A DNA stretch of 64,000 nucleotides from Labilibaculum filiforme. GTDB taxonomy: Bacteria; Bacteroidota; Bacteroidia; Bacteroidales; Marinifilaceae. The DNA lies in assembly GCF_002843315.1 (NCBI RefSeq), contig NZ_MVDD01000004.1, positions 186,001-250,000 of the forward strand, read 5' to 3'. Shown here one piece after another: positions 1 through 64,000 of the stretch; position 1 is the first letter of the stretch; every line of letters starts with the position of its first letter. The translations under genes were made by a program, and so were the position numbers. The notes beneath the pieces are model-generated. The model ran no database searches, was not told the DNA's origin, and was given only the letters and a program-made list of their open reading frames with translations.

Positions 1-1
1 T

Positions 2-373
2 ATCTCTATTATAATTCCTAACTCACTAATAACAACCAATAAGGTAATAAATTGGAGCCATCAATCTAAAAAAACTCGATTTAGAATAAATGTTGGAGTT
101 GCTTATGGTAGTGATGTTGATTTAGTGATTAAAACCATGGAAGAAAGTGCATTTGAACATCCCGATATTGATGAACGACAATCGGTTGAAGCACGTTTAT
201 CGAATTTTGGTGCCTCCTCTTTGGATTTTGAATTGCTATTTTTCAGTAAAAACATCTTTAGAATAGGAAAAGTAAAAAGCGATATTCGTTTGATAATAAA
301 TAAAAAATTCGCTGAGAAAAAAATAACTATTCCTTTTAATCAGTTGGATGTGCATATGAAAAATAATATGTAA
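2..373 (+). CDS. Mechanosensitive ion channel, MscS family (C-terminal end only)
   Basis: The open frame enters from the left edge of the window (frame of base 2) and stops with TAA at 371-373, so only about 123 C-terminal residues are seen. The first visible residues (IIIPNSLITTNKVINWS) match the MscS beta-domain signature in which an IPN-S motif precedes a short strand; the stretch RFRINVGVAYGSDVD is the usual start of the alpha/beta cytoplasmic domain. These proteins are inner-membrane channels that open on hypo-osmotic shock and release solutes through the cytoplasmic cage. The membrane part lies outside the window. The first internal ATG (125) is not the true start because the homologous sequence continues upstream of it. 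No other gene is seen in the 270 bases that follow. Confidence 0.85.
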   Translation: MSIIIPNSLITTNKVINWSHQSKKTRFRINVGVAYGSDVDLVIKTMEESAFEHPDIDERQSVEARLSNFGASSLDFELLFFSKNIFRIGKVKSDIRLIINKKFAEKKITIPFNQLDVHMKNNM

Positions 374-646
374 GTACAGCTTGAACTTGCCTATCACTTT
401 ATTTCCCTTCCATTTAGGTTTACAAAAAATGATGGTTTAAAGTGCCAAATTGTTCAAGTAACAAATACAAGCTAACTAGTTTTTCTCCTTGCGGAAAATT
501 ACGGTACTATTGCTCTACTCCAATTTAAAAAAGGAGAAAAAGAGATATGAAAGATAAATTAAAGGAAAAAAGCGTTTGGAATTAATTTCCTATCTTAGAA
601 ATTTTATAGTGCTTCCCTTCGATAAAAATAAAGAAATTATAATTAC

Positions 647-1087
647 ATGAAAATAATCATTGGGAAAATTGACCGAGCTGACTTTCCAGATTTACATTTA
701 ACGGATATAGATTTAAAAGTAGATACTGGAGCATATACATCTTCTATTCATTGCCACCAAATTAAAGAATTGCAGGTTGGAACGGAAAAACATCTAAAAT
801 TCACACTTTTAGATCCTTCGCATCCTGATTATAATGAAAAAGAATTTACCGTTAAAAAATTCAAGCGAAAAAGAGTTAAAAATTCATTCGGGAAATCAGA
901 AACCCGTTTTGTAATTGAAACTATTATCATATTATTTAATAAGGAGTTCCCCATTGAACTTTCCTTAAGCGAACGTAGTGAAATGAAATATCCGATTTTA
1001 ATCGGAAGAAAACTTTTAAATGGAAAATTTATTGTTGATACTTCAAAACGCAATATCTCTTTCAAATTGAAGCAAAAACAACAATAA
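647..1087 (+). CDS. RimB-like retropepsin-fold protease (ATP-dependent zinc protease family)
   Basis: A 146-residue protein of the Zn_protease/DUF785 family (PF05618). Residues 24-33 contain the aspartic-protease-like motif VDTGAYTSS with Asp26-Thr27-Gly28, followed by the conserved IHC. In other bacteria this family is encoded next to rimK and the member named RimB acts on the polyglutamate tail that RimK adds to ribosomal protein S6. Here it is the first gene of a three-gene cluster: 38 bases separate it from rimK. The short length (about 140-160) is normal for the stand-alone form. The cytoplasmic location is inferred from the lack of a signal peptide. The substrate here is unproven; the gene order supports the S6 or another glutamate-modified target. 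Confidence 0.82.
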   Translation: MKIIIGKIDRADFPDLHLTDIDLKVDTGAYTSSIHCHQIKELQVGTEKHLKFTLLDPSHPDYNEKEFTVKKFKRKRVKNSFGKSETRFVIETIIILFNKEFPIELSLSERSEMKYPILIGRKLLNGKFIVDTSKRNISFKLKQKQQ

Positions 1088-1125
1088 CGAATTATAGTCC
1101 ATCCAATAAATGTTAATTACAAATT

Positions 1126-2001
1126 ATGAAGATTGTTATTTTATCAAGAAATCCTAAATTATATTCTACAAAAAGATTAGTTGAAGCAGCAGAAAAACGA
1201 GGACATGAAGTTCATGTAGTAGATCATTTAAAATGCATTATTGAAATTGAAAAGAAAAGACCGAAAATATTTTTTAATGGTGCATACCTTGAAAATGTTG
1301 ATGCTATTATTCCGCGAATTGGTGCATCGGTTACCTTTTATGGATCGACAGTAGTTCGTCAATTTGAAATGATGAAAACATTTACTGCTGTTGGCTCTGA
1401 AGCGTTGATAAAATCACGAGATAAATTAAGAAGCCTACAAGTACTTTCTCGTGCAGGAGTAGGATTACCTCGAACCGTATTTACCAACTACACAAAAGAT
1501 GTTAATCATGTAATTCAATCGGTTGGCGGTACTCCCTTAGTGCTTAAGCTTTTAGAGGGAACTCAAGGTTTAGGTGTTGTATTGGCAGAAACTCAAAATG
1601 CAGCAACTTCGGTAATAGAAGCATTTAACGGACTTAAAGCACGTGTAATTGCTCAAGAGTTTATTGAAGAATCGAAAGGTGCCGATATCAGAGCTTTTGT
1701 AGTAGATGGACGAGTAGTTGGAGCAATGAAAAGACAAGCTCTAAAAGGGGAATTTCGATCCAATTTGCACCGAGGAGGTTCTGCATCGATTATTGAATTG
1801 ACTGATGAAGAGGAAAACACTGCAATTAAAGCAGCCAAAGCAATGGGATTAGGTATTGCTGGTGTAGATATGCTACAATCTGCAAGTGGACCCTTAGTTT
1901 TAGAAGTAAATTCATCGCCTGGTTTAGAAGGAATCGAACTTGCTACCAAGAAAGATATCGCAAAACAAATAATTAGATTTATTGAAAGGAATGTTGACTA
2001 A
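1126..2001 (+). CDS. rimK: RimK-type alpha-L-glutamate ligase, ATP-grasp
   Basis: A 291-residue ATP-grasp enzyme of the RimK family, close to the 300 residues of E. coli RimK. The N-terminal pre-ATP-grasp domain (1-95) is followed by the ATP-binding region with [14 protein letters not shown] near 140-153, the basic RSNLHRGG segment near 211-218, and the metal-binding end [13 protein letters not shown] near 259-271. RimK ligases add glutamate residues to the C-terminus of ribosomal protein S6, and some relatives make other glutamate conjugates. The gene starts 38 bases after the RimB-like gene and its end overlaps the next start, so the three are likely co-transcribed. Family assignment is firm; the substrate is inferred. 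Confidence 0.93.
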
Positions 2002-2986
2002 TAAGTATACTATTCTGGGAAAAGAAATTAAGAAAGGCGAGCGTGCTTTCTTAGAATTGGAAGTTGCAAAATTGCATACCCGAAATACCATTAAGGTACC
2101 TGTAATTGTAGAACGAGCTAAAAAAGATGGACCTACCCTACTTTTAATGGGTGGCGTGCATGGCGATGAAGTAAATGGAGTTGCTATTGTTCGAGATATC
2201 ATTCGAAAAAAATATAATAAACCAAAAACCGGAATGATCATTTGTATTCCGGTGTTTAATGTATTTGGATTCTTAAATCTACGAAGAGAATTTCCCGACG
2301 GAAGAGATTTGAATAGAATGTTTCCTGGTTTTTTAAATGGATCGCTTGCCAGCCAGTTTGCCTATCGGTTTACCAAAGAAATTGCTCCGAAAGTTGATTA
2401 CGTGATCGATTTCCATTCCGGTGGTGCCGACCGATCAAATTTCCCCCAAATTAGATGTGTTATTAAAGAAAAAAAATCCCTGAAGCTTGCACAAATTTTC
2501 AACGCTCCATTTATTTTGAATTCCGAGTACATCTCCAAATCAGTGCGTGACACCATTCATAATTTGGGGAAAACAATTTTACTATTCGAAGGTGGAAAAT
2601 CGAACGACTTGGACAAGGATGTGATTAACTGTGGTGTGGAAGGTGCGTTAAATGTAATGAGATATTTAGGATTGCAAAATGAGGAGCCAGAACTAAAGAA
2701 TAACCCAGTTGTAATTCCGAAAGCTCAATGGGTAAGAGCATCTAATTCGGGCATGTTTCAATTGCGGGTAACTAATGGCAGTTGGGTACTTAAAAAACAA
2801 ATACTTGGCGAGATAACCGATCCATACGGAGGGTATGAGAAAAAAGTATTTGCTCCGTTTGATTGTTACGTTTTTTGCGTAAACACTGCGCCAATTGTAC
2901 ACAAAGGAGATGCTTTATTTCATATTAGTCTCGAAATAGAAAAAACAAAAACAAATCTTCCTTCACCTACAAATTTAGAAAAGTAA
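1991..2986 (+). CDS. Succinylglutamate desuccinylase/aspartoacylase family deacylase
   Basis: A zinc carboxypeptidase-like deacylase of about 331 residues (PF04952). Counting from the ATG at 1991, the zinc ligands are visible as GGVHGDE (His57, Glu60) and DFHSGG (His142); the substrate-binding RDLNR lies at 105-109 and FEGGK probably carries the catalytic Glu. The longer reading from a TTG at 1982 adds three residues with no support; the ATG overlaps the end of rimK by 11 bases, typical of translational coupling. In Bacteroidetes and gamma-proteobacteria this family is found with RimB and RimK, suggesting that it removes or recycles an acyl-amino-acid product of the same pathway. The exact substrate is unknown. 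A terminator follows at 3006-3043. Confidence 0.86.
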
Positions 2987-3005
2987 CTTACAAAAAAGAT
3001 AATTC

Positions 3006-3043
3006 ATCACAGCTGGTTTTCAATAACTGGCTGTGATTTTTAT
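3006..3043 (+). terminator. Intrinsic terminator of the rimB-rimK operon
   Basis: ATCACAGC (3006-3013) pairs with GCTGTGAT (3030-3037), followed by a short T-rich tail. It lies 20 bases after the third gene of the operon. Confidence 0.75.
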
Positions 3044-3061
3044 TTCCTCCAATCCAATATA

Positions 3062-3510
3062 TTATTCCTTCTCGTATTTAAAAGCAAATTTATTTTTAGT
3101 GATATACCAATCTTTTTCAGCAACATAGTCCATAATAATTGTTCTACCAACAAATTTTGCGGCATACAAAACTCCTGCGGGAATATAGTAACAATCCCCT
3201 TTTCGATATTTTTTTTCGTTCTCCACCAATATTAAGATCCATTTCCCCTGCAATCACTATTCCACAACGGGCAGCATGCGAATGTCTTGGAATTTCGCCA
3301 ATACCATTGAAATCAAAGAATACAACTTGTTACTTCTCCCCTTGCATTAACCATGCCCAAACTCCATCATAAGACATCTCTACTTCGGGTAAACTTTTTA
3401 TCATTTCGGGATAAATATCATTAATACCTTTATCTATTTAATATTTATTCTGATGCGCCAATAAATTGCTTTCGATTAAAAAAAATAGCTGATGCACAAA
3501 AAAAAGGATA
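3062..3510 (-). pseudogene. Decayed cupin-domain protein gene
   Basis: Read on the minus strand this is a single cupin protein broken by several lesions. Upstream pieces read VHQLFFLIESNLLAHQNKY, then a TAA, then IDKGINDIYPEM continuing to VWAWLMQGEK, then a second TAA, then QVVFFDFNGIGEIPRHSHAA to MDLNIGGERKK. At an A8 run (about 3208-3215) the frame shifts by one, and the intact last part, YRKGDCYYIPAGVL to the stop at 3062, continues in another frame. Both stops stand where a CAA (Gln) codon would complete the protein, so each is explained by one C-to-T change. The conserved cupin features are the HSH metal-binding segment and GDCYYIPAG. The 5' end is uncertain. The remnant suggests a small metal-binding sensor-like cupin lost recently, since the protein sequence is otherwise well kept. 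Confidence 0.8.
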
Positions 3511-3750
3511 ACAAAACTACACCAATTTTAACAATAGTAAATCGTGCTTTCTTAAATTAGTAGAGGAGGTTAAGAAAGATAGCAATTAACGTCAATAGTG
3601 AATTATTTTATTCTTATTAGGGTTAAATAATAATTAACTAAATAACAAGATAGAAATTGAAAGTGTTTATATTCTATGGAAACAACTATCTAGCAACACT
3701 TATCATTAATTTATTTGTAAATTCAGGCACTTTTTGCGAAAAAACACATA

Positions 3751-6330
3751 ATGATAAAAACTCACTCGTTCGTTAATCTAAGTATCTGTATTCTACTTGT
3801 TAATTTAGTATTAACCCCTTTAGCTACCATTGCGACAAATTCAGATCCAAATAAACTGCAGGTCCCTTTTTCGGTGAACAAACAAAATATAACTGTATGG
3901 AATGGTGAATGTTATGTGCCTTTTTTTATAAAAGGAATCAATTTAGGTGTTTCTGTTCCTGGTACATTTCCTGGAGAACTGGCTGCTACTAAAGAACAAT
4001 ATTCACGCTGGATTGCAGACATGCAAGATGTTGGTTTTAATTGCATTCGACTTTACACTCTGCACTATCCTCGTTTTTATGAAGCTTTAAAAGAATTTAA
4101 CGATACCAACCCAGCAAATCCTATGTTTGTAATGCACGGTGTGTGGCTCGATGAAAATATTGAAAACTACAACAACGATTTACATCAATTAAATGAGGTT
4201 TTTACCCAAGAAATAGAGGATGTTATTGATTGTGTTCATGGAAATAAAAGAATTGAACATCGTTTCGGAAAAGCTTATGGCACCTACTCTACAGATATCT
4301 CTCCCTGGATTATATCCTATATTATTGCCAGAGAAATACATCCTGCTGAAGTAGAAAAAACAAATAAAAATCATGCCGATCAAACTTCTTTCGTCGGACA
4401 AATTTTTAAATTAAACGTCGCTAATCCTTCGGAAGTGTGGGTAAGCTCCCATTTAGAATCTTTAGTACTATACGAACGTACTAACTACAATACAGAGCGT
4501 CCCGTCAGTGTTTCCAACTGGCCTACTTTAGATCCCTTAACGCATCCAACTGAAACAACTTCGGAAGATAGGTCCTCAATAGATCTTGCCAATTTAAATA
4601 TAACTGGTGCACCTGCAGGTTTTTTTCTAAGCTATAATGCTTATCCATACTATCCAAATTTTATTAGTGAAGATCCTGTTTATCAACAATATTTTGACAC
4701 TCGGGGATCCAATAGCTATTTAGGATATATTACAGATTTGAAAAATCATTATCAAAATTTTCCTGTACTTATAGCAGAAATTGGTACTCCATCGAGTTGG
4801 AGAGCCGCTTACTGCTCCACCAGCGGAATGAATCATGGGGGTAATTCTGAAGTAGAACAAGGTTTAAATTTTCTTAGATTACTCGATAATATTAAAGAAG
4901 CCAACTGTGCTGGAGCAATTGAGTTTTCATGGATTGATGAATGGTTTAAACGAACTTGGATTACGGACCCATTTGATTTTAATCCGGAAGCAAGAATTTT
5001 ATGGCACAATGTAACCGCAGCAGAACAAAATTATGGATTAATTGCTTTCCGTCAAGCAGAAACACATTACACTGATCTTGAAAATTTCGGGAAAAATAAG
5101 CCCATTACCAAAGTTATGTCTGCAGCAAATTTCGACTATTTCAAGCTTCGCCTAAAGTTGCAAAATGAACTATCCAATATCGATACCATTTGGGTAGCCA
5201 TTGATACCTACGATGCTACTCTTGGGGAATCTATTTTACCAAACGGAACAACGATTACTAACAGGGCTGAATTTGCTTTACAGATTACCAGCGACTCTGC
5301 CAAACTATTCGTAACGCAAGCATACGATTTATATGGTATCTGGCACGGAGTATCTGAAGATAAACAACTATATCATTCCATTCCTACTGATGGTGCTCCT
5401 TGGAATTTAGTGCGATGGAAAAACAATAACAGTTCCCTTAAAGTACAATACATTGGTAATTTAAAAACAAGACGATCCGAATTGCCTCCATCTAGTCTTG
5501 ATGCCGTAGTTATTTCCAATGATTCTATAGACATTCGCTTGCCTTGGTCCTTGTTACAAATTACAGATCCTGCTAATACAAAAGTGATGAATGATGAAAG
5601 ATCGACGAAAGAAACCGAAGAAGCTATTTCGGATGGTATTGCTCTTACTATTCTTCACAATAATGTATTATTGGAAGGAAATAACCGTTTTTTATGGAGT
5701 TGGGGTACTCCTAGCAATTATGTGGAGGTGAAAAAACAGTCCTATTATATTACGAAAGATGGACTAACAGAATTCAACAATGTACCCATAGCATACGTCG
5801 ATTCCTATGAAATAAATCAGGACAAAATTCTAAGTATTGAAGCCAAAAACGGTTTGCTGGCTAATGATTTCGATTTTGATGGAAGTTTAATTTATTCAGA
5901 ATTATCGGGATTCACCGAAAATGGATTCGTTTTTCTAAAGGAAGATGGTTCTTTTAAATACATTCCGAATACTGGTTTTAGCGGAGAAGATTTTTTCACC
6001 TATCGTGCATTTGATGCAAGAGGGCACTCCATAGAAACGAAGGTAAGCATTGCTGTTGCTTCTACTACTGCAATTAAGGATTTCGAAGAAGTAGAAGCTC
6101 CTAACATCAGTATTTATCCAAATCCAACAAGTAATTTTTTAACTATAAATTTTCCAGGTAAACACAAAAAAATTCTTAGAATCATCAACCGAAGTGGGTC
6201 CATCATCTACAAAAAACAAATTCGTAGGACAAAATATATTATTGATGTTCAATCATATCCCAAAGGAGTTTACCTATTAAAAATTCAAACAAATGGAAAA
6301 TTGATTAGTAGAAAAATTGTAATCAACTAA
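3751..6330 (+). CDS. Secreted TIM-barrel glycoside hydrolase-like protein with cadherin-like domain and T9SS sorting tail
   Basis: An 859-residue exported protein. Residues 1-30 form a signal peptide. Residues 50-430 look like a (beta/alpha)8 glycosidase: FFIKGINLGV (58-67), GFNCIRLYTL (95-104), an acid in AREI (Glu195) and a likely nucleophile in VLIAEIGTP (Glu343). A beta-rich region follows, then a tandem cadherin-like/Ig segment near 695-780 (LLANDFDFDGS, GFSGEDFFTYRA), and a type A T9SS sorting domain from about residue 785 (ISIYPNPTSN ... PKGVYLLKI). It would therefore cross the outer membrane by type 9 secretion and be released or surface-attached. I do not recognise the CAZy family; the fold resembles GH2/GH5-clan catalytic domains and the substrate is unknown. 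It stands alone, convergent with the downstream receptor gene. Confidence 0.75.
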   Translation: MIKTHSFVNLSICILLVNLVLTPLATIATNSDPNKLQVPFSVNKQNITVWNGECYVPFFIKGINLGVSVPGTFPGELAATKEQYSRWIADMQDVGFNCIRLYTLHYPRFYEALKEFNDTNPANPMFVMHGVWLDENIENYNNDLHQLNEVFTQEIEDVIDCVHGNKRIEHRFGKAYGTYSTDISPWIISYIIAREIHPAEVEKTNKNHADQTSFVGQIFKLNVANPSEVWVSSHLESLVLYERTNYNTERPVSVSNWPTLDPLTHPTETTSEDRSSIDLANLNITGAPAGFFLSYNAYPYYPNFISEDPVYQQYFDTRGSNSYLGYITDLKNHYQNFPVLIAEIGTPSSWRAAYCSTSGMNHGGNSEVEQGLNFLRLLDNIKEANCAGAIEFSWIDEWFKRTWITDPFDFNPEARILWHNVTAAEQNYGLIAFRQAETHYTDLENFGKNKPITKVMSAANFDYFKLRLKLQNELSNIDTIWVAIDTYDATLGESILPNGTTITNRAEFALQITSDSAKLFVTQAYDLYGIWHGVSEDKQLYHSIPTDGAPWNLVRWKNNNSSLKVQYIGNLKTRRSELPPSSLDAVVISNDSIDIRLPWSLLQITDPANTKVMNDERSTKETEEAISDGIALTILHNNVLLEGNNRFLWSWGTPSNYVEVKKQSYYITKDGLTEFNNVPIAYVDSYEINQDKILSIEAKNGLLANDFDFDGSLIYSELSGFTENGFVFLKEDGSFKYIPNTGFSGEDFFTYRAFDARGHSIETKVSIAVASTTAIKDFEEVEAPNISIYPNPTSNFLTINFPGKHKKILRIINRSGSIIYKKQIRRTKYIIDVQSYPKGVYLLKIQTNGKLISRKIVIN

Positions 6331-6354
6331 TACTAAATTTGTTTTTCTTTTCCA

Positions 6355-6393
6355 TAAAAAACACCCCAAATGTTGTGTCCAACTTTTGGGGTG
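6355..6393 (-). terminator. Bidirectional hairpin between convergent genes
   Basis: CACCCCAAA and TTTGGGGTG (6362-6393) form a strong stem. On the minus strand it is followed by a run of T, so it terminates the receptor gene at 6452; it may also stop the plus-strand glycosidase transcript. Confidence 0.82.
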
Positions 6394-6451
6394 CAGTTCA
6401 TGAACGAGGTTTTTTAAATTGGTATAATTTATATCTATTTAATAATTAATA

Positions 6452-8836
6452 TTAAATATCTTTCTCGGAGTGTTGAACTCCATTGCTATGTGTTTTTGAT
6501 TTTAAAACATTGTATTTTTTACCAAAATAGTAACGAAAAGTAAAATTAGCTACTCTATTTTCAAATTTATATTTCATTCGTTGTTTAAATCGATCGCCCG
6601 AAGTATTTACATTGAACTTATTACTGTTCAAAACATCATAAATATACAAAGACAAACTGGCTTTTCCTTTCATGATTCTTTTTCCGAAGGCAAAATCAGC
6701 ATGAAAGCATGGATCGTAACTTCCTTGAGCAACTGGCATTTCAGTCTCGTAACGAAAAGTAGACTGAAAAGTAAACCATTTAGGTATCCGCATGATTGAG
6801 GTTAATTTTGCAAAAAAACCAAAATCATCATTTGTAGGAAAACTCACCTCACTCGACGAAGTAAACTTTTGGTAAATACCAGACAAGTAAGAATTTACAC
6901 TCCACCACTCATTTAACTTTGTCTCCATATTAAAATCGATACCTGCATAATGCTTACTACCTAAATTCTCGAATGTTACAATTGCGACATCATCTTTCAC
7001 CCATCGAAACTGATTGATAATATTATCCTTATACAAATAATATAAATTGGTGGTATAAGTAATCTTATCTCGTTTGTATACGAAAGTTAACTCAGGCATA
7101 TGTGTATAGTAGGCTCCTAAATCTTTCGTTCCTAATCTTTGATTTTCTGGATCCTGCAAATTCTGAAATGGATTTACCATTCTAGAATCAGGGCGATAAA
7201 TCATTTTTGAATAAGTAAGCAGTAATTGCTTATTGTCCGATAATTGATAAGAAAGATGAATACTGGGAAAAAAATCTAAATAATCCTCCTTATAGTTCTC
7301 ATTAGTATTTATATCGGAATACTCGGAACGCAATCCTAACTGATATCCAAAATGATCATTTTTTCCACCAAACAGAAAATACAAGCCCTGAATACTTTCT
7401 TTATAATTGAAAGCAGTGGAAATATCAATTGGCTCCTTGTAATTTATCTCATTAGTTCGAAATAAATAACCCGTTTCAATAGATGCACTTTCCCCTATTG
7501 GTTGCTTGTAATCCAATTGAACAATCGCTTCCTCTCTATCCGAATCGTAAAAATCATTGGTCATTGAACCCGACTCTATATAATTCCCATAATTCTCTGC
7601 ATCATTATTGGTATAGGAAGCATCAATAGATAGTTCCTGCCCTTTTTTTGCAAACATATGAATAAAAGAAGCATTGTAAACCCATGAATCCAAGTCGATA
7701 TCTACAGCACTTTCCCGTAAGGTTTCATTAGGAGAAGCACTACTAGTTGCTAAATTTCGAGAATATTTATAATCACCATTCGAATTTTGTTTCACATTAC
7801 GATTGGTTAGCGAAAGACTAAACGTATTTTTCTCGTTAATCAAATAATCCATTCCTACTTGACTAATGTGGCTTCTATTCCCAAAATCAATATCCGCATT
7901 TACATTCAACATTTCGATATTATCTTCAATTTCAGTGAATCGCATCACACTGTAATCTCTTCCAGACCAATCGTTTTGGTAGCTGTACGAGCCTGAGAAA
8001 TTAAGCTTTCCGGTCCGAAAACTTAGTGCAGTGCGCCCCGAATGTTTATTAATAGTACCAATGGTAGCGGAAACATTCCCATTAAAGCCTTTGGCTCTTT
8101 CTTTTTTCATAATAATATTCACAATACCAGCAGAACCAGAAGCATCATATTTCGCAGAGGGACTGGTAATTACTTCTACTCGATCCACATCTGCCGCAGG
8201 CATATTACTTAGAACATCTCCGGGGCTCATTCCTAACAATCCACTTAGTTTTCCATCAATTAATATTTTTACATCGGAGCTACCTCGCAATTCAATTCCA
8301 CCAGAAGCAGTAACATTTAATTTAGGAATTGTAGCTAAAACTTCATTTATTGTTCCTCCATCCGAAACTGGCGATTTGGAAACATTATAAACCGTTTTAT
8401 CCAATTCAACTCGAGAAAAATCACGATTCCCATTCACCTCCACTTCCGATAAATTTTGTGTATTAGCATGTAAAATAAGTGGATTCGATAAAAATAAATT
8501 TTCGTTCTCTTTTAAAAGAACTGGCTCGCTGCTATAGCTTTCAAAGCCCAGATATTCCAACTTATAAAAATAGCTAGAACTCATTAATCCAATAAGTTCA
8601 AACTCTCCTTTTCTATTGGTAATTGTTCCTTTTACCAATACCGAATCGGGTAATGAATAAATAGAAACAGTAGCATATTCCAACGGCTTTTGCTCTCCAC
8701 TTTCTATTACAAATCCCTTTAAGCTTGAATTGGTTAGCGTTTTTGGATTATCCTGAGCATAGGATTGCATGCCAGGAATTAAAAAAAACAGGAAGACCGG
8801 TAATAATCCATTTCTGAAATTACGTTTTAAATTCAT
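6452..8836 (-). CDS. TonB-dependent receptor-like outer-membrane beta-barrel protein
   Basis: About 794 residues from the ATG at 8836, which precedes a clear signal peptide (NLKRNFRNG, hydrophobic core, AQD cleavage). The open frame extends 35 codons further upstream, but that extension contains a good promoter (8879-8908), so the shorter start is preferred. Domains: a carboxypeptidase-regulatory-like fold (about 30-120; LKGFVIESGEQKPLEYATVSI), a plug domain (about 140-230; VYNVSKSPVSDGGTINEVLATIP) and an outer-membrane beta-barrel of the OMP_b-brl_3 type ending RVANFTFRYYFGKK. Such proteins take up or bind nutrients at the outer membrane using TonB energy. No SusD partner is next to it, so its ligand may be a peptide, siderophore or other small molecule rather than a glycan. 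Confidence 0.88.
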   Translation of the reverse strand: MNLKRNFRNGLLPVFLFFLIPGMQSYAQDNPKTLTNSSLKGFVIESGEQKPLEYATVSIYSLPDSVLVKGTITNRKGEFELIGLMSSSYFYKLEYLGFESYSSEPVLLKENENLFLSNPLILHANTQNLSEVEVNGNRDFSRVELDKTVYNVSKSPVSDGGTINEVLATIPKLNVTASGGIELRGSSDVKILIDGKLSGLLGMSPGDVLSNMPAADVDRVEVITSPSAKYDASGSAGIVNIIMKKERAKGFNGNVSATIGTINKHSGRTALSFRTGKLNFSGSYSYQNDWSGRDYSVMRFTEIEDNIEMLNVNADIDFGNRSHISQVGMDYLINEKNTFSLSLTNRNVKQNSNGDYKYSRNLATSSASPNETLRESAVDIDLDSWVYNASFIHMFAKKGQELSIDASYTNNDAENYGNYIESGSMTNDFYDSDREEAIVQLDYKQPIGESASIETGYLFRTNEINYKEPIDISTAFNYKESIQGLYFLFGGKNDHFGYQLGLRSEYSDINTNENYKEDYLDFFPSIHLSYQLSDNKQLLLTYSKMIYRPDSRMVNPFQNLQDPENQRLGTKDLGAYYTHMPELTFVYKRDKITYTTNLYYLYKDNIINQFRWVKDDVAIVTFENLGSKHYAGIDFNMETKLNEWWSVNSYLSGIYQKFTSSSEVSFPTNDDFGFFAKLTSIMRIPKWFTFQSTFRYETEMPVAQGSYDPCFHADFAFGKRIMKGKASLSLYIYDVLNSNKFNVNTSGDRFKQRMKYKFENRVANFTFRYYFGKKYNVLKSKTHSNGVQHSEKDI

Positions 8837-8878
8837 GTGTAGTATTCGATTAGTTAGTGTACTTAATGATAGGTTCAA

Positions 8879-8908
8879 CAAAAGTATATAATTTATGTTA
8901 TAGACCAA
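8879..8908 (-). promoter_or_regulatory. Bacteroidetes-type promoter of the TonB receptor gene
   Basis: On the minus strand TTG (8908-8906), 19 bases, then TACTTTTG (8886-8879), which fits the sigma-ABfr consensus TTG-N19-TAnnTTTG exactly. A transcript would begin near 8873 and give a leader of about 37 bases before the ATG at 8836. Confidence 0.7.
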
Positions 8909-9061
8909 TGTAAAAACGCAAAAAAAATCAGCTGTTAGCAAACAAAAACGATCAGTTTATCATCAGTTTACATCTATTCATGTTCAAAATACACATATCA
9001 ACACCTATTTCATTAAGCAGAAATAAAGCACTGGCTATTTAATATAAATCACATTTAACAA

Positions 9062-9098
9062 AAAAAAAGCATCAATCCCTTTACGGATGATGCTTTGT
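9062..9098 (-). terminator. Terminator of the LytS/LytR operon
   Basis: AAAGCATC and GATGCTTT (9066-9096) form a stem; the minus strand continues into a run of at least eight T. It lies directly after the response-regulator stop codon at 9120. Confidence 0.82.
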
Positions 9099-9119
9099 AG
9101 CTCCTAAAATTGTAAGGAT

Positions 9120-9872
9120 TCAAATTTCCAATTGTTGCTTTAATTCCTTAAATCCGTTCCGACTAACTTTTAAACTCTCACCGGATTTTAAAATTACAAT
9201 CCAATGATCTTTCTCATAAGGTTGCAACTGGGCTATTTGATCAATCTTCACCAAATAGGTACGATGAATACGACAAAACTCATTAGAATCTAAATGCTTT
9301 TCAAAGTACTTCATCGTTTTTTGCTTCAGATATTTGCCTTCATTGGTATAAATCATCACATAATCGTCCTGCGCTTCAAAATATTTAATTTTATCAATAG
9401 CAAGTACATCAATTTTATTTCTTGATTTTACAACCACCCGAGTCAATAACTCATCTGATGAATCGTTATGGCTTTTAATTTTCTCAATTTGATCTTCACT
9501 CTTCACCGAATTAGAAATTCGATCCTTCACTTTACTCACTGCGTCATTAAAGCGTTCATTCGAGAATGGTTTTAGTAAGTAATCAATTGCATTGTGCTCA
9601 AAAGCTTTAATTGCATATTCGTTATAGGCAGTGGTAAACACAATATTACAAGGTTTATCAAGTAATTCTAACATCTCAAAACCTGTTAGTTTTGGCATCT
9701 GAACATCTAAAAACACCAAATCGGGTTGCAAGTCATTAATTGCTTTTAAGCCTTGAAATCCGTCGGAGTATTCCCCTACAATTTTAATTTCTTGATATGC
9801 TCCCAAATACGCTCGAACCAGATCTCTTGCCAAGCTTTCGTCATCAATAATTATTGCTTTAATTGCTTCCAT
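9120..9872 (-). CDS. LytTR-family response regulator
   Basis: A 250-residue two-domain regulator. The receiver domain (1-120) has the acidic pair Asp10-Asp11, the phospho-acceptor Asp56 in VFLDVQMP, and the conserved Lys in LLKPF near 103. The C-terminal LytTR DNA-binding domain (about 145-250) carries KYFEAQDDYVMIYT and FCRIHRTYLV. It starts 3 bases after the stop of the histidine kinase gene, its obvious partner. LytTR regulators in Bacteroidetes usually act on envelope or transport genes; a target may be the operon itself (LiaF-like proteins) or the neighbouring receptor gene, but no binding sites could be identified. Confidence 0.92.
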   Translation of the reverse strand: MEAIKAIIIDDESLARDLVRAYLGAYQEIKIVGEYSDGFQGLKAINDLQPDLVFLDVQMPKLTGFEMLELLDKPCNIVFTTAYNEYAIKAFEHNAIDYLLKPFSNERFNDAVSKVKDRISNSVKSEDQIEKIKSHNDSSDELLTRVVVKSRNKIDVLAIDKIKYFEAQDDYVMIYTNEGKYLKQKTMKYFEKHLDSNEFCRIHRTYLVKIDQIAQLQPYEKDHWIVILKSGESLKVSRNGFKELKQQLEI

Positions 9873-9875
9873 ATT

Positions 9876-10925
9876 TTATAAACTTTGCGGAAATTCCAGG
9901 TGAACAGTAAATTGATTCTCTCTTTTAACAATTCTCATTAAATCGGCACGACCGTAAATTAAATTTAAGCGTTCCTGAATATTATGCAATCCTATTCCAT
10001 TTCCTCTTGTTGGAATAGCTTCCGGATCGAAATTATTACTGATACTAATTTTTAAAGTATCGTTCTCGAAACTACATTTAGTATGAACACAAACAGGTTC
10101 GAGACTTTCGTGCACTCCATATTTAATTGCATTTTCGTATAAGGGTTGTAAAATTAAATTCGGAATTTTTAAGTTTTCACAATACTTCGAAAGATCGAAA
10201 TGAAGTTGCAGACGATCGCCAAATCGGACTTTCTCTATTTCCATGTACAAACGAATATTACTTAATTCGTTACTCAAATTATTCAACTCCTTTAAATCTT
10301 GAGCGAGCGAATAGCGCAGGTAAGTAGACAATTTTACCAGCATTTCTCGAGACAACTCTGGTTTTGATAAAGTTAAAGAACTAACTGAATTTAAACTATT
10401 AAATAGGAAATGTGGATTGATTTGAGATTTTAATGCTGTTAGTTCTGCTTCCTTCACCAACTCTTTTAATTCAGATTCGTGCACCAATTTATCCTGAAAA
10501 TTACGATAATACATTATTAAATAGTACACAATCACAATATAATCATACATTCCAAAAGCTAACAGAATCTGCCAATGTATCGGTATTAAGTAATCGAATC
10601 CTTCGCTGGAACCACCAAACAATGAAACTCGAATTTGGTATGCTGAAGAAACCCATATTCCAACTACAATTAGTCCGGCTGTTAAATGGTGCAAAAGAAA
10701 ACCAAAAACTCCAAGACTTTCGATACTGGTAAACATCACAACAAACCAAATACATGCTCCTAATATCAGTACCGGAAAAGAAAAACTAAAAGCATTTAAA
10801 AAGGCATCGTAAGGCAATCTCCCCTCAAAATACCATCCAATAACAAATAACAGCGTGGCAAAAAACAACCAAGATGCTAAATATATTGGAATGGCAAAAC
10901 GATTTTTTAAAAGAGGATGTTGCAT
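9876..10925 (-). CDS. LytS-type sensor histidine kinase (His_kinase family)
   Basis: A 349-residue membrane kinase. Four hydrophobic segments cover residues 12-140, with a short linker to the His_kinase domain (PF06580), which holds the phospho-acceptor in ALKSQINPHFLFNSLN (His172). The ATP-binding half follows, with LQPLYENAIKYG (N-box) and GIGLHNIQERL (G-box). There is no large sensor domain, so the signal probably comes from the membrane or from the two LiaF-like membrane proteins encoded just upstream (5-base gap). Its product phosphorylates the LytTR regulator encoded next. Confidence 0.92.
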   Translation of the reverse strand: MQHPLLKNRFAIPIYLASWLFFATLLFVIGWYFEGRLPYDAFLNAFSFSFPVLILGACIWFVVMFTSIESLGVFGFLLHHLTAGLIVVGIWVSSAYQIRVSLFGGSSEGFDYLIPIHWQILLAFGMYDYIVIVYYLIMYYRNFQDKLVHESELKELVKEAELTALKSQINPHFLFNSLNSVSSLTLSKPELSREMLVKLSTYLRYSLAQDLKELNNLSNELSNIRLYMEIEKVRFGDRLQLHFDLSKYCENLKIPNLILQPLYENAIKYGVHESLEPVCVHTKCSFENDTLKISISNNFDPEAIPTRGNGIGLHNIQERLNLIYGRADLMRIVKRENQFTVHLEFPQSL

Positions 10926-10930
10926 TACAA

Positions 10931-11647
10931 TTATTTATAGGATTTAATTTCACATCCGCCCAAAGCCACAACGCCTTTAATAATTAATTCCTTTTTAGGT
11001 TCTACAATGTAATTCGTAGTTGGTATTCGTTTGTCGGAAACACCACCCAAAATAGCAGACACTTCCACCTTAACCTCCCAATCGGATGGAACCACAAGAA
11101 CACAGCCACCAAACATGGTAAATACATCAATTATATTTGTGCCTTCGGCCAGATCAGCATTTGTGAAATTTAATTCAGTACCTCCAAAAACACAAGTAAT
11201 TTTCCCGCCTCTAAAATTTTTGGTATTGATCACTTTTTCGCCTCCACCAAATACATTTAGCTCATCAATATAATCAGAATTTGATCCTTCTACTGGTCGT
11301 TGCTTATCAAAACCACTTTCGTTCCGTTTTCGAATTACTACAACTCCAATTACAATTAACATTACCGGCCAAAATAAACCTCGCCAATTAAAGCTCCAAT
11401 CGAATATCATAGGCATTAAAAACACACCTCCTACTGCCATTAGCACAATTCCAGTGGTTTTATCGTCTTTCCCAAAAAAGAAAAGCGCTCCCAATCCAAA
11501 CAGCAACATTGGCCACGAAAAAATAACATAGCGCAATTCGTAAGGAATAAAATCTAAATTTTTAAGCACTAGTAAACATCCAAAAAGGATTAAGAAAATT
11601 CCGAATATGGCTCGGTTATTTGTGTTTGATTTATGATTTGATTTCAT
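10931..11647 (-). CDS. LiaF-like membrane protein with C-terminal cell-wall-response domain
   Basis: About 238 residues from the ATG at 11647; the open frame runs on for 25 codons upstream, but that extension overlaps nothing conserved and begins within the preceding gene. Four predicted transmembrane stretches lie between residues 15 and 105 (LiaI/LiaF-TM-type, rich in GxLLFGLGALFF). The C-terminal soluble part (about 140-238) is a beta-helix like that of LiaF (VFGGGEKVINTKNFRGGKIT, FGGTELNFTNA, FGGCVLVVPSDWEV), with repeated FGG turns. In Firmicutes LiaF represses a LiaS kinase; in Bacteroidetes these proteins are paired with LytS/LytR. It is the second gene of the operon. Confidence 0.82.
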   Translation of the reverse strand: MKSNHKSNTNNRAIFGIFLILFGCLLVLKNLDFIPYELRYVIFSWPMLLFGLGALFFFGKDDKTTGIVLMAVGGVFLMPMIFDWSFNWRGLFWPVMLIVIGVVVIRKRNESGFDKQRPVEGSNSDYIDELNVFGGGEKVINTKNFRGGKITCVFGGTELNFTNADLAEGTNIIDVFTMFGGCVLVVPSDWEVKVEVSAILGGVSDKRIPTTNYIVEPKKELIIKGVVALGGCEIKSYK

Positions 11648-11672
11648 AATAATATATTTTAATGCTATGAAT

Positions 11673-12017
11673 TTATTTATTTTTACTGCAATATGGTGAA
11701 TCGGGAGCAAAAATAAATGCAATGCCTCCTAAGATAAGTAGAATGGGGAAAAACCATATGTCCCAACTGGCAGGAATAAAATACAAATCATCCATTAGGA
11801 AATAAACTCCCGCAGCAACCGCCATTAAACCTCCAAAAACTTTTCTGCGAACTAAAATCTGAAGCACTCCAACTAAAATTAAAAAAGACTCCCATCGGTA
11901 CAAATAAGTTTCAATAAAATTAGATTGATAATTCAATCGCTCTAAAGCAATTACAAGTCCAACTATTATTAGTAAAAGGCCTACAAATAGACTTTTATTT
12001 TTCTTATTTTTATCCAT
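11673..12017 (-). CDS. Small four-helix membrane protein, LiaI/LiaF-TM-like (DUF5668)
   Basis: A 114-residue protein made almost entirely of four hydrophobic helices (about 9-25, 37-53, 58-75, 85-105). The segment LFVGLLLIIVGLVIALERL matches the LiaI-LiaF-TM/DUF5668 family. It is the first gene of the unit that continues with the LiaF-like protein 25 bases later, then LytS and LytR. The short linkers and lack of a soluble domain suggest that it acts as a membrane accessory or sensor for the kinase; its molecular job is unknown. Confidence 0.75.
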   Translation of the reverse strand: MDKNKKNKSLFVGLLLIIVGLVIALERLNYQSNFIETYLYRWESFLILVGVLQILVRRKVFGGLMAVAAGVYFLMDDLYFIPASWDIWFFPILLILGGIAFIFAPDSPYCSKNK

Positions 12018-12130
12018 AATACTGTTGTTTAAGATTAAGTTTTACGTTGTTTCTACTGCTAAAGTAGTTCAACAAACATGCTTTTACTTGCCAAAATCGG
12101 TTAATTGCGCTCAATAATCGGTAAAAGGCT

Positions 12131-12165
12131 AAAAAAAAGAAAGACCACTATTTAAAATGGTCTTT
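12131..12165 (-). terminator. Terminator of the PAS histidine kinase gene
   Basis: AAAGACCA and TGGTCTTT (12140-12165) with loop ctatttaaaa; on the minus strand the stem is followed by a run of T (complement of 12131-12138). Confidence 0.82.
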
Positions 12166-12290
12166 GTCTATTCTAGTTTTCAATCTCAGTTTACAATCAT
12201 CTCCATTTTGCCTTCATCTTACATTAGGAATTTTAATTCTTAACATACAGTAACTATTTTTTATCATCGTAGCTTTATAAAGATTGAACC

Positions 12291-14723
12291 TTAGCTTCTA
12301 ATATTATATGGCAAACAAAAATAAAACCCCGAACCTTTTCCAAGCTTACTCTCCACCCAAATTTTTCCTCCAAGCATTTCTACGTACGATTTAGAAATTG
12401 CTAATCCGAGTCCTGCTCCTTGACGGGCCATTTTATCCAAAATATCCGCCTGAATAAAGCGTTCAAAAATAGCCACCTGCCTATCTTCTGAAATTCCTAT
12501 GCCTGTATCTTTCACATAAAATTGTAGAAGGTCACCATCTTCTTCTTTAATAAGCTCATACCCTAGTTTAATGGATCCTTTCTCGGAATATTTTATTGAA
12601 TTTTTAACCAAATTGCTTAATATCGCAAATAACTTATCTTGGTCGGTTTCAATGACAGCTTCTTTATCGGACAATGCTTTCTTAAATCCAAACTGCATTC
12701 CTTTTGCTGCTACTTCTGGGTTAAATAGAGAATGAATATATTCAATTTGTTCATTTACATTGATTTTTTCTATTTCAAGCTCCATTAAACCTGCTTCAAT
12801 TTTTGATATATCTACAATATCATCAATAATATTTAGCATTCTCACCCCGCTTTCGCTGATAATTCGCACGTACTTTTGTTGCTGTTCACCTGTTAGATTG
12901 GGCTCCCGCAATAGCTCCGAAAAACCCATAATACTATTCATAGGTGTCCGTATTTCGTGACTCATATTCGCTAAGAATGCTGATTTCAAACGGTCACTTT
13001 CTTCTGCTTTTTCCTTTGCAACAATTAATTCTTCATTTTTCTCGAGGAGTAGCAATTCGGCCTTTTTTCGATCCGTTATATCTACATTCGAACCCAAATA
13101 TCCAATTAGTTCATTTTCTTTATTAAATAATGGTTTGGCACTTCCCTCAACAAGAGTAATTTTCCCTTCCTTACTAACAAAACGATATTCGTAGGCCCAA
13201 CTACCATGCGACTTTACTGATTTATTCCAATTCTCAAAAACACTATCCTTATCATCAGGATGAAGTGAATTCATCCACCCATTCCCAAGGCATTCCTGCA
13301 GTCTCATGCCCGCAATTTCGAGCCATTTATTATTGGCATAAATACAATTCCCATTTTTATCAGTAGTATAAATAGCAACCGGCGAATACTGACTATATAC
13401 TCTAAACTTTTCTTCGTTTTCTTCCGCTCTTTCTTTCGCTTTTATTAATTCCAATTCCGCCGACTTCAGATCTGTAATATCCTGTACTATCCCTGTTAAG
13501 TAAGTCGTATCGCCCTCCAAATTTAAAACATGCCTCCCTGTAGCTTTTATCCAACGCAATTCTCCATCAATAAAACGATTTATCCGGCATTCGAAACTCC
13601 AATCCTCAGTAGATTCTATTGCCCCTTTGAATGCCTCGTTAACATATTCTTTATCCTCCAAGAAAACATGTTGCAAAAACATTTCGTAGGTCCATTCAGG
13701 TAACAAACTTTCATATCCGAATATCTGATCATGAATCAAAGTTCTGCGCGAGGATTTATCAAGCAAATTAAGATCCCAAGCACCAATTAAACCAGTTTCT
13801 AGAGCTAAACTTAATCGATGTTCACTCTTGGCCAATGCATTTAAAATGTTTTTTTGTTCTGTTATATCATGAATCGATCCTACTAAGAATTTATTTCCAG
13901 CGGTATCAATAAAACGAGTTTTTCTTGTAATAATCGTCCTACAAATGGAACCTACTGTCATTTTTTCTTCCCGCAAATCTGATATGCCAGCATCTAACAC
14001 GTTTCGATCAACTGCAAGAAAATGTTCTTTTTCATCTTTTGGAACCGATTCGCTTAAAGTATATCCAAGAACTTCTTCTTCCTTTAAATTAAAGATTTTA
14101 TAGAAGGCACTATTAGCCAGAACAATACAATGATTGTCGTCTTTCACAAAAATAGGATCGCCCACCAAATTAAGAATGGTTTTTATTTGTTCTTTCTCAT
14201 TGCGCAAACTTAATTCTGCCAACTTTCGCTCCGTAATATTCACATGAGTACCTATAATTCGAATTGCTTTGCCTTCATCATTATAAAACGCCTCGCCCCG
14301 CGAAAGAACATTTACCCAATGGCCTTGTTTATGACGCATTTTAAACTCCAAAACAAAACGATTCGTTTTTCGGGTCATTAAACCTTCCAGTAATCCCCAA
14401 GTTGTGCGCACATCCTCGGTGTCCGTTAATTCTTCCCAAACACTTACTTCATTTACTAATTCATGTTCTTCGTAACCAAGCATTTTTTTCCAACCTGGCG
14501 AATAGTAAATTTTTTGAGTTTCAAGATTCCAATCGTACAAACCATCATTCGATGCCTCCATTGCCAATTTAAATCGCTCTTCGCTGTTTCGTAATGCTTT
14601 TTCGGTACGCTTTTGAATAAGTAAATTCTCCTTAACAGATTCCTTCAAAGAAGAATACTTTTGTTGCAATTCCGTTAATTCTTTTACTAATTCTTCCTTG
14701 GATTTTTCTTGGGGATGTATCAT
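12291..14723 (-). CDS. Multi-PAS sensor histidine kinase
   Basis: An 810-residue kinase with no transmembrane segment. A short N-terminal coiled coil (1-45) leads into four PAS/PAC units (about 45-165, 170-290, 295-420 and 430-555), each with recognisable PAC ends such as IIGTHVNITERK, LVGSIHDITEQK and YLGSNVDITDRK. The HisKA domain holds the phospho-acceptor His589 in FLANMSHEIRTPMN. The HATPase domain has the N-box (LSNLVKNSIKYS), DTGIGI and GAGLGLAISK. No receiver domain is fused and no response regulator is adjacent, so its partner is unknown. The stacked PAS domains suggest sensing of cytoplasmic redox, ligand or light signals; no cofactor residue can be assigned by eye. It has its own terminator and is transcribed away from ligA. 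Confidence 0.93.
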   Translation of the reverse strand: MIHPQEKSKEELVKELTELQQKYSSLKESVKENLLIQKRTEKALRNSEERFKLAMEASNDGLYDWNLETQKIYYSPGWKKMLGYEEHELVNEVSVWEELTDTEDVRTTWGLLEGLMTRKTNRFVLEFKMRHKQGHWVNVLSRGEAFYNDEGKAIRIIGTHVNITERKLAELSLRNEKEQIKTILNLVGDPIFVKDDNHCIVLANSAFYKIFNLKEEEVLGYTLSESVPKDEKEHFLAVDRNVLDAGISDLREEKMTVGSICRTIITRKTRFIDTAGNKFLVGSIHDITEQKNILNALAKSEHRLSLALETGLIGAWDLNLLDKSSRRTLIHDQIFGYESLLPEWTYEMFLQHVFLEDKEYVNEAFKGAIESTEDWSFECRINRFIDGELRWIKATGRHVLNLEGDTTYLTGIVQDITDLKSAELELIKAKERAEENEEKFRVYSQYSPVAIYTTDKNGNCIYANNKWLEIAGMRLQECLGNGWMNSLHPDDKDSVFENWNKSVKSHGSWAYEYRFVSKEGKITLVEGSAKPLFNKENELIGYLGSNVDITDRKKAELLLLEKNEELIVAKEKAEESDRLKSAFLANMSHEIRTPMNSIMGFSELLREPNLTGEQQQKYVRIISESGVRMLNIIDDIVDISKIEAGLMELEIEKINVNEQIEYIHSLFNPEVAAKGMQFGFKKALSDKEAVIETDQDKLFAILSNLVKNSIKYSEKGSIKLGYELIKEEDGDLLQFYVKDTGIGISEDRQVAIFERFIQADILDKMARQGAGLGLAISKSYVEMLGGKIWVESKLGKGSGFYFCLPYNIRS

Positions 14724-17089
<2,366 letters not shown>

Positions 17090-17202
17090 CACACAATTAG
17101 AATTTTAGGATCACAAATACATTATTTTAGACTGTTTAGCTCTATCTATTTAAGTGTTATTTCTTCGACCTTAACACTTTTACCATTTTAAACATTAAAT
17201 AA

Positions 17203-17790
17203 ATGAATTTTACCGCTATAGATTTTGAAACGGCAAACGCACAACGCAATTCGGCTTGTTCGCTTGGTTTGGTTCGTGTTAAAAATGGAGTAATTGTTGA
17301 AAGTAAAGAATGGTTGATTTCGCCACCAGAAATGTACTTCCATCCGATGAATGTTAGTATTCACGGAATTACAGAGGAAGATGTGGCTAACCAACCCAGT
17401 TTCAATTACATTTGGGAAGAAGTAGAAGATTACCTGCATGGCGAAATGGTGATTGCTCATAATGCCAGCTTTGATGTATCGGTACTTCGAGCTTGTTTAG
17501 AAACTTATAACATTCCGTTTCCGGAATTTGATTATATGTGTACCGTACAAATCAGCCGTAATATTTGGCCCAGCATGCCAAACCACAAACTTAATACCAT
17601 GGCACACCTTTTCGATATTCCTCTTCGACATCACGATGCATTAGAGGATACTTTGGCTTGTGCTAAAATAGCTATAAAGGCATGTGAAGTAATGAATACC
17701 AAAAATATTTCCGATTTAGCTCAAGAAATACGCATTGCTCCAGGAAAACTAAATATTAATGGTTACAAAGCTCCAAAAAAGATTAAATAA
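17203..17790 (+). CDS. DnaQ-like 3'-5' exonuclease (DEDDh)
   Basis: A 195-residue single-domain exonuclease. The DEDDh acids are visible: Asp7 and Glu9 in AIDFETA, the Asp in AHNASFDVSVL near 88, and His-x4-Asp in HHDALEDTLA near 145-150. This is the proofreading epsilon-subunit fold, but the small size and the lack of other domains suggest a general DNA repair or RNase T-like trimming enzyme. Bacteroidetes commonly carry it as a separate gene. It lies 113 bases after ligA on the same strand. No special regulation is visible. Confidence 0.9.
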   Translation: MNFTAIDFETANAQRNSACSLGLVRVKNGVIVESKEWLISPPEMYFHPMNVSIHGITEEDVANQPSFNYIWEEVEDYLHGEMVIAHNASFDVSVLRACLETYNIPFPEFDYMCTVQISRNIWPSMPNHKLNTMAHLFDIPLRHHDALEDTLACAKIAIKACEVMNTKNISDLAQEIRIAPGKLNINGYKAPKKIK

Positions 17791-17842
17791 GTTTAATTTA
17801 TGAATCCCAAAATGAATTTTTTCATAACTTGTGATTTAAAAT

Positions 17843-17850
17843 TATATTTG
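17843..17850 (+). promoter_or_regulatory. Possible -7 box ahead of the DUF6913-dapA unit
   Basis: TATATTTG fits TAnnTTTG, about 50 bases before the chosen ATG at 17900. No TTG stands at the right distance upstream (only a T-run), so the promoter is half-supported. Confidence 0.42.
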
Positions 17851-17899
17851 CCAAATCAACCCGTAATTGCCAGCCCACAACTTAACGATAGCATATAAA

Positions 17900-18439
17900 A
17901 TGAGTTTTTTTCAGAATATTAAAAATCAGCTTGCCGGATTAAAAATAAAGAGCCAACAAAAGAAAAATCCGCGTCGGAAAGAATTTCATAATTTAGACAG
18001 TGCTAAAAGCATTGGTATCCTATTCGATACACTTCAGGAAAAAAATCATACTATCGCAAAAAAGTTTAGCGAAGACCTAGCACAAAAAGGCTATAAGGTG
18101 CAAGCTGTAGGCTGGATTAATGCTGACGAACTACCTGATTTTGGTGTCGCTCAAAAGATAGTTTTCTATACCAATAAAGATGTAAAATGGAGCGGGGAAC
18201 CAATTATTCCCGAATTAATCGAGTTCACCAATACTAAATTCGATTTGCTCTTTGTTCTAACAAAATCGGAACATGTTTCGATAAAATATATTACTCAAAC
18301 TTCTGCTGCTGCTTGTAAAGTAGGTTCGTTGGTAGATAATTGTGAACATTTGGATTTAATGATTGATCAGGGGAAAAATAGTTCGATAGAAAACCTGATC
18401 AGCGAAAGCTTAAAATACCTTTCACAAATTAAAAAGTAG
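17900..18439 (+). CDS. DUF6913-like conserved Bacteroidetes protein
   Basis: 179 residues from the ATG at 17900 (MSFFQNIKNQLAG). The open frame runs 11 codons further upstream, but that part overlaps the likely transcription start. The N-terminus is basic (KIKSQQKKNPRRKEF), followed by an alpha/beta domain with SIGILFDTLQEKNHTIAKKF, YKVQAVGWIN and FDLLFVLTKSEHVSIKYITQTSAAACKVG. The pattern is that of the Bacteroidetes family DUF6913, usually located beside dapA; the function is unknown. It ends 5 bases before dapA, so the two are almost certainly co-transcribed, which hints at a link to lysine/cell-wall precursor metabolism. Confidence 0.75.
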   Translation: MSFFQNIKNQLAGLKIKSQQKKNPRRKEFHNLDSAKSIGILFDTLQEKNHTIAKKFSEDLAQKGYKVQAVGWINADELPDFGVAQKIVFYTNKDVKWSGEPIIPELIEFTNTKFDLLFVLTKSEHVSIKYITQTSAAACKVGSLVDNCEHLDLMIDQGKNSSIENLISESLKYLSQIKK

Positions 18440-18444
18440 AACGC

Positions 18445-19329
18445 ATGACAATTAACAAATTTAGAGGAACAGGAGTAGCCCTTGTAACGCCATTTAAAAA
18501 AAATGGTCGTGTTGATTATAATGCTCTAAGTAAGATTGTCGATTTTCAAATTGAAAATGGAGTGAATTATTTGGTAGTGATGGGAACCACTGCCGAAGTA
18601 GCCACACTTTCTGACGATGAAAAACTTTCAGTGATCAATCACATTATAGAAGTGAACGCAAAACGTGTTCCTTTAGTGGTTGGATTTGGAGGAAACTGCA
18701 CGCAAACAATTGTTCAACAAATAGAAGATTTTTCGGAATTTGATGAGATTGATGCAATTCTATCTGTAGCTCCCTACTACAACAAACCTAATCAGAAAGG
18801 ATTATTTCTGCACTATAAAGCAATAGCAAATGTTAGTCCTGTTCCAGTAATTCTATATAATGTTCCTGGTAGAACTGGGGTTAATATTAATGCCGAAACC
18901 TGTTTAAAACTTGCTTCAAAAATTGAGAATATCATTGGTATTAAGGAGGCCTCTGGAAATATGGAGCAGATTATGAGCATTCTTAAAGATAAACCAAACG
19001 ATTTTCTAGTGATATCTGGCGACGATTCCATTACTTATCCGCTAATTTCCCTGGGAGCATGTGGTGTAATTTCGGTGTTGGGAAATGCCTTTCCAAAAGA
19101 ATGGAGTAGCATGGTTAAATTAGCCTTAGAGGGAAAAAACGAAGAGGCTCTTGCTATTCATTATAAGTTATTCGATGTAATTAAGAATATTTTTACCGAG
19201 GGAAATCCTGCCGGAATAAAAGCAATTCTTAATTCGAAAAACCTATGCGAAAACCATTTACGTTTGCCACTCACCCCTATTAGTGATTTACATCATCAAA
19301 AATTATCGGAAATAGTGGACAATTTATAA
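18445..19329 (+). CDS. dapA: 4-Hydroxy-tetrahydrodipicolinate synthase
   Basis: A 294-residue class I aldolase-type enzyme that condenses pyruvate with aspartate semialdehyde in the diaminopimelate/lysine route. The Schiff-base Lys167 is in IGIKEASGN; Tyr138 is in LYNVPGRTGVN; the substrate-binding GTTAE lies at 47-51 (GTTGE in most homologues). GDDSITYPLISLG and GNPAGIKAIL near the C-terminus are typical. Length is standard. It follows the DUF6913 gene with a 5-base gap. Related aldolases (NanA, KDG aldolase) share the fold, but the YNVPGRTG and GNPAG motifs favour DapA. Confidence 0.96.
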   Translation: MTINKFRGTGVALVTPFKKNGRVDYNALSKIVDFQIENGVNYLVVMGTTAEVATLSDDEKLSVINHIIEVNAKRVPLVVGFGGNCTQTIVQQIEDFSEFDEIDAILSVAPYYNKPNQKGLFLHYKAIANVSPVPVILYNVPGRTGVNINAETCLKLASKIENIIGIKEASGNMEQIMSILKDKPNDFLVISGDDSITYPLISLGACGVISVLGNAFPKEWSSMVKLALEGKNEEALAIHYKLFDVIKNIFTEGNPAGIKAILNSKNLCENHLRLPLTPISDLHHQKLSEIVDNL

Positions 19330-19403
19330 TTGTATTGGCATAATAATTGTTTGCTTTTTAAATACAATAACTTAATAATTTAGAATATTATTTACACAAA
19401 AAA

Positions 19404-20000
19404 ATGAAAAATATTATGAAATATTCATTTCGCCTATTTGTATTCTCGCTAGCTATATTAGCTGGTGTTTCTTGTTCGAGACAAGTAACCAGAGTATCTC
19501 CTGATCAGCAGATTGATTTAAGTGGCCGATGGAACGATACGGATTCAAAACTTACCGCGGAGGCATTAATAGACCAATTATTATCTCAAAACTGGATTGG
19601 GAATTACGAGGACGAATTTAATCGTAAGCCTGTGGTTATTGTTGGTTTAATTACCAATAAAAGTTCAGAGCACATCGATTCTGATACTTACATTAAAGAT
19701 ATCGAAAAAGCCATTTTAAATGATGGTAGAGTACGTTTAGTACAAGCTGGAGCAAAAAGAGAAGCTCTTCGCCAAGAACGTGCTGACCAACAAGATTTTG
19801 CATCGAAAGCAAGTTTGAAAAAATGGGGACAAGAACTAGGTGCAGACTTCATTCTTCAAGGCGATATTAATTCAATTATAGATAGCTACAAAAAGGAAAA
19901 TCTTCGTTACTATCAATTAAACCTTGAATTAACTAATGTTGAAACTAGTGAGCTAGTTTGGATGGGCGATAAGAAAATTAAAAAATACATTAATAAATAA
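19404..20000 (+). CDS. LpoB-like penicillin-binding-protein activator lipoprotein
   Basis: A 198-residue lipoprotein. The signal peptide ends in a lipobox, AGVSC (Cys about 25). The mature part matches the LpoB/PF13036 family: DLSGRWNDTDSKLTAEALIDQLL, then a beta-strand PVVIVGLITNKSSEHIDSD, an acidic helix, and a C-terminal LGADFILQGDINSI. In E. coli LpoB spans the periplasm to activate PBP1B; Bacteroidetes homologues sit next to COG3014 lipoproteins, as here. It ends in a hairpin before the next gene. An earlier in-frame ATG starts the chosen frame; a second at 19416 is a possible alternative. Confidence 0.85.
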   Translation: MKNIMKYSFRLFVFSLAILAGVSCSRQVTRVSPDQQIDLSGRWNDTDSKLTAEALIDQLLSQNWIGNYEDEFNRKPVVIVGLITNKSSEHIDSDTYIKDIEKAILNDGRVRLVQAGAKREALRQERADQQDFASKASLKKWGQELGADFILQGDINSIIDSYKKENLRYYQLNLELTNVETSELVWMGDKKIKKYINK

Positions 20001-20012
20001 ATTAGTACTAAA

Positions 20013-20037
20013 CAGGAAGCCACTAATTGGCTTCCTG
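20013..20037 (+). terminator. Hairpin between the LpoB-like and COG3014 genes
   Basis: CAGGAAGCC and GGCTTCCTG with a 7-base loop, followed by AATTTCTTT. The T tail is weak, so it may allow partial read-through into the next lipoprotein gene. Confidence 0.6.
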
Positions 20038-20057
20038 AATTTCTTTATTCTTTGTCG

Positions 20058-21479
20058 ATGAATCAAAAGCTATCCTTACATATATCCAAAAAATTACTAC
20101 CTGTATTTTTATTTGGATTCCTTCTTCTATTTTCTGGTTGTGCTACCTATTACATGCAAAACGAAGCTTTTAACAGCTATTTTTTGCAAGGAGATATAGC
20201 TAATGCCGAAAAAGTATTGGATAAGGATAAAAAGAGCAATCGTAACAAAAATAAAGCCTTGTTTTTGCTCAATAAGGGAACTTTATCGTGGATGCAACAA
20301 GACTATGTTGCGGCAACCGACTACTTTAACGAAGCAGACCTATATATTGAGGATCAACGAAAGAGTATTGGCTCGGAAGCATTGGCTCTTATTACCAGTC
20401 CGATGGCTAAACCTTATGTGCCAGAAGATTTTGAAAATGTAATGCTAAATTTCTACAAAGCGTTAAGCTATTTGGAAATGGGAAATACCGAAGCCGCTTT
20501 GGTGGAATGCAGAAGAGTAAATGAGAAACTGTACGCTCTGAACGACAAGTATCCCAAAAATTATCAAAACAGATATAGCGATGATGCATTCGCTCACACT
20601 TTAATGGGATTAATTTACGACTCATCGGGAGATTCGAATAATGCCTTTATTGCTTATAGAAATGCCCTAAAAATTTACGAAGACAATTACCTGAAAAACT
20701 TTAATACACCAGCCCCTCGACAATTGAAAGAGGATTTGCTTCGAACTGCCTATGAAACTGGCTTGATGCAAGATTATGAGTTGTATCGGAATCAATTTGG
20801 TTTTGATTATCAAAAGGCAAACAAGAACGAGGGGGATGTAATTATTATTTGGTTATCGGGTCTTGGTCCGGTAAAAGCAGAATGGAGTATTAATTTTAGC
20901 ACTATAACTGGTCGTGATGGTTACCTTACCATGGCGAATAGTGAAGAGAACATTACCTTGCCATTTTTTGTAGGAAATATGGACCGACAAACTCAAAATT
21001 CGTTTAGTGATTTGGATTTTGTGCGCGTGGCTTTTCCAAAATATGAAGAGCGAGTACCCTACTATACTAATGCGAAGGTTACTGTAAATGATTCGCTTAG
21101 CTATGCTTTGGATAAAGGAGAAGATATCAACGCCATAGCCTTTAAAACGCTTAAAGACCGCATGGTTCGCGAAATGGCTAACTCATTACTTCGCCTTGCA
21201 ACGAAACAAGCCATAGAAAGCTACACCAGAAGTAAGGATCAAAATATAGGTGCACTAGTAAGCATTTTTAATGCCGTTACAGAAAAGGCCGACACCAGAA
21301 ATTGGCAAACCTTACCAAGCTCCATTCATTACACAAGAGTTCGATTGAAAGAGGGAAAACATAGTATTACACTTAGCGTAAATTCTCCGAACGAAGGAAG
21401 TAAAGATCAAGAATTTGATATTGATGTAGAAGCAGGAAAAACAAAATATTTTACTTTTCACAATATGGAGTCACACTAA
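20058..21479 (+). CDS. COG3014 family TPR-containing lipoprotein
   Basis: 473 residues from the ATG at 20058 (a TTG reading two codons earlier has no support). The signal peptide is followed by the lipobox FSGC. The mature protein begins with TPR-like helices (ANAEKVLDKDKKSNRNKNKALFL), contains a second TPR pair near 120-200 (LSYLEMGNTEAALVECRRVN; GDSNNAFIAYRNALKIYED) and a beta-rich C-terminal half. The family is often found downstream of LpoB-like genes, as here, and is thought to take part in envelope assembly; the role is not established. Its last bases overlap the end of the convergent H-NOX-like gene by 9. Confidence 0.82.
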   Translation: MNQKLSLHISKKLLPVFLFGFLLLFSGCATYYMQNEAFNSYFLQGDIANAEKVLDKDKKSNRNKNKALFLLNKGTLSWMQQDYVAATDYFNEADLYIEDQRKSIGSEALALITSPMAKPYVPEDFENVMLNFYKALSYLEMGNTEAALVECRRVNEKLYALNDKYPKNYQNRYSDDAFAHTLMGLIYDSSGDSNNAFIAYRNALKIYEDNYLKNFNTPAPRQLKEDLLRTAYETGLMQDYELYRNQFGFDYQKANKNEGDVIIIWLSGLGPVKAEWSINFSTITGRDGYLTMANSEENITLPFFVGNMDRQTQNSFSDLDFVRVAFPKYEERVPYYTNAKVTVNDSLSYALDKGEDINAIAFKTLKDRMVREMANSLLRLATKQAIESYTRSKDQNIGALVSIFNAVTEKADTRNWQTLPSSIHYTRVRLKEGKHSITLSVNSPNEGSKDQEFDIDVEAGKTKYFTFHNMESH

Positions 21480-22022
21480 CACTTCACTTTTAGAAAGTGT
21501 AAAACAAACCAATTTATTTTTTTCTGAAATACACTCTGTACTTAATGTAAGTTCTTCGTTAAAAAACCTCTGACATCCCATAAATAATCCAATGGCTAAA
21601 TCGACTAATATTTTTTCGGTTTGGAAGCTCATTTGAAAAGTAGAGTCGTTTATTTTAATTGCCCGAAAGTGTGGAATATCGACTTGCATAAAGTTTTCTT
21701 GAATTTTCCCGTGCATAAATTCATCCATCTTTCCCAAAAAATCGAATATATTACTGTTTCCGGCAAAGCTAGGTCGAAACAAAATTACTAGACGGGAAAA
21801 AAGGTACTCTCCAAAATTCTTGACCACATCAGAAACCGAAATCCGCAACTCGAAACTCAACAAATCACACATTTCCACAAACTGATTGTAAGGATAATCT
21901 GCGATAGCTTCGTAAACTCCGTTATTACCAACACCTAAATCGGAAATGATTTTTTCGGCCAGACTAAGGCCATAATCCTTCTCTATCATTTCCAAAAATT
22001 CTGTAAAAAATATCCCCTTCAT
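21471..22022 (-). CDS. H-NOX-like heme-NO-binding domain protein with altered propionate motif
   Basis: A 183-residue single-domain protein with the H-NOX start MKGIFFTEFLEMIE, the GLSLAEKIISDLG segment and the proximal-His helix DEFMHGKIQE (His104), the expected heme ligand. The motif that normally holds the heme propionates, Tyr-x-Ser-x-Arg, is here Phe133-Gln-Thr135-Glu-Lys137. H-NOX proteins bind NO or O2 through heme and signal to a kinase or cyclase, but no such gene is adjacent. It could bind heme weakly, act as a heme-free sensor, or use the conservative changes. It lies tail-to-tail with the COG3014 gene, overlapping by 9 bases, with no clear terminator between. Confidence is high for the fold and moderate for heme binding. 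Confidence 0.8.
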   Translation of the reverse strand: MKGIFFTEFLEMIEKDYGLSLAEKIISDLGVGNNGVYEAIADYPYNQFVEMCDLLSFELRISVSDVVKNFGEYLFSRLVILFRPSFAGNSNIFDFLGKMDEFMHGKIQENFMQVDIPHFRAIKINDSTFQMSFQTEKILVDLAIGLFMGCQRFFNEELTLSTECISEKNKLVCFTLSKSEVLV

Positions 22023-22194
22023 TTTTCTTCCGCTTTTAAATAGTTACAGAAATACACATCGCACTTTATAATAAGCACACTATATTTAATGTATTTAGTA
22101 ACGAATGAGAAAAAAAGAAATTGTGTTCGAGTGGAAATAATGTAAGAGTTTATTTTTCAGATACTAAAAGAGGGAAATTAATCCTGTTATACGC

Positions 22195-23379
22195 CTACAA
22201 ATCGACACTATTTTGAGCATTATTTTCTAATTCGATGAGTAATTTTTGCATGGCAATAAATTTATTTTCATAATCCCAACGGCCTTTATCTTTATTATGG
22301 GCAATTTCGTAGAATTTAACAGCCTCTTTCGGTTGATTCACTTTTTCGTAAATTTCGCCAACGTAAAAAAATGATTCTGCTCGTTCGGGATAATTGGTAA
22401 TAGAATATTTCAAAAAAGCCATGGCTTCGTTATATTTTTCTTCGTCTTTTAATTGAATACAAACACTTTCAATTAAAGAATATGGCAGCTTTTCATTTCT
22501 GCCATAGCTCAATAACACTTTTCGTTGATAATTTTCGGCAGCTTCGACACCATTTTCTACCAAAAGCTGTACATCGGGATATTTATAATCAGTAAAGATT
22601 GTTTCCATACCTTGCATTAAGCTTTTACGATAAAGCGTGTAGTGACTTTCATCGGGCATCCAGGCATAGTGCCATTTTAAATCGGATGGTGCATTTGTTT
22701 CCAAAGAAGAAATTAAAGATTTGCACGAATTTAGCATCTCGGCAGCCTCTTCGGCAAAGGAAACGAACAACTGCTTTCGAATAGATGAATTATTGCTTAA
22801 AAACGAATCTACATCCCTCACAATTGCCTTATTATTCCACCAAAGTACCGGACTAAATGCTAAATATTTATCAAATAATTCGGGTCGTATAGAAAATGCA
22901 TACACTACGAATAGTCCGCTGTAGCTATGCCCCATCACCAAACGCTGTGAATTCATTCTAAAATTTTCCGTCAAAAAAGGAAATACATCCTCTTCAAGTG
23001 TTTTAATGAAATTATCGGCTCCTCCCCGTGTTTTATAGATGTTCTTATTCATTACGGAATCAACGGGAGTCATATCGCGAAAGCGATCGGTATTCGGAAT
23101 TCCAACCACAATGTGTGGAGGAATAAAATGATTGTCCATCAAGAAACTTAGTACCTCGATACCTACATCGAAATTCGTTTCGGCATCCAATAAATAAATG
23201 GTTGGATACTTATAATAGGTATTATCATATTCGTTAGGAAGTAATACTTTTAGGTCACGATATTCTTTCAAAACGGAAGAATATACACGAGAACTACGTA
23301 GATTTTTAATATTTACTTCTGCTGAAGTATTCGAGCAGAGCAAGAAAGCAAATAGAGCCGAGAACAAAATTCGCATCAT
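22195..23379 (-). CDS. Exported alpha/beta-hydrolase (esterase D-like) with TPR tail
   Basis: A 394-residue periplasmic or outer-membrane enzyme. Residues 1-20 are a signal peptide. The esterase domain (PF00756, 25-280) has YPTIYLLDAETNF, the nucleophile elbow GHSYSG (Ser152), and an expected His in DESHYTLY near 265. The final 90 residues form TPR-like helices (YNEAMAFLKYSITNYPERAESFFYVGEIYEK). Esterase D-like enzymes often cleave siderophore or carbohydrate esters. No linked transporter suggests a substrate. It follows an isolated AT-rich gap and does not seem to be in an operon. Confidence 0.85.
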   Translation of the reverse strand: MMRILFSALFAFLLCSNTSAEVNIKNLRSSRVYSSVLKEYRDLKVLLPNEYDNTYYKYPTIYLLDAETNFDVGIEVLSFLMDNHFIPPHIVVGIPNTDRFRDMTPVDSVMNKNIYKTRGGADNFIKTLEEDVFPFLTENFRMNSQRLVMGHSYSGLFVVYAFSIRPELFDKYLAFSPVLWWNNKAIVRDVDSFLSNNSSIRKQLFVSFAEEAAEMLNSCKSLISSLETNAPSDLKWHYAWMPDESHYTLYRKSLMQGMETIFTDYKYPDVQLLVENGVEAAENYQRKVLLSYGRNEKLPYSLIESVCIQLKDEEKYNEAMAFLKYSITNYPERAESFFYVGEIYEKVNQPKEAVKFYEIAHNKDKGRWDYENKFIAMQKLLIELENNAQNSVDL

Positions 23380-23511
23380 AGTAACATTGGTTTAGGTTTA
23401 AAGCTTGGAACAAATTACGATTATTTAAGCTAAGATCAAATATTTAGGCACATTTCAAAGGCAAGCCCTTTACTATTCATATTAATTGTACTGCAAAACT
23501 AAGCATAAAGA

Positions 23512-23538
23512 AAGCCGGAATAAAAATATCCCGGCTTT
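23512..23538 (-). terminator. Terminator of the YceI gene
   Basis: AAAGCCGG and CCGGCTTT around an 11-base loop, lying just after the YceI stop codon. Confidence 0.75.
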
Positions 23539-23558
23539 ACTTTTTAAAAAGTGTGAAT

Positions 23559-24155
23559 TTACTCTAAATACAAATCTAATGTTAATTCGAAATCATCGTA
23601 AATTGTTTTGTCGCCCAAATTATCGAAGAAAGAACCCGATCCGTAACGCACGTCAAATTTTGTTCTATCCAAAACCACTTTTCCGCTAACATGAGTACTT
23701 GCATCGTGCTGATGTAAATTCACTGTGAATTCTACCGATTCGGTTATGCCTTTAATAGTAACACTTCCCTTCACTTTATAATTACCATCGTTCATTTTAG
23801 TGCCTTGTGCAATTACAAATTTTGATTCAGGAAACTTCTCAACGCCAAAAAAATCATCCGATTTTAAATGACCTTCCAACTTATCTTTACTTTCTTCTTT
23901 AAGATCAGTACAAAGGATACTCGTCATGTCCACCACAAAACTTCCGTCTAAAATTTCGCCATTGTCAATCGTTAAATTTCCACTAGCTACTTTTATGGTT
24001 CCGGAATGTTCACCAGTTACTTTTTTACCGAGCCATTCCACGTTACTTTTCGCTGCATTTAGCTTTAAATTTTCTTTTTTTGCAAAAACAGTGCTTGGAG
24101 TTAAAACTGCACTTGCAACCAATGCTGCTATCATTAATAAACCTATTCGTTTCAT
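23559..24155 (-). CDS. YceI-family periplasmic lipocalin-like protein
   Basis: About 198 residues from the ATG at 24155 (MKRIGLLMIAALVASA), which begins a signal peptide; an earlier in-frame ATG lies upstream of a good -7 box and is unlikely. The mature part is the YceI fold: NAAKSNVEWLGKKVTGEHSGTIKVASG, the conserved HLKSDDFFGVEKFPESKFVI near 108-127, and FELTLDLYLE at the end. YceI proteins are beta-barrel lipocalins that bind isoprenoid-like lipids in the periplasm; the exact role is not settled. It has a separate promoter and terminator. Confidence 0.92.
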   Translation of the reverse strand: MKRIGLLMIAALVASAVLTPSTVFAKKENLKLNAAKSNVEWLGKKVTGEHSGTIKVASGNLTIDNGEILDGSFVVDMTSILCTDLKEESKDKLEGHLKSDDFFGVEKFPESKFVIAQGTKMNDGNYKVKGSVTIKGITESVEFTVNLHQHDASTHVSGKVVLDRTKFDVRYGSGSFFDNLGDKTIYDDFELTLDLYLE

Positions 24156-24209
24156 AATTTTTCTATTAATTAATTTTCTATTTTCATTACAACCATGGTA
24201 ATTACTATA

Positions 24210-24217
24210 CAAATGTA
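24210..24217 (-). promoter_or_regulatory. -7 box of the YceI gene
   Basis: TACATTTG on the minus strand fits TAnnTTTG and gives a leader of about 50 bases before the ATG at 24155. No TTG stands at 19-21 bases upstream; the nearest is at 27. Confidence 0.48.
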
Positions 24218-24265
24218 AAGGATAAACCTTTTAGAGTAAATGGACAATTTTCCACTATTGTTGGA

Positions 24266-25144
24266 TTATTTTCTAATTCGACTTCTGTAATCGCTTAATG
24301 TTTGAGATGTATATTTTTTAAAGAAGCGACTAAAGTAAGCGGGATCCTGAAAACCCAATTCGTAAGCTATTTCTTTGGTATTTAAATCGGATGCATAAAG
24401 CATTTTCTTTGCTTCTTTTATCACTCTATTTCTTATTAATTCGCCTGCTGTAATTCCTGTTGTTTTCTTCGTAATCTCATTTAAACAGGTAGCTCGTAAG
24501 TGAAGCAGATCGGCATAGGAAGATACATTTTTTTGTTCTCTATAATTACTATCAATCAATTGTTTAAACTTAATAATTACGGAACCTGGATGCTCTTCGT
24601 CTAAATTGATATCCAAGTCGTGTTGCTCCTCGTATATTCTTCGAGACTCCAATAAAAACAACTTTAATTGTTGCAATAATATCTCGTGCCGATAGCGATT
24701 TTCATTCGCAAATTCTTTTTCCATTAAGTCGGCAATTCCTTTAAATACCACTTGCTGATTGACATCCAAACTAATAATAGATCGAAAATCGGGATTACTA
24801 AACAAGGTAGAATCGGAAACAGAAACTTCCCCACTCTCTTTAACCGCGAAGAAAGCTTCGTTAAATGTAATGGTGTAACCAGTGCATTGTGCATTACTAA
24901 TGAACCGATGCATTAAACCTGGCGGTACAAACAGAATTGAATTTTCGCGTAAGGTATATTCGACATATTTGGTGGCATGTATTGCTTCCCCTTCTTTTAT
25001 CCAGGTGATGGTGTAGAAATTATGCATGTGATCGGCTCCATTCTGCTTTCTAACTTCGTTGCATAGGTTCTGAAGCTTGTGAATGTGGAAAAGTGCTTTG
25101 GATTCTTCGACTTCCTGAAATAATTCTGAAGGTTCTTTATTCAT
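24266..25144 (-). CDS. AraC-family transcriptional regulator with cupin sensor
   Basis: A 292-residue regulator. Residues 25-170 form a cupin-like ligand domain (FYTITWIKEGEAIHATKYVEYTLRENSILFVPPGLMHRF). The C-terminal AraC HTH (about 195-290) has LRATCLNEITKKTTGITAGELI, ELGFQDPAYFSRFFKKYTSQTLSDYR, the family signature. It faces the tRNA-Arg and reads away from it; the adjacent YceI gene reads the same way, so YceI may be a target, but no operator can be shown. Sugars or aromatic effectors are common for the family; here the ligand is unknown. Confidence 0.9.
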   Translation of the reverse strand: MNKEPSELFQEVEESKALFHIHKLQNLCNEVRKQNGADHMHNFYTITWIKEGEAIHATKYVEYTLRENSILFVPPGLMHRFISNAQCTGYTITFNEAFFAVKESGEVSVSDSTLFSNPDFRSIISLDVNQQVVFKGIADLMEKEFANENRYRHEILLQQLKLFLLESRRIYEEQHDLDINLDEEHPGSVIIKFKQLIDSNYREQKNVSSYADLLHLRATCLNEITKKTTGITAGELIRNRVIKEAKKMLYASDLNTKEIAYELGFQDPAYFSRFFKKYTSQTLSDYRSRIRK

Positions 25145-25373
25145 TTACTTTTTTTCGTGTATTAGTAAATTTATGCAATTAATTCCAGACCATGATCTCT
25201 TTTTCTTGTTAATCGATTGTTAAAATTCCTCTTTCTTTAAGTATTCCTAAGCTTTTTTAGACTTAAAGTAGTGTCTTTAGTTGGATATTGAGAAAAATAT
25301 TTCCTTGTAAAATCCTACCTATAAAGTTCTTAGAGAAAACAAACATTTTAATCGTTAAAAAAGCAATAAAACA

Positions 25374-25406
25374 TTTGGACTAGTCGGTCTAAAACCCCTA
25401 TATTTG
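25374..25406 (+). promoter_or_regulatory. Sigma-ABfr-type promoter of tRNA-Arg
   Basis: TTTG (25374-25377), 21 bases, then TATATTTG (25399-25406): a full Bacteroidetes promoter match. The transcript would begin near 25413, about 14 bases before the tRNA. Confidence 0.75.
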
Positions 25407-25426
25407 CAGGGCAATTAAGCAAAAAA

Positions 25427-25500
25427 GGATGCGTAGCATAACTGGATAGTGCACTACGTTACGGCCGTAGAGGTTGGGGGTTCGAATCCCTCCGCGTTCA
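25427..25500 (+). tRNA. tRNA-Arg (anticodon ACG)
   Basis: The cloverleaf can be drawn in full: acceptor 25427-25433 with 25493-25499 (GGATGCG/CGCGTTC, two G-U pairs), T8-A9, D-arm stem GCAT/GTGC with the loop holding GG, anticodon stem CTACG/CGTAG with loop TTACGGC (anticodon ACG at 25461-25463), a five-base variable loop and T-stem GGGGG/CCCTC with TTCGAAT. The discriminator is A25500; CCA is not encoded. ACG is read as ICG for arginine. The gene lies at the left end of three tandem repeats that copy its own 3' end. Confidence 0.95.
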
Positions 25501-25892
25501 CAGAAAACTCAGCAAGAAATTGGTGAGTTTTTTTTATGCACTAAAATGAAAATACATTCGGGGAGGCGAACCCAATTGGGGGTTCGTACCTGGCTCATGA
25601 CGAGGAACGAGGAATCATCCCTCCGCGTTCACAGAAAACTCAGCAAGAAATTGGAGCGTTTTTTTATGCACTAAAATGAAAATACATTCGGGGAGGCGAA
25701 CCCAATTGGGGGTTCGTACCTGGCTCATGACGAGGAACGAGGAATCATCCCTCCGCGTTCACAGAAAACTCAGCAAGAAATTGGTGGGTTTTTTTTATGC
25801 ACTAAAATGAAAATACATTCGGGGAGGCGAACCCAATTGGGGGTTCGTACCTGGCTCATGACGAGGAACGAGGAATCATCCCTCCGCGTTCA
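25501..25892 (+). repeat. Three tandem 130-131 bp units starting at the 3' end of tRNA-Arg
   Basis: Units: 25501-25631, 25632-25761 and 25762-25892. Each begins CAGAAAACTCAGCAAGAAAT and ends ATCCCTCCGCGTTCA, identical to the last 15 bases of the tRNA (25486-25500). All share the hairpin CGAACCC-aattgg-GGGTTCG, an 11-base match to the tRNA T-arm (TTGGGGGTTCG) and a tandem ACGAGGA. The units differ only in the right arm of a terminator-like hairpin and the length of its T run: TGAG+T8, AGCG+T7, TGGG+T8. No ORF is supported across them; the one open frame present simply reads through the repeat and part of the tRNA. Confidence 0.93.
25504..25535 (+). terminator. Intrinsic terminator of tRNA-Arg, inside repeat unit 1
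   Basis: AAAACTCA and TGAGTTTT pair around a 12-base loop and are followed by T. It is perfect only in unit 1; unit 2 has lost pairing and unit 3 keeps it with a G-U pair. Confidence 0.8.
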
Positions 25893-26194
25893 CAAAAAAA
25901 ATCTTACTTAGGCAAAGGGGCTTGCCCCCTCTAAGCTAGAGAATCGCTACCATTTATTTAGTGGCGTTTTTTTGTTTTTAGCTGAAAAATAAATTTTATT
26001 GCATTCATATACGATTTTACTGAGCTTTGTAGCTTCTCCCCTTTCCTTGGAAAGTTTTATGGTTCTGATGGGATTTTGAATTGGGCTTTGATGGGGTTTT
26101 AGAGAGGTTTGGCAGTGTAAAATTTGGTATGTGTGGGAAATACTCGACGTGGAAAAAGCGAAGTGAGATCTAAGTCTTTTGTATGCTTTACTAG
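25893..26194 (+). other. Gene-free stretch between the repeats and the RloB gene
   Basis: 302 bases. They hold a double hairpin (CTTAG ... GGGGC/GCCCC ... CTAAG, 25907-25935), a clear plus-strand terminator at 25945-25973, and a loosely repeated GATGGG(A/G)TTTT (about 26060-26101). No gene is seen. Confidence 0.6.
25945..25973 (+). terminator. Intrinsic terminator downstream of the tRNA repeat array
   Basis: CGCTAC and GTGGCG pair (one G-T) around a 10-base loop and run into seven T. It would stop any read-through from the tRNA promoter before the convergent RloB gene. Confidence 0.78.
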
Positions 26195-26836
26195 TTATAA
26201 TTCTATTTCTAGTATTTCAAACAAACGATAAATTTCAGCTTTTGCCTGTTGAGGATTTTCAGGAGCATATTGCCCTAAAGCTTTTGCTCTTTGATATGCC
26301 ACATTCAAATTTGGCTTTAACCTAGCATATATTCCACTTCCCGAAATATAATATTTTCTACTCTTGTTGTATCTCAAAATTGGTATTGTATTCAACTCTC
26401 TCTCAAATTCAGTATAAGTCCTATAAAATCGGCCTATTTTTTTAATATGTAGCAAATACCAATATTCCAAACAAGGCACATTTACTAATACATCCACATT
26501 TTCAATTTCGGATAATTTTAGATAACATTCATTGAACTCAACCAAAGGAGATTTTCTTCCTCCTTTAAACTCTCTTTCTTCTTTTAAGATGGTATCAAAG
26601 TCAACCATCCATATAGATTGATCGTAATGTTTAGATTCTTCTTTTATCGTCTCAAATTGCTGAGAAATTGTTTTCTTTTTATTTAAATCAGGTTTTATCG
26701 TTAGAGATTTTAATCTTTCAATATCCTTCAACTGATCGAGATACCACTTTTCAGTTTCTCCATCAACGAGAACATAAATAGTCTTATTCCCCTGTCCTCT
26801 TCTCTTTCTTTGACCTTTTCGATTATCTCTATTCAT
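26195..26836 (-). CDS. rloB: RloB-like TOPRIM-fold protein (defence partner)
   Basis: 213 residues from the ATG at 26836 (an ATG two codons earlier is also possible). A very basic N-terminus (NRDNRKGQRKRRGQ) is followed by YVLVDGETEKWYLDQL, whose GETE resembles the TOPRIM glutamate, and WMVDFDTI with Asp79 and Asp81 as the likely metal-binding pair. RloB (PF13707) is named for Campylobacter genes inserted in restriction-modification loci. It overlaps the ATPase gene by 8 bases, so the two are expressed together. The pair is typical of phage defence systems in which an ATPase controls a nuclease-like effector. Nuclease activity here is inferred from the motifs. Confidence 0.83.
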   Translation of the reverse strand: MNRDNRKGQRKRRGQGNKTIYVLVDGETEKWYLDQLKDIERLKSLTIKPDLNKKKTISQQFETIKEESKHYDQSIWMVDFDTILKEEREFKGGRKSPLVEFNECYLKLSEIENVDVLVNVPCLEYWYLLHIKKIGRFYRTYTEFERELNTIPILRYNKSRKYYISGSGIYARLKPNLNVAYQRAKALGQYAPENPQQAKAEIYRLFEILEIEL

Positions 26837-28136
26837 AATCAAGATCTAAATAATAATCACTTAAATTAGGAGTTGCACCCAATTTACCAGCTTTGTAGGC
26901 ATTATACACCGAGCTCTCTTTACGAATTACCGAAGAATCAAAATCATCAAGTGAAAATAAATCAGTACTCCCATCCTCTTTCTTTTCGGTAAACCAAATA
27001 GCATCATTTCTGAAAATATCTTTTTCCATCAATAATTCACGAAGATGTGTTGTAGCTATTAATTGCGATTTTTTAGAATTAACTAAAAAACTTAAAAGAA
27101 AATGTTTTAACAAATCGGGATGTAAAGAAGATTCAAATTCATCAATTGGAAATATTATTTCATTATTAATCAACATATCTAACAAACCACCAAATTCATA
27201 ATAACGCTGAGTTCCTGCAGATTCATCATCAAATGAAAGATGATACTTACCAGTACCATTAACAACATGTTCAAATAACAATTCCTTTGTTGTTATTTTT
27301 TTTTCTGATTTTAGCTTCTTTAATTTAGACTCATAAATTAGTATTTGTTCTGATATAAGATCTGTAAATCCTGACGTTACTACTTGTTCATTTACATCAA
27401 CTACAATATCTGAAATATTAAAATCGGCCTTTTTCAATACTTCAAGTATGGTTCGCTTATCGATCTCTTTTGAATCTAATTTATTAGAAACATAGTCGAA
27501 TAAATTCGATTTCGAATGAACTATTGATTTTAGTTTATTTTGAAACCAATCAATCACATTCTGTAGTTCTATTGATTCTATATTAGTTTTTAAAAAGCCT
27601 CCTAAAACCGTATTGTTCCACAAGGTATTTGCTTCTAAAATTAATTTATGTGCTTTATTAATCTCTATTTTACCTCCAAAAGTAATCCTTGTCAACTGCT
27701 TTTCTATATCAGTTACTCGTTTAAAAACTAATGCCTTATTGGGATTAAAAAATCGCAACTCTTCACTAACAACAGTATTCTTATTTACTTCTAAATCGTA
27801 TAGATATTTAATTCCTTCTTGAAAAAATTCGATACTCAATATTGTATTTTCGTTTGGGGTGTTTGATGAAAATAAAAAAGGACTGACATTAATTGTATCT
27901 GTTTTTTTATCAACAGGTTCCAATATTAAATCTCTGAGAAAATCAAGAGCTTTTAATACATTCGTTTTACCCGAAGCATTTGCGCCATAAATCAAACCTA
28001 ATTTTAATAAACGAACACCTTCCTTAGGTTCAATAATATAATAATCCTCCAAATTATCTGACTTGGCAGCTTCGAATGATAATGTTACTTTGTCCTTTAT
28101 AGAACGAAAGTTTTTCACTGAAAAATTAACTAACAT
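26829..28136 (-). CDS. AAA/ABC-type ATPase, RloA-like (defence partner)
   Basis: 435 residues from the ATG at 28136 (MLVNFSVKNFRSIKDK), the usual start of this family; the extra 22 codons upstream have no similarity. Walker A is GANASGKT (51-58), the ABC-like signature is ESAGTQRYY (about 305) and the Walker B region is IIFPIDEFESSLHP (about 325-338), followed by an H-loop in ATTHL. The middle has coiled-coil regions, so it is an SMC/Rad50/OLD-like ATPase of the AAA_15/AAA_21 type. It is directly coupled to RloB. Such pairs abort infection or cut foreign DNA/RNA when phage is sensed. The exact system name (RloAB, retron-less Septu-like, or OLD-like) cannot be fixed by eye. Confidence 0.86.
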   Translation of the reverse strand: MLVNFSVKNFRSIKDKVTLSFEAAKSDNLEDYYIIEPKEGVRLLKLGLIYGANASGKTNVLKALDFLRDLILEPVDKKTDTINVSPFLFSSNTPNENTILSIEFFQEGIKYLYDLEVNKNTVVSEELRFFNPNKALVFKRVTDIEKQLTRITFGGKIEINKAHKLILEANTLWNNTVLGGFLKTNIESIELQNVIDWFQNKLKSIVHSKSNLFDYVSNKLDSKEIDKRTILEVLKKADFNISDIVVDVNEQVVTSGFTDLISEQILIYESKLKKLKSEKKITTKELLFEHVVNGTGKYHLSFDDESAGTQRYYEFGGLLDMLINNEIIFPIDEFESSLHPDLLKHFLLSFLVNSKKSQLIATTHLRELLMEKDIFRNDAIWFTEKKEDGSTDLFSLDDFDSSVIRKESSVYNAYKAGKLGATPNLSDYYLDLDYE

Positions 28137-28637
28137 GATACTTTTACTTTCATTATTGTAAATCAATTGCAAATTAAAGGATAAAAACATTAAAAACAAC
28201 ACTATTGTGTATTTTTCAGATCAATCAAATATTTTTTTTTTAAGAGAAGTCCTATTTGTAGAAATATTACTATCCCAGAAAAACACATTGTCCTCTTTCT
28301 TGCAGAAATAGAGGTAAATAACACTTCCTTCGAATTATCATATTTACAATACAAATGCAAATAGAATTATTCAAAAAAACGTTCTCTTATAATATTAATA
28401 GCTTTCAGATTACAAATACACAGGAGCTACAATAAAATTAGTCATAGCCTGACATTTACAACTTGTCTATAGTCAGGGAATGACGAGAAAAACAGTTGTC
28501 AGAATTGGATTGCAAATCAAACCTCAGCGAATCTTCTTTTGTCCTGTTTAGATCATTAAAAAAACCCACTCCTTTCGAAGTGGGTTGAACCAAATGAATG
28601 AAGGCAAATATTTTCACCTTCTTTAACCTCAGGCAAT
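28137..28637 (-). other. Gap between the defence pair and the glucan locus
   Basis: About 500 AT-rich bases. The right end carries the terminator of the PUL (28558-28586). No copy of the 15-base tRNA 3' end is seen here, so if the RloAB pair came in by tRNA integration, the far attachment site is not in this gap. No gene is supported. Confidence 0.6.
28558..28586 (-). terminator. Terminator of the beta-glucan locus
   Basis: AACCCACT and AGTGGGTT around an 8-base loop; the minus strand continues into seven T. It follows the last gene of the PUL (28638). Confidence 0.88.
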
Positions 28638-29999
28638 TTAAGTAGTAGTTTCAGCCAATCTTCGCTGATCTAAATCGGATTTCATTACCACACAGGTTTC
28701 GTGATCGATGGTATAGAAATACAGGAGAATTGCGCATGACATGTACAGGATTCCCGGAATTACGGAAATCATGAGTTTAATGCCTGTTATGGCAGTTTCT
28801 GTTTGTTCTACATTGGGTGTGAAATTGAATATGGCAAGCATCCATCCTGCCAAGGCACCACCAATTCCCCAACCTGCTTTTTGTGCAAATGTGGCCGCTG
28901 AAAAAACCAATCCGGTTGATCTTCTTCCTGTTTTCCATTCCGAATAATCGGCTGTATCGGCAAGCATTGTCCATAGTAAAGGCACTGCAGGGGCATAGGC
29001 CATTTTAGCCAAAATATTAAAGGTATAAATCATGCTTAGGTTATTGGCTGCAGGCAGGTACAGACAAATGAAGAAAAATCCGGAAAGTAATGAACTAGCC
29101 AAAAACACATTACGTTTGCCGAATTTTTTTGCCAATGGTTTAGAGAAAGGAATTGCTACAATTAGCGCAATGGTTCCAATCACATTAAACAATTGAACGT
29201 TTTCTTCCTTGCCAATATAATATTTAAAATAGTAAGCAATGGACAAATTCTGCATTGCAAACATGATGAATGAGATGATTCCAACAAAAAACAGGATGAG
29301 CCAAGGTTTGTTCTTGAACAGATTTTTAAAATCTTCTTTTAAATTTTCTTTTTGTTCTTTGGGCGGTTGAACTCTTTCTTTCGTAGTTTTAAAGGTGATC
29401 ATGAACAAGATGAAACTGATTACCGAAAACAGAATTAATGTGTACTGATAGCCTTTGGCATTATCGCCTCCGCCAAAATAGAGCGCCAATGAAAGTGCAG
29501 TTCCCGAAACAATAAACTGACCAATGAATGCAAAAATAAATCGGTAGGAATTTAAGCCTGCCCGCTCGTACGAATCGGAAGTCATAACCGCACCTAATGA
29601 CGAATAAGGCAAGTTAATGGCCGTAAAAACCGACATCAACAGAATATAGGTTACACCTGCATAAATTACTTTCCCCGTTGGCCCTAGATCTGGAGTGGTG
29701 AAAGTAAGCACTGCCAACACGCTATAAGGCAAAGCCATCCACAATATATACGGACGAAATTTTCCCCAGCGTGTATTGGTTCTGTCGGCAATAATTCCCA
29801 TAATAGGATCGCTAATCATGTCCCAAAAACGCGCAATCAGCATGATGGTTCCGGCTGCGGCCGCGGAAATTCCGAAGGTATCGGTATAGAATATAAGAAT
29901 CCAGAAACCGACCATATCCCATACAAAATGGGAGGCGGTATCGCCAAGACTGTAACCTACTTTTTCTTTTAAGGATAATTTTGAATCTGTTTTGTTCAT
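28638..29999 (-). CDS. GPH-family sugar:cation symporter (MFS)
   Basis: A 453-residue membrane protein with about 12 helices, of the glycoside-pentoside-hexuronide symporter family (MelB-like). The start SLKEKVGYSLGDTASHF is typical, and ISDPIMGIIADRTNTRWGKFRPY is the conserved helix-2/3 cation and sugar site. It is the last gene of the PUL, and a second, different GPH transporter lies at 32678. Its place with endo-glucanases and a glucan phosphorylase suggests import of short beta-glucosides across the inner membrane, coupled to Na+ or H+. The actual sugar is unproven. Confidence 0.9.
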   Translation of the reverse strand: MNKTDSKLSLKEKVGYSLGDTASHFVWDMVGFWILIFYTDTFGISAAAAGTIMLIARFWDMISDPIMGIIADRTNTRWGKFRPYILWMALPYSVLAVLTFTTPDLGPTGKVIYAGVTYILLMSVFTAINLPYSSLGAVMTSDSYERAGLNSYRFIFAFIGQFIVSGTALSLALYFGGGDNAKGYQYTLILFSVISFILFMITFKTTKERVQPPKEQKENLKEDFKNLFKNKPWLILFFVGIISFIMFAMQNLSIAYYFKYYIGKEENVQLFNVIGTIALIVAIPFSKPLAKKFGKRNVFLASSLLSGFFFICLYLPAANNLSMIYTFNILAKMAYAPAVPLLWTMLADTADYSEWKTGRRSTGLVFSAATFAQKAGWGIGGALAGWMLAIFNFTPNVEQTETAITGIKLMISVIPGILYMSCAILLYFYTIDHETCVVMKSDLDQRRLAETTT

Positions 30000-30082
30000 T
30001 ATTGTTAGTTCTTTTGAATTATAAACGCTAAGACACTAAGACGCAAAATAAATGCTTAAAATCTTAGAATTCGGTTCAGTAA

Positions 30083-31042
30083 TCAATCTATCTCGAAAAT
30101 ATCGTATGTTCTGCTCCACTCAATTTCCTCATTGGGTTTTAAATTGATATCGAAAAATAATTCGGGACTTATGACATGTTTCCATCCCCAAAGGTTGATT
30201 TTGTTGGTTTGAAAACTTCCTGTTTCGCTGATTCCTATTTTGCTTTTTGTATTGATCAACTCCCAATGTGCCTCTATCCTTTTATTTCCGGTTAGGTTGC
30301 CGTAAAAGAATTGCTCTTCGGGAGTGCCTTTAAAGGTGATTTGTTTCTCGTCTACAAGCACTTTTTCTTCCGGATTAAGAATTGCATCGAATAATTTTGG
30401 TGCAAGCTCGAATGGGAATTTTAAGATGTAATCGCCTCCCATTAATTCTTTGTTAATGGCTAAGAAATTATGCGTGTACTCATTTGTTATAATGGTTTTT
30501 TCACCGGTATTTTTCAATTGATAATGAATTACAAAACTACTTTCGAGCAATTCAATTTCTTTTCGCAATACATATGCATAGCCATTCACTATTTGCGATT
30601 CGCATTCAACAATTAGCTTATTGCTTTCTGTACTTAAATTAAAATTGGCTGGTTGAATCTCATAAGCTTTGCTAAAACCATATTTTACCCCTTCTTTTTG
30701 TAGTGCTCCTACTCCAATTTTGGAAAAGTATTCTCCTTCATTAATCTCATCAAAGCCGATAGGCATTTCGATTCCAAACTCATTGTAAAAACCCTTGCCA
30801 TAAATATTTTCTTTATCTCCATCCATTTTTTCGTGGGTGGAAACAGGAATGCCTTTAAATGTAACGGCAGTAATTTTGCCAGTCCAATCGAATCTCGAAA
30901 ATTGGTAATTGGCTAATGGCATATCAATGCAAATTTCCAGATTTTTATTTTTTAGGATGTGCTGCATTTTCGTTTCTTTTTTCTGCTGAGCCTGACTTAT
31001 TAAAGTACAAAATAGGAGTACTAAGAAGGTAGTTTTTTTCAT
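30083..31042 (-). CDS. Periplasmic galactose-mutarotase-fold protein
   Basis: A 319-residue exported protein (signal peptide to about residue 18, LISQAQQKK). The rest is a beta-sandwich resembling aldose-1-epimerase/mutarotase-like proteins: ICIDMPLANYQFSRFDWTGKITAVTF, GFYNEFGIEMPIGFDE, TNEYTHNFLAINKE (an invariant His is likely here) and IEAHWELIN. I do not see the full GalM catalytic set, so it may be a carbohydrate-binding or anomer-converting protein. It lies between two genes of the beta-glucan locus, separated from GH30 by a hairpin at 31101-31131, and is likely to work on the released glucose or glucobiose. Confidence 0.7.
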   Translation of the reverse strand: MKKTTFLVLLFCTLISQAQQKKETKMQHILKNKNLEICIDMPLANYQFSRFDWTGKITAVTFKGIPVSTHEKMDGDKENIYGKGFYNEFGIEMPIGFDEINEGEYFSKIGVGALQKEGVKYGFSKAYEIQPANFNLSTESNKLIVECESQIVNGYAYVLRKEIELLESSFVIHYQLKNTGEKTIITNEYTHNFLAINKELMGGDYILKFPFELAPKLFDAILNPEEKVLVDEKQITFKGTPEEQFFYGNLTGNKRIEAHWELINTKSKIGISETGSFQTNKINLWGWKHVISPELFFDINLKPNEEIEWSRTYDIFEID

Positions 31043-31100
31043 TCTTATGGATTTACAATGGCTTATTCAAAACCGATAAGCTTGTATATTTATCTTTTAC

Positions 31101-31131
31101 CACCTGAAAAGCTTTTTGGGGATTTCAGGTG
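31101..31131 (-). terminator. Hairpin between GH30 and the mutarotase-like gene
   Basis: CACCTGAAA and TTTCAGGTG around a 13-base loop. Without a strong T tail on either strand, it may be a partial terminator or mRNA stability element inside the PUL. Confidence 0.62.
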
Positions 31132-31169
31132 ATACCAACAAATCCCCAATATGCTTTTAGCCTTATTAA

Positions 31170-32654
31170 TTACTGTTTAATTATAATTGTTTGTATGGCT
31201 TGCCCACTAATTTGCAAGTTAACGGAACGCTCTCCTAAAGAAATCACCATATTTTTTGCTTCCTCTTTCATATTCAGAACCACCACAGCAATAGAACCAT
31301 CCGGATTTTGTGCTGCTGTCATCATTAGATCTTCATCGGAAATTTCGAAGCCGATGCGAACTGCTCCCGGACGAATGTACTTACTAAAATGCGCCATGGT
31401 ATGGTACAAAGGCGTGAAATAAACCTCATCTTTCTCAGGATCGACAATTACGGGAGCAACACACCAATTTTTAAACCAGTTTGGTCCACCTTGGCGATCA
31501 AGAACCATGTTCCAATCGATCCAACCATCAACCCAATTGTTCATGCAACCAATAATATCTCTGGCATAACGATAAACAGGAACATATTTAGGATGCAAAT
31601 ATTTTTGCTCTTCAGGAGCCCAGTCGTATCCCCAATCTGTTCCTTCTTTTGACCAATACCAAGCATCATCTTGCCAATGAGGCACCTCAGAATCGACACA
31701 TGCCTCCGATTGAATCATCAATTTTTCTGGTGCTTTCTCGTGCGTATAGTTCAATGGCTCTGGCATATAATCGTAAGTACTTGCATACCAATGAATCGCC
31801 ATTCCATCAAAATATTTCGATGATTCCTCATCCTTGTACATGATATCTGCCCATTCGTTCAACTCATCTCGGTTTTGGTCGTATCCTAAAATCTTCACAT
31901 CTTGTCCGTTTGCTTCTAATTTTGGTCCCAGATGCTTGCTTACAAATTCCACCATTTCTTCGGGTGTGTAATGCATACTTTCCCAATTGTTACCATTTCC
32001 TAAAGGCTCATTTTCAACAGTAACGCCCCAAATATCGATCCCTTCCTCTTTATAGGCGGTAATGTATTTGGAGAAAAACAGTGCCCAAGTATCATAGTAT
32101 TCAGGCAATAACTTCCCCCCTACATACTTATTGTTATCCTTCATCCAAGGAGAAGCAGTCCATGGCGAAGAAAGAATCTTAAATCCGTCTTCCGAAATAG
32201 CCATTGCCTCTTTAATCATGGGTATGATATCGTCGCGATCTTCGTCGATAGAAAAATGCTTCAACTCTTTGTCTCCTGCAACAGGAGCATAAGAATAGTT
32301 ACTCAGCGAAAAATCGCTAGAGTTCATGTGCGTGCGAGTTAAAGAGTAGTTCGCTCCTTCAGATCCGAAGTAAGCTTCCAAAATCAGTTCTCGATTTTTC
32401 TGACTCAATTGATTCAACAAGTAAGCAGATGCTTCGGTAAAAGATCCACCGAATCCGGTTATAGTTTGATATTTTTCAGCAGGTAATAATTGAATAGCAA
32501 CAGCATTCTCTGCCACAGGAAATTCTGTTAGGTGTTTTAGTTTATTCCCATTTGCAGCTGTTTCATAAACATCTGCCGGCAAACTATTTTGCTTTGTATT
32601 ACAGCCCATCACAACAAGACTTAAAAGAATTCCAATAATATAATTTACTTTCAT
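31170..32654 (-). CDS. GH30 glycoside hydrolase lipoprotein (beta-glucanase/glucosidase)
   Basis: A 494-residue lipoprotein (lipobox VVMGC, Cys18). The GH30 fold is visible: TGFGGSFTEASAYLL (66-80), the WTASPWMKDN motif (165-174), the acid/base in VENEPLGN (Glu216) and the nucleophile in IQSEAC (Glu317). A beta-sandwich follows the barrel. GH30 enzymes in beta-glucan loci are usually endo-beta-1,6-glucanases (GH30_3) or beta-glucosidases (GH30_1). The locus also carries GH17 and GH16 enzymes for beta-1,3 links, so a beta-1,6 branch-cleaving role is likely but not proven. The lipoprotein signal places it on the outer or inner membrane facing the periplasm or outside. Confidence 0.92.
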   Translation of the reverse strand: MKVNYIIGILLSLVVMGCNTKQNSLPADVYETAANGNKLKHLTEFPVAENAVAIQLLPAEKYQTITGFGGSFTEASAYLLNQLSQKNRELILEAYFGSEGANYSLTRTHMNSSDFSLSNYSYAPVAGDKELKHFSIDEDRDDIIPMIKEAMAISEDGFKILSSPWTASPWMKDNNKYVGGKLLPEYYDTWALFFSKYITAYKEEGIDIWGVTVENEPLGNGNNWESMHYTPEEMVEFVSKHLGPKLEANGQDVKILGYDQNRDELNEWADIMYKDEESSKYFDGMAIHWYASTYDYMPEPLNYTHEKAPEKLMIQSEACVDSEVPHWQDDAWYWSKEGTDWGYDWAPEEQKYLHPKYVPVYRYARDIIGCMNNWVDGWIDWNMVLDRQGGPNWFKNWCVAPVIVDPEKDEVYFTPLYHTMAHFSKYIRPGAVRIGFEISDEDLMMTAAQNPDGSIAVVVLNMKEEAKNMVISLGERSVNLQISGQAIQTIIIKQ

Positions 32655-32677
32655 CAGATATAGATTAAAAATGATTT

Positions 32678-34111
32678 TTAATGTTTTACTTTTCCCCTTT
32701 TAGCAATTAAAGCCTCTCTAATTTCGTGAGCTCTTTGTTCCGTAATATCATATTTCCAGATAATTACAATGGCTAGGAAAGCTGTGAAGATGGGAATCAA
32801 AATATCAGCTAATCGGAGGTTTATCAATGTTTCTGCGGCTTGTACATCAACACTTTCATCGAAGCCAACGTAATGCAAAACAACGCCACTAGTTAGCATG
32901 GCAATAGCGGTTCCCAATTTCACCATCCACCAATAAATAGCACCAAAGGTAGCCTCTCTACGTTCTCCGTTGTTCAGTTCATCTAAATCACAAACATCGG
33001 CAGTCATCGACATCATTAAGGTAAACAAACCCCCTATTCCAAAAGACAAAAATGGAATTGGCATGAACATTAACCACGGATATTCGGGATTAAATCCCCA
33101 CCATTTTAATGCATATCCTACTACCGAAAGAAGGGTGGCAATGATAAAAGCATTCTTTTTTCCAAAGTTCTCGGAAATCTTGGTAACAATAGGGATTACC
33201 AAAAAAGCGGTGGCCATGGCACTAATAGTACCAAACCATGCCGGCCAACCTCCTGCTGCCACTTTATCGCCCTGAAAAAGGTAATAGACAATAATAAAGA
33301 AGGCAAATTGAGCGATTGTCTGGAAGCCATTAAAAATGAAGAATGTAGATCCGCAAAGCTTCATAAATGGCTTATTTTGAATGGTTAATTTAATTCCGTT
33401 AATGAATTCCTTCGTATTTTTAGCCAATTCTTTTCTGGATAAATTTTTCATTTTATCTGGATCGGGAACAATCATTTCTTGATTGAAAAGAGCTGGTAAA
33501 ATTCCTAAAATCATACACAAAGCACCTACCCAAATGGAAAGAATTCTTGCTCCTTCGGGTGCCGAATCGAAAATTGCTGGATTGTAGATAATCACCCAAA
33601 ACCAAGGAGCAATCATCCAAGCGATTTGTCCCATAAACTGAGAAACAGCCATTAAACGAGTCCGTTCATTGTAATCAGTAGTCATTTCGTAGCCCAAACC
33701 GATTAAAGGTGTGGCAAAAATGGTGTAACCGATATAAAAAAATATGGATACCACTAAAAAATAAATGAAATTATAGATTTCCGAATCTTCAGGATTCAAT
33801 TGCCACATAATCATGAAAGCAAGTCCTGAAATGACACTCCCAACTAAAATGTACGGTTTTCTTCGCCCCCATTTCGATTTCGTATTGTCTGAAATAAATC
33901 CCATGATAGGATCTGTTAAAGCATCCAAAAGCCTTGGCAGTGCGCCTAACAATCCGGCAAGAATAGGATCCATTCCCAAAGACATAACCAAGACAACCAT
34001 AAACACTCCCAAAGCTGCAGGAAACAACTGATTTGCTAAATGTCCTGAACCAAATGCGAGTTTTTGTCCAAAAGGAACGATATCTTCCTTTGCTGTATTA
34101 TAATGTGTCAT
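32678..34111 (-). CDS. Second GPH-family sugar:cation symporter (MFS)
   Basis: A 477-residue 12-helix transporter related to, but clearly different from, the 28638 gene. The DALTDPIMGFISDNTKSKWGRRKPYI motif is the GPH signature. It starts 229 bases downstream of GH17, across the MITE-like element, and ends 23 bases before GH30. Having two GPH transporters in one locus suggests separate uptake of different products, for example beta-1,3 and beta-1,6 oligosaccharides. This division is inferred. Confidence 0.9.
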   Translation of the reverse strand: MTHYNTAKEDIVPFGQKLAFGSGHLANQLFPAALGVFMVVLVMSLGMDPILAGLLGALPRLLDALTDPIMGFISDNTKSKWGRRKPYILVGSVISGLAFMIMWQLNPEDSEIYNFIYFLVVSIFFYIGYTIFATPLIGLGYEMTTDYNERTRLMAVSQFMGQIAWMIAPWFWVIIYNPAIFDSAPEGARILSIWVGALCMILGILPALFNQEMIVPDPDKMKNLSRKELAKNTKEFINGIKLTIQNKPFMKLCGSTFFIFNGFQTIAQFAFFIIVYYLFQGDKVAAGGWPAWFGTISAMATAFLVIPIVTKISENFGKKNAFIIATLLSVVGYALKWWGFNPEYPWLMFMPIPFLSFGIGGLFTLMMSMTADVCDLDELNNGERREATFGAIYWWMVKLGTAIAMLTSGVVLHYVGFDESVDVQAAETLINLRLADILIPIFTAFLAIVIIWKYDITEQRAHEIREALIAKRGKVKH

Positions 34112-34179
34112 TTTTTAAAGATTTGAGATGTTATTTCAGTGTTCCTTGAACTATCTATGTAAATCATTTCCTGCTTCAG

Positions 34180-34306
34180 CACCCCTCTGTCTGTCGACAT
34201 CTCCCCTAAACAAGGGAGAAATTAAAAGCAACACATCTACACGTATCGGAAATCTACACTTTAGATACTTCCCTTTTCAGGGGAAGTGCCGATAGGCGAA
34301 GGGGTG
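34180..34306. repeat. MITE-like inverted-repeat element, 127 bp
   Basis: The left end CACCCCTCTGTCTGTCGACA and the right end read in reverse (CACCCCTTCGCCTATCGGCA) are imperfect inverted repeats of about 40 bases, each containing a second small hairpin (CCCCT..AAGGG). Such CACCCCT-ended elements are common dispersed repeats in Bacteroidetes. It stands between the GH17 and the second transporter gene and has no open frame. Confidence 0.72.
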
Positions 34307-34340
34307 AAATTTCCGTTTTAATTTATTCGGCTTACATGGA

Positions 34341-35396
34341 TTATTCCTGCATCACTTGCTTTGGTTTGCGATCGACTGTAAAGATTCCCCAGTGCTTTTC
34401 TGCTCCTAATGGATTTGCAGTTTCGCCTTTCCAGTCCTCATCAAAAGCTTCGAAAAAGAAAGTGGTAATGTTCATTTCCGCCGACCATTTCATCAAGTCG
34501 TTGTAATATTTTTCTTGTTTTTCTTCGCTGGCTCGTTCGCCAAATTCTACAGCTTCACTTGCCCATCCGGCTTCTGTTATAACAAGCTTACTATCTGGTA
34601 AAGCGTTTCGAACTTTCTGCACATTTTCTATGGTGTAAGACATTGCTTCGTCGCTATCTTTGCCTTCCCAAATTGGGTAAACATGAATGGAAACAAAATC
34701 GACAACTTTGGCTAGTTTTTTACCATTTAAAGCCCACCATTCGTAATTATCGGCAACGGTTACTGGTTGTTGAATTCCCTTCTGAACCTTTTGCACATAG
34801 GCAATAATGCTATCGGTATCTACTTTATGATCGTTCCAATCCACCAAAGCTTCGTTGCCAACATTAACAGCAACAACTATTTCGGAGTATTTATTTGCCA
34901 AATCAATTCCTTTTTCAATTTCTTGATGATTTAATATTCTGTTCGCATCCAAAATATCCTGAGCGATTGGTTCTGTTAACCATTCACAAGTTTCGTGAGC
35001 ACTTAATTCGGCTTTTAGCCAAACTCCGAGCATTACTTTAATGTTTAGCTTATTTTCTTCGATAATTCGGAGTACGGCTTGCGAATTTTCACCCGAATCG
35101 TATAAACGAATCAGATTAAAAAGAGCATCCTTAGAGATGATTAGAAGATCTTCCAGAACTTGCGCATCGGTAGGATTCACCGCTCCATTTCCTCTGTCGG
35201 GATGTTGTCCGGTTCTAAATCCAGAATAAGCAACAGCTCTTAAAGTACCATTCAACAAGTCTTTTTTGCTTTGCTTAATTTCCAATTGTTCCTTTTTTTT
35301 CTCAATGGTATTTTCTTGAGATTTCTTATTTTGATTCTTACACGAAGCCAACAATACGGCCAATGATATCAGAATAAAGAAAAGCGTATTTTTCAT
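34341..35396 (-). CDS. GH17-like beta-1,3-glucanase/glucosyltransferase lipoprotein
   Basis: A 351-residue lipoprotein (lipobox LLASC, Cys19) with a charged linker (20-47). The GH17 barrel follows: LRAVAYSGFRTGQHPDRG, NLIRLYDSGENS, the acid/base in VNVGNEAL (Glu182), and the nucleophile in VITEAGWAS (Glu275). Family members cut or transfer beta-1,3-linked glucose; bacterial forms are often exo- or transglycosylating enzymes acting on laminarin. It is the gene next to the phosphorylase and would produce short laminarioligosaccharides for it. Substrate specificity is inferred from the family and the neighbours. Confidence 0.88.
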   Translation of the reverse strand: MKNTLFFILISLAVLLASCKNQNKKSQENTIEKKKEQLEIKQSKKDLLNGTLRAVAYSGFRTGQHPDRGNGAVNPTDAQVLEDLLIISKDALFNLIRLYDSGENSQAVLRIIEENKLNIKVMLGVWLKAELSAHETCEWLTEPIAQDILDANRILNHQEIEKGIDLANKYSEIVVAVNVGNEALVDWNDHKVDTDSIIAYVQKVQKGIQQPVTVADNYEWWALNGKKLAKVVDFVSIHVYPIWEGKDSDEAMSYTIENVQKVRNALPDSKLVITEAGWASEAVEFGERASEEKQEKYYNDLMKWSAEMNITTFFFEAFDEDWKGETANPLGAEKHWGIFTVDRKPKQVMQE

Positions 35397-35533
35397 GATT
35401 GAGTTTTATGGTTTATTGCTTTTGTTTTCCCTTGCAACGAATTGCTACAAAACTTTTTTTAGCTTTTTATCAACAGTAAATATTCACTTCTTACCAACTT
35501 CACCTTAAGCTTATTAGGTTAGCTTTTAAAAGA

Positions 35534-35574
35534 AATCTGTACCATCACAATCTTGTTCTGTGATCGTACAGATT
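35534..35574 (-). terminator. Strong hairpin between the phosphorylase and GH17
   Basis: AATCTGTAC/GTACAGATT and the inner ATCACA/TGTGAT form a 15-bp interrupted stem. The minus strand continues into TTTC TTTT. It may end or slow transcription within the PUL. Confidence 0.76.
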
Positions 35575-35584
35575 CTATTCAACA

Positions 35585-38500
35585 TTATTTTCTCTCAATT
35601 GAAAAATCGATTCGCTCCACTTTCCCATTTCGATTAAAAATCGAAGCACTTGTTTCCCTATCAATTGTATTATTTGGAATCACTTTCGTTTCGCCATTTT
35701 TGAAAGTAATTTCTATTTGACTTTTTTCTGCGGAAGTATAAATTACAGGAACTTTGCAGTAAGTAAATCCCAACTGACCAGCGTGCATTTCAATTTGTTT
35801 CTTCTCATTAGCAATGTCATAGTAAACAAACTTCTCCTCGTGGTTCAGCATTTCTTGATCGTTAAACAAGCTTGTGCTGAATACTATTTGTCCGTTTTTA
35901 ACATGGACTCCTAGTTCTAAAATTCGAGAGATAAAATCCTCTTTTACCTGACCAGTCATGCCTGGCTGTTGAGCACCTGCATGCGAAGGAGTGTGAGAAT
36001 AAGCATCGGTTGGAAATGCTCCGTATAATTTCGGAGATTTATACAATCCAATACCAGCTTTTATTTCGTAGTAATGATCTTTAATTTTACCTATCAGCAC
36101 AGGATCTGCTCCTGTTGCTACCGCATTAAAATAGCTTTCCTGGGTAGCTAGTAACAGTTTCGAAACCATGTGCCAATAAATGCTTCCTAATCCTTCGAAT
36201 CCGTAGAAAGTACCCGAGCGACCTGTAAATGACTGATGATCGAACATCTCTTCGAAAATACCAAGTACTTTTTCCTTCTCCTTCTCAACAAGCTCTCCGT
36301 ACTGGTCTGAATTCAACTTATTGATTGCACTTTCTAAAATACCAGCATTTCTAAAAGAGCCATTGAAATGATAAGCTCCTAAATCATCTACGTTCAAAAT
36401 GGAAGAATTCTGATCGGCAATTAACTGACTTAATAATTTGGACTCTTTTACCTGTTTGCCAGGGATGTTATTCTTTTCGGCAAAAAGTGGTAATTGTCTG
36501 TTTGGATAAAGAAAATAGCTGTATTGATCTTCGCGGAACAATGCACTTGCTTTTAAAGCATCTAGAATATCCAGACTTTCCTGAGGATTTAAATAAGCCG
36601 AACTTAAAACAGCAACCTGTCCTTCGAGCATTTGGTATAAATAACGAACCGAAATACTTTTATCGGAAAATGAAATAAGGTTGTATGCATGATACAATCC
36701 ATCTTCGCGTTTGTTTGCTTTAATCGATTGATCCATATAGACCAAAGCCAAATCTGTGAACTTACATAAGTCGCTCACCTTCACTGTCTTTTTTAATCCT
36801 GAAAAGGAATTTTTATAGATTCCATTTCTATATTTGCTTCCTGCTTCTCCCAAGATATCGGCAAAACGTCGTCGATCTTCATTGGTAAAACCACTCTCTA
36901 AAAGCGAAGAATTGTATTTAAACAAGTCGTATATATTCTCCAATAATAATTTTACTTCTTCGGAAATGCTGATCTCCTGAACCGAAACCGAAGCAAACTT
37001 TTCAGACCAAAATTTAAGGAATCGTCGCAGGTAACACAAAGTAACCATCGACACACCATTCCCTACTAAAGCATTGTTTGCATCGTTCCATTCCGGACGT
37101 TGCGTGTTTAGCCAAATACCTGCTTCAGGAATAAAATTACTAAGCTTTGTTAGCAGTGTTACCAATATTTTTTCGGTTAAGTTGACTTGATACAAGCCAT
37201 CTTTCCCGTTTTTAAGCAATCGCGCATCTGCACCAATTTGCTTCACCATTTCTTTAATTTGATCGTTTAAAGCAAAATCAAACTCGATGGTATCCTGTGG
37301 ATTTTTTACAATATCTTGATAGGACTTGATTCGATACGGAACATTTGCATACACAAAGTTTTCCTTGCTAAGCAATTCATCCAACTTTTGTGGATGATGT
37401 TCATTCGACAATTCCAGAAATTTTTGCAGGTAAATAATCTGATGATCTCCCCAATACCCGATATATGCCCAAGGATCATGCGGATCGGGACATTCCCAAT
37501 CAATTCCTTCTCTGGTAATTCGGTATGGATTGTACCCATCAGCAGTGGATGCATTTAAAAATTTACCAATCATTCCCTCAATAAATTCAGGATAGGAAAG
37601 CCCCAAAGCTTCCCAGTTTTGGAAAATATCACGCCAGTTTCCCTGATAATTTAATTTTGGTGAACCATCTTCATTTTTTGTTTCGATAGAAAATTGATTC
37701 CATGGTCGACTAGGATCTCCATGACGACGACTAAATGTTAGAGGAAGGTATTCGTAAGAAATTCGAATTAAATCGACATTGCCGGTTTTTTCGGCCAATT
37801 TATTCAATTCGGTATAAGTAATTGTGGCAGGCAATTCACTCAACCAGGCTTCCAATTCCTTAGCAACTAATTTATTGGTTTGCTGAACGAACAGTATAAA
37901 ATCAGTAGTCTCTACCGAATAGTTATCCGCAAAAATTCCACCTCGCATTACATTAAAAAGGGTATTTGCAAAATGACGAGCATAAGCCAAATCATCATTC
38001 CCCATTTGCAAACCATCGGCATCGGCAACAATTTGAATTAAATTCTTTGTGCCTAAATCAATATCATTTGCTACTAATTCAAAGATATTTTTCGTCGTTT
38101 TTATAAAATGGTTCAAATTGGCAACTGAGGCGCTAGTCTGATTTACCTCCGCAACAATAATCCATTCGCGAGAAGCTTTTGCATCCAATTCCAATTCTGC
38201 ATTTAAAATATATGCTCCCCTTGTAGCTCGAACATCAAATTCTGCCTCCACCGGAAAACCAGCTTTAAATCGATCCCATTGTCTGCACGATAAAAGTATT
38301 TTCTTATCCTCTAATCCATACGACCATACCGTAGTCGCATTTAACGATTCACTTGGCTCTGCTCTGTCAACAGGAATTGAACTTAGCAGGTACAATCCTA
38401 AGCCACTTTCGGCAAGCAACTCACTTTTCTTATAAGCATCTAATAGGTTGCTATATTCATTCTGGAAATTGTAATCGATACCACAAGGAAGAATATTTTC

Positions 38501-39043
38501 GATTCCATCCAAAATCTCAAAATTGATCGTTTTATCGCTTAAATTCGCAACCCTTGATTTCTTTACCAAACCAAATTTTTCACTGTTACTCCAGCTGTAT
38601 TGAAAACTCAATCCCAAATCGAAATTTACCTCTTCGAATACCAGCTTATTGCCATAAATACTTTTGTATAAATTTCTTTCTATTTTATAAATATGTAGTT
38701 GATCTTTTGAGAAGGGTTGCCATAGTAAAGCTTTTTCAGCCTTTTCTACCAGTAGAATTGTTTTGCTACCCGTTTTATCTATATAATCGTGAATTTTATC
38801 AACGGTATAATAAGGGAACAATGCATTATTTCTGTCTTTTCTTCCTGCCGACAAAGAACCATTGCTCGATATGAACATCCAGTGATCGGAATCACTAACT
38901 ATACTCATAAAGAAGTCTGACATTTGATCAGAATTGCTGATCTTGTAAAACTTTTCATTGTGTAGCTCTACGAATTTTCCCTCCACTTCAGCCTCGCTGT
39001 AATTCAAACTCGTGTCTCCCAAATAAATGTTATTCTTCTTCAT
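35585..39043 (-). CDS. Beta-1,3-oligoglucan phosphorylase, GH149/GH161-like
   Basis: A 1152-residue cytoplasmic protein (no signal peptide). Its length and features match GH149/GH161, the beta-1,3-glucan phosphorylases related to GH94: AGRKDRNNALFPYYTVDKIHDY (66-87) opens the substrate region, GDPSRPWNQF and NYQGNWRDIFQNWEALG lie at 442-482, the likely catalytic Asp is Asp654 in RPEWNDANNALVG, and PSHAGAQQPGMTGQ near 1030 is a phosphate-site candidate. The enzyme releases glucose 1-phosphate from laminarioligosaccharides by phosphorolysis, saving one ATP per bond. The family (149 or 161) cannot be separated by eye. The surrounding GH16, GH17, GH30 and sugar symporters support this role. A strong hairpin precedes GH17. 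Confidence 0.84.
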   Translation of the reverse strand: MKKNNIYLGDTSLNYSEAEVEGKFVELHNEKFYKISNSDQMSDFFMSIVSDSDHWMFISSNGSLSAGRKDRNNALFPYYTVDKIHDYIDKTGSKTILLVEKAEKALLWQPFSKDQLHIYKIERNLYKSIYGNKLVFEEVNFDLGLSFQYSWSNSEKFGLVKKSRVANLSDKTINFEILDGIENILPCGIDYNFQNEYSNLLDAYKKSELLAESGLGLYLLSSIPVDRAEPSESLNATTVWSYGLEDKKILLSCRQWDRFKAGFPVEAEFDVRATRGAYILNAELELDAKASREWIIVAEVNQTSASVANLNHFIKTTKNIFELVANDIDLGTKNLIQIVADADGLQMGNDDLAYARHFANTLFNVMRGGIFADNYSVETTDFILFVQQTNKLVAKELEAWLSELPATITYTELNKLAEKTGNVDLIRISYEYLPLTFSRRHGDPSRPWNQFSIETKNEDGSPKLNYQGNWRDIFQNWEALGLSYPEFIEGMIGKFLNASTADGYNPYRITREGIDWECPDPHDPWAYIGYWGDHQIIYLQKFLELSNEHHPQKLDELLSKENFVYANVPYRIKSYQDIVKNPQDTIEFDFALNDQIKEMVKQIGADARLLKNGKDGLYQVNLTEKILVTLLTKLSNFIPEAGIWLNTQRPEWNDANNALVGNGVSMVTLCYLRRFLKFWSEKFASVSVQEISISEEVKLLLENIYDLFKYNSSLLESGFTNEDRRRFADILGEAGSKYRNGIYKNSFSGLKKTVKVSDLCKFTDLALVYMDQSIKANKREDGLYHAYNLISFSDKSISVRYLYQMLEGQVAVLSSAYLNPQESLDILDALKASALFREDQYSYFLYPNRQLPLFAEKNNIPGKQVKESKLLSQLIADQNSSILNVDDLGAYHFNGSFRNAGILESAINKLNSDQYGELVEKEKEKVLGIFEEMFDHQSFTGRSGTFYGFEGLGSIYWHMVSKLLLATQESYFNAVATGADPVLIGKIKDHYYEIKAGIGLYKSPKLYGAFPTDAYSHTPSHAGAQQPGMTGQVKEDFISRILELGVHVKNGQIVFSTSLFNDQEMLNHEEKFVYYDIANEKKQIEMHAGQLGFTYCKVPVIYTSAEKSQIEITFKNGETKVIPNNTIDRETSASIFNRNGKVERIDFSIERK

Positions 39044-39138
39044 TTTTAATCTTAATTGATTCTACTTCAATTACTTATTCTGTAAAAACTTATGACTCTA
39101 TATTGTAATTCTAAAAGGAATTTAATTTCTTTCTGCTA

Positions 39139-39160
39139 CTTATTCTTTCACCAGAATAAG
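39139..39160 (-). terminator. Small hairpin after the first GH16 gene
   Basis: CTTATTCT and AGAATAAG around a 6-base loop. It lies between GH16 (39185) and the phosphorylase start; T tail is poor, so it is a weak terminator or processing site. Confidence 0.5.
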
Positions 39161-39184
39161 CTCTAATTTGAATAACAGGTGAAA

Positions 39185-40024
39185 TTATTTTTTCTGATAA
39201 ATTCTCACATAATCTACTTGCATTGTTTGTGGAAACATCTGCTCATCAATTCCCTTTTCACTTCCCCACGCACCGCCAATAGCAAGATTAAGAATTAGAT
39301 AGAACGGCTTTACATAAGGCCATTTTGACTCTCCTAAACCTTCATTTTTATATTCGAAAAAAAGTTGATCATCAACAAAAGCTCTCATTACTTCAGGAGT
39401 CCATTCCCATGCGTAGGTATGGAATCTTTCATCTACATCGGCAATCTTGATTGTATTGGTTTGTTGCGTTCCAATTTGCCATTGATAATCGGTAGAATGC
39501 GCCGAAGCATGAATTGTTCCTAAATTATGTCCTACATGCTCCATGATGTCAATTTCACCAATCGCTGGCCAGTTTCCATCTTTAAAAGTCCAATCTTTTG
39601 GCATCATCCATATTGCAGACCAAGTACCTCTTCCCTTTGGCAACTTAGCACTAACTTCAATTTTTCCGCACAACCAAGTCTCTTTGGAATTTAAACGAGC
39701 CGAAGTATAATCTTTGCCCTCAACTTGTTCTTTTAGTGCATGAATTGCAAGAACTCCATTTTCGACCCAAGCATTTTCTTTCTTCGCGATCGTATAATAT
39801 TGCGCCTCGTTATTTCCCCATCCATCCGCATTACCAGCTGTATCGTAAAGCCATTTGGTAGAATCGGGTAAACCTGTATAGTCGAATTCGTCGCTCCACA
39901 CCAATTGATAGGTATCATCGGTAGTAACTATTTCATTTTTCGAACTAGAATCGGATTTTTTCCAATTACAGCTAGCTAATAGAAATAAAATTCCTGTTAG
40001 TATAATTGTATTTTTTAGAAGCAT
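39185..40024 (-). CDS. GH16 beta-1,3-glucanase (laminarinase) lipoprotein
   Basis: A 279-residue lipoprotein (lipobox LLASC, Cys19). The GH16 domain covers 40-279: LVWSDEFDYTGLPDSTKWLYD, GWGNNEAQYYT, and the catalytic EIDIMEHVGH with Glu157, Asp159 and Glu162. The EIDIMEH arrangement (E-x-D-x-x-E) is that of laminarinases and mixed-linkage glucanases. It begins 27 bases after the second GH16 gene ends, so both are in one transcript. As a surface lipoprotein it would cut long beta-1,3-glucan before import. Length is minimal for a catalytic domain without binding modules. Confidence 0.94.
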   Translation of the reverse strand: MLLKNTIILTGILFLLASCNWKKSDSSSKNEIVTTDDTYQLVWSDEFDYTGLPDSTKWLYDTAGNADGWGNNEAQYYTIAKKENAWVENGVLAIHALKEQVEGKDYTSARLNSKETWLCGKIEVSAKLPKGRGTWSAIWMMPKDWTFKDGNWPAIGEIDIMEHVGHNLGTIHASAHSTDYQWQIGTQQTNTIKIADVDERFHTYAWEWTPEVMRAFVDDQLFFEYKNEGLGESKWPYVKPFYLILNLAIGGAWGSEKGIDEQMFPQTMQVDYVRIYQKK

Positions 40025-40051
40025 GATATCTGTTATTTTTTATTATTCGAC

Positions 40052-41392
40052 TTATTGATATACTCTCACATAATCCACTTGCATGCTTTGCGGGAAGATG
40101 GTATTATCGATTCCCTGAGCACCTCCCCAATTACCACCAACAGCAACATTTAAAATGAAGAACTGAGCTTTATCGAATGGCCAATTGCTCGCCGTTTTTG
40201 TGGCTGGAGCATAAGTATGCGTTATATTTTCAGGTGTATCGATATAAAAATTTAACTCATCCTCGTCCCATAAAAGACCGTAGATATGAAATTCTTCTTC
40301 GGCTGATTCTAAAGTTTTACTACTTCCATCGCCGTTTGCTCCTGAACCTGCAGTTGTGTGTACTGTTGCATGCACTTTATCTGGTTCATAACCTACGTAT
40401 TCCATGATATCTATTTCGCCACATGCAGGCCAACCTACCGAGCTTATATCTTCACCCAACATCCATATTGCAGGCCAAATTCCTGTTCCAGAAGGTAATT
40501 TGGCGCGTATTTCCATTCGTCCGTAAGTAAACGACTGTTTCCCTTTAGAAATCATTCGTGTAGAAGTGTAAGACCCTGCTACTTTACTATCATTTACTTT
40601 TTTGGCAGTAATCACCAATTTACCATCTGCAATTGTGGCATTATCGCCATTGGTGTAATTTTGTAATTCGTTATTGCCCCATCCACCGGCACCGGTTTCA
40701 AATGTCCAATTGTCTGTATCTACAGATGTTCCATCAAACTCGTCCGCCCACACCAATGTCATATTATTCAAGTAATCCGGATCATCTTGAGTGATGCTTA
40801 TCTGTTTTGTGATAATTTTTTCGAAATCGCCATTATACACGTGTAACTCTACATCGTAAATGCCTGATTTGTGTAAATATATTTCCGTTTGATCGATATT
40901 ATCGCCAGTAATTTCCTGATCGTTATATTCCCATGAAATACGATCATAATCGCCTGTTGTAGTATTTGTTAGCGTAACAAAATTAGGCTTGGATGCATTG
41001 ATAGAATAGGTAAAATCAGCAACAAAAACATCGTTTTGAATACTTACGGTTTTTGTTATTACCTTATTATTCGACAACTCATTATCAAGTCCCCAAAGCG
41101 TTAACTGAACTTGATAGTCTCCTTTTTCCGAGTAGAAAACGGTGTAATCTTTTGTATTTGCACGTTCTTTTTCAGAAAACTCTCCGTTTCCAAAATCCCA
41201 CTGCATAAATAAATAAGCTCCTGTACTAGTATTAGAAAATACAATTTTATTTGCATCGTTCACATCTTCAGAAAATGTAAAATCGGGAGCATAAGATTCC
41301 TCATCATCGCTCTTGCTACAGGACAAAAATACAGATACAATAAGTAGCGTAAATACTAATTTAACAGGTGTAAGCAAACGAGATATTTTCAT
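40052..41392 (-). CDS. GH16 beta-1,3-glucanase with two PKD-like domains, lipoprotein
   Basis: A 446-residue lipoprotein (lipobox FLSC, Cys25). Two PKD-like beta-sandwich domains (about 35-120 and 125-205) precede the GH16 domain (about 208-446), which has LVWADEFDGTSVDTDNWT, GWGNNELQNYTNG and the catalytic CGEIDIMEYVG (Glu326, Asp328, Glu331). The PKD domains probably extend the enzyme from the membrane or bind glycan. It lies next to a single-domain GH16, suggesting complementary specificities (long or branched versus short chains). The gene is separated from the surface-binding protein gene by a strong hairpin. Confidence 0.94.
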   Translation of the reverse strand: MKISRLLTPVKLVFTLLIVSVFLSCSKSDDEESYAPDFTFSEDVNDANKIVFSNTSTGAYLFMQWDFGNGEFSEKERANTKDYTVFYSEKGDYQVQLTLWGLDNELSNNKVITKTVSIQNDVFVADFTYSINASKPNFVTLTNTTTGDYDRISWEYNDQEITGDNIDQTEIYLHKSGIYDVELHVYNGDFEKIITKQISITQDDPDYLNNMTLVWADEFDGTSVDTDNWTFETGAGGWGNNELQNYTNGDNATIADGKLVITAKKVNDSKVAGSYTSTRMISKGKQSFTYGRMEIRAKLPSGTGIWPAIWMLGEDISSVGWPACGEIDIMEYVGYEPDKVHATVHTTAGSGANGDGSSKTLESAEEEFHIYGLLWDEDELNFYIDTPENITHTYAPATKTASNWPFDKAQFFILNVAVGGNWGGAQGIDNTIFPQSMQVDYVRVYQ

Positions 41393-41477
41393 GAGGATTT
41401 GATTTCAAAAAAACCAACTATTTACTTAGTAAAGTGGGTCGGTTTTTAGTTTTAATAAAATAACAAGTGATAAATTT

Positions 41478-41502
41478 GCCGGAGCACACCAAGTGCTCCG
41501 GC
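41478..41502 (-). terminator. Strong hairpin between the surface-binding protein and GH16
   Basis: GCCGGAGCAC and GTGCTCCGGC, 10 bp, 5-base loop, unusually GC-rich for this AT-rich window. T tail is short on the minus strand. It may attenuate expression between SusCD-related genes and enzymes. Confidence 0.76.
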
Positions 41503-41511
41503 AGAATTTAA

Positions 41512-42915
41512 TTAGGGTAGTAATTGAAAATTATCGATGTAGAATAATCCTGCATTACAGTGACCTTCTGCTCCCAATTGGATAACAATCTGGTCAAAAT
41601 CAATACGATCCGTTACATCGCTATAATCAAAAGTCAATTCAATCCATTGATTCAACTGATCATCCGTTAAAGTATGACTTCGAACTACTTGAGTTGTATA
41701 AGCATTTCCTTCCAAAGAACTGTTTTGAAGTTTTACATCTACCTGAGGCATTAGACTCCATTCAGTAAGCCAGTCATTTCCAGGATTACATTGAGTATCA
41801 TAATCGTTATAAGAAGGAATAAATACTTTCATGGTGAATGTATTTCGAACCGATAAATCCATCTTATAATCCAATACGGTAAGAATATTTTCCCAAGAAC
41901 CATCTCCTTTTTGATATTTCGCCACTTTCTCTGATGAATTTACATCTGATGGAGCAAAATTGTCAATCATATCAAAACCTTTAATGTCTTTAGTTTCCCA
42001 AACCACATTACCATTTCCTTCAAAATCATCTGAGATATCATTACTCTCCAACTCTTTTACTACTGGAGCTGGTTCTGGAGTTAACTTATCAACTGGTCTG
42101 AATCTTGTGAACCAATAAAAACTACCTTTAGAATCCCAAAATACTACCTCCAATAAATCCTCGGTAAGTGTTGTAATTTGATATTCGGAAGCTCCTGCAT
42201 AGTATCCTAAGAAACCACCACCAGTTACTGTAAGCATTTCACCTGCCACAGTACAAACAAAATCACCACCCTCAAAAGGCATAATAAAATCACTACCTGA
42301 AGGTTCTTCGTTACCAGCAGTAGTTCCTAAATCGGAAGCCCAAGAACCATTGGCATAAACTAAACCGTTAGTCACTTGATTTACGGTTAAACCGGATGCT
42401 CCAATACTAAAAGTAAATCTGTCATCATACAAATTTCTTTCTGCTTTATCATTTATAGCAGCACCATACCATTCAACAGGATTTGCAATGGTTGGTCCTA
42501 AGCCAAAATGAGCTTTAGAATAAGCATCAACAGCCCATGTTTGTGAACCACTTCCAATCAATTCATCGTAAGGATATCCCGAAAGAAAAGCAGGGTTATC
42601 AACAGTTGTTGTAATCTCATCTTCGACAACAGTAACACCTCCTTGAGAAATTACAGTTAATGTAACTGTATAAGTTCCCGCAAAAGTATATTGAGCAGTA
42701 ACCGAACTTCCTTTTTGTGTAACACCATTTCCCAAATCCCAAACTGAACTTACGCCTGGAGTATTGTTGTAAAGAGTGTACTCATTGGTTACATCGGTTG
42801 GAGTAAATCCCCAATCAATTTGATCTGCCATTAGTGTATCCGGAGTGCTGTATTCATCGGGAGAACAGGATACTACCACCACTAAAAGCAATATAAAATA
42901 GAATATTTTTTTCAT
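41512..42915 (-). CDS. SusE/SusF-position surface glycan-binding lipoprotein with PKD domain
   Basis: A 467-residue lipoprotein (lipobox VVVSC, Cys17). A PKD-like domain follows (about 40-105, SSVWDLGNGVTQKGSSVTAQYTFAGTYTVTL), then an all-beta region and a C-terminal galactose-binding-like sandwich (about 300-467). No catalytic motif was found. The gene is directly downstream of SusD in the place of SusE/F or a surface glycan-binding protein (SGBP), so it is expected to hold glucan on the cell surface for the SusCD importer. The short hairpin at 42963-42979 (AATCAC/GTGATT) separates it from SusD. Confidence 0.82.
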   Translation of the reverse strand: MKKIFYFILLLVVVVSCSPDEYSTPDTLMADQIDWGFTPTDVTNEYTLYNNTPGVSSVWDLGNGVTQKGSSVTAQYTFAGTYTVTLTVISQGGVTVVEDEITTTVDNPAFLSGYPYDELIGSGSQTWAVDAYSKAHFGLGPTIANPVEWYGAAINDKAERNLYDDRFTFSIGASGLTVNQVTNGLVYANGSWASDLGTTAGNEEPSGSDFIMPFEGGDFVCTVAGEMLTVTGGGFLGYYAGASEYQITTLTEDLLEVVFWDSKGSFYWFTRFRPVDKLTPEPAPVVKELESNDISDDFEGNGNVVWETKDIKGFDMIDNFAPSDVNSSEKVAKYQKGDGSWENILTVLDYKMDLSVRNTFTMKVFIPSYNDYDTQCNPGNDWLTEWSLMPQVDVKLQNSSLEGNAYTTQVVRSHTLTDDQLNQWIELTFDYSDVTDRIDFDQIVIQLGAEGHCNAGLFYIDNFQLLP

Positions 42916-42993
42916 AGGTTTTTTTATTTTAAATATTTGCCATATAAGTCTTGAAATGAATCAATCACAGGAAGTGATTTAATTTCTAACCTA

Positions 42994-44556
42994 TTAATAA
43001 CCATCATTTTGCTCTAATTTATAATTCGATAGTGCAATTTCGGTAGAAGGAATTGGCCAAAATCCTCTGGCTGCAGAATTCACAGCAGAATCGTAAATAC
43101 CACCCAAATTGGTTGCATTAACAGCACTTTCAAGAACTGGCATTCCTTGACGAAGCAGATCCCAATATCTGATTCCTTCATAAGCAAATTCTAATTTCCT
43201 TTCTGTAAAAATTTGTGCTAAAGTAACTGCACTTACTGGAGAATAAGATTCAAAAGCACGAGCTCTCACCTTATTGTAATGTATTGCAGCAATAGCGTTT
43301 GATCCGATATGAAATTCCAATTCGGCAGCCATCAATAATACATCTGCATAACGTATTGCAATGTAATTTTGAGGAAAATTAAGATTTGGATTCCCGACTT
43401 CTGGCACTTGACTTTTTAGTCCTGCATACTTTTTATTTAAGAAACCAGTATACTGATCTCCCTCTTCAAAATTTCCATCACCCAATTCTTCTACCAAATT
43501 GATTATAGTGAAGTCACGTCGGAGATCACCATCTTCGTAAGCATCGTAAAGTTGCTGCGTTGCAGGAGAAAAACACCATGATGAATAATACTCTGAATCT
43601 GATGTTGTTCCTCTAGGACCAACGAATACAACCATTTTATTCCCGATATCATATGGTGCACTCCACCATTGTTCTCCTTCACCTTGATTTGAAAATTGAA
43701 CTTCAAAAATTCCTTCGATCGAATTTTCTACCCACGAATTGGTAAATTCTGAATGTCCCCAAAGATTTCCGAAATCGGGTAACAGATCGGCACCACTATC
43801 AGAAATTATCTCATTTAAATAAGTTAAAACCTCAGCACCAGTTACATCACCAGGCATGGTTGAACTTGCATTTTTAGTTCCATATACACCATCGTAAAAA
43901 AGGTACATTCTGGCTAATAATGCTCTAGGAGCCCATTCGGTAATTCTTCCTTTTTCGTCGTTACTGTAGGTAACATCTTTTAAATAGCTAATTGAAGATT
44001 CTAAATCGCTTGCTATCAGCTCATAAACCTCATCAACAGGAGCTGCTGCTTGTGAATATTCAGATGTTGTCAAAGTTTTTGTTATCAAAGGGATATTTTC
44101 GAAAAGACGAACTAAATTAGAATAGTAATACGCTCTTAAAAAATATGCTTCTCCTTTAAACTGTGTTTTTAATTCTTCAGTCATTTCAGAATCGTCTACT
44201 TTTTCCAAAAAAACGTTCGCTGCGTAAACACCAGCATATTGATCGTCCCACATAGTACTCCACATACCTTCTGAAGCGGTTGTAGTTCCACGGTCTGCTT
44301 TTTTTACATCAACACCATCGGTTGCTGAACCTCCTCCACCATAAGAGTCATCGGATACAACATCTAAAGTTAATTGAACTGTTGAACCCCAGTTTCGTTG
44401 AAGAGGTTCGTAAACCGCGATTAATGCTCTATACATATCGTCTTCGGTACGATAGAAGCTTTCCTCGGTTTGCTCTGTTACCGGACTTTTCTCAAGATAG
44501 TCGTCACAGCCCATGAAAGTAACAGCAAAAAGAAGTATATAAATTATCTTTTTCAT
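42994..44556 (-). CDS. SusD-like outer-membrane glycan-binding lipoprotein
   Basis: A 520-residue SusD/RagB family lipoprotein (lipobox FMGC, Cys17). The N-terminus CDDYLEKSPVTEQTEESFYRTEDDMYRALIAVYEPL is typical, as are TPR-like helices near 130-220 (AYFLRAYYYSNLVRLFE) and the C-terminal NFPQNYIAIRYADVLLMAAELE and RRLEFAYEGIRYWDLLRQG-like segment. SusD caps the SusC pore and binds the incoming glycan. It follows SusC with a 27-base gap; together they form the importer of this PUL. Confidence 0.97.
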   Translation of the reverse strand: MKKIIYILLFAVTFMGCDDYLEKSPVTEQTEESFYRTEDDMYRALIAVYEPLQRNWGSTVQLTLDVVSDDSYGGGGSATDGVDVKKADRGTTTASEGMWSTMWDDQYAGVYAANVFLEKVDDSEMTEELKTQFKGEAYFLRAYYYSNLVRLFENIPLITKTLTTSEYSQAAAPVDEVYELIASDLESSISYLKDVTYSNDEKGRITEWAPRALLARMYLFYDGVYGTKNASSTMPGDVTGAEVLTYLNEIISDSGADLLPDFGNLWGHSEFTNSWVENSIEGIFEVQFSNQGEGEQWWSAPYDIGNKMVVFVGPRGTTSDSEYYSSWCFSPATQQLYDAYEDGDLRRDFTIINLVEELGDGNFEEGDQYTGFLNKKYAGLKSQVPEVGNPNLNFPQNYIAIRYADVLLMAAELEFHIGSNAIAAIHYNKVRARAFESYSPVSAVTLAQIFTERKLEFAYEGIRYWDLLRQGMPVLESAVNATNLGGIYDSAVNSAARGFWPIPSTEIALSNYKLEQNDGY

Positions 44557-44583
44557 TGTTTTTGTTTTATCTGTTAAAAAATC

Positions 44584-47500
44584 TTAGAAAGTAATATTAG
44601 CACCAATAGTATAAACTCGCGCTTGAGGGTAAATTCCTTGATCGATACCTGTATAGAATACATTATCGGAATTTCCAATCTCAGGTTCTAATCCAGAATA
44701 CTTTGTGAAAGTCAATAAATTATCACCCGACACATAAATTCTAAATTTCTCTATATGAAGTTTATCCAAAACTGATTTTGGTAAAGTGTAACCAATTTGT
44801 AGATTCTTAAGTCTCAAATAATCAGCATCCTCAACCATGTAATCGGAAAAATTACCATTATTGTTGTTACTATCACTCCAAGATACCTTAGGGGTTGAAT
44901 TCGAAGACCCTTCACCTGTCCATCGGTCTAAAATAGATGTTTGATAGTTTGCATTAGGAAGATCGTAACGACGAGTTGCATCAACAATTTGGTTTCCTAC
45001 TACACCGTACCAGAACATACTTAAATCGAAATTTTTATAAGAGAAGTTCAAATTTAAACCTACCGTAAAATCAGGATGTGGATCTCCTAAGTTAATTCTA
45101 TCGGCATCGTCCATTACTCCATCCTTATTCTGATCTACATAAATTAAATCACCAGGAGTTGCATTTGGTTGATGAGATCCATCGGTACTAATTTGTGCTT
45201 GATTTTGATAAATTCCGGCAGTTTCCCATCCCCAGAAATATCCAATAGGCTCCCCTTCTTTAGCAATGGTTAGATTTTTCATTCCTGAAGGACCAACATT
45301 TACATCCCCGTAAATAATACCTTCATCGTTATTAATCTTAGTCATCTCATTTTTATTTGCTGAGAAATTAAGAGTAGCACCGTAGGTAAAATCGTTGTAA
45401 TTACCATTGTATCCTACTAATGCTTCGAAACCTTTGTTTTGTACAGTACCACCGTTAACAGTAGGAGCACTATTTCCAACGTATCCAGGAATTGGAGCAT
45501 CAATCAAAAGATCTTTTGTTTTCTTGTCGTAATAATCCAAATTCATATAGAAATTTGAACCTAATCTTAGATCAATACCTATATCGGTTTGTTCCGAAGT
45601 TTCCCATTTTAGATCAGGATTCGCAATTTTTGATGGCGAAGAACCATTTACAACAGTACCAGCATTAAAACTATAATTGTGATTATTAGCAATGGAAGAA
45701 AGGTATCTGAAATTTCCAATATTTTCGTTTCCATTTTGTCCCCAACTAACTCTTAACTTAAGAAAAGTAACCGGACCTAAATTATCCTTTAAAAAATCTT
45801 CTTCGGATGCGATCCATCCTGTAGAAACAGAAGGGAAAACAGCGTAACGATCATTTGGTCCGAAACGAGATGACCCATCACGACGAACCGTTACAGATGC
45901 CATGTATCGATCTTTAAAGCTATAATTTGCACGACCAAACAAGGATAATAGAGAATTAGAACTATAAGTACCTCCTGCAGATTTACTTTCAATGTTACCC
46001 ACATTATCAATGTAAGCATAATCAATTCCATCAATAATCAATTCGCTACCACTACCACTTAAGTTCTCATAGTTGCTTGTCATTGCAGTTGTTCCGGCAA
46101 TTACATCTAATTCATGCTCTCCGAAAGTGTTGTTGTAATTAATTGTTGTTTCCCAGTTTGTACTGTACCAACTATTCATGGTTTTACTCACCTTTGTTGT
46201 ACTATTCTGAGTAATTGTACTTAGAGCATATACCGGAGTATAAACATCGTGCCATTGATAGGCATAATCAATACCTAAGGAAGTTTTCACTTTTACGTGA
46301 TCAATTACTTTGTATTCTGCGTACAAATTACCAACAATTTTATCTGTTTTGTATTCGTCATTCAGGTAATACATTCCAGCAACTGGATTTACGATTTCCT
46401 GCATGTTACGTATTGGCCACGAAAATTCACCATCTGCATCCTTCACAGTAGTAATAGGATCGATATTAATTGCACGAGCCAAAGGAGAATTGTATACACT
46501 ATTAGGATCAACTCCTTGCGAAGTAAAGTGAGAATACACCATCGATGTACCAACTTTTAACTTTTTATCATAGGAAGTATAATCCCCTTTTACTCTAAAG
46601 TTAATACGCTCATATTCCGATTTATCCTCAGAAACGATACCATCCTGACTAAAATAAGATAGTGCAGTAGAATATAATATTTTCTCGGTACCACCGTTTA
46701 ACGAAAGCGTATGACTTTGAATTGGTGCATTTTTACGGAAAATTTCTTCTTGCCAATCTGTTCCTGAACCTATACCAGCAATTTCAGAATCCTGAATCCA
46801 ATCAGCAGAGGTATTATCCTTTCCTGCATTCAATAAAGATTCATTAATAATCATAGCATAATCCTGTGCATTTAAAAGATCCATTTGTCTCCATGCATTT
46901 TGAATACCATAATAACCATCGTAAGAAAGTTTTGCAGCACCTTGAGTTCCTTGTTTTGTGGTGATAATAACAACACCATTTGCTCCCCTAGCACCATAAA
47001 TAGCAGAAGCAGAAGCATCTTTCAATACCTCCATGCTACCAATATCGGTAGAAGATAAGTAGGAAATATCGCCTACAGGATTGCCATCGATAATATAAAG
47101 TGGCTGTGAATTTCCGGTAGTACCAATTCCACGAATATTAACCGATAAACCAGCACCTGGCTGACCTGAATTCGATGTTACTTGTACACCAGAAACTTGT
47201 CCTTGCAATGCTTGTTCGGCACGTTGAATCGGCATTTTTTGAATATCCTCTGCTTTAACCGATGAAATAGAACCAGTTACGGAACTTTTTTTCTGAACAC
47301 CATATCCAATAACAATGACCTCATCTAAGCCCATATTATCGGTGACCATTATAACATTGATCACATCTTGTGTTCCTACAACAATTTCTTGGGTTGAAAA
47401 CCCAACCATAGAAAACACAATAATATCTTCTTCACCAAGTTCTAAGGAATAGTTTCCATCAAAATCAGTAGAAGTTCCAATAGTTGTTCCTTTTACCACT

Positions 47501-47625
47501 ACCGAGGCAAATGGTATGGGTGTACCATCCTCTGCCGAGGAAACGGCACCAGTCACAACATGCCCTTGCGCGAACGTTGTCATGCAAAAGAATGTGAGAA
47601 ATAAAAACAAGACTGTTTTTTTCAT
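44584..47625 (-). CDS. SusC-like TonB-dependent glycan importer
   Basis: A 1013-residue SusC/RagA protein. The signal peptide (1-19) precedes a carboxypeptidase-regulatory-like domain (about 22-100, VVTGAVSSAEDGTPIPFASVVVKGTTIGTSTD), a plug domain with the SusC signature GVQVTSNSGQPGAGLSVNIRGIG (about 145-170) and a 22-strand barrel ending RVYTIGANITF. It is the first gene of the PUL transcript, and with SusD forms the outer-membrane uptake complex. A leader of about 250 bases lies upstream, ending at the terminator of the regulator gene. The ligand is inferred as a beta-1,3-glucan from the neighbouring enzymes. Confidence 0.97.
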   Translation of the reverse strand: MKKTVLFLFLTFFCMTTFAQGHVVTGAVSSAEDGTPIPFASVVVKGTTIGTSTDFDGNYSLELGEEDIIVFSMVGFSTQEIVVGTQDVINVIMVTDNMGLDEVIVIGYGVQKKSSVTGSISSVKAEDIQKMPIQRAEQALQGQVSGVQVTSNSGQPGAGLSVNIRGIGTTGNSQPLYIIDGNPVGDISYLSSTDIGSMEVLKDASASAIYGARGANGVVIITTKQGTQGAAKLSYDGYYGIQNAWRQMDLLNAQDYAMIINESLLNAGKDNTSADWIQDSEIAGIGSGTDWQEEIFRKNAPIQSHTLSLNGGTEKILYSTALSYFSQDGIVSEDKSEYERINFRVKGDYTSYDKKLKVGTSMVYSHFTSQGVDPNSVYNSPLARAINIDPITTVKDADGEFSWPIRNMQEIVNPVAGMYYLNDEYKTDKIVGNLYAEYKVIDHVKVKTSLGIDYAYQWHDVYTPVYALSTITQNSTTKVSKTMNSWYSTNWETTINYNNTFGEHELDVIAGTTAMTSNYENLSGSGSELIIDGIDYAYIDNVGNIESKSAGGTYSSNSLLSLFGRANYSFKDRYMASVTVRRDGSSRFGPNDRYAVFPSVSTGWIASEEDFLKDNLGPVTFLKLRVSWGQNGNENIGNFRYLSSIANNHNYSFNAGTVVNGSSPSKIANPDLKWETSEQTDIGIDLRLGSNFYMNLDYYDKKTKDLLIDAPIPGYVGNSAPTVNGGTVQNKGFEALVGYNGNYNDFTYGATLNFSANKNEMTKINNDEGIIYGDVNVGPSGMKNLTIAKEGEPIGYFWGWETAGIYQNQAQISTDGSHQPNATPGDLIYVDQNKDGVMDDADRINLGDPHPDFTVGLNLNFSYKNFDLSMFWYGVVGNQIVDATRRYDLPNANYQTSILDRWTGEGSSNSTPKVSWSDSNNNNGNFSDYMVEDADYLRLKNLQIGYTLPKSVLDKLHIEKFRIYVSGDNLLTFTKYSGLEPEIGNSDNVFYTGIDQGIYPQARVYTIGANITF

Positions 47626-47938
47626 AAAATTAGTTAGTTAAGATTAGAATATTAATTCTGTGCGTTGCTTTCACAATCTACACCTACAACGATTGCAATG
47701 TACGACCAAGATCACTGCACCTCCTAAAAAACCAATACATCACAAACTCTACATACTAAAAACACCATTACATCATTACTACGTCAACTGCCTTTTTAAT
47801 ATTTATAACTACCTTATAATCTATATATTTAACTTACTTTAACATTTTTTCATTTTTTATACCGCCTACATCAAATAATGAAAAAAGGCTAATGATTTAC
47901 ACCATTAGCCTTTTTTAGATCAGAAAAAATACCCCTGA
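47626..47938 (-). other. SusC leader and regulator terminator region
   Basis: 313 bases. The left 250 hold the SusC promoter and leader, in which I find no exact TAnnTTTG on the minus strand; the right part is the terminator at 47881-47916. No ORF above 60 codons is believable. Confidence 0.65.
47881..47916 (-). terminator. Terminator of the PUL regulator gene
   Basis: AAAAAAGGCTAATG and CATTAGCCTTTTTT, a 14-bp near-perfect stem with an 8-base loop and T run on both strands, 22 bases after the regulator stop. Confidence 0.9.
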
Positions 47939-50914
47939 CTAAACGTTCAAAATAAAGTCGATTAAATTTTCATCGCGTGTAATATTGAATTTCTTACGCA
48001 AACGATACCGACTTATTTCTACTCCCCGAACCGAAATATTCATTAAAGGAGCAATTTCTTTTGTGGATAAGTTCATTCTTAAGTAAGCACAAATTCGTAA
48101 ATCTTTTGGTGTTAATTGCGGATATTCGGCTCGAAGCCTTTTCAAAAAATCTTCATGTACCTGATCAAAATGCATCTCAAATTGTTCCCAATCCTGATCG
48201 CTATTAAATTCTGCATCGATAGTTTTCATTAGTTGTCTTACCTGTACCAATGCCGTTGGATCTTTAATTTTTTTCAAAGCTTTTTTCAATTCTCCTACAG
48301 AATAGGAAAGCACCTCGTTTTTATGAATAATATTCATTGTAGATCCGGCTAACTCCCGCGTTTTAAATTCAACTTCGCCTCGCAATTTGTCGTTTCTTAG
48401 TTGCACAATTTCCCTTTCGGCAATCAATGCCTCCTCCCTAAACTTTTGTTCCTTTTGCTTTAGCTCCTCTTCCTGCTTCTTTTTTAAATGGTTTTGCAGA
48501 TATTTAATTCTAATTCGTATAAGAATAATGATTGCATAAATGCAGAATAGTGCCAATAAAGTATAGATAACAAATGCTACTCGTGAGCGATACCAAGGTG
48601 GCAAAATGGTAAAATGAAATTGATCCTTGGCAGAATTAAGTCCGTACTGATTCTGTGAAATCACTTCAAACACATATTCTCCTTCGGGAAGGTTGGTGTA
48701 CTCCTTTTGTAAAGTATTTTCCCATATGGATGGGGTTTCGTCAAAGCCTATTAATTGGCATTGGTATTGAATTAACTCTGGATTGCTATATTGCGATGCA
48801 GCATATTTGAACCGAAGCGCATTGCTCTTATAGGGCAACTCTATTCGATTTTCACCATCGGCATTAAACTGAATTTCCTTGACATTGGAGTAGGCTCCAT
48901 AATAGATAATAGAATCCTGAGAACTACTGATTCGAACCTCTCTAATAAAAACTGAAAATGGTTCGTTGTATTTTTTTATAACCGTTGGGTCGTAATGTAC
49001 AAAACCGTCCTCTTTTCCAAACAAAACATTTTCTTTATCGATTACATTCACATTCTCGAAAGCAACAATAAAAGAAGATTTTAAGGAGGCAAAAGGTTTC
49101 TTAAGCATTTCGTATGAGTTATCGACTTGCGACTTTAACAGACCAACGTTCTCTCCCTGAAAAAACCAAACATCTCCATTTTTCTGCTCATACAATTTAT
49201 TAACAGATTCTTCGGTTCCAAATAAATTATTCAAGTTCTGATGGATTTCAAATTGATCGGATTCGGCAACATATTTATAAAAGCCATCCCTACCTGCAAA
49301 AACGTTTTCTCCGCGTAGCCTACTAACATCAATTCCTAAATTAGAATGAAAACCATCTTCCACACCATAGAATTTGAATTTTGTGCATTTATCAAGCTCC
49401 TCATTTAAATACAAATGATAAACTCCCTTGTAACCATGACACATCCAGATACTATTATCATCGCTCCAAATAATTTCGCGAGATGATTCGTTGAAACCTT
49501 CCACTCGTTTAACAAATTTCCATTTATTACCTGTTTGTGCAGATTTCTCGAAAAGAGTAAAACCAGTATAAGTACCTCCTATCATTTTATTTGGATACTC
49601 TTTTTTATAAAGATATTTCCAACCTCCTGCTATATTAGAAATTAATTCTCCTGTATTTTTTTCAATTCTAAAAGTTCCTTTATTGTGTCCACAAATCAAT
49701 TCATCATCAATTACCTGTAAGCTCCAAACTTGCCCCGATGTATTTATAACCAATTTAAATTCTTCTTCCCCATTTACCGCATTGCCAGAGAAATCATATT
49801 TACGCGTAAATAAACCCCTATTCGTTCCTAAATACAAATAGCCTTTGTAATAAATCGATGCATAACCAGCTCCCAAATTCTTATCTTTCGGGAAAACAGA
49901 AAGAGGAGAACTAATTTCCAGATAATCAATTCCATTATCCAATCCCATCCACAAATTTTCATTCTTATCCAAGAACAAGCTTAAAACCGTATTATTCTGC
50001 AAGCCTTTTTCGGTATTAATATTCTGAACTATTTGTCCCTCCTTATTAATAATATACACTCCATTTCGTACCGTTCCAAAAGCAAATTTCGAATCTCCAA
50101 TAGCCAAACCCGTGTATACCTGATTACTTTTAAATAATTGACTAAGTTCCTTATTCCAAGGGGAAATTTGAGTTCCATCGTATAAAAATAATCCATCTAA
50201 CGCAGTGGCTATCAGTATTGTATTGTTCGAAAAGGGAATCATATTAACAATTTCGATATCACTAAACAATTCTCCTCCTTTTAGAATATCTAAGGAGCGA
50301 CCATCTAATTTGCAAAGCCCTTTTTTTTGTTCGCGCACATAAAACTGATCGCGCACCATAAAGCTAAAATGAAATTCATTTTTATCCTGAATTTGAGAAA
50401 TAAGCCCATCGCGGTAATAGAATATTTTTTGAAAGGAATGAAAGAGGATTCCTTTTTTATAGGGGAAAATTTGCCATACTTCTTCAAACTCCCTATCCAT
50501 TTCGGGCAACAAATCAACAAGAGAATGGTAAATTAGTTTTCCTTGATGGTCTGGCTCTAAATATCCAAATTCGTTATAAGCACCAACAAATACCCGCCCG
50601 GTACTATCTACTGCCAAAGAACGAACCACCGAAATATTTGGCATTGGAATCACTCGCCAATTACTACCGTCGAATTCTAACACTCCTGAGTTATTAGCAA
50701 AATAAACGAGTCCATTGGGAGCCTGAACAATATCCCAATTTTGGGTTCCTCCGTTGTATTGGCTTCTGTGATAATTCTTTATAAATGGAATTCCTGTACT
50801 CTTCACTTTAGTGAATGCATGTAGACTAGAAAGAAAAAATAAAAGGAAAATAAGGGCGATTCTTTTCAAGATGGGATCTGTTTTGTTTACGCTGAAATTT
50901 AGGTGCTTTATCAA
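47939..50914 (-). CDS. Membrane-spanning propeller/Y_Y_Y sensor with LuxR-type DNA-binding tail
   Basis: A 991-residue regulator. A signal-like helix (15-35) leads into a long periplasmic sensor of two-component-propeller repeats (about 40-700: GLQNNTVLSLFLDKNENLWMGLDNGIDYLE is one) and a Y_Y_Y domain (about 690-770, FRYKYAASQYSNPELIQYQCQLIG-like). One transmembrane helix (about 780-800) follows, then a coiled-coil (KKKQEEELKQKEQK), and a C-terminal LuxR-like HTH (about 925-991: LTPKDLRICAYLRMNLSTKEIAPLMNISVRGVEISRYRLRKKF). There is no kinase or receiver, so it differs from classic hybrid two-component regulators; it may act directly on DNA from the membrane. It lies upstream of SusC, the usual place for a PUL regulator. 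Confidence 0.87.
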   Translation of the reverse strand: MIKHLNFSVNKTDPILKRIALIFLLFFLSSLHAFTKVKSTGIPFIKNYHRSQYNGGTQNWDIVQAPNGLVYFANNSGVLEFDGSNWRVIPMPNISVVRSLAVDSTGRVFVGAYNEFGYLEPDHQGKLIYHSLVDLLPEMDREFEEVWQIFPYKKGILFHSFQKIFYYRDGLISQIQDKNEFHFSFMVRDQFYVREQKKGLCKLDGRSLDILKGGELFSDIEIVNMIPFSNNTILIATALDGLFLYDGTQISPWNKELSQLFKSNQVYTGLAIGDSKFAFGTVRNGVYIINKEGQIVQNINTEKGLQNNTVLSLFLDKNENLWMGLDNGIDYLEISSPLSVFPKDKNLGAGYASIYYKGYLYLGTNRGLFTRKYDFSGNAVNGEEEFKLVINTSGQVWSLQVIDDELICGHNKGTFRIEKNTGELISNIAGGWKYLYKKEYPNKMIGGTYTGFTLFEKSAQTGNKWKFVKRVEGFNESSREIIWSDDNSIWMCHGYKGVYHLYLNEELDKCTKFKFYGVEDGFHSNLGIDVSRLRGENVFAGRDGFYKYVAESDQFEIHQNLNNLFGTEESVNKLYEQKNGDVWFFQGENVGLLKSQVDNSYEMLKKPFASLKSSFIVAFENVNVIDKENVLFGKEDGFVHYDPTVIKKYNEPFSVFIREVRISSSQDSIIYYGAYSNVKEIQFNADGENRIELPYKSNALRFKYAASQYSNPELIQYQCQLIGFDETPSIWENTLQKEYTNLPEGEYVFEVISQNQYGLNSAKDQFHFTILPPWYRSRVAFVIYTLLALFCIYAIIILIRIRIKYLQNHLKKKQEEELKQKEQKFREEALIAEREIVQLRNDKLRGEVEFKTRELAGSTMNIIHKNEVLSYSVGELKKALKKIKDPTALVQVRQLMKTIDAEFNSDQDWEQFEMHFDQVHEDFLKRLRAEYPQLTPKDLRICAYLRMNLSTKEIAPLMNISVRGVEISRYRLRKKFNITRDENLIDFILNV

Positions 50915-50978
50915 TAAAATCCAAACAAAAAGAAATCTACCTAATTTATTCCTGTTTGAATCTATCTATATCGAGACA

Positions 50979-50986
50979 CAAAAGTA
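50979..50986 (-). promoter_or_regulatory. -7 box of the PUL regulator gene
   Basis: TACTTTTG (minus strand) fits TAnnTTTG and gives a leader of about 58 bases before the ATG at 50914. No TTG is at the proper distance upstream. Confidence 0.42.
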
Positions 50987-51026
50987 TAAACAAATGGTCA
51001 TTCCGTATTCTTTGGCAGATTAAAAA

Positions 51027-51055
51027 AGCCCGTTGAACAATTGGTTCAACGGGCT
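51027..51055 (-). terminator. Terminator of the cysteine-synthase-like gene
   Basis: AGCCCGTTGAAC and GTTCAACGGGCT, 12 bp with a 5-base loop and T run on the minus strand. Confidence 0.9.
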
Positions 51056-51076
51056 AATAAAGTATTATATCACTAA

Positions 51077-52189
51077 TTAACTTCTTCGAGGACAGAGAGG
51101 TAATTTTAGCATTTCGTAGGAGTCATTAAATTCGCTTTCGACACAATCTGTTGGATCACAGCAAGTATGACAAACTCTTTTAAAGGAGCGAAAACTATGA
51201 AGCTTTACATTCGGAGCCAAAAACTCCTTCTTAATTGGCTCTTCGTTCATTAAATCGGTACTCAAATATTTTTTATTATCATCGGCAAAAACAGTAACCA
51301 CTACTGCTTCTCCGCCTAACTGATCCTGAATTTTTAGTGCTCCTAAAAAGTTAGCCCCTGAAGAAATTCCAACACCCAAGCCAAGTATCGATGATAGTTT
51401 TTGAGCCATAATAATAGCATCTCCATCGTCAACACTCACAATATCGTCTAGTTTGTTTAACTCAACAATAGAGGGAATGAATTCATCAGAGATCCCCTGA
51501 ATACGATGCTTTCCAACTTTATGACCGGTTGACATGGTTGGCGAATTAGAAGGCTCTAAAGGATGAACCTGTATGTTCGGGTTTTGCTCTTTTAAATATT
51601 TACCAACCCCCATCACAGTTCCTCCTGTGCCAACTCCAGCAACAAAAGCATCAGGAATTAGATTTCTATATTTTAATTGCCACCATAATTCTTGTGCGGT
51701 CGTCTTGTAATGAGCTTCGCAATTATCTCCGTTGGAAAACTGCAGCGGAAGAAATGTATTACTATTCCCTTCGGCCAATTGATTGGCCATATCAATACTA
51801 CCCAGAAAACCACCTTCTTCTTTGCTAACCAATTTTATGTTGGCCCCATAACTTTTCATTAAATTGATACGCTCCTTACTCATCCAATCGGGCATAAATA
51901 TCGTTACCGGATGTCCCATTGCTCTTCCAATACCCGAAAAAGCAATACCTGTATTGCCACTGGTAGCTTCGATAATTTGATCACCTTCGCGCAACGCACC
52001 ACTTTCGTATGCTTTTTCGATAATATGATAGGCCATGCGGTCTTTTATACTACCTGTCATGTTTAAATACTCGGCCTTTGCATATATTGTTCTTCTTGTT
52101 CCCTTGTATTCGAATTCAATTGCCAATAATGGAGTATTTCCAATTAGACTAGAAATACCATGAATTCTTCCGCTTAGTGTTTGTTCCAT
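51077..52189 (-). CDS. PLP-dependent cysteine synthase-like enzyme with Cys-rich tail
   Basis: A 370-residue fold-type II PLP enzyme. The PLP-binding Lys49 is in [10 protein letters not shown], the substrate loop is [11 protein letters not shown], and [15 protein letters not shown] near 178-192 forms the phosphate-binding loop. These are the marks of O-acetylserine sulfhydrylases and related beta-synthases. Unusual is the C-terminal tail (about 335-370), with Cys340, Cys343, Cys344, Cys349 and Cys366, of the CxxCC pattern, not found in CysK or CysM. It could bind metal or an Fe-S cluster, or act as a redox switch. The thioredoxin reductase and a serine/cysteine lyase family gene lie upstream, so the region has a cysteine/redox theme. 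Confidence 0.86.
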
Positions 52190-52334
52190 ACTTATTAAGC
52201 GTTTGCTTGCAGTTGTGTTGTTGTTTTGTGTTGTATGTTGTTAGTTGGAATCGTTTTTTACATCCTCTAAAAAACATTCATTTTTTTTAGTAGGATTTTA
52301 GGATTCGTTTCTCTTTTACTATATTGGAAAAAGA

Positions 52335-52390
52335 GGCAATCCCAACCGTTGATTTAAAACGAATACATGTCTGAAATATACGGGATTGCC
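52335..52390 (-). terminator. Long-loop hairpin downstream of trxB
   Basis: GGCAATCCC (52335-52343) and GGGATTGCC (52382-52390), perfect 9 bp with a 38-base loop. The minus strand continues CTCTTTTTCC, so it probably ends the trxB transcript. Confidence 0.68.
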
Positions 52391-52467
52391 AACTTTACTG
52401 AAATTTGCACCATAAATAATGGAAGTTATTTATTTAGCCGAACTGGTGCACTAAGCTAAGTTTTATA

Positions 52468-53421
52468 TTAATTCATCTCTGCCAAATATCTCTCTGCCTC
52501 CATGGCTGCCTGACATCCAGATGCTGCAGAAGTAATCGCTTGTCGGTAATTTGGATCCTGAACATCGCCACAGGCAAAAACTCCTTTTACATTTGTCATG
52601 GGAGTACCTGCTTGAGTCAGTATATAACCTTGTTCATCCGTATCAACATACTTAGAAAATACATCAGAATTGGGATGATGACCAATGGCTAGAAAGAAAC
52701 CATCGATAGCGATCTTTACTTCTTTCTCCATTGGAGTGCCAAGTTTACTGATTAATGTACAGCCTTCTACTCCATTCTCACCGGTTAACTCTAAGGTATT
52801 GTGTTCCCACAAAATTTCGATATTCTTTGTTCTAAGCACTCTTTCCTGCATCGCTTTAGAAGCTCTTAAAAAATCTTTACGAACAATTAAGTATACCTTT
52901 TTACACAAACCAGCTAAATAGGAAGCCTCTTCGCAAGCGGTGTCGCCACCACCAACAACAGCTACATCTTTTCCTCTATAGAAAAACCCATCGCAAGTAG
53001 CGCATGCCGAAACACCCGAACCTCTGTATTTTTCTTCACTCTCCAAACCAAGATATTTAGCAGTAGCACCGGTTGCAATAATTACCGAATCGGCTTCAAT
53101 TTCCTTATTTCCATCTACTTTAACCTTAAATGGTCGTTGCTCTAAGTTTACATCCGTAACGATTCCCCAACGACAATCACATCCAAAACGCTCTGCTTGT
53201 TTCTTTAACTCTCCCATCATAACAGGCCCAGTTACACCTTCGGGATACCCAGGGAAATTATCGATTTCGGTTGTAGTAGTTAACTGACCACCAGGCTGTA
53301 ATCCTTCATAAACTACAGGATTCAAATTTGCTCTTGAGGCATAAATTCCTGCTGTATATCCTGCTGGTCCCGATCCAATAATCAGACACTTTACTCTTTC
53401 AATATCTTCTTTACTTTCCAT
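52468..53421 (-). CDS. trxB: Thioredoxin-disulfide reductase
   Basis: A 317-residue FAD/NADPH enzyme. The FAD-binding GSGPAGYTAGIYASR is at 16-30, the redox-active CATC at Cys140-Cys143, the NADPH-binding GGGDTACEEA near 157-166, and the C-terminal FACGDVQDPNYRQAITSAASG is typical. It reduces thioredoxin with NADPH. It is the second gene of a unit that begins with the serine/cysteine lyase family gene (26-base gap). A truncated thioredoxin gene also lies at the end of the window, about 10 kb away. Confidence 0.97.
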   Translation of the reverse strand: MESKEDIERVKCLIIGSGPAGYTAGIYASRANLNPVVYEGLQPGGQLTTTTEIDNFPGYPEGVTGPVMMGELKKQAERFGCDCRWGIVTDVNLEQRPFKVKVDGNKEIEADSVIIATGATAKYLGLESEEKYRGSGVSACATCDGFFYRGKDVAVVGGGDTACEEASYLAGLCKKVYLIVRKDFLRASKAMQERVLRTKNIEILWEHNTLELTGENGVEGCTLISKLGTPMEKEVKIAIDGFFLAIGHHPNSDVFSKYVDTDEQGYILTQAGTPMTNVKGVFACGDVQDPNYRQAITSAASGCQAAMEAERYLAEMN

Positions 53422-53447
53422 TCTTTAAAATTCTTCTTTCTATATTC

Positions 53448-54728
53448 TTAAGAAACTTGCTTCATCTTTTCCAACATGGTTTTTAGAATCACCTCATCGG
53501 TTACTTCCATACCTTCATTTGCTAAACGACCAATATTACGAATCGTAACTTCCACATCATCATCGATTATCCCATTCGAACCATTTAAACAATTGTGATT
53601 CATTGCTAATAAAGAAGACTGGATGGCTGCACTTACGCTAGCTGCTATTTTATGCGAACAACCATACTTAGCTCCATCGCAAATCATACCAGTTACACTT
53701 CCAGTCATATTTTGCAAAGTCATTCCTAATTGCTGAAAATCTCCTCCCATGATGTATGTAATACCACATCCTGCGCCAGCAGTAGACAATAGTACCCCAC
53801 AAAGAGCTGACAATTGACCAACAAATGATTTCATGTAAATCGTAACTAATAATGCCAAAGCCAAAGCTCTTAGTAATTTGTCGTTCCCAACTTTAAATTC
53901 TTCGGCAGCAACCACAACAGGAAGCGTAACACTAATTCCTTGATTTCCGCTACCACAATTCGACATTACAGGCATAGAACTACCAGCCATTCTTGCATCC
54001 GACGCAGCTGCGGTGAGCATAATGGACCGACTCATTAAATCCTCTTTCAATATGCCTTTTTGAATATTAAGCATCATCGATTTTCCAACTTGCAGCCCGT
54101 AACATCCTTTTAAGCCTTCCTCGGCAATGGATTTATTAAGAGCAATTCCTTTCTCAAGAAAAGCGATATCCGCAATATCTACTGTATTAATAAAATCATA
54201 AATACTGCTAAAACTCCAGTCTTTCATACTGGAAACGGCATCTTCCTTCGATTCAGGATTACTCTTATAAAGCACAACTCCATTGCGTTCCATGGAAACA
54301 ATGTTAGTATGTCGATCCTGAATGATAACCCGACCAGATTCTTCCCCTTTATAACAGATGCACTCAATGTATAACTTAGCAACATTATACTTCACATCTA
54401 CTTTAACTTTCCCTTGTTTCACATAGGTTTGCGCCAACTCCACAACATCATGATTGATTCCATCCAAAACTTCCAAACCCGCCATCGGATTCCCTCCTAA
54501 GGCTCCCAAAGCACCAGCAATAGTTAAACCAACCATTGTTGAACCTGGAATTCCTACTCCCATTCCATTCTTAAAAATATTTCCACTTACATGGAATTCA
54601 ATTCGATCTGGAAATTGATTCAAGATCTCTCTTGCTTTCGAGGCGGCATAAGCAACAGCCACAGGTTCGGTGCATCCAAGTGCAGGAACAAATTCTTCTT
54701 TTAGTTTTTGCAGATAAACTTCTTTCAT
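53448..54728 (-). CDS. Fe-S serine/cysteine lyase family protein (UPF0597)
   Basis: A 426-residue protein of the UPF0597/L-serine dehydratase alpha family. The N-terminal GCTEPVAVAYAASKA holds Cys19, and later Cys residues in MSNCGSGNQGI and GAGCGITYI and ICDGAKYGCSHK are likely [4Fe-4S] ligands, as in archaeal L-cysteine desulfidase. The family removes ammonia or sulfide from serine or cysteine; in bacteria it is sometimes called CyuA or CdsB. The co-transcribed trxB and nearby cysteine-synthase-like gene favour cysteine as substrate, but the enzyme could equally act on serine. Length is normal. Confidence 0.85.
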   Translation of the reverse strand: MKEVYLQKLKEEFVPALGCTEPVAVAYAASKAREILNQFPDRIEFHVSGNIFKNGMGVGIPGSTMVGLTIAGALGALGGNPMAGLEVLDGINHDVVELAQTYVKQGKVKVDVKYNVAKLYIECICYKGEESGRVIIQDRHTNIVSMERNGVVLYKSNPESKEDAVSSMKDWSFSSIYDFINTVDIADIAFLEKGIALNKSIAEEGLKGCYGLQVGKSMMLNIQKGILKEDLMSRSIMLTAAASDARMAGSSMPVMSNCGSGNQGISVTLPVVVAAEEFKVGNDKLLRALALALLVTIYMKSFVGQLSALCGVLLSTAGAGCGITYIMGGDFQQLGMTLQNMTGSVTGMICDGAKYGCSHKIAASVSAAIQSSLLAMNHNCLNGSNGIIDDDVEVTIRNIGRLANEGMEVTDEVILKTMLEKMKQVS

Positions 54729-54806
54729 TGCTGATTTTATAAAAAAAGCAAATAAATGCTTTTCGGTAAGTAATAGTGGTTGGTTAATAGTTTCAGATAA
54801 AAGAGC

Positions 54807-54837
54807 GGACCGACCAGCGCCAACCGCTAACCGGTCC
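54807..54837 (-). terminator. Terminator of the M16 peptidase gene
   Basis: GGACCG/CGGTCC with an inner AGCG/CGCT stem, followed on the minus strand by GCTCTTTTATC. Confidence 0.72.
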
Positions 54838-54871
54838 TAACTAAATCAAAACAGACTAATGATTTTGTTAT

Positions 54872-57673
54872 TTATTGTTTTGGGTTCATGATTACCTCAA
54901 CGGTATCTACTTCTTTTAAAATTTTAGATGCAAACGCCTGAATATCTTTACTGCTAATATTATCAATTAGTTTTTTATAGTCTTCCTTATTCGTGAATTC
55001 GGTTCCATACATTAAATTATTTTGTAAACTTCCCATCCAGAATCCATCTTGTAATTCAGACTCTTCTCTTGATTTCTTGAAATTATTTTTAATCTCAGTC
55101 AAATCGTTGGCATCGCATGGTTTTTCGGTAATATTCGTGATTTCCTCGCGAACAATTTCCATTAAACGATCGCGTTTATCAGGATTACAGTCAAAACTGA
55201 TACCAAGAGAGAATTCTGCAACTGGCAAGGCCGAAAAAGAAGGACGAACACCAACTCCGTAGCTACCACCTTCTTCTTCACGAATGGTTACCATATATCT
55301 TTTCGAAAGCAATTGAGAAATCATGTTCAGCATTAATCTATTCTTTAGATTGTATTCTGCCTCCCCTTCAACACTATAAGAAACGGTTGTTTTAGGCACA
55401 GCCATTTCCCGTTCAAAAATAGTAGAAGTTTTTCCTTTTGCTGGTCCTTCCTGATGATCTACAAAAGTTTCTTTTCTATTACTAGAACTAATATTACCAA
55501 TGTATTTTTGAATTAATGGAAGATGTACTTCCGGATTAATGTTTCCAACAAACACAAATGTAAAATCACTTGCATCCGAAAAACGATCTTTATAAACCTC
55601 TACAGCTTTATTAAAATCGATATTATTAATAAATTCTTCTCCAAAAAGTAAAGTACGTGCCGAATGGTTGGTATTTGCTAAAGCAATACTATCCTTTAAA
55701 GCAGCTTCATTATCCACCTTTTTATTAATCACATAATTTCTCCACTGAGCAAGTTGAGCATTCAGCGCCTCTTGGTCGAAACGTGGAGCTTCAAAATTTA
55801 AATAAAGTAATTGTAATAAAGTTTCAAAATCTTGAGGAGAGGCCGAACCACTAAAACCTTCGGTTAGTTCTCCTAAATTAGCTTTCAAGCTAACTATTTT
55901 TCCTGCAAGTTTCTTTTGCAATTGAGTTACGTCGTAACTTCCCACACCCGATATTTGAGCCAAACTAGTAGCAATATCAGCCGAAGCCAGGTCTTTGGTG
56001 TCCACTAATGAACTTCCACCAAAACTAAAGGAGGAAAAAGAAATTTGATCTTTACTAAATTCGGTAGGTAGAATAAGCACCTTAGCACCATTGGCAAGAA
56101 CATAGCCTTTTGCATCCATTCCATCTACTTTAAAAGTAGTCTTAATTTTTGCGGCTACTAATTTTTTATCCACCAAAGGTGTATCTCCAGCATCGTCTTT
56201 ATAAGCTTCAATTTCTTGAGATTTTAGCTTAGTAACCACTGCTAATAACTCCGCTTTAGTAGGATAATACTGTTCTGCATTATCAGGACCATTTAAAATT
56301 AGAGCCGAATTGTTCACATTTGAATAATTTTTCACCTGAGCATTCACCTCTTCCAAACTAATAGCCGGAATTATTTTCGCTGCAAATTCCATTTCCCATT
56401 CTATGGAAGGAAAAGGTTCTGCTTTCAAGAAAAAATCGCCTAATTGCTTCGCCCAATCGTCATTCTTAATTTTCTCACGATTTGCATAATAAGATTCATA
56501 AGATCTTTGAATTTGAACCTTTGTTCTATTCAATTCCGAAGCAGTAAAACCATGACGAATTACACGTTCTAACTCCATTTGAACTTCGGCAAAAGCCTCC
56601 AATTCTGTACCCATTTTAGGACTAACATAGATATAATCTGCAGCTTTTGTTCTGGTCATGTTAAATGATCCAAACTCCATACCCATTGCAGGGCATTCCA
56701 CTTTCTTCGTTTTTTCAGATAAACGTGCATTAAGCATAGATGAAAACATACTCTTGGCCATATCTTTACGAAGTGTTTCCTCATTGTTTACTTTTGGAGC
56801 ATCGCTTCGGAACAGCCACATAATAGTAGGGTTTTTTGCTTCTTTATCTTTAGCAACAACATAAGCCAATTCCTTACTATCTTCTACTGTATAATATACT
56901 CTCTCTGCAGCATTTTCCGGCATCGGAATTTTTGAGAATAATTCCTTTACCTTTGCTTCGATAACTGCTACATCTACATCACCAACAACAACAACCGCCT
57001 GATTATCGGGACGATACCATTTAGCGTAATAATCGCGTAAGCTTTGATGTTCAAAATTATCGATAATATCTAAAGATCCAATCACATCGCGATCGGCGTA
57101 CTTTGAATTATTCATCATCACATGATTTGTTGCACTTCTTAGTCTAAAATTGACATTACGACGCGTGCGCCACTCTTCGTGAATTACACCACGCTCCGAT
57201 TCAATTTCTTTACCTTCTAATAGTAATCCACCCGACCAATCGTGCAAAACCAAAAGTGCTGAATCTAATAAACCTTCGTTACTCACCGGAATATTGCTGA
57301 TATTATAAACAGTTTCGTCTTGTGCGGTGTAAGCATTAATATCGCGACCAAACAAAATACCGTTTTTCTCTAAATAATCAATCATGTTCTTTCCAGGGAA
57401 ATTCTCGAGACCATTAAAGGCCATATGCTCCAGAAAGTGAGCCAAACCATTCTGGGCGTCGTCCTCCAAAATAGCTCCTACATTTTGTACAAAATAAAAA
57501 CTAGCCCGATCTTTTGGCTCCTCATTATGCATTACATAATAGGTTAATCCATTCGACAATTTTCCATGTTTCACCTTTGGGTTCAAAGGTATCGTGGTTG
57601 TATTCTGAGCTTGAGATGCCAAACCAGAACATAAAAAAACACTCACAAAGAGTAATGATACAATCTTATTCAT
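54872..57673 (-). CDS. M16 family zinc metallopeptidase (pitrilysin-like)
   Basis: A 933-residue exported protease; residues 1-22 are a signal peptide. The inverted zinc motif HFLEH (His79, Glu82, His83) and a distal Glu160 in SERGVIHEEW complete the active site. Two M16 halves are seen: the catalytic one (30-450) and the non-catalytic one (500-933), in the usual clam-shell order. Such enzymes degrade peptides in the periplasm; in some Bacteroidetes they are linked to import of small peptides. It forms its own transcription unit with a long upstream gap and a terminator. Confidence 0.95.
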   Translation of the reverse strand: MNKIVSLLFVSVFLCSGLASQAQNTTTIPLNPKVKHGKLSNGLTYYVMHNEEPKDRASFYFVQNVGAILEDDAQNGLAHFLEHMAFNGLENFPGKNMIDYLEKNGILFGRDINAYTAQDETVYNISNIPVSNEGLLDSALLVLHDWSGGLLLEGKEIESERGVIHEEWRTRRNVNFRLRSATNHVMMNNSKYADRDVIGSLDIIDNFEHQSLRDYYAKWYRPDNQAVVVVGDVDVAVIEAKVKELFSKIPMPENAAERVYYTVEDSKELAYVVAKDKEAKNPTIMWLFRSDAPKVNNEETLRKDMAKSMFSSMLNARLSEKTKKVECPAMGMEFGSFNMTRTKAADYIYVSPKMGTELEAFAEVQMELERVIRHGFTASELNRTKVQIQRSYESYYANREKIKNDDWAKQLGDFFLKAEPFPSIEWEMEFAAKIIPAISLEEVNAQVKNYSNVNNSALILNGPDNAEQYYPTKAELLAVVTKLKSQEIEAYKDDAGDTPLVDKKLVAAKIKTTFKVDGMDAKGYVLANGAKVLILPTEFSKDQISFSSFSFGGSSLVDTKDLASADIATSLAQISGVGSYDVTQLQKKLAGKIVSLKANLGELTEGFSGSASPQDFETLLQLLYLNFEAPRFDQEALNAQLAQWRNYVINKKVDNEAALKDSIALANTNHSARTLLFGEEFINNIDFNKAVEVYKDRFSDASDFTFVFVGNINPEVHLPLIQKYIGNISSSNRKETFVDHQEGPAKGKTSTIFEREMAVPKTTVSYSVEGEAEYNLKNRLMLNMISQLLSKRYMVTIREEEGGSYGVGVRPSFSALPVAEFSLGISFDCNPDKRDRLMEIVREEITNITEKPCDANDLTEIKNNFKKSREESELQDGFWMGSLQNNLMYGTEFTNKEDYKKLIDNISSKDIQAFASKILKEVDTVEVIMNPKQ

Positions 57674-58219
57674 ACGTTAAATTTTACTTTAAATATTTTC
57701 CTCCTAATTCATAAATGTGAGAAACGTAATTTCAGGTTTCCATTGATTCAAAAATCATTTCTAATTGGGGTTCAATGTATGAAACCATGTTGGTTTTCAT
57801 ATAATTATTATTTGTTTTTTAGTTGCCATATGGAACTTACCATGCTGAAATAATCATCTCCCTGTGTGTAGAAAGCTTTGTACATGGACGTTTCATAGTA
57901 TATTATCAGTTTCTTCTTAAAAAAAAAGAGCAGGGATATTTTTAGATCAGATTATTGGGGATAATAACTTGTCTTCCCTGCCCTTTTCACCACTAACTAA
58001 TGTTTGTTGTTGTTTATCTTTTATGTGTTTGATATCGAATTGAAAGTTTTGGGTTTAATGAGCAGACGACAAGGATTGCCGGCCTTGCCATCTGCATTCA
58101 TCCCACTAAAACTATTTTCACACTTTATATATGAAAACTCACTAACTAATTAACACAAACTAATAATAGTTACGAATGCTTCCTTTTCTATCCAAACAAT
58201 TATATTTTACTAACTGCAT
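57674..58219 (-). other. Gap between DsbD-like and M16 genes
   Basis: 546 bases. The left end must hold the M16 promoter, but no exact TAnnTTTG is seen. A long terminator sits at 57927-57987, and a palindromic CAAGG...CCTTG lies near 58070-58090. There is no ORF of believable size. Confidence 0.6.
57927..57987 (-). terminator. Terminator of the DsbD-like gene, nested hairpin
   Basis: GCAGGGA (57930-57936) pairs with TCCCTGC (57975-57981); the 38-base loop holds an inner ATTAT/ATAAT hairpin. The minus strand runs into nine T. Confidence 0.8.
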
Positions 58220-60223
58220 TTAATCAATTATTCCCGCTGTTTTTTTTTGATTGAATTTATCCTTTCCTCGTTCTAAAAAGCGAACAAAATTATCCACATT
58301 TAAATCATAGGAGGTAGGTTCCGTTAAATCTTCTCCATTCGAATCTAACAAACAATAATATGGTTGCGCATTTACATTGTATTTTCGAATTTGTAAATCG
58401 GCATTCTTTTTGCCCAAAGTTTTCTTTTTCTTGCCATCGTATTCAGAAACAATCCATTCCTCTTCAGGTAATTTTGTTTTATCATCAACGTACATAGCAA
58501 TTACAATATAATCTTCCTGCAAACGCTTCAAAACCTGTGGATCTGCCCATACATTGGCTTCCATTTCACGACAGTTAACGCAACCATGTCCGGTAAAGTC
58601 CATAAACACAGGTTTATTTTGTTTTTTAGCCGCTGCCATTCCTTCTTCGTAATCGAAATACCCATTTAAACCATGTGGTAAATGTAAAAAGTCTGAATAC
58701 TTAGCCGTGTGTGTTTCCTGATGTTGGGTAGTACCAAGGGTTCCCGCATTATTTCTTACAATTTGATTGATATCGAAATCTTGAGTTGCTTGTGGTGGAA
58801 TATATCCCGAAAGCGCTTTTAAAGGAGCTCCGAACATTCCTGGAATCATATATATTACAAAGGAAAAAGTTAAAATGGATAACATCAAACGAGGTACACT
58901 AACAAACTTTACTTCACTATCGTGAGAAAAGGTTAATTTCCCTAATAAATAGAATCCCATTAAAGTAAATACCACGATCCAAACCGCTAAGTAAACTTCG
59001 CGATCTAAAATTCCCCAATGGTAGGTTTGATCCGCAATACTTAAGAATTTTAAACCCAAAGCAAGTTCGATAAATCCTAGAACTACTTTTACAGAATTTA
59101 ACCATCCGCCCGATTTTGGCATTTTGTTTAACCAGCCTGGGAAAATTGCAAATAAGGTAAATGGCAATGCAAAAGCGGTTGAGAAACCTAACATTCCAAC
59201 AATAGGCATTAACACCTCGCCACCTGCAGATGCAACCAAAATGGCTCCAACAATAGGTCCGGTACATGAAAATGAAACCAATACCAAAGTAAATGCCATA
59301 AAGAATGCTCCCATTAAACCACCTTTATCTTCGTTAGAAACCGATTTGTTCACCATCCAACTTGGCATGGTAATTTCGAACATTCCGAAGAATGATGCTG
59401 CAAATACCATAAAAATTAAAAAGAAGAATATATTAGGCACCCAATGCGTGGAAAGAAAATTCGCAAAATCGGGCCCCATAACAACCGCTAATAATGTACC
59501 GATAAAAGTATATATTCCAATTATCGAAGCTCCATAAAAGAAAGCCTGCATTCTACCTTTGGCTTTATTCTCGCTGCTATGCATAAAAAAGCTAACGGTC
59601 ATTGGAATCATTGGGAATACACAAGGAGTAAAAATAGCTGCCAAACCTCCCAAAAAAGCAAAAATAAACACTGCCCAAAGTCCTTTTTTATTGGCAGCTG
59701 GTTTGGCTGGATCAATAATTTTGGCTTCCTCATCCTGTGCCACTTGAACTGGCGCATCTCCAATTTTTAAATCAAAATCTTCGTCGCCCATTACACATTG
59801 ACCAGTAGCATCCGAACAGGTTTGATATTCGAAAGCTCCTTTAACAAGTAAAGGCAATTCCTTTACCAAAATGGTTTGGCGCATTTCCCCTTCGTTCTCG
59901 AAATAACTTACTTCGCCATCCCAAGTTTTGTCGTGATGCTTTTGAGCATTTATTGGTTTTACCTCGCCTACTCTTTCGTAGCTTGAATTCTCGGTAAAAT
60001 CGAATTTAATAAGTATTGGTCCTAATTCAGGATCAAAATCGTTGGAATATACGTGCCAAGTTTTATCAATAGTGGCCTTAAACACAATATCCAACTGCTC
60101 ACCTACCCGAACCTCTTTATTCGAAAACTCGACCTTCCACTTGGCTGGCTGTATGACCTGTCCAAATGAAAATCCGCTAAACACTACCATAATTATGGCA
60201 AGAACTGTAAATTTCAATTTCAT
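58220..60223 (-). CDS. dsbD: DsbD-type thiol:disulfide reductase
   Basis: A 667-residue inner-membrane protein. Signal peptide 1-21; the N-terminal alpha domain (25-155) has Cys136 and Cys143; eight hydrophobic helices (182-465) carry the membrane redox pair Cys201 (FTPCVFPMIP) and Cys320 (SCTGPIVG); the C-terminal thioredoxin-like domain has the active site HGCVNCREME (Cys548, Cys551). Electrons from thioredoxin pass through the membrane to periplasmic partners for cytochrome c assembly and disulfide repair. A related truncated gene lies immediately upstream (60798-62033). Confidence 0.95.
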   Translation of the reverse strand: MKLKFTVLAIIMVVFSGFSFGQVIQPAKWKVEFSNKEVRVGEQLDIVFKATIDKTWHVYSNDFDPELGPILIKFDFTENSSYERVGEVKPINAQKHHDKTWDGEVSYFENEGEMRQTILVKELPLLVKGAFEYQTCSDATGQCVMGDEDFDLKIGDAPVQVAQDEEAKIIDPAKPAANKKGLWAVFIFAFLGGLAAIFTPCVFPMIPMTVSFFMHSSENKAKGRMQAFFYGASIIGIYTFIGTLLAVVMGPDFANFLSTHWVPNIFFFLIFMVFAASFFGMFEITMPSWMVNKSVSNEDKGGLMGAFFMAFTLVLVSFSCTGPIVGAILVASAGGEVLMPIVGMLGFSTAFALPFTLFAIFPGWLNKMPKSGGWLNSVKVVLGFIELALGLKFLSIADQTYHWGILDREVYLAVWIVVFTLMGFYLLGKLTFSHDSEVKFVSVPRLMLSILTFSFVIYMIPGMFGAPLKALSGYIPPQATQDFDINQIVRNNAGTLGTTQHQETHTAKYSDFLHLPHGLNGYFDYEEGMAAAKKQNKPVFMDFTGHGCVNCREMEANVWADPQVLKRLQEDYIVIAMYVDDKTKLPEEEWIVSEYDGKKKKTLGKKNADLQIRKYNVNAQPYYCLLDSNGEDLTEPTSYDLNVDNFVRFLERGKDKFNQKKTAGIID

Positions 60224-60797
60224 TTTTTAATCTTTTTATTAACTGAATGCTACCTATAAAATAGAATTCAATGTAATTGAGTTGATTTAGTTTATTTGAT
60301 TCTTCTCTTCATTCTGTTTTGTTACTTTAAAGACAACCAAATCACTCAATAGGGTGAAAGCATTTCTAAAAAAAATTGCTAAAATTTGTTAATTACTAAG
60401 CTCTTACAAGTTCACGACTCATCATTTTACTTTTTATTTTGTTAATTGCAAACGATGTAATACTACTGATAATCTACACAAATCGAAAATGATTTAAATC
60501 TAGATTAGATAAAAATTAGCTTTCTAATAGACCGAAAACTTTACGATTTTTTTTTTTTGATTGTAACAAAAATAGGCAATTTGATTCCTGTTTTATTGAA
60601 TTTACTCACTTTTTGCTTCCAAAAACCTAGAACAAACCGTTATTAAAAAGATGAACTCTAACTTTCATGTAAAAAAAGTGAGTAGGCTTAAATAATTTTT
60701 ACACAGCAATAAAAAAGGGTCAGACTTAACTAAAGTCTAACCCTAAAAATATCACTTACACACTTTGCGGAATAGTATCCCAAAGAGTGATCTTAAA
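60224..60797 (-). other. Gap between the DsbD gene and the truncated DsbD-like gene
   Basis: 574 AT-rich bases with A- and T-runs; a clear terminator for the truncated gene lies at 60716-60744. I see no gene, promoter match or RNA structure in the rest. Confidence 0.6.
60716..60744 (-). terminator. Terminator of the truncated DsbD-like gene
   Basis: AGGGT(C)AGACTT and AAGTCT(A)ACCCT with a five-base loop; the minus strand continues into six T. Confidence 0.86.
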
Positions 60798-62033
60798 TTA
60801 GTTAAGTTCTAACACAAACTCTTTCTTTTGGGGTGGAAAACAGATGGAAGCATCGCAGCATTGATAATACAACCAACACTTTACTTTTGTTCCTTTGGCT
60901 ATTTTACCATCAAATTTAATTGCCTGCTTAAAACTGCTTTCACCTTTATAAATTAAAATTTTATCTTTTCCAGGATATGGAGCAGGAGATGATTTATCCC
61001 ACTTGCCAACTAAATCAACTCCTTCGGGTAAGTCTAAACCTAATTCTGTTTTAATATAAGCCTCACCACTAGGCACATATGCATAAATGTGATAACCACT
61101 CATGATATTTGTTTCTATCAATACCGTTTTTTCGTTCTCATTCTTTCCGTCAACAAGCATTGCGCCTACACTAACAGGGTTCTCATGGGTTGGTTCGGCC
61201 AATTGCAAGCCAAGCTTAGTTAACTCATCCGCTATTTCAACTTCTTCTTTTTTATCATTTCTCGGACGAATATCAGGATTTGCATTTGGATCGTTAATCA
61301 TCCAAACAAAACCACCCGATTGTGTGAAAAACATTTTATTTTTGTACTTCGTATACCAAGCTCTCCATTCTTTGGCAGTCTTAAAATCTTCAAGAGTATA
61401 TCTCCACAATAATCGATTTGCTTTCTCGATATCTTTGTTTTTTTCTAACAAAGAAATAGCCGCATCTAAAATTTTAATATCTGTGTTAGCTATCCCCAAA
61501 CTCTTACAATCCTCATCAATTTTTAAACCTTCGAAGGCATCAGGTTCAGCATAAAAATAATCCATATTTTCAAGCAAGTATTTTCTTATTGCCACCGTAT
61601 CTAAACCTGTTTCTTTTAAGTAGGGTTTCTTTTCCATGTATTTTGCTAAAAACTGCTCAAAAGACTCCAAAGGCATAGGCTTAAACGCAAGAAGCATTTG
61701 ATCTATGTCACTTAACTCTTCTCCCCTCTTCTGTTTTTCCTTAACCCCATCTTGTCGTTTAATTATATCATTGTTTTGCTCTATCTTTAATTCTTGGGAT
61801 TTTTTAAAAGAACTCATCTTAATATTATGCAAAGTCCAATAAATAAAGTCTTTCGTGTAAATTCGATCATTGTACTTTTTAGCAATTCGCTTATCCTTTG
61901 CATGCTTATGTGTATAAACAATTGCATTGGCAAATACTTGCTTTGCTTCAGCAGTCATATAATCAGGCGAACCTGTAAATCCCCACAAAAAAAAGTTACC
62001 GTGACGACCAATTGCAACGGCTGTTTTTTTCCC
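60798..62033 (-). pseudogene. C-terminal half of a DsbD-alpha-like thiol protein, 5' end lost
   Basis: The frame is clear from AIGRHGNFFLWGFTGSPDYMTAEAK (about 62015) to the stop at 60798. The middle is helical (KKSQELKIEQNN, coiled coil) and the last 120 residues form a DsbD-alpha-like domain: VSVGAMLVDGKNENEK, SGYHIYAYVPSG, and CCDASICFPPQKKEF with the Cys pair. The part before GRHGN matches nothing and the region of the same bases in another frame is the start of an ECF sigma factor. The expected N-terminal signal peptide and first domain are missing. An ATG-to-stop reading of 454 codons exists, but its first 45 codons are only the shadow of the sigma gene, so it is likely non-functional or expressed only as a chance fusion. 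Confidence 0.78.
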
Positions 62034-62202
62034 ATAAAGTAATAAAGGCTTCCTGAACAATGTCTTCTGCTTGATCCAATGAATCGAAATATTTATGGGC
62101 GTATGCACAAAGTGGTGCGTAGTATAAATCGAACAAGAGGCGAAGGCCATCCTGGTCTCCACTTTTAAACATTCTGATAATTTCCTGCTCCTGATTTGCC
62201 AT
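61996..62202 (-). pseudogene. 5' part of an ECF sigma-70 factor gene, truncated
   Basis: From the ATG at 62202: MANQEQEIIRMFKSGDQDGL and LFDLYYAPLCAYAHKYF, then DQAEDIVQEAFITLWEK, all of the sigma70 region 2 of ECF factors, the core-binding and -10-recognition part. After Lys59 (62026) similarity stops; nine unrelated residues and a TAA follow. Region 4, needed for -35 recognition, is absent. The junction with the DsbD-like fragment at about 62026-62033 shows that a deletion joined the two genes out of frame. An anti-sigma factor usually following such genes is not found. Confidence 0.85.
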
Positions 62203-62694
62203 ATTTTTCGTATGTAAATGTAGAAAAGCTACTTGGATATTCAAACGGGATATTTTAAAAATATTAAAATCTCAGAAAGAAAATCAACCTGAATCGCTTA
62301 ACAGTAAGCGTTAAGTAATTTATTTTTTTAGAAAATAACACCACTTTAAAACCGTTTCTTTTTTAGATATTTAAGCATCTAAATAAACAAAAAACAACCA
62401 AACAAAGGATGTTGACTACTAACCACTAAGTAAACAACCAATTAACGATACACGAGAAACTATTGTTAAGCCAAATAAAAATTATACGTTAGAAACAACT
62501 TGACATATTTACACTCTTGTTTTTTAAAAAATTTTACTTAATTTCCGAATCGTTTTTGAAAGGATATTTTTATTTGAAATCTTTTTTCGAAAAAAAAGGG
62601 AAGCCATCGGCTGGTCATCAACCGGAAAACTTTGGCGGCGAACTGGAAGAGGAGGCCGATGGACCCTTGTAAATACAAAACTAATTATTTAATC
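62203..62694 (+). other. Leader of the DUF6261 gene with a GC-rich inverted repeat
   Basis: About 490 bases. The left part is A/T-rich with no clear feature. Near the gene, CCATCGGC (62604-62611) and GCCGATGG (62655-62662) can pair around 43 bases that are markedly GC-rich for this window. The DUF6261 ATG follows 33 bases later. A transcribed structure or a protein-binding site is possible. An alternative TTG start at 62632 would lie inside the structure and is unlikely. Confidence 0.55.
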
Positions 62695-63381
62695 ATGGAC
62701 TATCAAAACGATTTTGAAACATGGAAAGAAAGAATTGAAGCCCTTCCCCTTTCGGAGGTGAAATTACCGAATCAACCTATCGACGAGGTGACTGCCAGTG
62801 CAGAAACGCTGGCCATAGAGGCAATTAAAGACAAAGAAAGTCTTGCAAAGGCCGGACTGGATATTACGTTTATTACTGACCTGACTACCCTTTCAGGTGC
62901 TGTAAGATATTGTCAGGCAGAATGGATGAGCGAATACCGTGCTCGACAGGAGGCTCAAAAGGAGTGGTTGGAGCAATCTCCTGAAGCTTATGACTTACGC
63001 GATGAAATGCTACATCATTTTAGTTTTGTATTTCGAAATAATGAGAATGTAAATAAAAAAGTGATGCGTATTCGTGAGGGTGGTGGACATGCTGACATGA
63101 TTCAAGATTTGATTGAACTAGCCATACTTGGTGAAAAAAACCCAGAACCATTAAAATTGATTGGAGTTGATACTCTTCTTTCAAAAGCCAAAATCACTTC
63201 ACACAATATGTCTGTATTATTAGCTGAATCAAATGGATCGAAAGAGGAAAACAGTGCCACGAAATTAATGAGAGACAAAGCCTACACTTTGCTTGCAGAA
63301 AAGATGAGCACCATTCGTGAATATGGTCGTTATATTTTCTGGAAAAATGAAGATCGAAAGAAAAAATATCTTAACGATTAA
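62695..63381 (+). CDS. DUF6261-like conserved Bacteroidetes protein
   Basis: 228 residues from the ATG at 62695 (MDYQNDFETWKERIE). A longer reading through a TTG start is not supported. The protein is helical and soluble with no signal peptide: LPLSEVKLPNQPIDEVTASAE, FITDLTTLSGAVRYCQAEWM, FSFVFRNNENVNKKVMRIREGGGHADMIQDLIELA and a basic end. It resembles Bacteroidetes DUF6261, whose role is unknown; similar proteins are often present in several copies per genome. No enzyme motif was found. It has a structured leader and a strong terminator, so it is probably a single-gene unit. Confidence 0.72.
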   Translation: MDYQNDFETWKERIEALPLSEVKLPNQPIDEVTASAETLAIEAIKDKESLAKAGLDITFITDLTTLSGAVRYCQAEWMSEYRARQEAQKEWLEQSPEAYDLRDEMLHHFSFVFRNNENVNKKVMRIREGGGHADMIQDLIELAILGEKNPEPLKLIGVDTLLSKAKITSHNMSVLLAESNGSKEENSATKLMRDKAYTLLAEKMSTIREYGRYIFWKNEDRKKKYLND

Positions 63382-63404
63382 TTCCTAGAATGCCCAATTT
63401 TATT

Positions 63405-63444
63405 AGTCCCGAGGCAGGTCACACCCTCCCATCGGGACTTTTAT
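63405..63444 (+). terminator. Terminator of the DUF6261 gene
   Basis: AGTCCCGA and TCGGGACT with a 19-base loop and a short T run, 20 bases after the stop codon. Confidence 0.8.
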
Positions 63445-63559
63445 GCATCCAATCGGTAACTTGGAGCAGTCCATTGGCAATTTCTTGGCTTCAATCGGTA
63501 ACAATTACCCTCCCCGAGACAATAAGTGGTCGCCCATTAGCAATTTGACGATTTTCTAA
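63443..63559 (+). other. 38-codon open frame with repeated IGN motif, doubtful gene
   Basis: ATG at 63443 reads HPIGNLEQSIGNFLASIGNN and ends ISNLTIF. The repeated SIGN/IGN reflects imperfect DNA repeats (ATCGGTAAC twice, ATTGGCAAT once). It overlaps the end of a terminator, has no known family, and might be a decayed repeat or a very small protein. Confidence 0.25.
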
Positions 63560-63669
63560 AATACTCGTAAAAATCAAACTGAGGTAGTGCCTTTATTTTT
63601 GTATGAAGATTAAATCTGTTATCAGAATTAGCCTTAGCGCAAACTTAAATCTTGCTTGTGTAAATTTGA

Positions 63670-63696
63670 AAAGCCACCTCAAACTGAGATGGCTTT
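63670..63696 (-). terminator. Terminator of the thioredoxin gene
   Basis: AAAGCCA/TGGCTTT with inner CTCA/TGAG, followed on the minus strand by TTCAAATTTA. It lies just after the stop codon at 63722. Confidence 0.76.
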
Positions 63697-63721
63697 ACTT
63701 CAACTATTCAATTAATAATTA

Positions 63722-64000
63722 TTATTTCTCCTTTAAAATACCATTAGCTTGATCAATTAGATCCTCTGCTGTTCTTCCATTCATTCTTCCAAGAACTTCG
63801 CCTTCAGTATTCAGAATTAACAAAGTTGGATATGATTTTACTTCATAAAATGAAGCAAGTTCAATACCTTCCCCTTTTTCCATATCCATCTTAAGGCAAA
63901 CAAAATTCGTGTTATAAAACGCTCCTATTTTTTCTTGGGTGAAAACTTCTTTTGCTAACCTTTTACATGGACCACACCATTCGGTATAACAATCAATAAA
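63722..64000 (-). CDS. Thioredoxin-like protein (N-terminal part beyond the window)
   Basis: Read on the minus strand from the right edge, the frame is open for 92 codons to TAA (63724-63722). It begins FIDCYTEWCGPCKRLAKEVF, with the WCGPCK redox motif, continues FVCLKMDMEKGEG and FYEVKSYPTLLIL with the conserved cis-Pro, and ends ANGILKEK. The WCGPC motif and fold are those of thioredoxins or thiol-oxidoreductases. The first residues lie outside. The presence of a preceding Cys (DCYTEWCG) and the partial view leave open whether it is cytoplasmic or an exported TlpA-like form. Confidence 0.88.
   Translation of the reverse strand, partial: FIDCYTEWCGPCKRLAKEVFTQEKIGAFYNTNFVCLKMDMEKGEGIELASFYEVKSYPTLLILNTEGEVLGRMNGRTAEDLIDQANGILKEK

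Follow-up and report, generated by a model that had tools for sequence, protein, structure and literature searches.

We report that the repeats behind a tRNA-Arg(ACG) gene of a marine Bacteroidota bacterium are probably tRNA-linked repeats (TLRs), a reading to which we assign a probability of roughly 70%: three small cassettes, each joining a terminator to a structured core that copies the tail of the upstream tRNA. The window analysed here is a 64-kb stretch of genome G000 (a 5.2-Mb draft in 55 contigs), and the site of its array is called locus A. The tRNA-Arg(ACG) gene, at 25427-25501 on the plus strand (Rfam RF00005, 57.3 bits), is the sole tRNA that ARAGORN finds in the window, and Rfam at gathering thresholds returned nothing in the window beyond the tRNA. 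Directly 3' of it stand three tandem units of 131, 130 and 131 bp, each closed by the tRNA 3' tail, which make up the single tandem array in the 64 kb (25486-25899, period 131, 3.2 copies, 97% matches; Tandem Repeats Finder). The 15-mer ATCCCTCCGCGTTCA occurs four times on the plus strand, at 25486, 25617, 25747 and 25878, and nowhere on the minus strand of the window. Pairwise identity of the units is 128, 130 and 128 of 131, with the one to three mismatches per pair confined to the terminator stem and its surroundings, and the copied tail consists of the 15 nt plus CA in all three. The array and its tail copies are far above chance expectation, and the four tRNA-Arg 3' ends and three near-identical units of about 131 bp noted in a preliminary description of this DNA are confirmed.

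An assembly artefact is an unlikely source of the array, since the window units differ from one another and a single-contig relative (G003) carries an array of its own; nor is a single true copy indicated. The copy number given for the window in this draft assembly could be wrong, as two contigs of the genome (C9 and C11) terminate within or beside a related array.

Each unit runs, on the plus strand, from CA through a terminator and an AT-rich spacer to a core of about 73 nt. Unit 1 (25501-25631, 131 bp, delimited from the sequence and Tandem Repeats Finder) contains terminator, spacer, core and tail in that order, and its putative intrinsic terminator, read in the sequence at 25504-25535 (AAAACTCA..TGAGTTTTTTTT, or AAAACTCA..TGAGT8), is the first after the tRNA. 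Units 2 and 3 have corresponding terminators at about 25635-25665 and 25765-25796, with altered stem letters. Unit 2 (25632-25761, 130 bp) has its core at 25685-25753 and its tail reaching 25761; unit 3 (25762-25892, 131 bp) has its core at 25816-25884 and its tail reaching 25892, both placed by Tandem Repeats Finder and by R2, the wider of two covariance models used in this study (24 rows). Core 1 with its tail (25555-25631) opens on the T-arm of the tRNA in reverse complement (..GGCGAACCC); the 5' strand of the T-arm (GGGGGTTCG) comes next, then 30 nt in place of the T-loop (25587-25616, between TTCG and ATCCC), and last ATCCCTCCGCGTTCA (25617-25631), identical to the tail of the tRNA itself. 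R2 scores core 1 at 67.0 bits over 25555-25623, this sequence being among the model's own rows. In tRNA terms, the core can be described from its sequence as a 3' half whose T-loop is enlarged and which has a partial antisense copy of itself in front. Upstream of the tRNA lies a promoter-like TAnnTTTG box (TATATTTG, 25399-25406, plus strand, read in the sequence), so called after what we take to be the Bacteroidota promoter consensus. By eye, similar boxes precede many tRNA-Arg copies in relatives, and none was seen before the units.

Comparison of the sequences identifies the hairpin in the T-loop insert, P3, as the best-supported structure of the element. In unit 1 it spans 25597-25615 as ATGACGAG-GAA-CGAGGAAT, with pairs and tandem G.A mismatches below a GAA loop, and it is predicted from covariation across the family. 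Over all 29 distinct P3 regions, with no stem placed by hand, the mean best stem score was 6.32, a value that no round reached when the 3' halves were permuted between elements (1000 rounds, mean 5.10, maximum 5.64) or the letters were shuffled (1000 rounds, mean 4.71, maximum 5.16); these figures are a guide, since related sequences among the 29 regions lack independence. An earlier test, which used 14 of 23 stems placed by hand and omitted stems of other lengths, duplicates and weak stems outside that hand placement (G004B, G006B, G045 and G012), had found 118 of 126 cells paired against a maximum of 112 in 20000 permutations, and the covariation held when the test was repeated on all 29 regions. 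The inner pairs are AC/GT, GC/GC or GT/AC, longer stems read GGAAC/GTTCC or GAAGTC/GACTTC, and one element has Watson-Crick pairs in place of the tandem G.A; P3 is weak or broken in a few elements.

Two further helices are conserved: P1, in which the 5' arm would pair with the tail, and P2, in which GAACCC (25568-25573) would pair with GGGTTC (25580-25585). P2 was placed from alignment A1, where it is kept in 94% of cells, and from the predicted fold of the window unit, which has a hairpin there two pairs longer. Covariation in P1, P2 and P3 was suggestive on 14 sequences; on the wider alignment of 24 sequences none was detected for P1 and P2. Folding z-scores were -1.6 for the window, -4.1 for G061, 0.0 for G048, +1.0 for G065, -1.2 for the tRNA-Ser element of G000 and -2.3 for E. 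coli. P1 was not seen in energy-based folds of the window, G048 and G065 elements, nor P3 in that of the window unit, the energy model disfavouring tandem G.A pairs. Counts of G.U against A.C, as a test for the RNA strand, were 18 against 18 for P1 and P2 together and 6 against 2 for P3.

Arrays of this kind recur elsewhere in the genome and the genus. G000 has two further tRNA-Arg(ACG) loci with arrays, B (three 133-bp units) and C (at least three units of 183 bp in which the D-arm and anticodon arm are still present), and one element at a tRNA-Ser locus. Congeners differ: locus C of the single-contig G003 holds five units of about 195-224 bp and a chimera, the three units of G006 (about 154-170 bp) are tRNA-like and lack the insert, and the copies of G002, G004 and G007 are single or decayed; at some orthologous loci the core has decayed or is absent. 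Tandem expansion of one unit, among the explanations first offered for the window, agrees with the near-identical units and with this copy number, which varies among congeners and is not fixed. A chimera at L027 (7640-7714, minus strand) fuses a tRNA-Arg-type unit to a tRNA-Ser tail and terminator, and its sequence reads as a sign of recombination between elements of different tRNAs. Apart from the arrays, tRNA-Arg-like genes with a T-loop insert were observed at L028 3386-3497, L032 about 2427-2527 (minus strand) and L034 about 5244-5344. Between locus B and the locus C array of G000 lies an open frame of 9072 codons (G000:C9, about 151.99-179.20 kb; L079, L183), whose C-terminal end presumably resembles a gliding-type adhesin domain; in G002, G004, G006 and G007 the tRNAs of loci C and B are just about 270-630 bp apart.

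The cleanest comparison of a locus with and without a unit comes from another genus (g33), where 131 bp between the first two tRNA-Arg genes of G059 have no counterpart in G040 or G061. Outside this piece, which ends in the tRNA tail, 68 of 79 and 75 of 78 spacer letters align; the comparison is one of presence and absence and sets no older state. G050 also lacks the unit of G059, with the gap split in its alignment. At locus A, where orthology rests on the upstream AraC and YceI genes, a flank (TCTTACTTAGG...terminator) stands directly 3' of the tRNA in seven compared loci of five genera and directly 3' of unit 3 in the window (25893-25975, plus strand), the seven being the computed locus-A cases with the flank after the tRNA (G005, at a contig end, was left out). 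One of them, G003, has a core further on, within a tRNA-like copy. At the other A loci, cores adjoin the tRNA in G006, G040 and G050, and G002, G004, G007 and G008 have an apparent truncated unit. The shifted flank in the window could reflect insertion of units at the tail. A multi-step origin may also apply, in which the window units took the place of the first flank and of the body of a second tRNA copy; this is possible since several relatives (G001, G014, G016 and G071) have at locus A a second tRNA copy bearing the same flank, and since the second copy of G003, which is tRNA-like, contains the insert. The initial suggestion that the repeats are scars of small units at a tRNA end thus stands as regards a precise unit, on the 131 bp of G059 and the flank shift, with a multi-step origin as a possible alternative in the window.

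Searched order-wide (393 genomes), R1, the covariance model of Arg cores, matched G000 alone; in 29 chosen genomes it gave matches in 13 at E<=1, and it detected the core behind tRNA-Ser(TGA) of G000, whose end differs from the tRNA-Ser tail at one of 14 letters. With R2, whose scope is the family genomes, so that distribution figures hold within the family, 51 matches at E<=0.01 were found in 16 of 56 genomes of Marinifilaceae (a family assignment inferred from genus membership), ten of the 16 having supplied training rows and thus matching by construction and six (G003, G048, G064, G065, G045 and G072) not. Weaker matches, beyond E=0.01 (26 of 56 genomes at E<=0.5), were left out of the count, since inspection showed chance hits among them. 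A 21-mer of the insert, allowing up to two mismatches, occurred only in tRNA-linked repeats, in 4 of 59 genomes, each belonging to this genus. An exact 19-mer, in one genome_contigs scan, also hit one Halpernia and one Microbacteriaceae contig, with about two chance hits expected by our estimate; R2 found nothing convincing on these two contigs.

Six anticodons are represented among the tRNAs that precede core matches: Arg(ACG), Ser(TGA), Ser(GCT), Ser(GGA), Leu(TAG) and Val(TAC). Across 42 chosen loci with 56 matches, a tRNA on the same strand lies within 1300 nt upstream in 48, and in 31 of these at 23-60 nt. The 14-nt tail fits the upstream tRNA better than it fits five other types in 40 of the 48, a test that is largely, not wholly, independent of R2, as the model stops where the tail starts. 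By type, the fit holds for 28 of 29 Arg cases, many of them copies within arrays, and for 12 of 19 others, several by one letter; the eight cases without a best fit to their own tRNA are mostly truncated or decayed and include the G003 Arg-type body with a Ser tail. An orphan element with a tRNA-Ser tail was also observed (L164, about 1002-1079; G065:C1:1287001), with no tRNA in the surrounding 2 kb. It lies about 96 kb from a tRNA-Ser array and is inverted relative to it, possibly marking an inversion or an island end.

These features recall the TLRs of E. coli (Egan and Landy 1978, Rudd 1999, as cited in PMC8144298), which are described in PMC8144298 as 22 copies at ten loci, one to five at each, with the last 18-19 bp repeating the 3' end of the upstream tRNA or rRNA, the tail rule that defines the class. 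The elements described here likewise lie downstream of tRNA genes, in several copies per locus (one to five) and at several loci, in most cases with a tail that copies that of the upstream tRNA gene. E. coli too has TLRs behind tRNA-Arg(ACG), at argV, argZ and argQ, and copy number varies in the arrays here as it does in rtT, a 175-bp repeat variable in number between Salmonella serovars (PMC2658671). Three E. coli TLRs (rrA/rrB/rrF) are reported in PMC8144298 to sit between the two terminators of rrnA, rrnB and rrnD and to be transcribed by read-through. There an RNA gene and a terminator come before a TLR that carries the gene's tail, and a second terminator closes the series, an order also seen in the window. 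These three lie behind 5S rRNA and are reported as transcribed, whereas the window units are known as DNA sequence. Further differences are a core of about 130 nt in the E. coli TLRs, including rtT/RttR (RF00391), against about 73 nt here, in another phylum; an intrinsic terminator before the core in most units here; and a window tail that lacks an encoded CCA at its end.

Seven E. coli K-12 stretches carrying tRNA or rRNA genes were compared, and three of these contain non-tRNA tail copies: four at tyrTV, three at argVYZQ and one behind the rrnB 5S rRNA. In all seven repeats at tyrTV and argVYZQ, a terminal hairpin is followed by GA[GA]T[AC]-ATCC and the tail, a junction absent from the rrnB 5S repeat (7 of 8 overall). 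The same junction is present in 35 of the 56 Marinifilaceae matches, window units included, the other 21 being near misses and decayed copies. The first tyrT repeat has TGAGAACC..GGTTCG in common with the elements here, and the predicted folds of the tyrT repeat and of the G061 element contain, in the same order, a closing stem with the tail, a GAACC..GGTTC hairpin (P2) and a terminal hairpin; the predicted folds of the window, G048 and G065 elements do not show this arrangement. R2 matched the tyrT repeat at 20.4 bits (E=0.0017 in 22 kb) by its two ends alone, with about 33 model positions skipped, and gave no match on the E. coli Arg repeats. Conversely, RF00391 had no hit on the window units up to E=10, and its best Bacteroidota match among six Marinifilaceae loci scanned, the tRNA-Ser element of G000, reached 26.7 bits (E=0.24). 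The model gives the Arg repeats of E. coli itself 29-31 bits, close to this value and likewise below its gathering cut-off (45 bits). As that cut-off is not reached, the elements stand outside RF00391, and it is their layout and tail rule that place them in the TLR class, as a Bacteroidota variant.

Common descent with the E. coli repeats is likely, and the class may span two bacterial phyla; in the open-access literature searched we found no report of TLR-like repeats in Bacteroidota. What the preliminary description missed is that the repeats belong to a family found behind six anticodons, usually with the tail of the upstream tRNA, for which the E. coli TLRs are the known counterpart. A bolder proposal, which we hold tentatively and consider rather doubtful, is that TLRs form a single cross-phylum class of mobile terminator cassettes that would enter precisely at the 3' ends of stable RNAs, duplicating the tail and replacing the terminator, with a hairpin serving their own propagation and a mover outside the two enzyme families tested here.

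Among the alternatives, a neutral minisatellite, in which a tRNA 3' end and terminator were duplicated in tandem, decayed and were amplified by unequal exchange with nothing maintained, would account for the near-identical units, their variable copy number and the decay at orthologous loci. The second tRNA copies at locus A in several relatives also speak for it, as do the locus C units of G000, G003 and G006, which retain most of a tRNA, without the insert in G006. We nevertheless regard it as unlikely, as a core with a covarying hairpin recurs in several genera and behind six anticodons, for which decay alone is insufficient.

Still less probable, in our judgement, is that the repeats are attachment-site scars, in which a tyrosine integrase crossing over in the tRNA T-loop inserted very small elements, the cores being attR. 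The position of the insert agrees with this, the T-loop being a known crossover point of integrases (PMC1762012), and so do the direct tRNA-tail repeats on both sides of each unit, the existence of chimeras of tRNA 5' parts with a core, the orphan cores with a tRNA tail before them (G040:C47 and G065:C1:1287001) and an integrase fragment about 330 bp past the tRNA-Ser core of G000. Against it, no PF00589 match lies within 70 kb of Arg loci A, B and C on the assembled G000 contigs (C11 begins at the array), in line with the first impression that no integrase is present; the window units are gene-free; and the tail usually matches the local tRNA, where an integrase element would bring one identity block. 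The window array was also unmatched in phage and plasmid collections, and two exact core patterns yielded no convincing core in viral contigs, where the best R2 match was 20.5 bits over 28 nt. A tyrosine integrase was accordingly set aside as the mover, none being found near the Arg loci on assembled contigs and a fragment at the tRNA-Ser locus only. That fragment (L024, about 2630-3160; G000:C2) has 187 aa and matches PF00589 positions 106-170 at 43.7 bits. Two hits from the searches for viral, phage or plasmid carriage lie within tRNA clusters; in the viral contigs L080 and L081 the stretches examined contain 28 and 25 clustered tRNA genes. The comparable tandem islands at ssrA in Dehalococcoides, as described in PMC3146451, have repeats that delimit islands many kb in length, often with an integrase module, in contrast to the units here, which hold no genes.

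The T-loop hairpin bears on one last alternative. In DNA, hairpins with a GNA loop and tandem G.A pairs are very stable, and a repeat of the same hairpin design as P3, GTCATTCCGAACGAAGTGAGGAATC, was observed in viral contigs L131, L132 and L133, followed by its inverted partner in L131. That a Y1 transposase recognises P3 as a DNA hairpin, as in a REP/HUH-type single-strand-DNA element, is highly improbable: its design is that of the dispersed motif found in these three contigs (ATTCCGA-n-GAGGAAT, which we take to be a REP motif), but this motif is absent from G000, where the insert is not dispersed, five genomes with cores (G064, G065, G045, G013 and G048) have no PF01797 match, and others with Y1 genes (e.g. 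G016, G017, G044, G042 and G071) have no R2 match. Y1 genes are present in G000, and a Y1 transposase was rejected as mobiliser, its presence being uncorrelated with that of the core. An integron attC site was considered as well and dropped. Just downstream of the array, at 26195-28202 on the minus strand of the window, lies an AbiL-type defence pair, composed of an RloB-like gene (PF13707, PADLOC AbiLii) and an AAA_21/AAA_15 ATPase gene (PADLOC AbiLi, E=9e-78); in G002, a fragment of the RloB gene (80% over 66 aa) persists at this tRNA locus. A link between the array and these neighbouring genes was dropped, arrays being present also at loci B and C.

Taking the repeats as tRNA-linked repeats, we propose that a unit arrived at the 3' end of an existing tRNA-Arg gene, having either inserted there or taken the place of a second tRNA copy's flank and body, and that this would have left the 15-17 nt tail at both sides of the unit. 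Such tail repeats would have permitted unequal exchange or slippage and hence amplification to three units, and units may also have been exchanged between tRNA-Arg loci and among tRNA loci, as in the Arg/Ser chimera of G003. The unit 1 terminator would now stop transcription of the tRNA, and occasional read-through may yield an RNA that folds and is trimmed at its tRNA-like 3' end, by analogy with RrB of E. coli. The introduction of PMC8144298 gives TLRs no known function up to then, and the paper reports RrA, RrB and RrF as transcribed and processed and as binding Hfq and CsrA in vitro. For the short RNAs processed like a tRNA 3' end that were suggested at first, the E. coli rrn operons offer a precedent, small RNAs being transcribed there from the same layout. 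A small RNA made by read-through and a selfish element are both candidate readings of the role of the element, and both are unproven. That the element is essential to the host is made less likely by its patchy presence and by decay at orthologous loci, and conservation of P3 argues against pure decay; the patchy, often decayed distribution together with the conserved P3 fits a selfish or weakly selected element.

A second, distant lineage supplies natural variation that separates the parts of these repeats that are held (P3 and often the junction) from those that are not, and it also provides a clean pair of loci with and without a unit and arrays of different age. What has been a curiosity of E. 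coli thereby becomes a testable question, namely whether such repeats are useful small RNAs tied to tRNA transcription or minimal parasites of tRNA genes, and the finding shows one way in which tRNA loci acquire new terminators and turn unstable.
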